Source: a virus. Taken from it: a stretch of 28,440 nt of DNA. The position numbers and the translations under genes were made by a program. This document shows, in pieces, positions 1-28,440 of this stretch. The notes beneath the pieces were generated by a model. That model had not been told where the DNA came from, ran no database searches, and saw only the letters and a program-made list of their open reading frames with translations. The stretch is taken from positions 1 to 28,440 of IMG/VR virus record IMGVR_UViG_3300043313_000540; one strand, written 5' to 3'. The stretch's first letter is position 1. Every line of letters begins with the position of its first letter.

Positions 1-2
1 CA

Positions 3-95
3 ATGTGGACTGATATCTTTGCCAAGATGAATCCGGTGCCTGCTAACCTGAGCATTTCAGGCATCTGTGCGAACACAATTGGAGCAGTGAGGTAA
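3..95 (+). CDS. Possible C-terminal tail of an upstream gene
   Basis: A 30-codon reading frame (MWTDIFAKMNPV...) is open from the left edge of the window and stops at TAA 93-95. No ribosome binding site can be seen because the window begins here. It may be the end of a longer gene or a small gene of its own. A hairpin follows 16 bases downstream, which fits the end of a transcription unit. No family recognised. Confidence 0.3.
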   Translation: MWTDIFAKMNPVPANLSISGICANTIGAVR

Positions 96-110
96 CTAAG
101 TAGTTGGATT

Positions 111-138
111 CGCACACAGCTGAACCTATCTGTGTGCG
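111..138 (+). terminator. 9-bp perfect hairpin, terminator-like
   Basis: CGCACACAG at 111-119 pairs perfectly with CTGTGTGCG at 130-138 across a 10-base loop, followed by a short GTTTC tract. It lies between the partial first gene and the gene at 186, so it probably ends the upstream transcript or acts as an RNA processing hairpin. There is no long T run. Confidence 0.5.
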
Positions 139-185
139 TTTCGAGTTCACTTAGGACTCATCTAAAACATCCAAGGAGATGTAGG

Positions 186-491
186 ATGCTAAGACCTGGA
201 AAAGGCATTCGTGCCAACCTTACTGAGGAGTTTACCGACTACCTTGTCGAGCAGCTAGGTGAGCTTCGAGAAGCACTCGATACGTTCAACAGAGACGATG
301 AGTGCACCGATCTTACCCTAGAGCTTGAGGGTAACTACGACTGGGATCGTATCGAGGATTCATACGGGAAGAAGGCCTGGACTGCCTACGGTGACAATAC
401 CCATGAGATTCGTGTTTCCGTCATCGAGACGCCAAAGGGTGATCTGAAGATCGACATTCGGGAGTGGTACGATGGCGGATCTGACAACTGA
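186..491 (+). CDS. Hypothetical acidic protein, 101 aa
   Basis: ATG 186 is chosen because AAGGAG lies 7 bases upstream; an in-frame upstream start near 132 has no such site and falls inside the hairpin. The protein is acidic and soluble, with a helical N-terminal half (EEFTDYLVEQLGELREAL) and a strand-like, Trp/Tyr-rich second half ending IDIREWYDGGSDN. No signal peptide, Cys pair or known motif. Codons are richer in C/G-ending forms than in many neighbours, which could mean high expression. It overlaps the next gene by 20 bases. Function unknown. Confidence 0.7.
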   Translation: MLRPGKGIRANLTEEFTDYLVEQLGELREALDTFNRDDECTDLTLELEGNYDWDRIEDSYGKKAWTAYGDNTHEIRVSVIETPKGDLKIDIREWYDGGSDN

Positions 492-780
492 CTACAATCT
501 GTCCGACATTGAGCTACTGATGCAGCTACTTCAAAGGCCTCAGTATGTGTATAAAATGGCTAAGTCCATGTTGGATAGTAACGACAAGTCTGGCTCAGCT
601 GCAAGTGCTCGGACTCGACGTGACAATGCTCTTCGTGAGATTGGTCGAATGATCGATCATTACAACAGGGGCAACCTTTGGATAATCGTCGAAGAGGAGA
701 AAGTGAAGCTTCTCCAAAAGCAACTAGAGCTTGAAGCTAAGGACGCAAGGCGTAGGGCAAAGGAATCTAAACGTGGCTGA
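472..780 (+). CDS. Hypothetical helical protein, 102 aa
   Basis: Starts at ATG 472 inside the previous gene, with GGGAG 460-464 as ribosome binding site. The sequence is almost wholly helical, and the last 35 residues (VEEEKVKLLQKQLELEAK...) form a strongly charged, coiled-coil-like helix with a basic tail (RRRAKESKRG). The stop codon overlaps the GTG start of the HTH gene, so the two are probably translationally coupled. No family recognised; it could be a partner of the HTH protein, but only position suggests this. Confidence 0.7.
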   Translation: MADLTTDYNLSDIELLMQLLQRPQYVYKMAKSMLDSNDKSGSAASARTRRDNALREIGRMIDHYNRGNLWIIVEEEKVKLLQKQLELEAKDARRRAKESKRG

Positions 781-1078
781 CTCATTCTACAAAACGCAAC
801 ACTGGTATAGGATGGCTAAGTCCAATGTAGCCCGGATCCTACGTGTAATGCGTACGATTGAAGGCGCTACGCAGCAGGATCTAGCTAAGGCTGCTCTTAC
901 GCAACAGAGTTCAATATCGGAGCTGGAAAAGGGAGAAGTTGACACACAAATTACAACCCTGTTGCGATATGCAGAAGCTTGTGGGTTCGACGTAGAGATC
1001 CGTTTTATACGTAAGCCAGGATTGACAATTCAAACAACATTGGTTCTTAAATCAGAGGAGGTTTTACAAAATGACTAA
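773..1078 (+). CDS. XRE/Cro-type helix-turn-helix protein, 101 aa
   Basis: GTG 773 is preferred over an in-frame ATG at 731 because AAAGGA lies 8 bases before it and it overlaps the previous stop as GTGGCTGA. Residues about 20-75 match the XRE HTH pattern: ILRVMRTIEGATQQDLAKAA (helices 1-2), TQQSSISELEKGE (recognition helix) and TTLLRYAEACGFDVEIRF (helices 4-5). The 'E-x-G-x-T/Q-Q-x-x-L-A' and 'S-x-I/S-x-x-E-x-G' positions are intact. It probably binds DNA as a small phage regulator or as an antitoxin-like protein; no toxin-like partner is recognisable. Overlaps the next ATG by 8 bases. Confidence 0.8.
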   Translation: MADSFYKTQHWYRMAKSNVARILRVMRTIEGATQQDLAKAALTQQSSISELEKGEVDTQITTLLRYAEACGFDVEIRFIRKPGLTIQTTLVLKSEEVLQND

Positions 1079-1667
1079 GGTTTGGCGACAGGATATTCGA
1101 GGCGGCAAGGTTCGTCTCGAGGTAGACGCACAGGTTATGTTCTTCGTCGTTCAGGGTCTTCGCAACGAGGCGGAGCAGATTCGCAGGGAGCTGCGGGAGC
1201 ACGAGGACATTTGTGGTAACGAGCCCTCGTACTGTAAGGTTCGATACCAGGCACTCGTTACTGAGTACGGTACTATCGAGGAAGCCATTAAGCAGACTGG
1301 TGTTGTGTTGTACGACTGCATGGAATCTCTTGCGGATCTGCACACTACTTTGGGTAAGCTGATGCAGGCTATCTTCAAGGCCGATCAGGTGCTGAAGAAC
1401 CCTGACGCACACGGAGAGGATCCCGATAAGACGGATTGGCGTCCAGCAGACAAGCTGGTGGAGATCAAGCAGGAAGTCACACACCGAGAGAACGTGGCAA
1501 AGGCTGACACTGGCCTCATGCCAAAGGTGAGTGACACCAGCGAGGAGGGCAGCATTCTTGGTTTGACTGAGAAGCTTCCTAAACCCGTCTCTCCGGCTCC
1601 GGTTGCACGTCCTACCCAGACTAACCCCGTCAAGGTTCCAACGAGCTCTCTCAAGACAGTAAAGTAG
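1071..1667 (+). CDS. Hypothetical coiled-coil protein with Pro-rich tail, 198 aa
   Basis: ATG 1071 follows a strong AGGAGG 8-12 bases upstream. Residues 20-110 are helical and coiled-coil-like (RNEAEQIRRELREHE; ESLADLHTTLGKLMQAIF), with a Cys pair in EDICGNEPSYCKV. The last 50 residues are a low-complexity Pro/Ser/Thr tail (KPVSPAPVARPTQTNP) that looks disordered. Codons are notably GC-rich and host-like compared with flanking genes, suggesting abundant expression. It ends just before a 15-bp perfect hairpin, so it is probably the last gene of its transcription unit. Family unknown. Confidence 0.75.
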   Translation: MTKVWRQDIRGGKVRLEVDAQVMFFVVQGLRNEAEQIRRELREHEDICGNEPSYCKVRYQALVTEYGTIEEAIKQTGVVLYDCMESLADLHTTLGKLMQAIFKADQVLKNPDAHGEDPDKTDWRPADKLVEIKQEVTHRENVAKADTGLMPKVSDTSEEGSILGLTEKLPKPVSPAPVARPTQTNPVKVPTSSLKTVK

Positions 1668-1674
1668 CTTGAAC

Positions 1675-1718
1675 GGAACAAAGTAGATTGATCGATCCCG
1701 TGAAATCTACTTTGTTCC
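1675..1718 (+). terminator. 15-bp perfect intergenic hairpin
   Basis: GGAACAAAGTAGATT (1675-1689) pairs base for base with AATCTACTTTGTTCC (1704-1718) around a 14-base loop containing GATCGATC. It starts 8 bases after the stop of the 198-aa gene. The downstream sequence is AT-rich but has no T run, so it may be an RNA-processing or stability hairpin as much as an intrinsic terminator. A TATACT (1723-1728) just after it could be a -10 box for the next unit, but no clear -35 is visible. Confidence 0.6.
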
Positions 1719-1760
1719 CATATATACTTTAGTAATACACTTTAGGAAGGAGTTACTAGG

Positions 1761-1997
1761 ATGACAACTTTTGCTAAGGCACCTCCAAGGACAGTAGAAC
1801 AACCCAACATAGAAGCGCATAAGCTAGTCTTAGTGACTACAACTCCAGACAAGTATATTAAGTACGCGCACAGTATTGGGGAGCACGGAGACTGGCTGCG
1901 TACGAAGTGTGGAATTGGAGTCGGAATGGGCTTCTTGTGGAGTGTGTTTCATGCTACGTTGATTCGGTCAGATTGGTGCGGAAAATGCTGGCGGTAA
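1761..1997 (+). CDS. Hypothetical small protein, 78 aa
   Basis: ATG 1761 has AAGGAG about 10 bases upstream. The C-terminal third holds KCGIGVGMGFLW and the ending WCGKCWR, so three Cys that could bind metal, and a short hydrophobic run. Not recognised. It overlaps the next small gene by 13 bases. Confidence 0.6.
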   Translation: MTTFAKAPPRTVEQPNIEAHKLVLVTTTPDKYIKYAHSIGEHGDWLRTKCGIGVGMGFLWSVFHATLIRSDWCGKCWR

Positions 1998-2143
1998 AAG
2001 ACGAATACGTAGGAAAGCATAGACTGCGAACAAGACTCATACGTTTTGTTGAGCAGTGGACAATCAGGAAAGCACAAAAGGCACTCAAAGCTTTACAACA
2101 CGATCTAGAACGTAGGCAATCGAGGAGAACTCAATATGCATAA
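1985..2143 (+). CDS. Hypothetical basic helical peptide, 52 aa
   Basis: ATG 1985 lies inside the end of the previous gene (MLAVKDEYVGKHRLRTRLIR...). The frame is open further upstream, but that part would overlap the previous gene and has no start with a binding site. The product is strongly basic and helical (TIRKAQKALKALQHDLERRQ), possibly nucleic-acid binding. GGAAA is the only weak ribosome binding site, so translation is probably coupled to the preceding gene. Family unknown. Confidence 0.5.
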   Translation: MLAVKDEYVGKHRLRTRLIRFVEQWTIRKAQKALKALQHDLERRQSRRTQYA

Positions 2144-2160
2144 CCGCAACGTTCTTTGTT

Positions 2161-2421
2161 ATGGCAATGAGTCTGCTTGTGGCTAAGATCATCTTCGAAC
2201 CAGAAGTAGTCATAGTACACAAGTGTGTAGACGAACTACACGACTTGGAGAAGAAACGATACCAGGAGTCTCAGGATTACCTGGTCAAGGACACCATCGC
2301 AGAGTGCTCTTGTGGTAAACGCTGGCGGTTGGCGTTCGTTCCACCAGGTGCTAAAGACAGCTACAGTACATTCTTAATAGCCAGCAATCTATCCTGGATT
2401 CCAGATAGGGGTAAACGGTGA
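2161..2421 (+). CDS. Hypothetical protein with hydrophobic N-terminus, 86 aa
   Basis: The frame begins at ATG 2161 (or 2167) with a hydrophobic stretch MAMSLLVAKIIFEPEVVIVH that could be a membrane anchor, followed by a charged part with CSCGKRW. Neither ATG has a ribosome binding site. The only good one, GAGGAG 2121-2126, serves ATG 2136, which opens a 16-codon frame (MHNRNVLCYG...) stopping at 2186. A +1 shift near 2157 would join MHNRNVL to this gene's start. The true N-terminus is therefore uncertain: coupled reinitiation, a frameshift or a sequence error are all possible. Confidence 0.55.
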   Translation: MAMSLLVAKIIFEPEVVIVHKCVDELHDLEKKRYQESQDYLVKDTIAECSCGKRWRLAFVPPGAKDSYSTFLIASNLSWIPDRGKR

Positions 2422-2606
2422 ATGACGAGCAAGGTTCTAGTCCTTGTAAGGACGGAGTTCATGACGTTGAATTCCATAGTCCTCAACGCAACATGAAGAG
2501 GTGCACTAAGTGTACTGGTGTGTGGGATATGACTTCGGCAGAGTGCTGGAGAAACCGTGAAGCCTTCGAAGATCCTACCTGGACGGAGTTAAAAAATGGT
2601 ATTTAG
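2418..2606 (+). CDS. Hypothetical zinc-ribbon-like protein, 62 aa
   Basis: GTG 2418 overlaps the previous stop as GTGA, with AGGGG upstream. It contains C-x3-H-x2-E...RCTKCTGVWD followed by a further Cys (SAECW), an arrangement like small zinc-binding proteins that are common in actinobacteriophages. Function unknown. It overlaps the next gene by 11 bases. Confidence 0.65.
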   Translation: MNDEQGSSPCKDGVHDVEFHSPQRNMKRCTKCTGVWDMTSAECWRNREAFEDPTWTELKNGI

Positions 2607-2781
2607 GCCGCAACAAATACCACCGAAGGGACCTGCACGAGACGAGCTCATTGAAAAGATAGCAAAGCTACGAGAGCAAAAGGTTACATACAACAATATA
2701 GCATTGCGACTAGACATTCCATTCGGGAGCATTAGTCGATTGTTAAAGGAGCATAAGGAAAGTCAAAATGCCAACGAGTAA
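2596..2781 (+). CDS. Small helix-turn-helix peptide, 61 aa
   Basis: ATG 2596 has GGAG 8 bases upstream. After a Pro/Lys-rich leader (RPQQIPPKGPARDEL) it shows a helix (IEKIAKLREQKVTY), then NNIALRLDIPFGSISRLLKE. That resembles the tri-helical HTH of resolvase/transposase-type DNA-binding domains ('yxxIAxxLgIpxgtVxrwlk'). It is too short to be an enzyme, so it is probably a stand-alone DNA-binding regulator or a remnant. Overlaps the next gene by 14 bases. Confidence 0.65.
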   Translation: MVFRPQQIPPKGPARDELIEKIAKLREQKVTYNNIALRLDIPFGSISRLLKEHKESQNANE

Positions 2782-3031
2782 AAAGATCATGGCCGAGTAT
2801 CTAGTCGATGGGAAAATTAGGAGGAACACCTACTACGCAAACGAGTTCGCTGTTGGGGCTAGCGTAGGAATACCTGATGGTACGAAGATCACATTTACTG
2901 ACGGTGAACTTCACGGAGCTACATCTTCAGTCTACATCGAATGTGTAGAGATTGCTGATTTGCAACTACTAACCGTACTAAAGACTGGTAGCACACCCGA
3001 TAGGATCGAACACAGCAACGACATCGAGTGA
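2768..3031 (+). CDS. Hypothetical protein, 87 aa
   Basis: ATG 2768 with AAGGA upstream, overlapping the HTH peptide gene. The sequence looks beta-rich (AEYLVDGKIRRNTYYAN; GIPDGTKITFTDGELHG; SSVYIECVEIADLQLL) and acidic at the C-terminus. No motif recognised. Confidence 0.6.
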   Translation: MPTSKKIMAEYLVDGKIRRNTYYANEFAVGASVGIPDGTKITFTDGELHGATSSVYIECVEIADLQLLTVLKTGSTPDRIEHSNDIE

Positions 3032-3042
3032 AGGGTACAAAA

Positions 3043-3444
3043 ATGCCATATCGACTTAAGCCCGGAGCACCTCCAGATGACGAGCTCTACGTAAGTGTAA
3101 GCTTAATGCGTACCTGGAAGCCTAAGCTTGGTCCAGATCACTATCCAGCTATCGATGAACAAGACACTGATGACGGTGTTGAAATTCCAGAGCCGACCAA
3201 TATGCTTGAGGCTATGCTCTATGACAAGCTGAACATCGATAATGGATATTCTGGCATCGAAGAGATCCTAGAAAGCTACGCAGAGAACGACGATCCAGAT
3301 CAGGGTGAAGTCGACTTTACTCAGCACACTTGGGAAATTGTCGATAAGCATGGTACCGTTTGGTCTGAAGAGTACGATAACGAACTGTTTCCATCTAGGG
3401 AAGAGTCAGTAACAATATCCGACGCATGGACTGTTTCCATCTAG
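3043..3444 (+). CDS. Hypothetical acidic protein, 133 aa
   Basis: ATG 3043 is chosen because AAGGG 3031-3035 lies 7 bases before it; a GTG at 3028 in frame would overlap the previous stop but lacks a site. The protein is very acidic, with many Asp/Glu through the middle (IDEQDTDDGVEIPEP; EILESYAENDDPDQGE), reminiscent of phage DNA-mimic or inhibitor proteins only by charge. The last codons (VSI-stop) fall inside the second copy of a 22-bp direct repeat, so the present C-terminus may have been created by the duplication. Confidence 0.65.
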   Translation: MPYRLKPGAPPDDELYVSVSLMRTWKPKLGPDHYPAIDEQDTDDGVEIPEPTNMLEAMLYDKLNIDNGYSGIEEILESYAENDDPDQGEVDFTQHTWEIVDKHGTVWSEEYDNELFPSREESVTISDAWTVSI

Positions 3445-3451
3445 GGAAGAG
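3384..3451 (+). repeat. 22-bp direct repeat, two copies 46 bp apart
   Basis: Positions 3384-3405 and 3430-3451 are identical (ACTGTTTCCATC...GGGAAGAG). The first copy is read as LFPSREE within the 133-aa gene. The second copy is in another frame and supplies that gene's TAG stop. This suggests a short tandem duplication at the gene end. Confidence 0.85.
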
Positions 3452-3478
3452 ATACAAGTTTTAATTATTCGAACAAAC

Positions 3479-3571
3479 TGTTAATAGCCCTGTGGTTCTC
3501 GAAACCAGACTATATCATACATTCCTATGTCTGATATGCTACTGGTAAAGAGCACCACAGGGCTATTAGCA
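3479..3571 (+). terminator. Long intergenic hairpin with CCACAGGGCTAT-family arms
   Basis: The left arm 3479-3500 (TGTTAATAGCCCTGTGGTTC...) pairs with 3550-3571 over 22 positions with one mismatch and one G-U. Inside, ACCAG 3504-3508 pairs with CTGGT 3542-3546, and a TATATCA/TGATATG stem continues the rod. It fills most of the gap between the 133-aa gene and the next gene. The same arm sequence recurs at 8262-8276, 14852-14902 and 27990-27999. Likely a terminator or RNA-processing element. Confidence 0.7.
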
Positions 3572-3601
3572 AGTAGGTTCGAAACTAATTGAGAGGATGT
3601 A

Positions 3602-3916
3602 ATGGTTAAGAGCACTGTTGTTGCAGGTTTCTTGTTGCTTAGTGCGGTTGGGGGATGGATCATAGGAACAGATATGGTCAATCCAACACAGGTACCGCAG
3701 CAGATTGTTATCGTAAGCGACCCGTCAGAGATGCCTAGCCCTGCTACTTCACCAACTCCAGCAGTAGTTCCACAGCCAGCACCTGAAAGGCCTAAGCCAA
3801 GTTACGTACCGCCTAGGATGGCAGATCCAGATCCAACTAATCCTAGTAATGGTGGAAACGTTGGTGGAGGTTTTAATGATACACGTGCAACGAAACGTCC
3901 GTCACCTACACCTTAG
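3602..3916 (+). CDS. Membrane-anchored or secreted Pro-rich protein, 104 aa
   Basis: ATG 3602 follows GAGAGG. The N-terminus MVKSTVVAGFLLLSAVGGWI has a Lys and then a 17-residue hydrophobic segment, so it is a signal anchor or an uncleaved signal peptide. The rest is low-complexity Pro/Ser/Thr/Ala (PATSPTPAVVPQPAPERPKP) and Gly/Asn-rich, with no folded domain. It would probably be attached to the membrane with the tail outside. Function unknown. A small hairpin (ACACCT/AGGTGT) surrounds its stop codon. Confidence 0.65.
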   Translation: MVKSTVVAGFLLLSAVGGWIIGTDMVNPTQVPQQIVIVSDPSEMPSPATSPTPAVVPQPAPERPKPSYVPPRMADPDPTNPSNGGNVGGGFNDTRATKRPSPTP

Positions 3917-3931
3917 GTGTGTAATCAACTT

Positions 3932-3954
3932 TGTACTAAACTTGTTTTAGTACA
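3932..3954 (+). terminator. 9-bp hairpin before the GntR-type gene
   Basis: TGTACTAAA (3932-3940) and TTTAGTACA (3946-3954) form a perfect stem with a CTTGT loop, between the Pro-rich protein and the winged-helix gene. The A/T-rich stem lacks a clear T run. Confidence 0.5.
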
Positions 3955-3982
3955 TTGTTCGTAACACAATTGAGGAGAGATA

Positions 3983-4255
3983 ATGTCAGATGATATGTAT
4001 GTTCCAAAGTTCCAAGCTGCCGTTGACTACATTGTCGAGAAGATCGATACAGGTGAGTGGCCTCCTGGACACCGGTTGCCTTCACAGACTGACTGGGCGG
4101 ATGGTGTCGAGAATATTCGTGTGCACTATGGAACACTTCGCCAGGCTTATCTGATTTTGAAGACAATGGATATCATTGAAGGTCGTCAAGGTGACGGAGT
4201 TTTTGTCAAGGAATTGAAAGTGAAAGGTACTGGTAAGCGTGGGAACAAGGGTTAA
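3983..4255 (+). CDS. GntR-type winged-helix DNA-binding protein, 90 aa
   Basis: ATG 3983 has GAGGAG 7-12 bases upstream. Residues 7-75 match the GntR N-terminal domain: DYIVEKIDTGEWPPGHRLPS (helix 1 and the 'I..G.w.pG..LPS' turn), then VHYGTLRQAYLILK (recognition helix, 'v...Tvr.Al..L') and IIEGRQGDGVFV (the beta wing 'G...r.GsGtfV'). Only the DNA-binding domain is present; a full GntR regulator has a 150-residue effector domain. It is probably a phage-encoded regulator of phage or host genes, perhaps acquired from an actinobacterial host. The basic tail KVKGTGKRGNKG may add DNA affinity. Confidence 0.85.
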   Translation: MSDDMYVPKFQAAVDYIVEKIDTGEWPPGHRLPSQTDWADGVENIRVHYGTLRQAYLILKTMDIIEGRQGDGVFVKELKVKGTGKRGNKG

Positions 4256-4469
4256 AAACTGGTCTCGTTATGGTTACTGCAGTAAGTGTGGAGCTAACCG
4301 AGGCGGACCATGTTTGGATATGCGTACACTAGTTGATACATTCGTTGAAGAGCGTCAGCCGATAACTGAACCGCATCCAGAGCGGATAAGGTTGTTCAGA
4401 AAAGAGGCCAAAGTTGAAGAAGGAAAAGGCAATTCGGTTAACAGTAACCAGGGACTACAGTCCAAGTGA
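4239..4469 (+). CDS. C-x2-C zinc-knuckle protein, 76 aa
   Basis: GTG 4239 lies inside the end of the GntR-type gene. The protein has YCSKCGANRGGPCLDMR followed by H in EPHPER. This 'C-x2-C-x-A-x2-G-x-P-C ... H' pattern is found in small zinc-binding proteins of actinobacteria and their phages. The same pattern recurs in the gene at 4833. The binding site is weak, so translation is probably coupled. Role unknown. Confidence 0.6.
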   Translation: MGTRVKNWSRYGYCSKCGANRGGPCLDMRTLVDTFVEERQPITEPHPERIRLFRKEAKVEEGKGNSVNSNQGLQSK

Positions 4470-4833
4470 AGGTGACCACTACGACGAACTGCTAGAATCT
4501 GTTGCACCACTGAAGATGCCAGCATCTAAGTGGTTGGATGAAAATATAATTGCAGCTGCTAGCTATGATCGATTCATGGTAGCTGAAGGTGGCTATGAAG
4601 TCTTGGACTACTTGTACACTGCTCCAGACGAAGAGCCTATAGACTATCTATTTCAAGTAATTGAGTACACTACACACGACGATGGACATGTTACAGAAGA
4701 AGTTGTTCATACAATACGTGATACAACCTACGATGATACAGCAAAGCTACCGAACACTATCGATCTGCTGATGTTGAATGAGGCGAAAGCGTCCGTAGCT
4801 CTAGACGGAGAGACTTGGGCCTTGGAGGAATAA
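4414..4833 (+). CDS. Hypothetical acidic protein, 139 aa
   Basis: Probable TTG start at 4414 with AGAGG 8 bases upstream; no ATG or GTG lies in frame near it. It overlaps the preceding gene by 56 bases. The protein is acidic and mixed alpha/beta (YDELLESVAPLKMPASKWLD; GYEVLDYLYTAPDEEPIDYL; EVVHTIRDTTYDD). No motif recognised. The stop overlaps the next start as TAATG. Confidence 0.65.
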   Translation: MKKEKAIRLTVTRDYSPSEGDHYDELLESVAPLKMPASKWLDENIIAAASYDRFMVAEGGYEVLDYLYTAPDEEPIDYLFQVIEYTTHDDGHVTEEVVHTIRDTTYDDTAKLPNTIDLLMLNEAKASVALDGETWALEE

Positions 4834-5156
4834 TGGTCTGGGATCCTAAAGCTCATCGTGAGAAGGTTGAAAAACTAAAAGCACAGGAACTAAGACGTGC
4901 TAAGAGCTATTGGCCATACTTTGAAAAGTGTGACACTTGCGAAGCTTTAGAAGGTCATCCTTGTTGGGATCTTAATAGCAAAAACAGTATTGTTGGTAGA
5001 CAAAATCCTAGACAGTGGCACACAATAGCAAGTGCACATAAGGGCCGTGTCAAAATGTCTAGAGAAGAGTTTGAGGCACGTGAAGACAAACGTACAGAGG
5101 AGCAAATAGCTACATACCGAAGATATATAAAAAGCATTCAAAATCGGTGGTTTTGA
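4833..5156 (+). CDS. Zinc-knuckle protein, paralogue of the 76-aa protein, 107 aa
   Basis: ATG 4833 has GGAGG 5 bases upstream and overlaps the previous TAA. A charged N-terminal helix (AHREKVEKLKAQELRRAKSY) precedes KCDTCEALEGHPCWDL, then a loop and W-H-T-I-A-S-A-H-K-G-R. This gives C-x2-C ... P-C ... H, the arrangement seen in the gene at 4239 but with a longer insertion before the final His. The C-terminus is again charged and helical. Probably zinc-binding; function unknown. Confidence 0.7.
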   Translation: MVWDPKAHREKVEKLKAQELRRAKSYWPYFEKCDTCEALEGHPCWDLNSKNSIVGRQNPRQWHTIASAHKGRVKMSREEFEAREDKRTEEQIATYRRYIKSIQNRWF

Positions 5157-5207
5157 TCAAGTGTAGAGACCCAAATAGAGACCATAAAAAGATCTTCAAA
5201 TTGCCTC

Positions 5208-5237
5208 TTGCTTTCTTAGCTAGCCCTCATATAGAAT
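5208..5237 (+). promoter_or_regulatory. Putative sigma70-type promoter
   Basis: TTGCTT (5208-5213) and TATAGA (5230-5235), or TAGAAT (5232-5237), stand 16-18 bases apart, about 65 bases before the start of the acidic 192-aa protein gene. Spacing and position fit a housekeeping promoter, but the hexamers are only approximate. Confidence 0.4.
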
Positions 5238-5248
5238 AGAATTATGAG

Positions 5249-5268
5249 AGAAGCAAAAAATTGCTTCT
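5249..5268 (+). promoter_or_regulatory. 5'-leader hairpin with A4 loop
   Basis: AGAAGCAA (5249-5256) pairs with TTGCTTCT (5261-5268) around an AAAA loop, about 30 bases upstream of ATG 5300 and just after the putative promoter. It would form near the 5' end of the transcript and may stabilise the mRNA. It has no T run and is not placed like a terminator of the preceding gene. Confidence 0.45.
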
Positions 5269-5299
5269 AGTTCAAAAGCTTAAACACGAAGGGCAAGTA

Positions 5300-5878
5300 A
5301 TGACTACTCCTACGTTTGAAGACCTCGACGAGACTGCTGCTGTTGAGGCCGAGGATCTTGACGTTGATGTTGACACCAGTGGTGCTGAGGATGAGGCTGA
5401 GGATACCACCGATGCTTCGGACGCAAAGCCAGCTGCAGCTGACAAGCCTAAGAAAGAGAAGGCTCCGGCTCGTCCGCCAGTTGCGGATGGCTACGTCACG
5501 CCAGTTGACTTCGCAAAGATCCTGACGGATCACCTCGCTGCTCGTGGAGCTTCGAACAAGAATGGTCCCATCAGCAAGGAGAACCCAGTTCCTCCGCAGA
5601 TGGTGTACTCGTACATGAAGAACAACCAGGGTGGTAAGAACCCTATCCCGGTGCACACCGATCCTTCGCTTACCGGTGGACGTAATGCAGTCCTCCGTGT
5701 TGACGAGGCGCTAGCTTGGTGGGATGCTAAAGACGAGCGTATCGGTACTTCCAAGGCCACTAAGGCTGAGAAGGAAGCTGCTCGTGAGAAGGCTAAGGCT
5801 GAGAAGGCCGCTGCAGGCGGAGCTGAGGACATCACGGTTGCCACTGAGCCCGTTGGTGAAATTGAAGAAGCTGAGTGA
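5300..5878 (+). CDS. Conserved-type acidic/Lys-Ala-rich phage protein, 192 aa
   Basis: ATG 5300 has AAGGG 7 bases upstream; a TTG-led extension to 5261 would run through the leader hairpin. Residues 1-50 are very acidic (AAVEAEDLDVDVDTSGAEDE). Residues 63-145 form the folded core (YVTPVDFAKILTDHLAARG; PPQMVYSYMKNNQG; GGRNAVLRVDEALAWWDAKDE), like a small DNA- or partner-binding domain. The tail is Ala/Lys/Glu-rich and helical. Codons are strongly GC-ending and host-like, and the gene has its own promoter-like region, so it is probably an abundant phage protein. Actinobacteriophages encode similar 'YVTPV.fA..L' proteins, to my recollection without a known role. Confidence 0.75.
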   Translation: MTTPTFEDLDETAAVEAEDLDVDVDTSGAEDEAEDTTDASDAKPAAADKPKKEKAPARPPVADGYVTPVDFAKILTDHLAARGASNKNGPISKENPVPPQMVYSYMKNNQGGKNPIPVHTDPSLTGGRNAVLRVDEALAWWDAKDERIGTSKATKAEKEAAREKAKAEKAAAGGAEDITVATEPVGEIEEAE

Positions 5879-5904
5879 CAAAGTAACAAAGTAACAAAGT
5901 AACA
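5878..5904 (+). repeat. Three tandem 8-bp repeats (ACAAAGTA)
   Basis: ACAAAGTA occurs three times head to tail from 5878 to 5901 and a fourth copy begins (ACA). The array starts at the last base of the preceding stop codon. It probably arose by slippage; no role is evident. Confidence 0.85.
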
Positions 5905-5908
5905 CCTA

Positions 5909-5956
5909 GATGGCTGGGTCAAACCGTAGTCCAGATGAATTTACATCTGAGCCATC
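5909..5956 (+). terminator. Two-tier hairpin before the tRNA region
   Basis: GATGGCT (5909-5915) pairs with AGCCATC (5950-5956). Inside, CAGATG (5932-5937) pairs with CATCTG (5944-5949) and stacks directly on the 3' arm. It ends 4 bases before the first tRNA-like gene, so it may be a terminator for the 192-aa gene or a processing signal for the tRNA precursor. Confidence 0.5.
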
Positions 5957-5960
5957 GAAC

Positions 5961-6059
5961 GCCCTGATAGTTTAATCGGCAGAACGCTGAAACACTCGAT
6001 ATGAGTACCCGGGTACTTGAGTGTAGTAGGTAGTAGAGGTTCGAATCCTCTGAAGGGCA
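5961..6059 (+). tRNA. tRNA-like gene with abnormal anticodon arm (99 nt)
   Basis: Both ends look like a tRNA. Acceptor GCCCT pairs with AGGGC, with two G/A mismatches at its base. TA and the D arm GTTTAATCGGCAGAAC follow, and a perfect T arm AGAGG-TTCGAAT-CCTCT closes it. The middle is about 26 bases too long. It holds a six-pair stem ACACTC/GAGTGT (5993-5998 and 6019-6024) enclosing the perfect palindrome AGTACCCGGGTACT (6004-6017). No 7-base anticodon loop with U33 can be drawn, so no anticodon is assigned. It could be an intron-like insertion, a pseudo-tRNA or a tRNA mimic. Confidence 0.55.
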
Positions 6060-6072
6060 CGTAGTAAAACGG

Positions 6073-6147
6073 CGCGGAGTAGAGCAGTTCGGTAGCTCGG
6101 CAGCCTCATAAGCTGCAGGTCGTGTGGTTCAAATCCCACCTCCGCCA
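6073..6147 (+). tRNA. tRNA-Met (CAT)
   Basis: Acceptor CGCGGAG pairs with CTCCGCC except at 1-72 (C/C), the kind of mismatch typical of initiator tRNA. The D arm GAGCAGTTCGGTAGCTC is very like fMet tRNA. The anticodon arm GCAGC-CTCATAA-GCTGC gives anticodon CAT, but it lacks the GGG/CCC pairs that mark bacterial initiators. The T stem contains one bulged T (GTG-T-GG against CCCAC). No CCA is encoded. It could act in initiation or elongation. Confidence 0.8.
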
Positions 6148-6162
6148 CGAAAGGAGCAATCG

Positions 6163-6357
6163 ATGAATCGAGTCGAAGTAGATCTATACGAACATTCAAT
6201 TGATAAAGAACAAGGCACATCTGTAAAGACTCTTCGTTGGGCTGCTAGTACAGGAACATCTATGCAGACACCCTTAGAAGAAGCAGCAGACCTGATTGAC
6301 AGGATCAAAGCTGGCGAACTAGATCATCTCCTGGTGCGGGAGATAGAAAAACCCTAA
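6163..6357 (+). CDS. Small protein with DUF397-like C-terminus, 64 aa
   Basis: ATG 6163 has AAGGAG 6-11 bases upstream, only 15 bases after tRNA-Met. The C-terminal half (TPLEEAADLIDRIKAGELDH) resembles the 'eefeaFi.akaGeyD' end of DUF397-like proteins at 7443 and 15454, while the N-terminal half is not clearly alike. DUF397 proteins are small actinobacterial proteins, often beside regulators, with no agreed biochemical role. The stop codon lies in the arm of a perfect 11-bp hairpin. Confidence 0.65.
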   Translation: MNRVEVDLYEHSIDKEQGTSVKTLRWAASTGTSMQTPLEEAADLIDRIKAGELDHLLVREIEKP

Positions 6358-6380
6358 CAAGAATTGCCGTTCTTGTTAGG
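6353..6380 (+). terminator. 11-bp perfect hairpin at gene end
   Basis: CCTAACAAGAA (6353-6363) pairs perfectly with TTCTTGTTAGG (6370-6380) around a 6-base loop. It overlaps the stop codon of the 64-aa gene and ends 3 bases before tRNA-Gly. Terminator or tRNA-precursor processing hairpin. Confidence 0.6.
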
Positions 6381-6383
6381 TAA

Positions 6384-6454
6384 GGGGATGTATCTCAATG
6401 GTAGAGAACTAGTCTTCCAAACTAGGTACGCGAGTTCGATTCTCGCCTTCCCCT
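6384..6454 (+). tRNA. tRNA-Gly (TCC)
   Basis: Acceptor GGGGATG/CTTCCCC (one mismatch), D arm TCTCAATGGTAGAGA, anticodon arm CTAGT-CTTCCAA-ACTAG with anticodon TCC, T arm GCGAG-TTCGATT-CTCGC, discriminator T. CCA is not encoded. It reads GGA/GGG, and GGA is frequent in this phage. Confidence 0.92.
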
Positions 6455-6458
6455 CGAA

Positions 6459-6525
6459 GTGTCTGGTGTGAAGGTAACGGTTACTTCTGGCTATGAAACA
6501 CCGTTATCGATTTGTTCTCAGACAC
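6459..6525 (+). other. Intergenic two-stem hairpin between tRNA-Gly and tRNA-Pro
   Basis: GTGTCTG (6459-6465) pairs with CAGACAC (6519-6525). Inside, GGTAACGG (6473-6480) pairs with CCGTTATC (6501-6508). It has tRNA-like length and spacing but no T or anticodon loop. First of a run of hairpins in this tRNA region. Confidence 0.65.
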
Positions 6526-6529
6526 CTTC

Positions 6530-6603
6530 CGGGATATGGCCAAACTTGGTAAGGCCCCTGCTTTGGGAGCAGGAAATTGCAGGTTCGAATCCTGCTATCC
6601 CGA
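6530..6603 (+). tRNA. tRNA-Pro (TGG)
   Basis: Perfect acceptor CGGGATA/TATCCCG, D stem GCC/GGC, anticodon arm CCTGC-TTTGGGA-GCAGG giving anticodon TGG, variable AAATT, T arm GCAGG-TTCGAAT-CCTGC, discriminator A. CCA is not encoded. It reads CCA/CCG. Confidence 0.93.
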
Positions 6604-6612
6604 CGAGTTGGC

Positions 6613-6641
6613 TGTTACCATTTTAACCGTCGGTGGTAACA
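6613..6641 (+). other. 8-bp perfect hairpin after tRNA-Pro
   Basis: TGTTACCA (6613-6620) pairs perfectly with TGGTAACA (6634-6641) across a 13-base loop. It is part of the hairpin run and no ORF covers it. Confidence 0.6.
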
Positions 6642-6656
6642 TCAGGGACACGTCTA

Positions 6657-6682
6657 GTACCGTACGTGACTCAACACGGTAC
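6657..6682 (+). other. 7-bp perfect hairpin
   Basis: GTACCGT (6657-6663) pairs with ACGGTAC (6676-6682), 12-base loop, ending 7 bases before the class-II-length tRNA-like gene. Confidence 0.55.
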
Positions 6683-6689
6683 ACTAAAT

Positions 6690-6776
6690 GGGGTGGAACC
6701 CGGCGGAAAACAACGTGAAGGCCTCACTAGCCTCGGGTACATATGACATTTGCAGGTTCGAGTCCTGCCCACCCCA
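6690..6776 (+). tRNA. tRNA-like gene of class II length, identity uncertain
   Basis: Perfect acceptor GGGGTGG (6690-6696)/CCACCCC (6769-6775) and perfect T arm GCAGG-TTCGAGT-CCTGC, discriminator A. Length 87 suits a class II tRNA (Leu/Ser/Tyr). The only likely anticodon arm is AGGC-CTCACTA-GCCT, with U33 and formal anticodon CAC, which is Val and not expected in class II. The D arm (CCCGGCGGAAAACAACG region) does not pair well and position 8 is A. It may be a degenerate tRNA or a tRNA-like structure. Too short for tmRNA. Confidence 0.5.
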
Positions 6777-6779
6777 CTC

Positions 6780-6840
6780 GGACTAGATCCTAGCGCAATC
6801 TTACTTAGGTCAGCTGCGAGCAACAACTAGGATCTAGTCC
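6780..6840 (+). other. 14-bp perfect hairpin
   Basis: GGACTAGATCCTAG (6780-6793) pairs base for base with CTAGGATCTAGTCC (6827-6840). Inside, CGCA (6794-6797) can pair with TGCG (6815-6818). It follows directly after the tRNA-like gene. Among the strongest hairpins of the run; there is no T tract. Confidence 0.7.
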
Positions 6841-6847
6841 TTTAACT

Positions 6848-6909
6848 GTAGAGATAACTGGTATCATCCAAAACTTCCTTTGTGGTGTGTGCCAATCAGT
6901 TATTTCTAC
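6848..6909 (+). other. 13-bp hairpin
   Basis: GTAGAGATAACTG (6848-6860) pairs with CAGTTATTTCTAC (6897-6909) with a single G-U pair. The 36-base apical region could hold a small extra stem. It begins 8 bases after the previous hairpin. Confidence 0.65.
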
Positions 6910-6915
6910 TTAAAG

Positions 6916-6944
6916 CCAGTTGTGGTACTCGCATAGCACACTGG
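6916..6944 (+). other. 8-bp hairpin with one bulge
   Basis: CCAGTTGTG (6916-6924) pairs with CACACTGG (6937-6944) leaving one T bulged; 12-base loop. Part of the same run. Confidence 0.55.
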
Positions 6945-6953
6945 TTGCACAAA

Positions 6954-6982
6954 GACCCTCTCTGTTAGAACCAGAGAGGGTC
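6954..6982 (+). other. 11-bp perfect hairpin with 7-base loop
   Basis: GACCCTCTCTG (6954-6964) pairs with CAGAGAGGGTC (6972-6982) around TTAGAAC. It ends 4 bases before the next tRNA-like gene, so it may guide 5' processing. Confidence 0.7.
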
Positions 6983-6985
6983 CAA

Positions 6986-7060
6986 GCCTCTCATAGCTTA
7001 ATGGTAAAGCATTGCGGATTATTCCGTAAGTCTAAGGGGTTCGATTCCCCTGGGGAGGCA
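6986..7060 (+). tRNA. tRNA, identity uncertain (8-base anticodon loop)
   Basis: Acceptor GCCTCTC pairs with GGGAGGC, and one extra base on each side could extend it. D arm GCTTAATGGTAAAGC and perfect T arm AGGGG-TTCGATT-CCCCT follow. The anticodon stem TTGCG/CGTAA leaves an 8-base loop GATTATTC, or a longer stem TTGCGGA/TCCGTAA with only TTAT unpaired. With U33 as the third base the anticodon would be TAT (Ile, reading AUA), but base 37 is then T rather than A. Treat the identity as unresolved. Its 3' end abuts the start of the lipoprotein gene. Confidence 0.65.
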
Positions 7061-7061
7061 C

Positions 7062-7400
7062 GTGACAATTAAAAATATATTAGCAATCGCTACAGTACTT
7101 ATGGTTCTTGCAGCTTGTAAGAGTAAAGGACCTGAACCACTACCACTACCGACTACAACGATTAGTACCTCAGTTGTTCAGGTATGCGTCGAAGAGGCAA
7201 CAGGAAAACGATATCAAGATAAAGTATGCGACGATAAAACAGAAACGTTCATGTGGGTCTTCATTGTAGATGGTGGAGGAGAAAATCCATACATTCAGGC
7301 TGTAGGACAAATAGTTCCCAAAGAACGCTATCGTCTACAACGTCCAGCAGGTGTAGAGGTGTCTAGGGTTCCAGCAGATGGAGCCTACTTCACACGATAG
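7062..7400 (+). CDS. Phage lipoprotein, 112 aa
   Basis: GTG 7062 is the only start that gives a complete signal sequence; the GGGGAGG of the preceding tRNA acceptor doubles as ribosome binding site, 3 bases away. MTIKNILAIATVLMVLAAC is a type II signal peptide with lipobox L-A-A-C (residues 17-20), so Cys20 should be lipidated and the protein held on the outer face of the membrane. The mature part has a Pro/Thr linker, then CVEEATGKRYQDKVCDDKTE (two Cys that may form a disulphide) and a beta-rich remainder. Phage lipoproteins often act in superinfection exclusion; that role here is inference. Confidence 0.8.
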   Translation: MTIKNILAIATVLMVLAACKSKGPEPLPLPTTTISTSVVQVCVEEATGKRYQDKVCDDKTETFMWVFIVDGGGENPYIQAVGQIVPKERYRLQRPAGVEVSRVPADGAYFTR

Positions 7401-7401
7401 A

Positions 7402-7419
7402 CTTCCCAGATTGGGGAAG
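7402..7419 (+). terminator. 6-bp hairpin after the lipoprotein gene
   Basis: CTTCCC (7402-7407) pairs with GGGAAG (7414-7419), two bases after the TAG. Short and without a T run; a weak terminator candidate. Confidence 0.35.
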
Positions 7420-7442
7420 GGTAACGAAAGAAGGAAACTGAA

Positions 7443-7619
7443 ATGGCAGTATGTGACATCCTCGATCTCTGCCTTGAGGCGGAGGTAGATCCCAACGACC
7501 CCAACACGATTCTGGTTCGGGAAACGGAGGATCCTACGGTCATCGTCAGGACGTCGAGGAAGAACTTCCGGGCGTTCGCGGAAGCTGTCAAGGATGGCAA
7601 GTACGACGATCTGATGTAG
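7443..7619 (+). CDS. DUF397-like protein, 58 aa
   Basis: ATG 7443 has GAAGGAA upstream. The protein (MAVCDILDLCLEAEVDPNDP...) matches the DUF397 layout. An early Cys and 'CLEAE' correspond to 'CVEVA', then come ILVRETEDPTVIVRTS ('vaVRDSkdp.gp.l.fs') and NFRAFAEAVKDGKYDDLM ('W.aFl..vk.GefD'). DUF397 proteins occur widely in Streptomyces; their role is not settled. Codons are very GC-rich, unlike most neighbours. That suggests high expression or recent acquisition from a host. Confidence 0.75.
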   Translation: MAVCDILDLCLEAEVDPNDPNTILVRETEDPTVIVRTSRKNFRAFAEAVKDGKYDDLM

Positions 7620-7626
7620 TTAAACT

Positions 7627-7681
7627 CCTTTTCCTAGTTGGGAAGGGTTGTAAAAAGCCTTAGAAGGTGAGGCTTCTAAGG
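7627..7681 (+). terminator. Two consecutive hairpins before tRNA-Lys
   Basis: The first is an 8-bp stem with wobble pairs, 7627-7634/7640-7647, loop TAGTT. The second is a perfect 9-bp stem CCTTAGAAG/CTTCTAAGG at 7658-7666/7673-7681, ending 3 bases before tRNA-Lys. Terminator of the 58-aa gene and/or tRNA processing signal. Confidence 0.55.
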
Positions 7682-7684
7682 TGA

Positions 7685-7757
7685 GACCCTGTAGCTCAGT
7701 TGGCAGAGCAGCGGACTTTTAATCCGCGGGTCCTCGGTTCAAGTCCGAGTGGGGTCA
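7685..7757 (+). tRNA. tRNA-Lys (TTT)
   Basis: Acceptor GACCCTG/TGGGGTC with two wobble pairs, D arm GCTCAGTTGGCAGAGC, anticodon arm GCGGA-CTTTTAA-TCCGC giving TTT, T arm CTCGG-TTCAAGT-CCGAG, discriminator A. CCA is not encoded. It reads AAA/AAG; AAA is common in the phage. Confidence 0.95.
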
Positions 7758-7758
7758 C

Positions 7759-7848
7759 ATGAGTAAAGCTAAATGGAAAAAAGTTCTTGTTGCTGTGATC
7801 AGCGCACCTCTGGTGCTACTCGCCTTATTATTTGGAGCGGCTGGATAA
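7759..7848 (+). CDS. Tiny single-span membrane peptide, 29 aa
   Basis: ATG 7759 lies 2 bases after tRNA-Lys, with GGGG of the acceptor stem as a possible binding site. MSKAKWKK is a basic head, followed by VLVAVISAPLVLLALLFGAAG, a complete transmembrane helix with the basic end inside. The next gene starts directly after its stop (TAAATG). Function unknown. Confidence 0.5.
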   Translation: MSKAKWKKVLVAVISAPLVLLALLFGAAG

Positions 7849-7956
7849 ATGAAACGGTTGTTTAATAGGCTGTATCCGTACTATCGATTGTGTTTGCATA
7901 AGTGGTGCCTGAGAGGAGTAACTTATGACTACAGGTGTAGCAAGCACTACAGATGA
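7849..7956 (+). CDS. Possible small basic peptide, 35 aa
   Basis: ATG 7849 immediately follows the previous stop. The 35-residue frame (MKRLFNRLYPYYRLCLHKWC...) is rich in Arg/Tyr/Cys and overlaps the next gene by 32 bases. It lacks its own binding site, and reinitiation is the only obvious route to translation. Weakly supported. Confidence 0.3.
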   Translation: MKRLFNRLYPYYRLCLHKWCLRGVTYDYRCSKHYR

Positions 7957-8119
7957 TAAACCTATCAAGAAGAAAAAGGGTAGACCAAGAAACGAGCATG
8001 GTGGTGGAGCCTCAGGAATCCGAGGCTGCAAATGCATACCATGTAGAGATAAATACAACGAACATCACAGAAAATGGAACCGTAGAAAGTTCGGCTCCAT
8101 AAGGCCTTACAAACACTAA
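7925..8119 (+). CDS. AT-hook/Cys-motif DNA-binding protein, 64 aa
   Basis: ATG 7925 has GAGAGGAG upstream. PIKKKKGRPRN is an AT-hook-like basic GRP motif, followed by HGGGASGIRGCKCIPCRDKY and a basic helix NEHHRKWNRRKFG. The 'H-G-x-n-G-C-x-C-x-x-C' arrangement is found in many small actinobacteriophage proteins and probably binds zinc. It likely binds DNA in the minor groove. It ends at a structured non-coding stretch. Confidence 0.7.
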   Translation: MTTGVASTTDDKPIKKKKGRPRNEHGGGASGIRGCKCIPCRDKYNEHHRKWNRRKFGSIRPYKH

Positions 8120-8203
8120 GGTGGTGATTCTCGTGGGTGAGGACGGTGGTTGTTAGCTCCCGGCTTGTGCACTGACAAAGGTCTGCATGGGTTGGTGAAA
8201 AAG

Positions 8204-8281
8204 ATCTCCATAGGGTTCTGGACAGCCGCAGCCACTTAGATATCGTGCGGACTAGCTCTCAAAGCCCTGTGGAGATTTTTT
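8204..8281 (+). terminator. Branched intrinsic terminator
   Basis: ATCTCCATAGGGTT (8204-8217) pairs with AGCCCTGTGGAGAT (8263-8276), 14 pairs with two G-U, followed by a T6 run (8276-8281). The large apical part holds a second perfect stem CCGCA (8226-8230)/TGCGG (8246-8250). The right arm belongs to the CCACAGGGCT family seen at 3479, 14845 and 27990. The stretch 8120-8203 before it has no gene; it looks structured (GC-rich, several short inverted pairs) and may be the body of a small RNA ending here. Confidence 0.7.
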
Positions 8282-8338
8282 ATTCATGAAGGTATGTAAT
8301 ACAACGTATTATTGCTCGTGCGTGAGATTTCAAATAAT

Positions 8339-8352
8339 ACATTATATAATAA
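8339..8352 (+). promoter_or_regulatory. Putative phage promoter motif (extended -10)
   Basis: ACATTATATAATAA contains a perfect TATAAT (8345-8350). The same 14-base motif with one change (ACACTATATAATAA) lies at 17975-17988. Both come after a long gap or a unit end and 24-26 bases before a start codon with AGGAGG. No convincing -35 element is shared. It may depend on a host or phage sigma factor or activator. Confidence 0.5.
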
Positions 8353-8375
8353 AGTAGAACAAACGGAGGTAGGAC

Positions 8376-8612
8376 GTGCACATGTGCAGTTTGGGAGATG
8401 TCCTCACCGCAGAACAAATGTTAATACTGAAAGAAGTGCTGGCTGAATCGATTAGCGAAGCCGAACTTACCTTAAAGCTCCACCAAGCTGATAGTCCTCC
8501 AGGAGTAGATATAGTTGATGAGACTACTAGCTACTTGGAACTAATAGCAATACAAAAGCATAGAATGCAAATACTAGAACAATTGAATATGTTGTTACAG
8601 CTAGGGAGGTGA
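8376..8612 (+). CDS. Hypothetical helical protein, 78 aa
   Basis: GTG 8376 has GGAGGT 5 bases upstream; ATG 8382 two codons later is an alternative. The sequence is almost entirely helical with leucine heptads (EQMLILKEVLAESISEAEL; HRMQILEQLNMLLQLG), so a small coiled-coil protein. First gene after the TATAAT motif. Its stop overlaps the binding site of the next gene. Function unknown. Confidence 0.65.
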   Translation: MHMCSLGDVLTAEQMLILKEVLAESISEAELTLKLHQADSPPGVDIVDETTSYLELIAIQKHRMQILEQLNMLLQLGR

Positions 8613-8614
8613 AT

Positions 8615-9028
8615 ATGGAAGACACTAAAGCTACACCAGTAATGTTTGATCACTGCCTACTGGTGTATGAGAAAATGGCTGCAGAGGCTATAGTCGATGA
8701 AGATGGTGACCTTATGTACGAGGGTCATACGACTAAACTTTTTCAGACCTTGGGATTGCCCGCTCCGTACTACAGTAGTATTATGCCACATCTTAAGGCT
8801 ATGGGTTGTGTTGAACACGTCCGTCGTGGTGGTGGTAATGCCTTTTCGATTTGGCGAATGGTAACTCCTCCCACCGAAGACTCTTTCCAGAGTATGGTTA
8901 CTCTGAAGCGTCCCAAACGTGATAAGTTCGCACAGTTAGAGCAGCAACTGAAAGACCTTCGGGACCGTATCAGTGCATTGGAGACAAATGACAACCTTCG
9001 AACAAGCTCGACGCTGTCCTCGCTGTGA
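8615..9028 (+). CDS. Winged-helix-like protein with C-terminal coiled coil, 137 aa
   Basis: ATG 8615 has GGGAGG 5 bases upstream; a GTG at 8609 overlaps the previous stop but sits inside the binding site. Residues 5-80 look like a winged helix: CLLVYEKMAAEAIVDEDGDL, then TTKLFQTLGLPAPYYSSIMP (turn and recognition helix), HLKAMGCVEHVRRGGGNAFS and IWRMV (the wing). Residues 105-128 form a charged coiled coil (KFAQLEQQLKDLRDRISALE), probably a dimeriser. Likely a phage transcription regulator; the exact family is not recognised. Confidence 0.65.
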   Translation: MEDTKATPVMFDHCLLVYEKMAAEAIVDEDGDLMYEGHTTKLFQTLGLPAPYYSSIMPHLKAMGCVEHVRRGGGNAFSIWRMVTPPTEDSFQSMVTLKRPKRDKFAQLEQQLKDLRDRISALETNDNLRTSSTLSSL

Positions 9029-9314
9029 CATGCCAGGCGAGCACGTGGCTGCAGAAGACAGACAGATGAAGGTAGGTCGAGACAACTCTAAGGTGTTAAA
9101 GATCTACTGCCGTAATGAGCGTTGTAAGTGGTTTAATACTGCGTGGACTGTTCAACAGCGTTCTGATGGTACTATTCCAGATGCGCTTCTTCACAGGCCC
9201 AAAAAGTTTCCAGAGCTTCCATCTTGGGGCGCTGGTTCTGTTACAGCACTTGAACAACAACTTGCACTAGAGACGCAACCTGGTGGTGGCGAACTTAACA
9301 ATCCGAACGGATAA
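8988..9314 (+). CDS. Zinc-ribbon protein, 108 aa
   Basis: ATG 8988 has GGAG 5 bases before it, inside the end of the previous gene. CPRCDMPGEH and, 25 residues later, YCRNERCKWF make a C-x2-C...C-x4-C zinc ribbon, flanked by beta strands (KVLKIYCRNERCKWFNTAWT). The C-terminal part is Pro/Gly-rich and looks disordered. Such ribbons bind nucleic acid or protein; the role is unknown. Confidence 0.7.
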   Translation: MTTFEQARRCPRCDMPGEHVAAEDRQMKVGRDNSKVLKIYCRNERCKWFNTAWTVQQRSDGTIPDALLHRPKKFPELPSWGAGSVTALEQQLALETQPGGGELNNPNG

Positions 9315-9319
9315 AAACT

Positions 9320-9457
9320 ATGATCACTAAACAGTCACTAATCTTCTTTGGCTTTCTACTAGTTGCAATGATACTCATTTCAGTATGCATCGTAGGTGTT
9401 ACACACAATGAGTGGACGGCACCCATAGATCAAAAATCTAAAACATCAAATCACTAA
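9320..9457 (+). CDS. Small single-span membrane protein, 45 aa
   Basis: ATG 9320 starts 5 bases after the previous stop, with a weak GGATAAA site. MITKQSLIFFGFLLVAMILI and SVCIVGV form one long transmembrane helix; a polar tail (THNEWTAPIDQKSKTSNH) follows. The stop codon is the first base of a long hairpin, so this ends the unit that began at 8376. Function unknown. Confidence 0.55.
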   Translation: MITKQSLIFFGFLLVAMILISVCIVGVTHNEWTAPIDQKSKTSNH

Positions 9458-9558
9458 GACTTTAAAAGAGACCTTGTAAGACATATAAAGACAGAAGTTT
9501 CCATACGGTTAAATACCTTAGCTAGGATACTATGTATCGCAAGGTCTTATTAAAGTCT
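9457..9558 (+). terminator. Long hairpin between gene units
   Basis: AGACTTTAAAAGAGACCTTG (9457-9476) pairs with CAAGGTCTTATTAAAGTCT (9540-9558), 16-17 pairs with a small internal loop. The 63-base top contains GGATACTAT, which could be a -10 box. The right arm ends directly before the TAGGAGG site of the next gene, so the pairing could also hide or expose that site. Confidence 0.6.
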
Positions 9559-9568
9559 AGGAGGTGTG

Positions 9569-9931
9569 ATGCGACCCTTTACATCAGCAGAGATGCATAG
9601 AATTCAAGTAGATATGGATGCTATAGAACAACTCTGGGCAAGGGCAAAGGATATCCACCAGAATGCAGCCGATGCTACGTTTCATACACCCCCAGCGTTG
9701 CTACAAACTGGTTATGCTTTAACAGACAGCATTCTAGGTATAAACGTTTACAATCATGATCCCCAAGTAGTAACAACAATAGCACAAATAGCTGCAGTGA
9801 TGTTTGAGTTCGGACAGTTCTGTTATCAAAATAACGTTCATACGAACAGGATGCAGCAGTGTATTTGTTGCAAGGTGGATGAAGAAGACCTTAGTGAAAT
9901 TTTAGGAGGCAATAATGAGCCATTACTCTAG
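9569..9931 (+). CDS. Hypothetical helical protein with Cys pair, 120 aa
   Basis: ATG 9569 has TAGGAGG 4 bases upstream; a GTG at 9566 is too close to it. Mostly helical (EMHRIQVDMDAIEQLWARAK; VVTTIAQIAAVMFEFGQFCY) with a C-terminal QQCICCKVDEEDL, three Cys in five residues. Not recognised. It overlaps the next gene by 17 bases. The DNA just after the hairpin suggests it is first in the helicase operon. Confidence 0.65.
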   Translation: MRPFTSAEMHRIQVDMDAIEQLWARAKDIHQNAADATFHTPPALLQTGYALTDSILGINVYNHDPQVVTTIAQIAAVMFEFGQFCYQNNVHTNRMQQCICCKVDEEDLSEILGGNNEPLL

Positions 9932-10124
9932 ACAGTATGCGTACCTTAATGCCGAACTAGAATATGATCTGCTAGGTGCTTTGAAACCCAGCGAAGTTGT
10001 TTGGTTGAGTCAGCAGATTCCTGCAGTCCAAACTCGTTACTTGCAGGCTATCTACGGTCCAGTTGTCGTAGACTATGCACGCGTACAGTATAGGGCGATG
10101 CTCAATGCCTCTACATCTGTATAA
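9915..10124 (+). CDS. Hypothetical small protein, 69 aa
   Basis: ATG 9915 has TAGGAGG 6-7 bases upstream. Helical (YLNAELEYDLLGALKPSEVV; IPAVQTRYLQAIYGPVVVDY) with many Tyr. It overlaps the helicase start by 20 bases, so it is probably coupled to it. Function unknown. Confidence 0.65.
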   Translation: MSHYSRQYAYLNAELEYDLLGALKPSEVVWLSQQIPAVQTRYLQAIYGPVVVDYARVQYRAMLNASTSV

Positions 10125-11604
10125 CTTTCAAAAACAGGACATCATCAAGCTACGTGGTGTACCAAAAGGTCTGAACGCAAACGATATGGGCACGGGCAAG
10201 ACTGTTGAAGCTATTATAGTTGACAGAGAAAAACGTAACAAGCACGGTGAAGAGTTCAGGAAAAAAGGCAAGATAATGACCCTCGTGGTCGCACCGCTAT
10301 CTGTCATCGGTAGTTGGGTAGAACACTTCCAAACTTGGCAACCTCATCTCAAGCTAGTAGTCATTAACACTAAAAAACGTGCAGATTTTGGTCAAGCTGT
10401 ACTCAAGGGTAAAGGTGACGTGTTCATTTGTCACTGGGATGGTCTGCGTCTAATGCCAGAGCTCAAGCGAGTCTATTGGTTTCACGTGATCGCTGACGAA
10501 GTTCATAGGGCTAAGAATAGAGATGCACTACAAACACAAGCATTGAAAAGACTAAGTACTGCTCACAAGCTAGGCCTATCTGGTACACCTGCAGACAACA
10601 GACCAGATGACTTCTGGAGTGTACTGAATTGGATCGATGCTGCACAGTTCTCTTCCTTCTGGAGCTTTGAAAAAAGATACGTTAAGAAGCGAGCACACAA
10701 CGTAGGTGCATGTGAACTCGAAGACTGTGATGGATACCACAAACGAGCGTACAAGGAAATCCTAGGTTGTGACAACGTAGATGAACTACATGCGAAGATC
10801 GGTAGCTTTTACGTTCGTCGCACCAAGGAGGAAGTCTTGCCTGAACTTCCAGAAAAGTACTACACGTCAGTTTATATTGATCTAGCACCAGTGCAAGCTC
10901 GAGCGTATAATCAAATGAAGACAGACATGCTTGCGTGGGTAGGGAAGAACGAAGACCAACCTATTGCTGCACCTATTGTCATCTCCAAGTTGGTTCGTCT
11001 GCAACAATTTGCCTGTGCATTTGGCGAGATGGTGACAAAGGTAAAACGATTCAGATGTCCAGACTGGCCAAACAAATGTATGTGCGACGAGGAACTCCTA
11101 CAAGGCAAATGGCACACAAAAATTGTCGACGAACTCGTACTTACAGAGCCATCCAGTAAACTCGATGCTGCTATGGAACTTATACAAGACAATCCTAAGA
11201 AACAAATCGGATTCTTTGCACAAAGTAGACAGGTTATAGAATTACTTGAACGAAGACTTATCAAGGCAAACATCTCTTCGGCTATCCTAACTGGAAATAC
11301 TAAGCCTGAAGACAGAACAGGAATCATCAGTGAGTTCCAAAGAGGTAAGCGTAGGATCTTTGCTGGTACTTACGCTGCTGGAGGTGTTGGCATTACGCTA
11401 ACTGCTGCCTCTACGGTAGGACGTATCGATAGACCTTGGTCACCTTCTGTTGATCGGCAAGCTGTCGATAGGTTCCATCGTATCGGTCAACAGAATGCCG
11501 TACAGGTTATTGACTTCATTGCCAACGGGACGATTGATGCGAAGCGTAATGATAAGATCGATTGGAAGTGGTCCGTGCTACGCGAAATGTTGGGTGACAA
11601 ATGA
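10105..11604 (+). CDS. SNF2/SF2-family DNA helicase (ATPase), 499 aa
   Basis: ATG 10105 gives the usual phage SNF2 start (LHLYNFQKQDI, a Q-motif-like region); ATG 10075 is an alternative with no better site. Walker A DMGTGKT at 27-33, motif II DEVH at 131-134, motif III SGTPADN near 160, motif V AGGVGITLTA near 424, and motif VI AVDRFHRIGQ near 452 with its arginine finger are all intact. Two Cys/His insertions, CELEDCDGYH...C near 205-225 and CPDWPNKCMCDE near 325, may bind zinc. It would translocate on duplex DNA using ATP in phage replication or recombination. Lies before the dCTP deaminase gene and overlaps the next gene by ATGA. Confidence 0.93.
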   Translation: MPLHLYNFQKQDIIKLRGVPKGLNANDMGTGKTVEAIIVDREKRNKHGEEFRKKGKIMTLVVAPLSVIGSWVEHFQTWQPHLKLVVINTKKRADFGQAVLKGKGDVFICHWDGLRLMPELKRVYWFHVIADEVHRAKNRDALQTQALKRLSTAHKLGLSGTPADNRPDDFWSVLNWIDAAQFSSFWSFEKRYVKKRAHNVGACELEDCDGYHKRAYKEILGCDNVDELHAKIGSFYVRRTKEEVLPELPEKYYTSVYIDLAPVQARAYNQMKTDMLAWVGKNEDQPIAAPIVISKLVRLQQFACAFGEMVTKVKRFRCPDWPNKCMCDEELLQGKWHTKIVDELVLTEPSSKLDAAMELIQDNPKKQIGFFAQSRQVIELLERRLIKANISSAILTGNTKPEDRTGIISEFQRGKRRIFAGTYAAGGVGITLTAASTVGRIDRPWSPSVDRQAVDRFHRIGQQNAVQVIDFIANGTIDAKRNDKIDWKWSVLREMLGDK

Positions 11605-11822
11605 GAAGACGGTATTTGAACCAGAACTCAACAGCTAGGCACTTTATCGAGGATATGCTTTTCGGCGATAGAGGTGCTATATCGCTTTGTGGCGTTGCTC
11701 CTAGACTATTTGCAGATATAGATGACTGGTTAGGTACTGGTAACCAAACTGAGTCTGACAAACTAGATAGCTTACCTGACTGTAAAAACTGCACGAAAGT
11801 ATTGGAGAGAAATGCAAAGTAA
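11601..11822 (+). CDS. Hypothetical small protein with CxxC, 73 aa
   Basis: ATG 11601 overlaps the helicase stop (ATGA). A basic start (MRRRYLNQNS) leads into a helix with LPDCKNCTKVLERN near the end; one CxxC alone could be half of a zinc site or a redox pair. A further Cys lies at ISLCGVA. Function unknown; coupled to the helicase. Confidence 0.65.
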   Translation: MRRRYLNQNSTARHFIEDMLFGDRGAISLCGVAPRLFADIDDWLGTGNQTESDKLDSLPDCKNCTKVLERNAK

Positions 11823-12129
11823 TTTTGATGACTGGTTTGACGTAATGTGTATACGTACTCATGAACTTGTCTTGGTTCCTAATCCTAACTATCATGAGCT
11901 ACTTCCTGAAGAAGATAAAACAATAGAAGTACCACGTGTTGCTGGTAGAGAATACCGAGTTGCTATTAACCATGGAGATGGTGACGTAGTAATAGCACAT
12001 GGCTCAGACACTGAAAAGGTGCTAGAAGAGATGCGAGAGTTCGTAGCCTCTGCTGCCGGAACCTATCTGAAACTGAAACAGAGGATAAATGCAGACGCAC
12101 TTAGTGCACAAGGAGATACCAATGGGTGA
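11812..12129 (+). CDS. Hypothetical protein, 105 aa
   Basis: ATG 11812 has GGAGAG 3-8 bases upstream and overlaps the previous gene. Beta-rich first half (HELVLVPNPNYHELLP; REYRVAINHGDGDVVIAHG) and a helical second half (TEKVLEEMREFVASAAGTYL). No motif recognised. Confidence 0.65.
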   Translation: MQSNFDDWFDVMCIRTHELVLVPNPNYHELLPEEDKTIEVPRVAGREYRVAINHGDGDVVIAHGSDTEKVLEEMREFVASAAGTYLKLKQRINADALSAQGDTNG

Positions 12130-12319
12130 AGTCACTCACTACGTTGTCGAGATCAAAGTCACACGCGTAGACTTCGAATTAGATCTGGTCGCTACTAAGG
12201 ATCGTCCAACTGTCAAGAAACGAGTCCTTGACGAGATCACACACATTGTTGTCAAGAATAAGAATCTTACAGACCTCAAAGCTCTTACGGCAGAACATCT
12301 GAAGTTGGTGTGCGAGTGA
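12122..12319 (+). CDS. Hypothetical small protein, 65 aa
   Basis: ATG 12122 has AAGGAG 7 bases upstream, preferred over an in-frame start at 12089. Mostly beta (VTHYVVEIKVTRVDFELDLV), then a helix (LTDLKALTAEHLKLVCE). It overlaps the dCTP deaminase start as GTGA. Function unknown. Confidence 0.65.
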   Translation: MGEVTHYVVEIKVTRVDFELDLVATKDRPTVKKRVLDEITHIVVKNKNLTDLKALTAEHLKLVCE

Positions 12320-12924
12320 TCTTGTCAGATGCAACCATCAAAAGGATGCTAGACCAAAACAAAATCGTGATACAGCCTTTCCCCGAAGATAATGCTCTTC
12401 AACCAGCTAGTCTAGAACTTACCCTGGGCAATAGATTTGCAATGCCTGGAGGGCCTGAAGATGATATGGCTGAGTACGAAGAGTGTGATCCTATTACTAA
12501 CAAGTGGATAGGACTGACTCGTAAGCAATTTGCAGCCCGAACTTGGACAGACATTTGTATCGCTCCCGATGAGTTTATGCTTGGTCATACTGTAGAAACA
12601 GTAACGATACCTAATGATGTGTGCGCGCAGGTTAATGGCAAGTCTTCTTTGGGACGTATAGGGCTCCAAGTACATGCTACCGCAGGATTCATTGATCCAG
12701 GCTTTGAGGGTCAGATCACTCTTGAACTTAAAAACATGAGCAAACAGTCTATTTGGCTACAGCCCGGAATGCGTATCGCACAATTGGTGTTCTTCTATAC
12801 CGATAGACCTGTCAAACGTCCTTATGGACACCCGGATCTTAACTCGCACTACCAGAATCAGGTTGGTGCTGTAAGCGCAAGAGGAATCAATGAGTACACC
12901 AAAGAGCCGCTGCCCGGATTGTGA
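12316..12924 (+). CDS. dcd: dCTP deaminase, 202 aa
   Basis: Converts dCTP to dUTP and ammonia, feeding dTTP synthesis in the cytoplasm. GTG 12316 is preferred to GTG 12310 because it gives MILSDATIKRML, the family's N-terminus, and overlaps the previous stop. Family marks: QPASLELTLGNRF near 35-47, the nucleotide-binding GKSSLGRIGL near 108-117, HATAGFIDPGFEGQITLELK with the catalytic Glu near 137, and the C-terminal YQNQ. Length is near the usual 190. The trimeric dUTPase-like fold is shared with bifunctional dCTP deaminase/dUTPases, and sequence alone does not exclude that activity. A phage needs this for pyrimidine supply or to balance its own DNA composition. Confidence 0.93.
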   Translation: MILSDATIKRMLDQNKIVIQPFPEDNALQPASLELTLGNRFAMPGGPEDDMAEYEECDPITNKWIGLTRKQFAARTWTDICIAPDEFMLGHTVETVTIPNDVCAQVNGKSSLGRIGLQVHATAGFIDPGFEGQITLELKNMSKQSIWLQPGMRIAQLVFFYTDRPVKRPYGHPDLNSHYQNQVGAVSARGINEYTKEPLPGL

Positions 12925-13096
12925 CGAACTCAGAGCAGAATGTATCTGCATTGACAAGTGTGACTTCTGTGGATATCTGGAGGCTGAGTGCAGATGTGGT
13001 CATGACCACGACCCTCTAGGGAACGTACCAGCTACGCCCACCCTATGGAAACGAGAAGTGGAGAACGAGTATGGAGATCATGAATACGACTCCTGA
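12890..13096 (+). CDS. Cys-rich double-knuckle protein, 68 aa
   Basis: ATG 12890 has AGAGGAA upstream and lies in the end of the dcd gene. Two copies of C-x2-C-x5-7-E-C-x-C occur: CPDCDELRAECIC and CDFCGYLEAECRCG, followed by H-D-H-D. They look like paired zinc knuckles. The next gene carries the same pair, so the two genes are a tandem duplication. The C-terminus is acidic. Function unknown; possibly a protein- or nucleic-acid-binding adaptor. Confidence 0.75.
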   Translation: MSTPKSRCPDCDELRAECICIDKCDFCGYLEAECRCGHDHDPLGNVPATPTLWKREVENEYGDHEYDS

Positions 13097-13235
13097 AGTT
13101 CGTTGTGAGAACTGTGAGGAGCTAGAACAAGAATGTAACTGTGAGTACTGTGAGGAATGTGACGAGCTCCTAGAAGATTGCATCTGTGGCGAAGATGAAG
13201 ATGAAGATGAAGAAACATCTCAAATCCTGAAATGA
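13071..13235 (+). CDS. Cys-rich double-knuckle protein, tandem paralogue, 54 aa
   Basis: ATG 13071 has GGAG 7 bases upstream and overlaps the previous gene; ATG 13080 is an alternative. It repeats the neighbour's layout, CENCEELEQECNC then CEECDELLEDCICG, and ends in a poly-acidic run EDEDEDEE. The same pattern with many changed residues points to an old duplication. Probably binds two zinc ions; very acidic overall, so DNA binding is unlikely and protein binding or DNA mimicry more so (inference). Confidence 0.7.
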   Translation: MEIMNTTPEVRCENCEELEQECNCEYCEECDELLEDCICGEDEDEDEETSQILK

Positions 13236-13242
13236 GAATCTG

Positions 13243-13986
13243 ATGGTTAAACGAGTTAAGTTCCAGTGCTCAGATAGTGGCTGCAAAAAACTTTTCGATA
13301 CAGAACCTAAGCGCGACACACACGAGCGACTTATACACAAACACGATGCTAGTGCAATCATTCCTACAGTAGACTACACATCATGCAACGAATGTGACTT
13401 TGTTGCTAAGTCACCTCATGGACTAACTACACACAAACTTCGTAAGCACAATGATCGCAACTGGTCTGGAGTACCTGTACGCCTTCGCGCCGGGAAAGCT
13501 GTACTATCTACAGACATCGGTCCAGTTGTCGTAGACAAAGATGTAAGAAGTGCACTAGAAAAAGCCATCAAGGAAAACATTCGGCTTAACGGTGAGCTTG
13601 AAAAGACCAACGACACGCTATATAATATGTATGAAAAGTACGAACCTGATGGCAAGCCCGGAAAAGCTGTTGTCCGAGTAGCTGATGAGACCGATCACCT
13701 AAGAGCACTAGTATTCGGCAACCCTAACGGTGTAACGGAGGAAGAGCGTCTTGGTATACAACACGTTCTCCAAATAACGGTAGCTGCTAACGAAGACTTG
13801 CGTAGCCAGGTACAACAAGCAAAGGCTGGACTTATTCCAGATCAGTGGCTTACAGATATTAAGACAGAACTACAGACTTCGATCGATATGATCGTTGACG
13901 GTATGAAAGATACTGTGAAGGAGAGAAGCAAGGTAGTGAAGTATGACAAGCTAAAGGAGCTGCTGAACGAGGTGACCGATGACTAA
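13243..13986 (+). CDS. Protein with two C2H2 zinc fingers and coiled coil, 247 aa
   Basis: ATG 13243 follows a weak GAGAA site, 7 bases after the previous stop. Two canonical C2H2 fingers stand at the N-terminus: C9-x4-C14-x12-H27-x4-H32 and C48-x2-C51-x12-H64-x4-H69. Residues 100-125 are a charged helix (VRSALEKAIKENIRLNGELE) and 160-245 are further helices (NEDLRSQVQQAKAG; IKTELQTSIDMIVDGMKDTV). C2H2 fingers are uncommon in phages. It likely binds DNA and oligomerises; the stop overlaps the next gene's start, suggesting a linked role. Confidence 0.8.
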   Translation: MVKRVKFQCSDSGCKKLFDTEPKRDTHERLIHKHDASAIIPTVDYTSCNECDFVAKSPHGLTTHKLRKHNDRNWSGVPVRLRAGKAVLSTDIGPVVVDKDVRSALEKAIKENIRLNGELEKTNDTLYNMYEKYEPDGKPGKAVVRVADETDHLRALVFGNPNGVTEEERLGIQHVLQITVAANEDLRSQVQQAKAGLIPDQWLTDIKTELQTSIDMIVDGMKDTVKERSKVVKYDKLKELLNEVTDD

Positions 13987-14809
13987 CTGGAATCCCTATT
14001 TTGCAAAGGTAAACAAGCGGATCTCGCCGCAGTATATTCCTGAGTGGACGTCAATATCTCCAGTAGCTCAAGAAGGTATTCAGCGTATTCAAATATCTTC
14101 TGATACTGGTGAAATCATCGTTGATTACTACTCTGGTTCAACTGAGCATATACCAGCAACTCTTAACTTTGCGCATCAACTAATTACAGGTATTCAAAAT
14201 TTGCACAGTATAAATGCAAACACACAAAAAATAAACGACTACATCAAAATGATGCTTGCACCTTACCGAGTAAACCGCTTGTCCGTTCCCGTGGAGGATA
14301 ACGAAGATATGAACACCGATTACGATATGAGCGCACGTGGCCTCAAGGAGCTTGCACGTCGGGTTGTTGGCGTCAACTCTACTGGCTATGTCAGTGAGCG
14401 AGATGCTGCACGGTTCATGATGACGGAAGCTGCTCGGGCGCTGGCTAAGTACGAGAAGTTCCCGGAGAACGACCCTTGCGAGGATGGCGACGTAATCTCC
14501 TTCTTCCGTGTCTTCCCACAGCGGCCTGACGAGCAGTGGCACTATGCAGGCGTTCGTGTCGAAGGTAAGTACTACCTCACCGGCGGCAAGTCTGATCCTC
14601 AGGGTTACACCTGGTCACAGCTTGTCGACTGGATGCGTGACTTCGTTACGACTGTTACTGTTATGAAATACTCACACACCGTCGTTGGTGAATATACTCC
14701 TGATCGTGTCGGCGAAGCCAGTGACTCAGCTTTCAATGATGAAGAAGACGTCCTAGGCGCAGATGCTTTCCCTTCAAAGTCTGTAACCGGTGAAGTAATA
14801 GACAAGTAA
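13979..14809 (+). CDS. Hypothetical two-part protein, 276 aa
   Basis: ATG 13979 has GAGG upstream and overlaps the zinc-finger gene by 8 bases. Residues 1-105 are beta-rich (IQRIQISSDTGEIIVDYYSG) then helical, with A/T-ending codons. From about residue 110 to 225 the DNA becomes clearly GC-rich (MSARGLKELARRVVGVNS; ALAKYEKFPENDP; WHYAGVRVEGKYYLTGGKSD). An internal ATG at 14309 has GGAGG 11 bases before it and could start a separate C-terminal product of 166 residues. The tail is acidic and Ser-rich. This suggests a fusion of two units. Function unknown. Confidence 0.7.
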   Translation: MTNWNPYFAKVNKRISPQYIPEWTSISPVAQEGIQRIQISSDTGEIIVDYYSGSTEHIPATLNFAHQLITGIQNLHSINANTQKINDYIKMMLAPYRVNRLSVPVEDNEDMNTDYDMSARGLKELARRVVGVNSTGYVSERDAARFMMTEAARALAKYEKFPENDPCEDGDVISFFRVFPQRPDEQWHYAGVRVEGKYYLTGGKSDPQGYTWSQLVDWMRDFVTTVTVMKYSHTVVGEYTPDRVGEASDSAFNDEEDVLGADAFPSKSVTGEVIDK

Positions 14810-14844
14810 AGTTCATTAATTCAGATGTATGATTCCTGCTAGTA

Positions 14845-14909
14845 CAAAGCTCCACAGGGCTATATGGATATGCTGCGAACGTTTTCCTAAATAGCCCTGT
14901 GGTTCTTTG
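14845..14909 (+). terminator. Intergenic hairpin of the CCACAGGGCTAT family
   Basis: CAAAGCTCCACAGGGCTAT (14845-14863) pairs with ATAGCCCTGTGGTTCTTTG (14891-14909), 17 of 19 pairs, with a 27-base loop. It fills most of the gap between two gene units and shares its arms with the 3479 hairpin. A TATGAT (14828-14833) before it is a possible but unsupported -10 box. Confidence 0.7.
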
Positions 14910-14926
14910 GACCCGTAGGGAATGGG

Positions 14927-15157
14927 GTGAGCGTGGAAAGTTTCTATAGAGGTTGCATGAAAAGTTCTGCGGAAATTGGGACTGTGGTAGGTCCTAATGC
15001 GTACGAAGAGTACTTGGCTGCACGTGAATGTGAACACAACGAGCCTGGCAAGCGAGATTTTTGGACTGTAAGCTCTGCGGAAATGGTTGCAGTGTTTACT
15101 GTAGATGAACCGCGTAGTACAACTGAGATTCGACTTAGGAGAGCAATAAAACGATGA
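14927..15157 (+). CDS. Hypothetical protein, 76 aa
   Basis: GTG 14927 has AGGG 6 bases upstream; GTG 14933 is an alternative. Contains RECEHNEPGKRDFW, with Cys and His spaced as in small metal sites, then a Val-rich strand (SAEMVAVFTVDEPR) and a basic helix (TEIRLRRAIKR). First gene after the hairpin. Overlaps the next as ATGA. Not recognised. Confidence 0.65.
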   Translation: MSVESFYRGCMKSSAEIGTVVGPNAYEEYLAARECEHNEPGKRDFWTVSSAEMVAVFTVDEPRSTTEIRLRRAIKR

Positions 15158-15375
15158 CTGTAGAAAACCCTAACGAGCCTGATTACTTTTATGTATGTGG
15201 CGATCCCACCGTACCTGATTCTTGTAAAGTTTTTAAAACTATCCACGTGAACGAACGTGTTACTGCTGACGTAGATGAAAAAGGCTACGTCATTGGTGTA
15301 GAGAGTGTGCAAGGTCTTGTTGACTTCGATGATTTGGTCGAACTACTAAAGGGTGTAAGGGTAAATGAAGCATAA
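15154..15375 (+). CDS. DUF2283-like protein, 73 aa
   Basis: ATG 15154 has AGGAGAG upstream and overlaps the previous TGA. The C-terminal half, NERVTADVDEKGYVIGVESV then GLVDFDDLVELLKG, fits the DUF2283 pattern ('i.vDyDe.G.vvGiEil'), a small beta-rich domain of unknown role found in bacteria and phages. The N-terminus has two Cys (YVCGDPTVPDSCKVF) not typical of the family. Confidence 0.6.
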   Translation: MTVENPNEPDYFYVCGDPTVPDSCKVFKTIHVNERVTADVDEKGYVIGVESVQGLVDFDDLVELLKGVRVNEA

Positions 15376-15457
15376 GAAGGTCATAGCCTTCGGTGTTCTT
15401 GGTGTAGGTTTGGTTCTCGGAGGTCTAATCTGGCACTTCGCTAGGCCGAAGAAATGA
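15365..15457 (+). CDS. Tiny single-span membrane peptide, 30 aa
   Basis: ATG 15365 has AAGGG 4 bases upstream. MKHKK, then VIAFGVLGVGLVLGGLIWHF, one Gly-rich transmembrane helix, then ARPKK. Basic residues at both ends. It overlaps the genes on both sides (15375, and ATGA at 15454), so all three are coupled. Function unknown. Confidence 0.55.
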   Translation: MKHKKVIAFGVLGVGLVLGGLIWHFARPKK

Positions 15458-15765
15458 TACTTTGGGATGATTGGCTTAGGCCAAATTGTAGTGGCGGGGA
15501 GTGCGTGGAAATCAAGCAGCATGAATCTGGCATGATTATGCTCCGTAGCTCGCTCTCTCCATGGGCGGTAGCTCAGATGACTAAGGAAGAGTTTGAAGCA
15601 TTCATTGCTTCGGCCAAAGCTGGTGACTACGACCACTTCTTTGGAGAGTTTACTAAGGGATCACTTAAAGTCGGACAGATAATTGAACTGCGTGCTGAAG
15701 GCGAATTCACATCACAGCAACAACACTCGCCGCAACTATGGGAGGGGTACACAGGTGACCTGTAA
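15454..15765 (+). CDS. DUF397 family protein, 103 aa
   Basis: ATG 15454 overlaps the previous stop (ATGA). Residues 1-55 match DUF397 well: WLRPNCSGGECVEIK ('ks.CsgggCVEva'), MIMLRSSLSPWAVAQMTKEE ('vavRdSk.p.gp.l.ft..e'), FEAFIASAKAGDYDHF ('W.aFl..vk.GefD'). The remaining 45 residues are an added tail with no recognised motif. The family is mostly Streptomyces/actinobacterial, often beside HTH regulators, so this is the best host clue in the window. Third DUF397-like gene here, with 6163 and 7443. Confidence 0.8.
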   Translation: MILWDDWLRPNCSGGECVEIKQHESGMIMLRSSLSPWAVAQMTKEEFEAFIASAKAGDYDHFFGEFTKGSLKVGQIIELRAEGEFTSQQQHSPQLWEGYTGDL

Positions 15766-15910
15766 TAACTGTAAAGAAGGCAAGCACACCTTGTGCACCA
15801 GCGTCTTCACCTGTCCGTGTCAGCATCGTAAGACTAAGCACCTTGATGGCGGGACTATTACGCCTTTGTCGGAGCGTAACGTGCTACTAGAGGAGCAACA
15901 GGAGTCATAA
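15755..15910 (+). CDS. Small Cys-rich protein, 51 aa
   Basis: GTG 15755 has GGGAGGGG 7-14 bases upstream and overlaps the previous gene. MTCNNCKEGKHTLCTSVFTC and PCQHRKTKH give C-x2-C, C, C-x-C and His, enough for one or two zinc sites. Actinobacteriophages have similar 'C..C..g.H..C' peptides. Function unknown. Confidence 0.65.
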   Translation: MTCNNCKEGKHTLCTSVFTCPCQHRKTKHLDGGTITPLSERNVLLEEQQES

Positions 15911-15911
15911 G

Positions 15912-16286
15912 ATGGATGGGGAAGACCTTTTAGCAAGTCTCGAGACAGTTTATGTACTACCTAATGACGCTCTCACGTTTGTTACATCTAGAGAGTTTAG
16001 TCCAGATGTCACAAGGTACTTCCAAGAAACTCTGGAGAAGATTTTTCCAACTCAACAAGTGCATCTTATTTCGGGTGTGCATAAAGTTCTTATTCGCCGC
16101 GAACCGTTGGCAACGACAGAGACGTCAGAAGCCAGGAGACGTAACGAATTGGTTGATGCTACAGAAGAGGAAGCGGGAAACACATCCCTGGTCGACCTCT
16201 TCAACCCTTCACCCAACCGTAAGGACAAAAAGAAGAAGAGGACTAAGGGTCCGACTCTCGACTATCTGGAAGATACTACTAGATAG
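15912..16286 (+). CDS. Hypothetical protein with basic tail, 124 aa
   Basis: ATG 15912 with CAGGAG upstream. Residues 1-65 form a mixed alpha/beta unit (SPDVTRYFQETLEKIFPTQQ; VHLISGVHKVLIRREP), then an acidic stretch, then NRKDKKKKRTKGPTLDYLED, a strongly basic run. Immediately after the stop, in the +1 frame, lies an open transmembrane segment with no good start of its own. A +1 frameshift would give a membrane-anchored form. Function unknown. Confidence 0.65.
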   Translation: MDGEDLLASLETVYVLPNDALTFVTSREFSPDVTRYFQETLEKIFPTQQVHLISGVHKVLIRREPLATTETSEARRRNELVDATEEEAGNTSLVDLFNPSPNRKDKKKKRTKGPTLDYLEDTTR

Positions 16287-16383
16287 TACACTATTTCTAA
16301 TAGGTGTTGGAATCTTCTTAATAGGTGCCGCAATATTTTTGGCTATCATGTTTGCAATAGGAGCTGATTTACTTGGCAATTAA
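16156..16383 (+). CDS. Out-of-frame ORF with transmembrane helix, 75 aa
   Basis: In the +1 frame relative to the 15912 gene, ATG 16156 opens a frame with a basic first half (RTKRRRGLRVRLS) and a second half TLFLIGVGIFLIGAAIFLAI plus MFAIGADLL. That is one very hydrophobic transmembrane helix, a pattern real proteins show and chance frames seldom do. ATG 16156 has no ribosome binding site and the first 131 bases overlap the other gene. The membrane part may instead be reached by frameshifting from 15912 or from an unusual start near 16270. Confidence 0.4.
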   Translation: MLQKRKRETHPWSTSSTLHPTVRTKRRRGLRVRLSTIWKILLDSTLFLIGVGIFLIGAAIFLAIMFAIGADLLGN

Positions 16384-16660
16384 TCCGGTGATACGTGAGG
16401 CTATTGTTGAAGTTCTTTGTGAACAAGCTCTAGCAGACAACCTCGGTGACATTCGTGATGCTGAACGAACTCTTTGGAAACTACTTGGCATTGATCCTAT
16501 GGACTTTCCAGACGAATACGATAGCGCTTGGGAGGTAACACAGTATCGCCTTAAGAAGCATGGAATCCTCCCTGAAGAGTATCTAACTGAAGTGGATACA
16601 ACCGCTATTTCCTGGATGCGTGAGCAAGAAATACCAAGTCACGGAGACAAGGGCGAGTAA
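16373..16660 (+). CDS. Hypothetical acidic helical protein, 95 aa
   Basis: TTG 16373 has AGGAG 10 bases upstream; GTG 16388 is the next option but has no site. All helical (IREAIVEVLCEQALADNLGD; AERTLWKLLGIDPMDF; YRLKKHGILPEEYL), acidic. Not recognised. The stop overlaps the next start as TAATG. Confidence 0.6.
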   Translation: MAINPVIREAIVEVLCEQALADNLGDIRDAERTLWKLLGIDPMDFPDEYDSAWEVTQYRLKKHGILPEEYLTEVDTTAISWMREQEIPSHGDKGE

Positions 16661-17154
16661 TGGCCAGGTATGTATTAGTAGCGTTTGATAACGATATTGC
16701 TGCCGACGAATTCGTTCAGGCTGTAGAAAGGCCTGGAGGATTCTTCTTCTTGGGCAGCGATGGCCATTTTCGTACGGCCAATATAACTGATGATCCGACA
16801 AATACTACGGCCTTTGTTCGTGGTGTATGGCAGAAGGCTACTAAGTTTTGTGACTGCCAACCTGGTGGGAAGAAACAAGAACGAGGGTTCACCAGAAGTA
16901 AAAAGTATGCTTGGTGGGTTCATGCAGATTGCGGTAAGCCTACTAAGCTTTGGGCTTCGGGTGAGCACTTCTTCTACTCGCTAGGCAAGAACCTTCTACC
17001 TGTGTCTGCAGAGGCTCCAGAGTGGCGTGGTGAAGGTGTTCACGGACACAACTGGGACCCTGAGACAAAGCAATGGATTCACCACGAGACAGGCGAAGTT
17101 TGGAATCCAGGAAAAGCTCTTGCAGACCTACGTACTAAATACGGCTTCCAGTAA
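16660..17154 (+). CDS. Conserved-type phage protein, 164 aa
   Basis: ATG 16660 overlaps the previous stop. The N-terminal unit MARYVLVAFDNDIAADEFVQ has a ferredoxin-like beta-alpha look. Further on are TKFCDCQPGGKKQERGFTRS and HADCGKPTKLW, with C-x-C...C suggesting a metal site, then a Trp/His-rich end (HNWDPETKQWIHHETGEVWN). I recall similar proteins in large actinobacteriophages, without a known function. It ends 9 bases before a structured RNA. Confidence 0.7.
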   Translation: MARYVLVAFDNDIAADEFVQAVERPGGFFFLGSDGHFRTANITDDPTNTTAFVRGVWQKATKFCDCQPGGKKQERGFTRSKKYAWWVHADCGKPTKLWASGEHFFYSLGKNLLPVSAEAPEWRGEGVHGHNWDPETKQWIHHETGEVWNPGKALADLRTKYGFQ

Positions 17155-17162
17155 ACAAGCTT

Positions 17163-17286
17163 GGTGGGGCTCTGATGATTGTGGATGGGCCTATCCAAAG
17201 CCTAACTAGGCTGAGAGACGCGTAGACAGAGGTGAGCGCAACGCTACGTGGAACCAATCATCCGACTAGGCTCAAGGAGTCCCACC
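17163..17286 (+). ncRNA. Multi-branched structured RNA before tRNA-Gln
   Basis: Outer stem GGTGGGGCTC (17163-17172)/GAGTCCCACC (17277-17286) with one G-U, then GATGATTG (17174-17181)/CAATCATC (17255-17262), perfect. Inside are three short hairpins: GGAT/ATCC (17183-17196), AGCCT-AACT-AGGCT (17199-17212) and CGTAG/CTACG (17221-17248). No gene covers it. GGGGCTC/GAGTCCC followed by ACCA looks like a tRNA acceptor with CCA, but no T arm is present. It may be a small RNA or tRNA-like element processed with tRNA-Gln, 6 bases away. Confidence 0.55.
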
Positions 17287-17291
17287 ACTTT

Positions 17292-17362
17292 TGGGGTATC
17301 GTCTAATGGCAAGACGCCAGATTTTGGTTCTGGTAATTCAGGTTCGAGTCCTGGTATCCCAG
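17292..17362 (+). tRNA. tRNA-Gln (TTG)
   Basis: Acceptor TGGGGTA/TATCCCA with one wobble, D arm GTCTAATGGCAAGAC, anticodon arm CCAGA-TTTTGGT-TCTGG giving TTG, T arm TCAGG-TTCGAGT-CCTGG, discriminator G. It stands alone, about 9.5 kb from the other tRNAs. Reads CAA/CAG. Confidence 0.95.
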
Positions 17363-17382
17363 CAACGTAGGAAAGGATTCCA

Positions 17383-17760
17383 ATGGTATCAAATGAGGAG
17401 ACATCCAAGGACGCTTACAACCGAGGTGTTGCAGCGGGTAACATTGAGCAGCGTTTGATGCAAATGGATAAGCACTTCACAGCTATCAACGGATCCCAAG
17501 AGGACACTGCACAAGAACTTAAACTAATACGTTTACAGTTACAAAGGTTAGCAGATGCGTTCGAAGCAAGTGGTCGAACAGAAATAGCTAAAGCTTCAGC
17601 ACTAAAGACTGAACGTGAAGATAAGGCTAATGAGTTGAAGGACGCCTTGGCTAGAAGCGTTCAAACATGGTCGCCACTAAATAAAATTGGTGCTATCATA
17701 GCTCTTTGTGTTGGCATAATTACTATTATTAGCTTCATTATTGTGGTGAGTAGTAAATGA
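17383..17760 (+). CDS. Coiled-coil protein with C-terminal membrane helix, 125 aa
   Basis: ATG 17383 has AAAGGA upstream. Residues 20-90 are a long coiled coil (EDTAQELKLIRLQLQRLADA; ALKTEREDKANELKDALARS). Residues 100-121 are one transmembrane helix (IGAIIALCVGIITIISFIIV) with a short exit, so it is tail-anchored with the coiled coil in the cytoplasm. Together with the next gene it looks like a two-gene membrane unit. Small holin-associated proteins can look like this, but no endolysin is near, so no lysis role is assigned. Confidence 0.7.
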   Translation: MVSNEETSKDAYNRGVAAGNIEQRLMQMDKHFTAINGSQEDTAQELKLIRLQLQRLADAFEASGRTEIAKASALKTEREDKANELKDALARSVQTWSPLNKIGAIIALCVGIITIISFIIVVSSK

Positions 17761-17948
17761 AAGCTTCAAAGCTCCATAGGATTCTAGCGCTGGTGTGGGC
17801 ATCGCTAGCAATACCAACATTGCTATGGTGGCGAGAGAGCATCTTGTGGGTAGCCTTCATGTCCTTGTACGCAAACTTCGTAGGTCATTGGAGTACCTAT
17901 CAAGCAGCTAGAGCCGAGGAAGCGCAAAGGACTCAAAAAGACGAGTGA
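17757..17948 (+). CDS. Small two-span membrane protein, 63 aa
   Basis: ATG 17757 overlaps the previous stop (ATGA). KLHRILALVWASLAIPTLLW and ESILWVAFMSLYANFVGHW are two hydrophobic spans with a WRE turn, then a charged tail (ARAEEAQRTQKDE). The size and shape suit a class II holin or a membrane partner of the previous protein; either is inference. A promoter-like motif follows. Confidence 0.7.
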   Translation: MKASKLHRILALVWASLAIPTLLWWRESILWVAFMSLYANFVGHWSTYQAARAEEAQRTQKDE

Positions 17949-17974
17949 AGGACCACTAGCTTTTCCTCTGTGTA

Positions 17975-17988
17975 ACACTATATAATAA
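17975..17988 (+). promoter_or_regulatory. Putative phage promoter motif (extended -10)
   Basis: ACACTATATAATAA, TATAAT at 17981-17986, differs by one base from the motif at 8339-8352. It lies between the membrane-protein unit and the nuclease gene, 24 bases before GTG 18012. TAACA (17974-17978) and TGTTA (17990-17994) flank it as an inverted repeat and could be an operator. Confidence 0.5.
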
Positions 17989-18011
17989 TTGTTAAGAGGA
18001 GGTGTTATCTA

Positions 18012-19289
18012 GTGTTACTACTCTCAAATACAGAAGACTATATAAAGCATAAACTCGTACACTCATTGCATACATCACAACGTAGATCCTTTCGGGGCTG
18101 TAGGAGAAGGCATAACTGGATTTTCATTGATGGTTACTACCCTACCGTAACTGTCAAGCCTCTTGAATTCGGTGTCGCTTTTCACAAGGCAATGGAGAAG
18201 CTGTACGATCCTCTTACTTGGGACGATAAAGAGCTCGCCTATCAATTGGCTAGAGCCATATTTGTCCAGACATGTGATGAGCAATTCGCAGCATTCAAGC
18301 GTGCTGTTAAAGAAGGCAAAGTCAATGGCTTCGTAGATATGATCGCATCCGAAGCAGACTACAAAGAGCGTAAAGAGCTTGGCCTTGGTATGCTTGCACA
18401 CTACTTCAAGCAGGAGATGCCTCAACACGATCATAACTTTAGACCAGTCAAGGTGGAGACTGAGTTTGAAGTAGCCATTGTAGATCCTGATGGCAACCAA
18501 CTCTGGTGCAAGTGTAGCCGTTGCTGGAGGCGTTGGCAGGCTTGGGGTAAGCAGCACAAGTTTGATAGTGACTGGACTATGGAACAGTCGTATCAATTGC
18601 GTTCAGAGTGGAAAGGTCTACCAGTTACTTATGGTGGACGATTCGATGCGCTTGTTGTAGACGACTTAGGTCGTTATTGGATTGTAGACTGGAAGACAGC
18701 AGCTCGTTTGTCTACAGGTGAACCTGGTGCAGACGATGACTACCTCCAGTTGGATGATCAGATCACTTCTTACTGCTGGGCAATGTGGAAGATAGGCTTT
18801 CCCGTAGCCGGCTTTATTTATGCTGAGTTGAAGAAGATTGCTCCGGCTGAACCAGAGCCGTTGAAGCGACCCTACAAGGGTATGATCTATTCAACTAACA
18901 AGCAAGCTACTACAGCTACGTATGAAATGTATCTGACTACGGTTAAAGAGAACGATCCTATTGCGTACCACAATGGCTTGTATGACGATATGTTGCAACA
19001 CCTAAAAGACAGTTCACGTTTTCATCTCCGTCATCAGATTCATCGGAATGAGCATGAGCTACAAGAAGCTGGCTATAACATTTGGTTGGAAGCTAGTGAC
19101 ATCATTGATCCTAATCTTAGGATCTACCCTTCACCGGGACGATTCACGTGTAAGACTTGTGCCTTCTTTGAACCTTGCTTAGGACAACAACGTGGTGAAG
19201 ACTATCAATACTATCTAGACACTATGTTTGACAAACGCGAACGACACTACTTCGAGAAACCACCAAACACTGACAAACGTGGAGACTAA
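18012..19289 (+). CDS. PD-(D/E)XK exonuclease, RecB/Cas4-like with probable Fe-S cluster, 425 aa
   Basis: GTG 18012 has AGAGGAGG 9 bases upstream; no other start keeps Cys30. The nuclease core reads LEFGVAFHKAMEKLYDP (motif I helix with H), then GGRFDALVVDD and WIVDWKTAA near 208-228 (the D...DxK catalytic residues), then QITSYCWAMW (Q-x3-Y helix). Cys30 in FRGCRRRH with C-terminal CKTC-x7-C near 379-390 matches the 4-Cys iron-sulphur arrangement of AddB/Cas4-like nucleases. An extra CKCSRCW near 160 may bind zinc. It probably resects DNA ends for recombination with the Sak4-like ATPase and SSB-like protein downstream. Confidence 0.88.
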   Translation: MLLLSNTEDYIKHKLVHSLHTSQRRSFRGCRRRHNWIFIDGYYPTVTVKPLEFGVAFHKAMEKLYDPLTWDDKELAYQLARAIFVQTCDEQFAAFKRAVKEGKVNGFVDMIASEADYKERKELGLGMLAHYFKQEMPQHDHNFRPVKVETEFEVAIVDPDGNQLWCKCSRCWRRWQAWGKQHKFDSDWTMEQSYQLRSEWKGLPVTYGGRFDALVVDDLGRYWIVDWKTAARLSTGEPGADDDYLQLDDQITSYCWAMWKIGFPVAGFIYAELKKIAPAEPEPLKRPYKGMIYSTNKQATTATYEMYLTTVKENDPIAYHNGLYDDMLQHLKDSSRFHLRHQIHRNEHELQEAGYNIWLEASDIIDPNLRIYPSPGRFTCKTCAFFEPCLGQQRGEDYQYYLDTMFDKRERHYFEKPPNTDKRGD

Positions 19290-19738
19290 TGACTTTGAAG
19301 GTTACTTGGGAACAAGTGTGTGCACTTAACAATAACATAGAATCTTGGATGGCACAAGAGGTAGTTGGCTCGGATGACGAAATCTTGTGCCAATATAAAC
19401 TTCTGAAAGATTTTAAACATATTCATCGTTCAGTTCGAAACATTATACTATTCAGGCGCACTAATGACTGGGATTGGCAAGAAATAAATATAAGTCCGGA
19501 GACTAAAATGGCTAACGTAATCTGGATACTACGTCATAACGGCTATGATGAATACAGAATTGAAGGAATCTTTGCTACACGTAAAGCTCTTGAAACATAT
19601 GTAGAAGCAAAAGTATATGCAGCTAATCAGTATGACTGGGAACTCTGGGATCTTGAAAAAGACAATACCAAACCAATTAAACAAGGATCAGTAAAAATGA
19701 AACTAACATTCGATACACTACTAGGAGCTGACGATTAA
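19289..19738 (+). CDS. Hypothetical protein, 149 aa
   Basis: ATG 19289 overlaps the nuclease stop (TAATG). Trp-rich and mixed alpha/beta (VTWEQVCALNNNIESWMAQE; DWDWQEINISPETKMANVIW; ATRKALETYVEAKVYAANQY), quite A/T-rich in codons. No motif. Its place between nuclease and recombinase genes suggests a role in DNA metabolism, by position only. Confidence 0.65.
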   Translation: MTLKVTWEQVCALNNNIESWMAQEVVGSDDEILCQYKLLKDFKHIHRSVRNIILFRRTNDWDWQEINISPETKMANVIWILRHNGYDEYRIEGIFATRKALETYVEAKVYAANQYDWELWDLEKDNTKPIKQGSVKMKLTFDTLLGADD

Positions 19739-19740
19739 TT

Positions 19741-20097
19741 ATGGAGCTTACAGCTTATGAACTCGAGGAGCAGATTCGAAGAGTAACTCAATCCGCTACG
19801 GAGAACTATAACAAGGCATATGAAAAGGAACAACAAGCTAGCGACCGTAGGACTTTGCTTCACGAAAAAGAACGTGCTGTGCACGAGAGTAGAGCTGCAG
19901 CAGGAAATCCTCTATCTAAGATTCTGCTCCAGCACCCTAAGCGTTTTGAGACTGCTGCCGATACGCGTGTGACTAACGATCCCATCTGGCGAGCACTCGT
20001 TGCAGACAATCAATTCTATACACGCAAAGCCGATTTGGATAATACAATGCTACAAAATTTGATGGCAATGCGGGAAAGGATGACTGGTGCAAATTAG
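19741..20097 (+). CDS. Hypothetical coiled-coil protein, 118 aa
   Basis: ATG 19741, 2 bases after the previous stop; AGGAG lies 12 bases upstream. Long charged helices (YELEEQIRRVTQSATENYNK; SDRRTLLHEKERAVHESRAA), then LLQHPKRFETAADTRVTNDP. The 'nDP.w.alvaDnQfyt.ka' middle resembles phage proteins near recombination genes, but I cannot name the family. Confidence 0.65.
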   Translation: MELTAYELEEQIRRVTQSATENYNKAYEKEQQASDRRTLLHEKERAVHESRAAAGNPLSKILLQHPKRFETAADTRVTNDPIWRALVADNQFYTRKADLDNTMLQNLMAMRERMTGAN

Positions 20098-20272
20098 TGA
20101 ATTGTATGACCTTATTGTAAAGAAGCAGGATAGCAAGGGCTACAATGGAGCTATAAGCGTACGACCTGTTAGGGTTGAAACTGAAGACGGTGATGCGCTA
20201 TATACTGTCACAGGTATGGTGTACGATGAAGTGCTCAACTGTTATATCATTAAGGCTGGCGTAAGTGAGTAG
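20087..20272 (+). CDS. Hypothetical small protein, 61 aa
   Basis: GTG 20087 has AAGGA 9 bases upstream, overlapping the previous stop. Starts with a helix (ISELYDLIVKKQD) then strands (ISVRPVRVETEDGDALYTVT; VYDEVLNCYIIKAG). It overlaps the ATPase start, so it is translated with it. Unknown. Confidence 0.6.
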   Translation: MQISELYDLIVKKQDSKGYNGAISVRPVRVETEDGDALYTVTGMVYDEVLNCYIIKAGVSE

Positions 20273-21068
20273 CGACGTAATCACTGCCAGTAGTTTTGCC
20301 GGACTAAAGATTGTCCAACCACAACTACGGATCCCCACCATTAACTGTTTGATCTATGGTGAGTCCTCAGTGGGCAAAACTACACTAGCCGGTGGTGCTG
20401 ACGGTGTTCCCGAGATGCGCAGGGTCCTCTTTGTCGACATTGAAAAGGGTGACCTTGCACTAAGGAAGACGCCATATCGTCCAGACGTAGTTCGTATTAC
20501 TAAATGGTCACAGCTACAAAATGTGCATACATCTCTACTAGCTGATATCTCCAATCCTGACGCTCGATACAAAACAGTCGTAATCGATTCACTAAGCGAA
20601 GTTCAAGATCTATGCATCAAAGAAGTTATGGCAAACGAACCTGATGGAGAGTTTGCTACACCGGAGTGGAAGCACTGGAATCAAAACCAGGTACGTATGC
20701 TTCGCATGCTTCGGATGTTTAGAGACTTGCCGATGAATGTTATCTTCACATCATTGGTCAAGGAGGTAACAAATGATAAGACAGGTAAGACGAGGTTGCT
20801 ACCGGACCTTCCTGGAAAGCTAGCAGGTAAGGTTCCTGCGATCTTTGATAACGTCTTCTACTACTACATGAAAGAGTCAATTGTAGAAGAGGGCGGAGAA
20901 AAGAAAAAGGTAAACAGGCGCGTGCTTCTTACCACTATGACACCCAGTATCATAGCTAAGAACAGAGGATCAGATAGTCTTCCACAAACTATTATCGTGC
21001 CTCCTGTTTCTGAAGCCGTAACTATGAAACTAATCTATGAAGGCATTATCGGAGGAGAAAAGAAATGA
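20265..21068 (+). CDS. RecA-fold ATPase, Sak4-like recombinase, 267 aa
   Basis: GTG 20265 overlaps the previous TAG. Walker A GESSVGKT at 32-39 after a strand TINCLIYG, acidic FVDIEKGDLAL near 61, Walker B TVVIDSLSE near 103-111, then a conserved HWNQNQVRMLRMLRMFRDLP helix and an IFTSLVKE strand. This is the layout of phage nucleotide-binding proteins grouped as AAA_24/Sak4, which help pair single strands. Located directly before an SSB-like gene, the usual partner. The length fits Sak4 better than full RecA. It acts in the cytoplasm at phage replication forks and ends. Confidence 0.85.
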   Translation: MSSDVITASSFAGLKIVQPQLRIPTINCLIYGESSVGKTTLAGGADGVPEMRRVLFVDIEKGDLALRKTPYRPDVVRITKWSQLQNVHTSLLADISNPDARYKTVVIDSLSEVQDLCIKEVMANEPDGEFATPEWKHWNQNQVRMLRMLRMFRDLPMNVIFTSLVKEVTNDKTGKTRLLPDLPGKLAGKVPAIFDNVFYYYMKESIVEEGGEKKKVNRRVLLTTMTPSIIAKNRGSDSLPQTIIVPPVSEAVTMKLIYEGIIGGEKK

Positions 21069-21646
21069 CCGAGCCAGACCTGCTAGATGAACCGTTCATG
21101 GCGGATGATGATGGGGATGATTTCGACTTCCGGGTAAATATGACGGAAGAGGAAGCTGCTTCTGAAGGTAGGGATCTTACACCTCTGCCGTCTGGTAAGT
21201 ATCTCCTCGCTATTACTGGTGTCAAGGTGAAGACGGTTACAAATCCTCCGAAGCCTGGAAAGCCTGACAACCGTGGCAAGTACTACTTTGCCATGGAGTT
21301 TACCATTCAGGATGGTGACCACGAGGGACGTAAGACCTGGTCCAACGTTATGCTGTTTGACGGAGCTCTTTACACTGCAGTTCAGATGCTGAAGGCTCTG
21401 GGCACGAACTTCAACGGCACTAACTTCCAGGTCGAAGGCTACGGAAAGAATGTCATTCCTAAGGGTGACTGGTGGCTGGGCAAGGAGATGGTTGCCTACG
21501 TCAAGCTCACTAAGGGTGGCAAGAAGGACGACGGCACGTTCTATGATGACCGCGGTGAGCCGAAGGCGTTCTTCTCTGCTGAAGGATGGACGGGTTCTTC
21601 TTCGAGCAAGTCTTCCAACACTTCTGACTCTCTTCTCCCCGACTAG
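21065..21646 (+). CDS. Probable single-stranded DNA-binding OB-fold protein (DUF669-like), 193 aa
   Basis: ATG 21065 overlaps the ATPase stop. An acidic leader (FMADDDGDDFDFR) is followed by an OB-like region: LPSGKYLLAITGVKVKTV, GKYYFAMEFTIQDGDHEGRK, TWSNVMLFDGALYTAVQMLK, then GDWWLGKEMVAYVKLTKG. It matches phage SSB/DUF669 proteins that accompany Sak4. The tail is Ser-rich and ends SLLPD. Codons are very GC-ending, unlike its neighbours, which suits an abundant protein. Its TAG stop lies in the first arm of a candidate pseudoknot. Confidence 0.75.
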   Translation: MTEPDLLDEPFMADDDGDDFDFRVNMTEEEAASEGRDLTPLPSGKYLLAITGVKVKTVTNPPKPGKPDNRGKYYFAMEFTIQDGDHEGRKTWSNVMLFDGALYTAVQMLKALGTNFNGTNFQVEGYGKNVIPKGDWWLGKEMVAYVKLTKGGKKDDGTFYDDRGEPKAFFSAEGWTGSSSSKSSNTSDSLLPD

Positions 21647-21728
21647 TACCTAGGCAAAACAATTGTGACGGTCTAGGACTAGGTAAGAGCCGTGCGTAGC
21701 GAGTCTGATTGGCGCCGGCTGCCGTCAC
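21643..21728 (+). ncRNA. Candidate pseudoknotted RNA between SSB-like and primase genes
   Basis: Stem A: CTAGT-a-CCTAG (21643-21653) pairs with CTAGGACTAG (21673-21682), 10 pairs and one bulge. Stem B: GTGACGG (21665-21671), in the loop of A, pairs with CCGTCAC (21722-21728), giving an H-type pseudoknot. A third hairpin AGCCG-t-GCG (21688-21696)/CGCCGGCT (21713-21720) sits inside B. The stop codon TAG 21644-21646 lies in stem A, and stem B ends 13 bases before the GGAGGT of the primase gene. It may be a regulatory leader, processing site or small RNA. Confidence 0.55.
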
Positions 21729-21752
21729 TTAAATATGGGAGGGAGGTGTAAT

Positions 21753-24014
21753 TTGGATCAAGAAGGAGAGCAACTAGCCCTTAAAGTTTTCTTACATAAA
21801 CTGTTCGGGAAACAAATTGGATATCTTTGCATAGCCTCCCTAATTCCTAATGAACGAAAACTATACGAACGATTCTTTCAATGGCCAGAACAAGAACCAG
21901 AAATCATAGCATACGTCAATGAAGTAAAAGATAACCGGAACGTATACTTCTGTCCACAATTATTAGATTCGATTACATTCAAACGTGCAGACGGTAAAGG
22001 TCCAAGAGTAAAGGAAAACATAAAGCCTTGTTCAGCTGTTTGGGCTGATCTGGATACTTGTAATCCTAGCCAAATGCTTATCAAGCCAACAATTATAACG
22101 GAGACGTCGTTCCAGCGCTTTCAGGCCCTGTGGATCTTGGAAGAGCCCGTTGAAGGGTTAATCGCTCAGGATCTTTCCAAGCGCATTGCGTATATGCACG
22201 CAGATGCGGGTGCTGATAAATCGGGTTGGGATCTAACACAACTACTTCGTGTTCCAGGCACAACAAACTTTAATCACGAAGTACCTGTTATGGTCCAATT
22301 GAAAACAATAACAGACACGACCTATAGAATCTCTGACTTTGATTCCTATCCAGCAGTTGTCAGCGAGGATAGACTGCAACTTCCTATGCCAAAGGGGTTG
22401 TCAGATAAAAGTGGTGCAGATGTTATAGCCACTTTGAAGAATAAAATAAATCCAGAAATCTGGAAGCTATTCACATATCCTCCTACGTATGAAGAGTTCA
22501 AAGAGGGTTGGAGTGGTGCCCTCTGGAAGCTTATTATGTTGCTGTACGAAGCAGGCTTTGATCGTGAAGACGTTTTTATTGTCGCCAATGATTCGGCTTG
22601 TAATAAGTATGCACGTGATAACCTACCTGAATCTGAACTTTGGAAAGACGTTGTTCGTGGTTATGTACAGCATCAACAAAACATCAAGACAACTATCATT
22701 CCAGAGCTTGCACAGGTAGAGCTACTCACAGAGGAGGAAGAGGCTCGTGTCAAAGGACGAAGAACATTCGTTGAACGATACATTGAGTGGGCCTCAGGGC
22801 TCGGAGATGCCGCCGTACAATATCACCAGGCAGGAGCTTTCATCATCCTGTCAGCTTTGCTTGCTGGTAAGGTTATCCTGCCTACCTCCTTTGGAACGAT
22901 TGTGCCGAACTTGTGGTTCATGATTCTAGCTGATACAACCATTACACGTAAGTCCACGGCAATGGATATTGCTACGGACTTGCTTATTGAAGTTGACTCA
23001 GATGCGATCATGGCTACAGATGGATCTATCGAAGGTTTGCTGACTGGTCTCTCAATGCGACCAGGTAAGCCTTCAATCTTCTTGCGTGACGAGTTCAGTG
23101 GTTTGCTAGAAGCCATGACTAAGAAAGACTATATGGCTGGTATGGCTGAAACGTTAACTAAACTTTACGACGGTAAATACTCAAAACGAATACTGCGCAA
23201 GGAATCGATCGAGATTAAAGATCCTGTTTTGATCTTGTTTGCTGGTGGTATTAGAAATCGTATTCAGCAGCTACTAACTCTAGACCATGTATCATCAGGA
23301 TTCATGCCAAGGTTTGTGTACATTACAGCTGAGTCAGACGTGTCTAGAGTACGTCCAATGGGGCCTCCGATCGTTAGAGATTTGAGTGGTCGTCAAGCCT
23401 TGTTGGAAGAGATGCAGAATATGCTTGTACACTACAACCAGATACAGCCTACTGATGGATTTAGAGTAGGTGTACAGCCTAGGCTACATGCAGAACTAAC
23501 ACCTGAAGCATGGGCTAGGTTTAACAAGTTCGAAGCAGAAATGCTTCAAGCCGGTCATGATTCTGAAAAGCCAGAAATTCTATCACCTGTGTACGATCGT
23601 TTGGGAAAGTCATTACTCAAAGCAGCTGTGCTTATTGCAACTTCAGAACAGCGTAGCGATTCCGTTATAGTAGATGAAATTCATATCCTGCATGCTATAT
23701 CCTTTGCATCCAAGTGGCGTGAATATGCAATTGAAGTAATTAATGGTGTAGGTAAGAGTGCTTACGAAAGAGACATCGATCGCGTTTATGCTGCAGTTAA
23801 ACGTCGCCCGGGTGTTAGTCGTTCTGCGCTTATGCAAAGCTTTCATCTTACAGCCCAAACAGCAAATCAACTATTCGATACAATGGTACAACGTAATCTC
23901 ATCACAGGTAACAGGCGTGGTAAAGGTACATGCTACTGGGTCGTAGGATACAAACACGAAGCAGAAGAGGAAGAAGTACACGCAGAAGGGTTCAAAGTCA
24001 GTGGATCTAAGTGA
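21753..24014 (+). CDS. Primase-helicase (AEP-type primase plus DUF3987-like helicase), 753 aa
   Basis: TTG 21753 is chosen because GGGAGGT lies 6 bases before it; ATG 21735 in frame precedes that site. Residues about 50-170 look like an AEP/RepB-type primase: SAVWADLDT (acidic pair), IITETSFQRFQALWILEEPV and LLRVPGTTNFNH. Residues about 345-600 match DUF3987-type helicases (QAGAFIILSALLAGKVILP; LWFMILADTTITRKSTAMD as Walker A region; FLRDEFSGLL as Walker B). The P-loop is ADTTITRKST rather than GxxxxGKS, and may be altered. A C-terminal winged helix (RRPGVSRSALMQSFHLTAQT) probably binds DNA. It would prime and unwind phage DNA. Confidence 0.82.
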   Translation: MDQEGEQLALKVFLHKLFGKQIGYLCIASLIPNERKLYERFFQWPEQEPEIIAYVNEVKDNRNVYFCPQLLDSITFKRADGKGPRVKENIKPCSAVWADLDTCNPSQMLIKPTIITETSFQRFQALWILEEPVEGLIAQDLSKRIAYMHADAGADKSGWDLTQLLRVPGTTNFNHEVPVMVQLKTITDTTYRISDFDSYPAVVSEDRLQLPMPKGLSDKSGADVIATLKNKINPEIWKLFTYPPTYEEFKEGWSGALWKLIMLLYEAGFDREDVFIVANDSACNKYARDNLPESELWKDVVRGYVQHQQNIKTTIIPELAQVELLTEEEEARVKGRRTFVERYIEWASGLGDAAVQYHQAGAFIILSALLAGKVILPTSFGTIVPNLWFMILADTTITRKSTAMDIATDLLIEVDSDAIMATDGSIEGLLTGLSMRPGKPSIFLRDEFSGLLEAMTKKDYMAGMAETLTKLYDGKYSKRILRKESIEIKDPVLILFAGGIRNRIQQLLTLDHVSSGFMPRFVYITAESDVSRVRPMGPPIVRDLSGRQALLEEMQNMLVHYNQIQPTDGFRVGVQPRLHAELTPEAWARFNKFEAEMLQAGHDSEKPEILSPVYDRLGKSLLKAAVLIATSEQRSDSVIVDEIHILHAISFASKWREYAIEVINGVGKSAYERDIDRVYAAVKRRPGVSRSALMQSFHLTAQTANQLFDTMVQRNLITGNRRGKGTCYWVVGYKHEAEEEEVHAEGFKVSGSK

Positions 24015-24183
24015 ATTCAGAATAGCTGATGATTCAGTACCAGATCCGTCAGGTAGCAATCATGGATATATTGTCTGGCATAAGACTTGTAACTACAGAC
24101 TACCTCTACGAGCACATATAATAGATAACCTTGATGAGCTAGTAGCGCTAGCAGAGGACCATAAATGTCCTACGAAGAAATAG
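24001..24183 (+). CDS. Small protein with Cys/His pair, 60 aa
   Basis: GTG 24001 lies in the end of the primase-helicase gene with AAGGG about 11 bases upstream. IVWHKTCNYRLPL and the C-terminal AEDHKCPTKK give H-x2-C...H-x-C, a possible zinc site. It overlaps queC by 19 bases. Not recognised. Confidence 0.6.
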   Translation: MDLSEFRIADDSVPDPSGSNHGYIVWHKTCNYRLPLRAHIIDNLDELVALAEDHKCPTKK

Positions 24184-25148
24184 TCAAACTACCCTGGGAC
24201 GATCCCAATAGAGATATCATGCAAGACTTTAAAGATGTCAAGGACAGGCACCGCGAAGCACATTACAGGGCAAACCCATACTACCTAACAAAAGAAGCAT
24301 ACAGAGAGCTGGTGCGGTTTTTTATGACGGAAAAGAAGTTCGATAGCGTTGCCATCGTTAGTGGTGGACTTGATTCAGTTACTCTTGCGTATCACATGGT
24401 TGCAGAAGGTTATACACCGCATCTTCTTTCGTTTAACTATGGACAGCGTCATGCTAAGGAACTTAGGTTCGCAGCTATTACAGCGAAGCACCTTAACCTT
24501 CGTCATGACACACTAGACCTCAGTGGTATAACCCATCTCATTTCCAACTCAGCTCTAACATCCATCGAGCTTACGGACCAGGTTGTTTACGTCGGTGAAG
24601 ATAAGCGCCCGGAGCCTATTGAAGTTCCGGATGGTCACTATGCCGAAGATAGCATGAAGCTAACAGTTGTTCCTAATCGCAACATGATCATGATTTCCGT
24701 TGCAGCTGGTATTGCTGTCAATAACAAGTATCGTTGTATTGCTACGGGTGTACATAGTGGCGATCACTTCATCTACCCTGATTGCCGACCAGCATTCATT
24801 GACGCCGTAGGTACTGCAATCGCCAAGGGTAATGAAGGTTTCAGCAACTTCAAACTAGATCCTACGCAGTCTTACGATGATCCCATCTACGCACCGTTTA
24901 TCAATGGCTCCAAGGCTGACATTGCTTATCGTGCAATTGAACTTGGTGTACCTCTTCACCTTACTTGGAGTTGTTACAAGGGTGGAATCAATCACTGTGG
25001 ACGTTGCGGTACTTGTGTGGAGCGTCTCGAAGCCATTGACGAAGCAATGAACAGGTTTAAGCCTGAATCAGATTGGGAAGACTTCCGAGACCAAACCATT
25101 TACGAAGACACTGAATTCTGGAAGACGGCGATTAAGAATGCAAATTAG
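24165..25148 (+). CDS. queC: 7-cyano-7-deazaguanine synthase QueC, 327 aa
   Basis: Turns 7-carboxy-7-deazaguanine into preQ0 with ammonia and ATP. ATG 24165 has AGAGGA upstream. The PP-loop SGGLDS stands at 66-71 (SVAIVSGGLDSVTLAYHM). NYGQRHAKEL, VVPNRNMIMIS, GVHSGDHFIYPDCRPAF and the C-terminal zinc site SCYKGG...HCGRCGTC near 268-284 are intact. It has a 53-residue N-terminal extension absent from typical QueC (about 230 residues); ATG 24324 would give the usual start but has no binding site. With queD and queE it points to preQ0 for DNA-guanine modification. Confidence 0.95.
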   Translation: MSYEEIVKLPWDDPNRDIMQDFKDVKDRHREAHYRANPYYLTKEAYRELVRFFMTEKKFDSVAIVSGGLDSVTLAYHMVAEGYTPHLLSFNYGQRHAKELRFAAITAKHLNLRHDTLDLSGITHLISNSALTSIELTDQVVYVGEDKRPEPIEVPDGHYAEDSMKLTVVPNRNMIMISVAAGIAVNNKYRCIATGVHSGDHFIYPDCRPAFIDAVGTAIAKGNEGFSNFKLDPTQSYDDPIYAPFINGSKADIAYRAIELGVPLHLTWSCYKGGINHCGRCGTCVERLEAIDEAMNRFKPESDWEDFRDQTIYEDTEFWKTAIKNAN

Positions 25149-25338
25149 AATTACTAAGGACGTAGACGTTGACAATGATGTAGCCGCAAAGATCTGTTCA
25201 GACTTTCTAGACTGGCTAGATGAAAAAGGTTATGAAGTAAGGCCTCTTGATCCAGCTAGACTAGGTGATACCACATGGTCGTACGAAAGTCTTGCACAAG
25301 AGTGGACTGAGGATGTTGAACAACGTAGATTGGATTAA
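25138..25338 (+). CDS. Hypothetical acidic protein, 66 aa
   Basis: ATG 25138 overlaps the queC end by 11 bases. Begins with a strand (MQIRITKDVDVDNDVA), then a helix (AAKICSDFLDWLDEKGYEVR), acidic overall. Unknown; coupled to queC. Confidence 0.6.
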   Translation: MQIRITKDVDVDNDVAAKICSDFLDWLDEKGYEVRPLDPARLGDTTWSYESLAQEWTEDVEQRRLD

Positions 25339-25340
25339 AC

Positions 25341-25565
25341 GTGGAACCTGAATATCTGATCATTACACTTCATGGTTACGATGCTAATAGAGATATGCAA
25401 ACGATAGAACTCGGCTCAACAATAACTGGTTGGAATGTAAGCGGTGACTGGTTGACCGTTTATCATGCCGATGGTGACAAGCGTGCAATGCACCTAGATG
25501 ACTTCAGTATACGTGTAGTTAGAATAACACAAAGATTGCAGAACGACAATGCGGGTGCGGTTTAG
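25341..25565 (+). CDS. Hypothetical beta-rich protein, 74 aa
   Basis: GTG 25341, 2 bases after the previous stop. Strand-rich (YLIITLHGYDANRDMQTIEL; TITGWNVSGDWLTVYHADGD; FSIRVVRITQRL), like a small beta barrel or SH3-like fold. No binding site beyond a weak GGAT. Unknown. Confidence 0.6.
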   Translation: MEPEYLIITLHGYDANRDMQTIELGSTITGWNVSGDWLTVYHADGDKRAMHLDDFSIRVVRITQRLQNDNAGAV

Positions 25566-25800
25566 ACGATACTGCTATTATTGTAGACACAGATACACTA
25601 TATGTAGTCGACGCGGACAACATAATTGGTTCTGGGATTATTACATCTTTTGTGGTAACACAAGGCTCAAACAAGTAGGATCATTTAAGACGTACGAACG
25701 AGCTCTAGCCAGCGCAGAAAAGGCTTGGCGAAAGCTAGAGCTCGTTCCATGCATATGTAAGGAGCACAGTGGACGAGCAGCAGAATGCCTTATCCTGTAG
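25549..25800 (+). CDS. Hypothetical Cys-rich protein, 83 aa
   Basis: ATG 25549 overlaps the previous gene. RYCYYCRHRYTICSRRGQHN gives C-x2-C-x6-C, and VPCICKEH gives C-x-C...H near the end. Between them FKTYERALASAEKAWRKLEL is a clear helix. The N-terminus is basic. Possibly a zinc-binding protein. The start has no good binding site, so coupling is assumed. Confidence 0.5.
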   Translation: MRVRFRRYCYYCRHRYTICSRRGQHNWFWDYYIFCGNTRLKQVGSFKTYERALASAEKAWRKLELVPCICKEHSGRAAECLIL

Positions 25801-25972
25801 AGTTCACGCACTACAGGAAGCAGTCAAAGTTGTAGTAGAAGCAGTACTTACACCAGCAGCAAGCATTCGTCATGCAATGGTAGAACCAAGTATCAAAGAA
25901 ATAGGTGACAGGATATTGGTCCTTGCCAAAGAATTTGAATTCTACTTGGCTACAGGAAACGTTGAATCATGA
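25769..25972 (+). CDS. Hypothetical helical protein, 67 aa
   Basis: GTG 25769 has AAGGAG 5 bases upstream. All helical (HALQEAVKVVVEAVLTPAAS; IKEIGDRILVLAKEFEFYLA). It overlaps the queD start (ATGA). Unknown. Confidence 0.6.
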   Translation: MDEQQNALSCRVHALQEAVKVVVEAVLTPAASIRHAMVEPSIKEIGDRILVLAKEFEFYLATGNVES

Positions 25973-26415
25973 GCTTCATCGTCGTACGCCACAATATAGA
26001 AGTTGCGCATAGGCTCTTTGAGCTTGAGGGTGACAAGTGTCAGAACATCCATGGGCACAGTATGTGGGTAGAGATGAAGCTACACGGACATATCAACAAG
26101 CATGGGCTCCTAGAGGGACTTAACTTCGGAGATGTGAAGAAGGAATTCCGAGGATTCCTAGATAAGAACTACGACCACCACCTCCTACTCAACGAGAACG
26201 ATCCTTGGGCTCAAGACCTTGACCCTGAGCAGCGATACGATGGGTCGACAAAACCTATACTCCTACCTGGACTAATGGCTACACCAGGTGATCCATCTAC
26301 AGAGAACATTGCTAAGTGGATTGCTACTTGGGCTGTTGCAACATTCAAACTTAAGGTTGACGTAGCAGTTCAAGAGACACACGTTAACGGTGCAGGATTT
26401 TCGGAGAAGCCTTAA
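25969..26415 (+). CDS. queD: 6-carboxy-5,6,7,8-tetrahydropterin synthase QueD, 148 aa
   Basis: Makes 6-carboxytetrahydropterin from dihydroneopterin triphosphate, the step before QueE. ATG 25969 overlaps the previous stop. His14 (EVAHRLF), His28 and His30 (NIHGHSM) are the zinc ligands and Cys24 (DKCQNIHGH) the catalytic Cys. DKNYDHHLLLN near 67-77, PSTENIAKWI near 109 and the late Glu in QETHVNG complete the family marks. Length is slightly above E. coli QueD because of an insertion around residues 83-100. The gene is GC-richer than its neighbours. Confidence 0.95.
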   Translation: MSFIVVRHNIEVAHRLFELEGDKCQNIHGHSMWVEMKLHGHINKHGLLEGLNFGDVKKEFRGFLDKNYDHHLLLNENDPWAQDLDPEQRYDGSTKPILLPGLMATPGDPSTENIAKWIATWAVATFKLKVDVAVQETHVNGAGFSEKP

Positions 26416-26585
26416 TGGAAGCTAATCTTTACGTGCCCCCAACACAACCAATATTGACAATTCAATTTGACTCAGTAGCTGAAGCTAAAGAGCTATATGA
26501 CGAACTCCGTATGTGGAATACTGGTAGTAAAAGTGCCGTAATGCAACAGTTCTTTAAAGCTTTGGAAGGAATATTTACAAAATGA
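26415..26585 (+). CDS. Hypothetical small protein, 56 aa
   Basis: ATG 26415 overlaps the queD stop (TAATG). ILTIQFDSVAEAKELYDELR is a strand then a helix, and AVMQQFFKALEGIFTK is another helix. It overlaps the next gene by ATGA. Unknown; coupled to queD. Confidence 0.6.
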   Translation: MEANLYVPPTQPILTIQFDSVAEAKELYDELRMWNTGSKSAVMQQFFKALEGIFTK

Positions 26586-26764
26586 CGGCTATGACACCTA
26601 TCAAGAGGCTAGTTCGACGAGACAATAAAATCTTTATTGAAGACTATACTGGCAAGGAGAACTTGGTTGCTGAAAGCCCGACTAGAGCACAAGCATCTTG
26701 GGTTGTCTTTGGACTTGGTTCTCACCACGGAGTTTCAACAGCCGAATATGATGAGGATGAGTGA
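26582..26764 (+). CDS. Hypothetical small protein, 60 aa
   Basis: ATG 26582 overlaps the previous stop with GAAGGAA about 11 bases upstream. Begins TPIKRLVRRDNKIFIEDYTG, ends in an acidic AEYDEDE. Unknown. It overlaps the homing endonuclease start. Confidence 0.55.
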   Translation: MTAMTPIKRLVRRDNKIFIEDYTGKENLVAESPTRAQASWVVFGLGSHHGVSTAEYDEDE

Positions 26765-27212
26765 TACAATCGATGTCAGCTCATTTACCAAAACACCTAA
26801 GTTGATAGAGCCGGCTTACGCTGCAGGTATATTTGATGCCGATGGCTGTATAGGTATCTATGAAGCTATGAAGAACAATCAACACAGAAGATATATGCGT
26901 ATACAAGTTATGGTTGCAGGTATGCACGGAGGTATGCTTGGACAGTTCAAACTACGTTATGGTGGTTCTGTCTGTTATCAATCAGAATTGTGTAAGCAAT
27001 GGCGACAGGACTCTAAGGAAAAAGTTAGAATATTCCTAGAGGAAATACGACCTTTTAGTATCGTAAAAGCAAAACAAATAGATGTGGGATTACGTTTCTT
27101 AAGTATTCCAAGGTCCTCTCGCGAGCCTAATCATAGAATAGAACGTGAAGAACTACGAGCTCTCATAAAGGAGCTCAAGAAGGAGGTGGTGCCATATGAG
27201 TCTGAAGCCTGA
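26757..27212 (+). CDS. LAGLIDADG homing endonuclease, 151 aa
   Basis: ATG 26757 (MSDTIDVSSF) overlaps the previous stop; ATGs at 26748 and 26751 are equally possible. AAGIFDADG at residues 22-30 is the LAGLIDADG helix with its catalytic Asp, followed by a strand CIGIYEAMKN, basic strands (NQHRRYMRIQVMVAG) and the later KEKVRIFLEEIRPFSIVKAK, which fits the single-motif subclass that works as a homodimer. It stands free, not within an intein or visible intron. It lies directly upstream of queE, overlapping its ATG by 17 bases, and queE is disrupted close by. It probably cuts a related allele and spreads by repair. Confidence 0.85.
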   Translation: MSDTIDVSSFTKTPKLIEPAYAAGIFDADGCIGIYEAMKNNQHRRYMRIQVMVAGMHGGMLGQFKLRYGGSVCYQSELCKQWRQDSKEKVRIFLEEIRPFSIVKAKQIDVGLRFLSIPRSSREPNHRIEREELRALIKELKKEVVPYESEA

Positions 27213-27956
27213 TACTATAGACGTGTCTGAAATCTTCGGACCCACTTAGCTATCCAAGGTGAGGGTGCAGCAGCAGGAAGGCATTGCCTCTTTATTAGGA
27301 CGGCTAATTGCAACTTGGAATGCACTTGGTGTGACACTGCATACACGTGGGCCTTTACACCAGATAAAGCTGCACGAACTGAATCAGGTATCCAGTATAG
27401 TAAAGAAGAAAACATTCATCCCATGTCAGTCGGTGATGTCCTTGTTGATCTAGAGAAGCTATGGCCTATCTACGACAAGCCCACTATGATTGTCATCTCT
27501 GGTGGCGAACCGCTGATACAGGCTAAGAAGTTGGAACCACTAGTTCAGAAGCTTTGCAACTTGGAATGTGAAGTACACATTGAGACTGCTGGAACGCTAA
27601 AGCCTACAGAGTTCCTAGACCGATACGTTGCACAGTATAACGTATCACCTAAACTATCACACAGTGGCAACCGTACGAGTAAGAGGTATAGGCCTCAGGT
27701 GCTTCAGTGGTTTGCACAGTGGGAGAAGAGCTGGTTCAAGTTCGTCATTCGTAATCTTGGTGACTTTGTTGAGATTGACCAGATGGTAAGAGAATGTAGT
27801 ATCGACACTAGAAATGTTATGGTGATGCCAGAAGGTATAACTATTGACAAGAATATTGGTCATGCAAGACTAATCGCTGAAGCTGCTATCGAACGTGGCT
27901 ATGGCATTTCATTCCGTACACATATTCTACTTTGGAAAGATGTTCGAGGTAAATAA
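27196..27956 (+). CDS. queE: 7-carboxy-7-deazaguanine synthase QueE, apparently frameshifted
   Basis: Radical-SAM step from QueD product to 7-carboxy-7-deazaguanine. ATG 27196 has AGGAGG 9 bases upstream and reads MSLKPDTIDVSEIFGPT, then TAG 27247-27249. The rest continues in the -1 frame from 27246: LAIQGEGAAAGRHCLFIRTA, then NCNLECTWCDT (the CX3CX2C cluster site). ISGGEPL, VSPKLSHSGN, FKFVI and RTHILLWKDVRGK follow. Relative to the family's FGPT-I-QGEG there are five extra bases (27247-27251). No ATG or GTG rescues the -1 frame; TTG 27315 would lose the first cluster Cys. It may be a pseudogene, recoded, or a sequencing error. Confidence 0.85.
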
Positions 27957-28009
27957 ATTCGAGTATTTGATTACTCACTGTATCAAGACTCCACAGGGGT
28001 GTGAACAGG

Positions 28010-28366
28010 GTGTTTCGATCCAAAGAAGAGCTTGAGACATGGCTAGAGCAGACTGAACCTGATTGGTGGGCTGGTCTGCCTGTAGGTAAGAAGAATAAAT
28101 ACACATGCATCTTGTGCAACTATACAATAGTCACGCTCGATAAGGATCGTGGCGTTACACCAATGTATAAGACATGTGAAAAGTGTGGCCTAGAGATGCG
28201 TAGTCACTTCTACCGTGTGGACTCAGAATCGACTGCTACACATATTTGGTATAGGCCAGATGGTGAAGAACTGCAAAAGCTGCTACAAGATGAACGTTAC
28301 GCTGATCACTACCGTCGTGGTGGACTGCAACTTAGGGAGCTAGGATGTCACGTAAGACAGGCTTGA
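28010..28366 (+). CDS. Zinc-ribbon protein, 118 aa
   Basis: GTG 28010 has AGGGG 10 bases upstream; GTG 28001 would add three residues but sits on that site. A Trp-rich helix (EELETWLEQTEPDWWAGL) precedes a zinc ribbon: YTCILCNYTI, 22 residues, then KTCEKCGLEM. The C-terminal part is basic and helical. Possibly a DNA- or protein-binding factor; position after queE might mean a role in DNA modification, but only by neighbourhood. The upstream gap holds a CCACAGGGG arm of the hairpin family. Confidence 0.7.
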   Translation: MFRSKEELETWLEQTEPDWWAGLPVGKKNKYTCILCNYTIVTLDKDRGVTPMYKTCEKCGLEMRSHFYRVDSESTATHIWYRPDGEELQKLLQDERYADHYRRGGLQLRELGCHVRQA

Positions 28367-28440
28367 GTTCATTTCAGAAGTACAAGACTATTATAGTCGA
28401 CAGGAAAAAGAAGATCATTCCTAGAGACTTTGGCAATCCT
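28345..28440 (+). CDS. N-terminus of a truncated gene
   Basis: ATG 28345 has AGGGAG 6-7 bases upstream and overlaps the previous gene. It reads MSRKTGLSSFQKYKTIIVDR and stays open to the window end (32 codons). Basic N-terminus; too short to assign. Confidence 0.55.
   Translation, partial: MSRKTGLSSFQKYKTIIVDRKKKIIPRDFGNP

Follow-up and report, generated by a model that had tools for sequence, protein, structure and literature searches.

A putative homing unit with a reworded queE 5' end at a frame break in a phage queE gene

In the window, by which the whole stretch of 28440 bases analysed here is meant, queE is cut off after 17 codons by five extra bases beside a homing endonuclease gene (HEG), and QueE function has presumably been lost. 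The two proteins share a short N-terminal word that is largely encoded by different codons, and the same kind of sharing is found at queE of a distant, unrelated phage contig (L076), which was brought up by a wider search. The best reading, to which we assign a probability of about one half, is that a homing unit, in which the endonuclease gene is joined to a reworded 5' end of queE, settled at this gene, with the five bases representing a scar of imprecise repair.

The queE reading frame and its break

The 5' part of queE (27196–27249, plus strand) starts with the ATG at 27196, nine bases 3' of the ribosome-binding site AAGGAGG (27180–27186, plus strand), which lies inside the endonuclease gene. 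The protein begins MSLKPDTIDVSEIFGPT, and directly after SEIFGPT the frame meets the stop codon TAG at 27247–27249. The QueE body resumes at 27252 with ATC CAA GGT GAG GGT in the -1 frame, equivalently +5, and this remainder (27252–27956, plus strand) runs to the stop codon TAA at 27954–27956. In close relatives the corresponding N-terminal region reads FGPT-(I/V/F/L)QGEG without a gap, compared to which the window carries exactly five extra bases, TAGCT (27247–27251, plus strand). Due to the context A-CT-TAG-CT-ATC the placement of the insert is ambiguous and could equally be given as CTTAG or TTAGC, and since the window contains 33 such 5-mers, a template cannot be named.

Split over two frames, the protein retains the motifs QGEG, CX3CX2C and GGEP and is assigned to the QueE family by profile comparison (PHROG 2076 QueE, E 3e-50; Pfam Radical_SAM). 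The break is confirmed as real in the record as given. A previous sequence-only reading of this DNA had placed a frame break after FGPT, counted five extra bases, judged all later QueE motifs intact and located a LAGLIDADG gene just upstream, and each of these points is borne out by the present comparison.

The gene was compared with 98 distinct queE loci carrying the motif, which were fetched from IMG/VR. In 97 of these queE is intact, in one it is cut by the contig edge and in none is it broken; the alignment with related phages that had been proposed as a check thus places the five bases in no relative. A search of viral_contigs with the pattern ACTTAGCTATCCARGG for other copies of the insertion returned nine loci, none of them in queE, and a pattern search with the QueE N-terminal sequence IDVSEIFGPT remained without a match. 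At 75 near-invariant alignment columns the QueE body of the window shows no departure, which suggests that the break is either recent or compensated.

Surroundings of queE

Two further genes of the same pathway are intact in the window, namely queC (24165–25148, plus strand; Pfam QueC, E 1e-51) and queD (25969–26415, plus strand; Pfam PTPS, E 4e-20). Relatives display the gene order primase, queC and then queD and queE in variable arrangement; in one of them (L037) queD-like matches at 5429–5920 and 6750–7169 flank queE on each side. The queD–queE interval of the window contains two small genes and the endonuclease gene. One of the small genes (26582–26764), situated between queD and the endonuclease gene, comprises 60 codons without detectable relatives, and its stop codon overlaps the endonuclease start.

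An accumulation of LAGLIDADG genes was seen near que genes in another contig (L063, 1706–4398), where three of them lie within less than 3 kb around queC together with pieces of an apparent Walker-A/Walker-B ATPase gene. The Walker-B piece shows an apparent change of frame shortly after an endonuclease gene.

The endonuclease and its family

The endonuclease gene extends from 26757 to 27212 (plus strand), with further in-frame ATG codons at 26748 and 26751, and overlaps queE with its last 17 bases (27196–27212). The protein belongs to PHROG 5046 (E 1e-14) and contains a single LAGLIDADG motif, AGIFDADG, in a family in which Y, AG, D and G are invariant. Comparison of the family profile with the PDB yielded I-MsoI (1.5e-18) and I-CreI (about 1e-9), and the predicted model (pLDDT 90) was matched to I-CreI and I-MsoI by Foldseek with TM-scores of 0.71–0.75 and a probability of 1.00. 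By motif and predicted fold the protein is therefore an I-CreI/I-MsoI-type LAGLIDADG protein, for which DNA cleavage is predicted. The confidence of the model is lowest over residues 1–10, as would be expected if an N-terminal piece was added.

Close relatives of the window endonuclease were not detected in viral_contigs. With the window HEG as query, an endonuclease gene between queD and queE was found in none of the relatives L001–L037, and among about 140 further fetched queE loci only L076 carries one. None of the sequenced phages among the matches listed has an endonuclease beside queE, and the collections contained no close relative without the element that could serve as an empty site.

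The nearest sequenced relatives of the endonuclease are encoded by Streptomyces phages, where they are located directly before thyX and mostly overlap its start. PHROG 5046 endonucleases upstream of thyX are found in Samisti12, Navo, Braelyn, Sushi23, Gilson and Anedea, and family members directly precede a DNA methyltransferase gene in Faust and a DHH gene in CcrRogue. Related endonuclease genes sit at the thyX start of L049, L048, L052, L053, L054 and L055. The thyX cases resemble the window in protein family and in that a conserved enzyme gene follows immediately, its start mostly overlapped by the endonuclease gene, but differ in that the target is thyX, its N-terminus is not common to the endonuclease and its frame is intact. 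Comparison of thyX 5' ends with and without an adjacent HEG revealed different first codons and no copied N-terminus. A different arrangement occurs in Gordonia phage Ailee (L056, 1095–2969), where a DNA methylase gene contains a LAGLIDADG reading frame in a different frame; the methylase's own frame is open throughout, and the record annotates the methylase as two joined pieces.

Shared N-terminal words in two phages

The window endonuclease starts with MSDTIDVSSFTKTP. Its N-terminus, MS-DTIDVS, shares the word DTIDVS with that of QueE, MSLKP-DTIDVS, and five of the six shared codons are changed. The first eight endonuclease codons (26757–26780, plus strand; MSDTIDVS) may be left over from an older 5' end of queE, a proposal made post hoc for a short stretch.

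In L076 a member of the same endonuclease family (852–1253) is situated between queD and an intact queE (1250–1936). The endonuclease begins MLRLSELEAAYIAGLF and queE begins MMLRLSELYISTQGEG, so that the words MLRLSEL and (M)MLRLSEL stand at the start of both proteins, again in different codons (ATG TTA CGT CTG AGT GAA CTA versus ATG TTG CGC CTA TCA GAA CTC for the seven residues). Relatives of the L076 queE that lack an HEG start likewise, for instance L153 with MLRLSELYTSVQGEG, and several members of the endonuclease family have only a handful of residues ahead of the motif, for instance one starting with MIETDLAYAAGLF; MLRLSEL therefore appears to belong to QueE and to be foreign to the endonuclease. 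Among bacterial genomes one weak and partial match to the L076 endonuclease was obtained.

The words shared in the window and in L076 are unrelated to each other. In both phages the endonuclease gene begins within the end of the preceding gene, which is queD in L076 and the small reading frame 26582–26764 in the window, as the original queE start may do. The candidate displaced fragment of the target gene beside the endonuclease is short, comprising eight codons in the window and seven in L076.

A word of six residues is shared by about 4 in 300000 random N-termini, and none of 1273 real neighbouring gene pairs shares a word of six or more, none going beyond five; these numbers come from a test devised after the likeness had been noticed and refer to two cases with short words. 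Over 87 loci of the wider endonuclease family, sharing of the N-terminus with the next gene showed no excess.

This lack of a general likeness among family members is in line with a rival explanation, which we regard as less likely: the endonuclease could be an ordinary free-standing neighbour with a coincidental resemblance to QueE, and the five bases a loss-of-function mutation that arose at random and independently of it. Loss of accessory genes is frequent in phages, and the alignment score does not set the window match apart when taken alone, since 121 of 200000 random sequences attain the score of the pair and other N-termini of the window score as high against that of the HEG. However, a coincidence would have to account for the same likeness at the same gene and in the same place in L076, and for its absence from the other neighbouring pairs. 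Moreover, a random break beside a rare endonuclease would itself be coincidental, given that queE is unbroken in all 97 complete relatives. The main support for a meaningful N-terminal likeness comes from L076, as a second case at queE. Found in an unrelated phage, it suggests that selfish genes of this type capture the 5' end of queE and provide a reworded substitute for it.

A proposed homing unit and its presumed repair scar

In the proposed unit, a reworded copy of the first queE codons, belonging to the unit and including a ribosome-binding site, would follow the endonuclease gene. On entry, the start of the resident queE would be captured for the endonuclease gene, which would then begin with it, and the copy carried by the unit would become the new queE start. 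The changed codons may protect the reworded end from cutting. If capture took place in this way, queE of a relative lacking the HEG should start like MSDTIDVSEIFGPT. In L076 the join would have been seamless, leaving queE intact; in the window the five bases following the new 5' part, which ends with FGPT, are most likely the scar of an imprecise break repair.

The position of the insert is compatible with such an origin. The insert is placed 19 bases 3' of the last codon of the shared word, a distance covered by a LAGLIDADG site, so that an imprecise repair or join would be its natural source. The 4-base staggered cuts of LAGLIDADG enzymes leave small indels on end joining, as described for the cleavage of FBA1 by WHO elements (PMC7282813). 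Imprecise repair after cleavage of queE is therefore a plausible source of TAGCT.

Alternatively, the five bases could be an assembly or sequencing error, and the window, being a lone virus record from a metagenome, offers a single contig to judge from. We consider an error improbable, as the five bases lie outside any homopolymer, which would be unusual for an error, and as no second frame break was found where genes of relatives align with the window, in which many small genes have no comparable relative.

Programmed recoding, which the sequence-only reading had put forward as an alternative, is less probable still; it could take the form of a +5 hop over TAG as a small version of the bypassing in T4 gene 60. 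The stop directly after the last matched codon and the fully conserved QueE body would suit it, a threonine tRNA could shift from ACU to GCU at 27249–27251 via a G-U pair, and in T4 gene 60, too, bypassing arose next to a homing endonuclease gene. However, the take-off and landing codons (ACT and GCT) are unmatched, as they should not be in translational bypassing, and the insertion is present in none of the relatives. A programmed -1 frameshift would involve a slippery heptamer and a stimulatory structure. The sequence contains no such heptamer, as had been remarked before, and with a z-score of -0.13 the downstream RNA fold is no more stable than shuffled sequences, leaving recoding unsupported. 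T4 gene 60 itself resembles the window in having a stop right after the last matched codon and a homing endonuclease gene adjacent, whereas in the window the gap measures 5 instead of 50 bases, the take-off and landing codons do not match and a stimulatory structure was not found.

A rescue of queE by a self-splicing intron or by translation restart can practically be dismissed: homing endonucleases are frequently found within introns, but five bases are too few to hold one and a search of 26000–28440 against Rfam gave no match up to an E of 5, which as far as Rfam can tell excludes a group I intron core, while before the first radical-SAM cysteine the new frame offers only ATC 27252 and ATT 27294 as start-like codons, in agreement with the earlier statement that a usual start is lacking, and no ribosome-binding site is seen ahead of either.

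Relation to known homing systems

The closest parallel to the proposed unit is provided by the WHO elements of Torulaspora and Lachancea yeasts, in which an endonuclease gene is mobilized together with an FBA1 end that confers resistance; on each entry this end takes the place of the resident FBA1 end, and the old one is left behind as a fragment (Coughlan et al. 2020, PMC7282813). Both systems would combine an endonuclease gene with an end of the target gene that is replaced on entry, both would have resistant and sensitive versions that differ in sequence, and in both imprecise end joining would give rise to small indels at the cut. In contrast to the WHO elements, which reside in yeast, act on the 3' end of FBA1 and encode an intein-derived enzyme with zinc fingers, the proposed window unit is found in a phage, at the 5' end of queE, with a small I-CreI-like enzyme and with the putative displaced piece fused to the endonuclease. 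The arrangement in the window is thus best read as something like a mirror image of the WHO elements. It does not belong to them, since enzyme type, gene and gene end differ, and at most works alike.

Free-standing selfish endonucleases next to or inside conserved phage genes are represented in T4-like phages by the mob and seg genes, and endonuclease insertions split genes such as nrdA of Aeh1 and gene 60 of T4, according to the parts of PMC2988022 drawn on here. The free-standing types covered in those parts are HNH and GIY-YIG enzymes, whereas the window enzyme is of the LAGLIDADG type, and a duplicated, differently worded gene end is not described there for T4-like phages (PMC2988022).

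Implications

As a more tentative proposition than the reading of the window itself, phage homing units may enter the 5' end of a gene, borrow its start and return a reworded, cut-resistant 5' end, the window displaying a faulty joint. If true, a mode of homing described from yeast would extend to phages, with a selfish gene protecting both itself and its host gene by means of a reworded end. Such a mode would account for the position of small LAGLIDADG genes precisely at the starts of phage enzyme genes, as well as for the break of one such enzyme gene at this very point. Since queE is needed for making a modified DNA base, a phage with QueC, QueD and a broken QueE also bears on the question of whether DNA modification proceeds by the phage alone or depends on host enzymes. 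Taken alone, the disruption of an accessory gene in a single metagenomic phage would be of limited interest. It is the occurrence of shared but differently worded N-termini in two unrelated phages that opens up a testable and less ordinary possibility.
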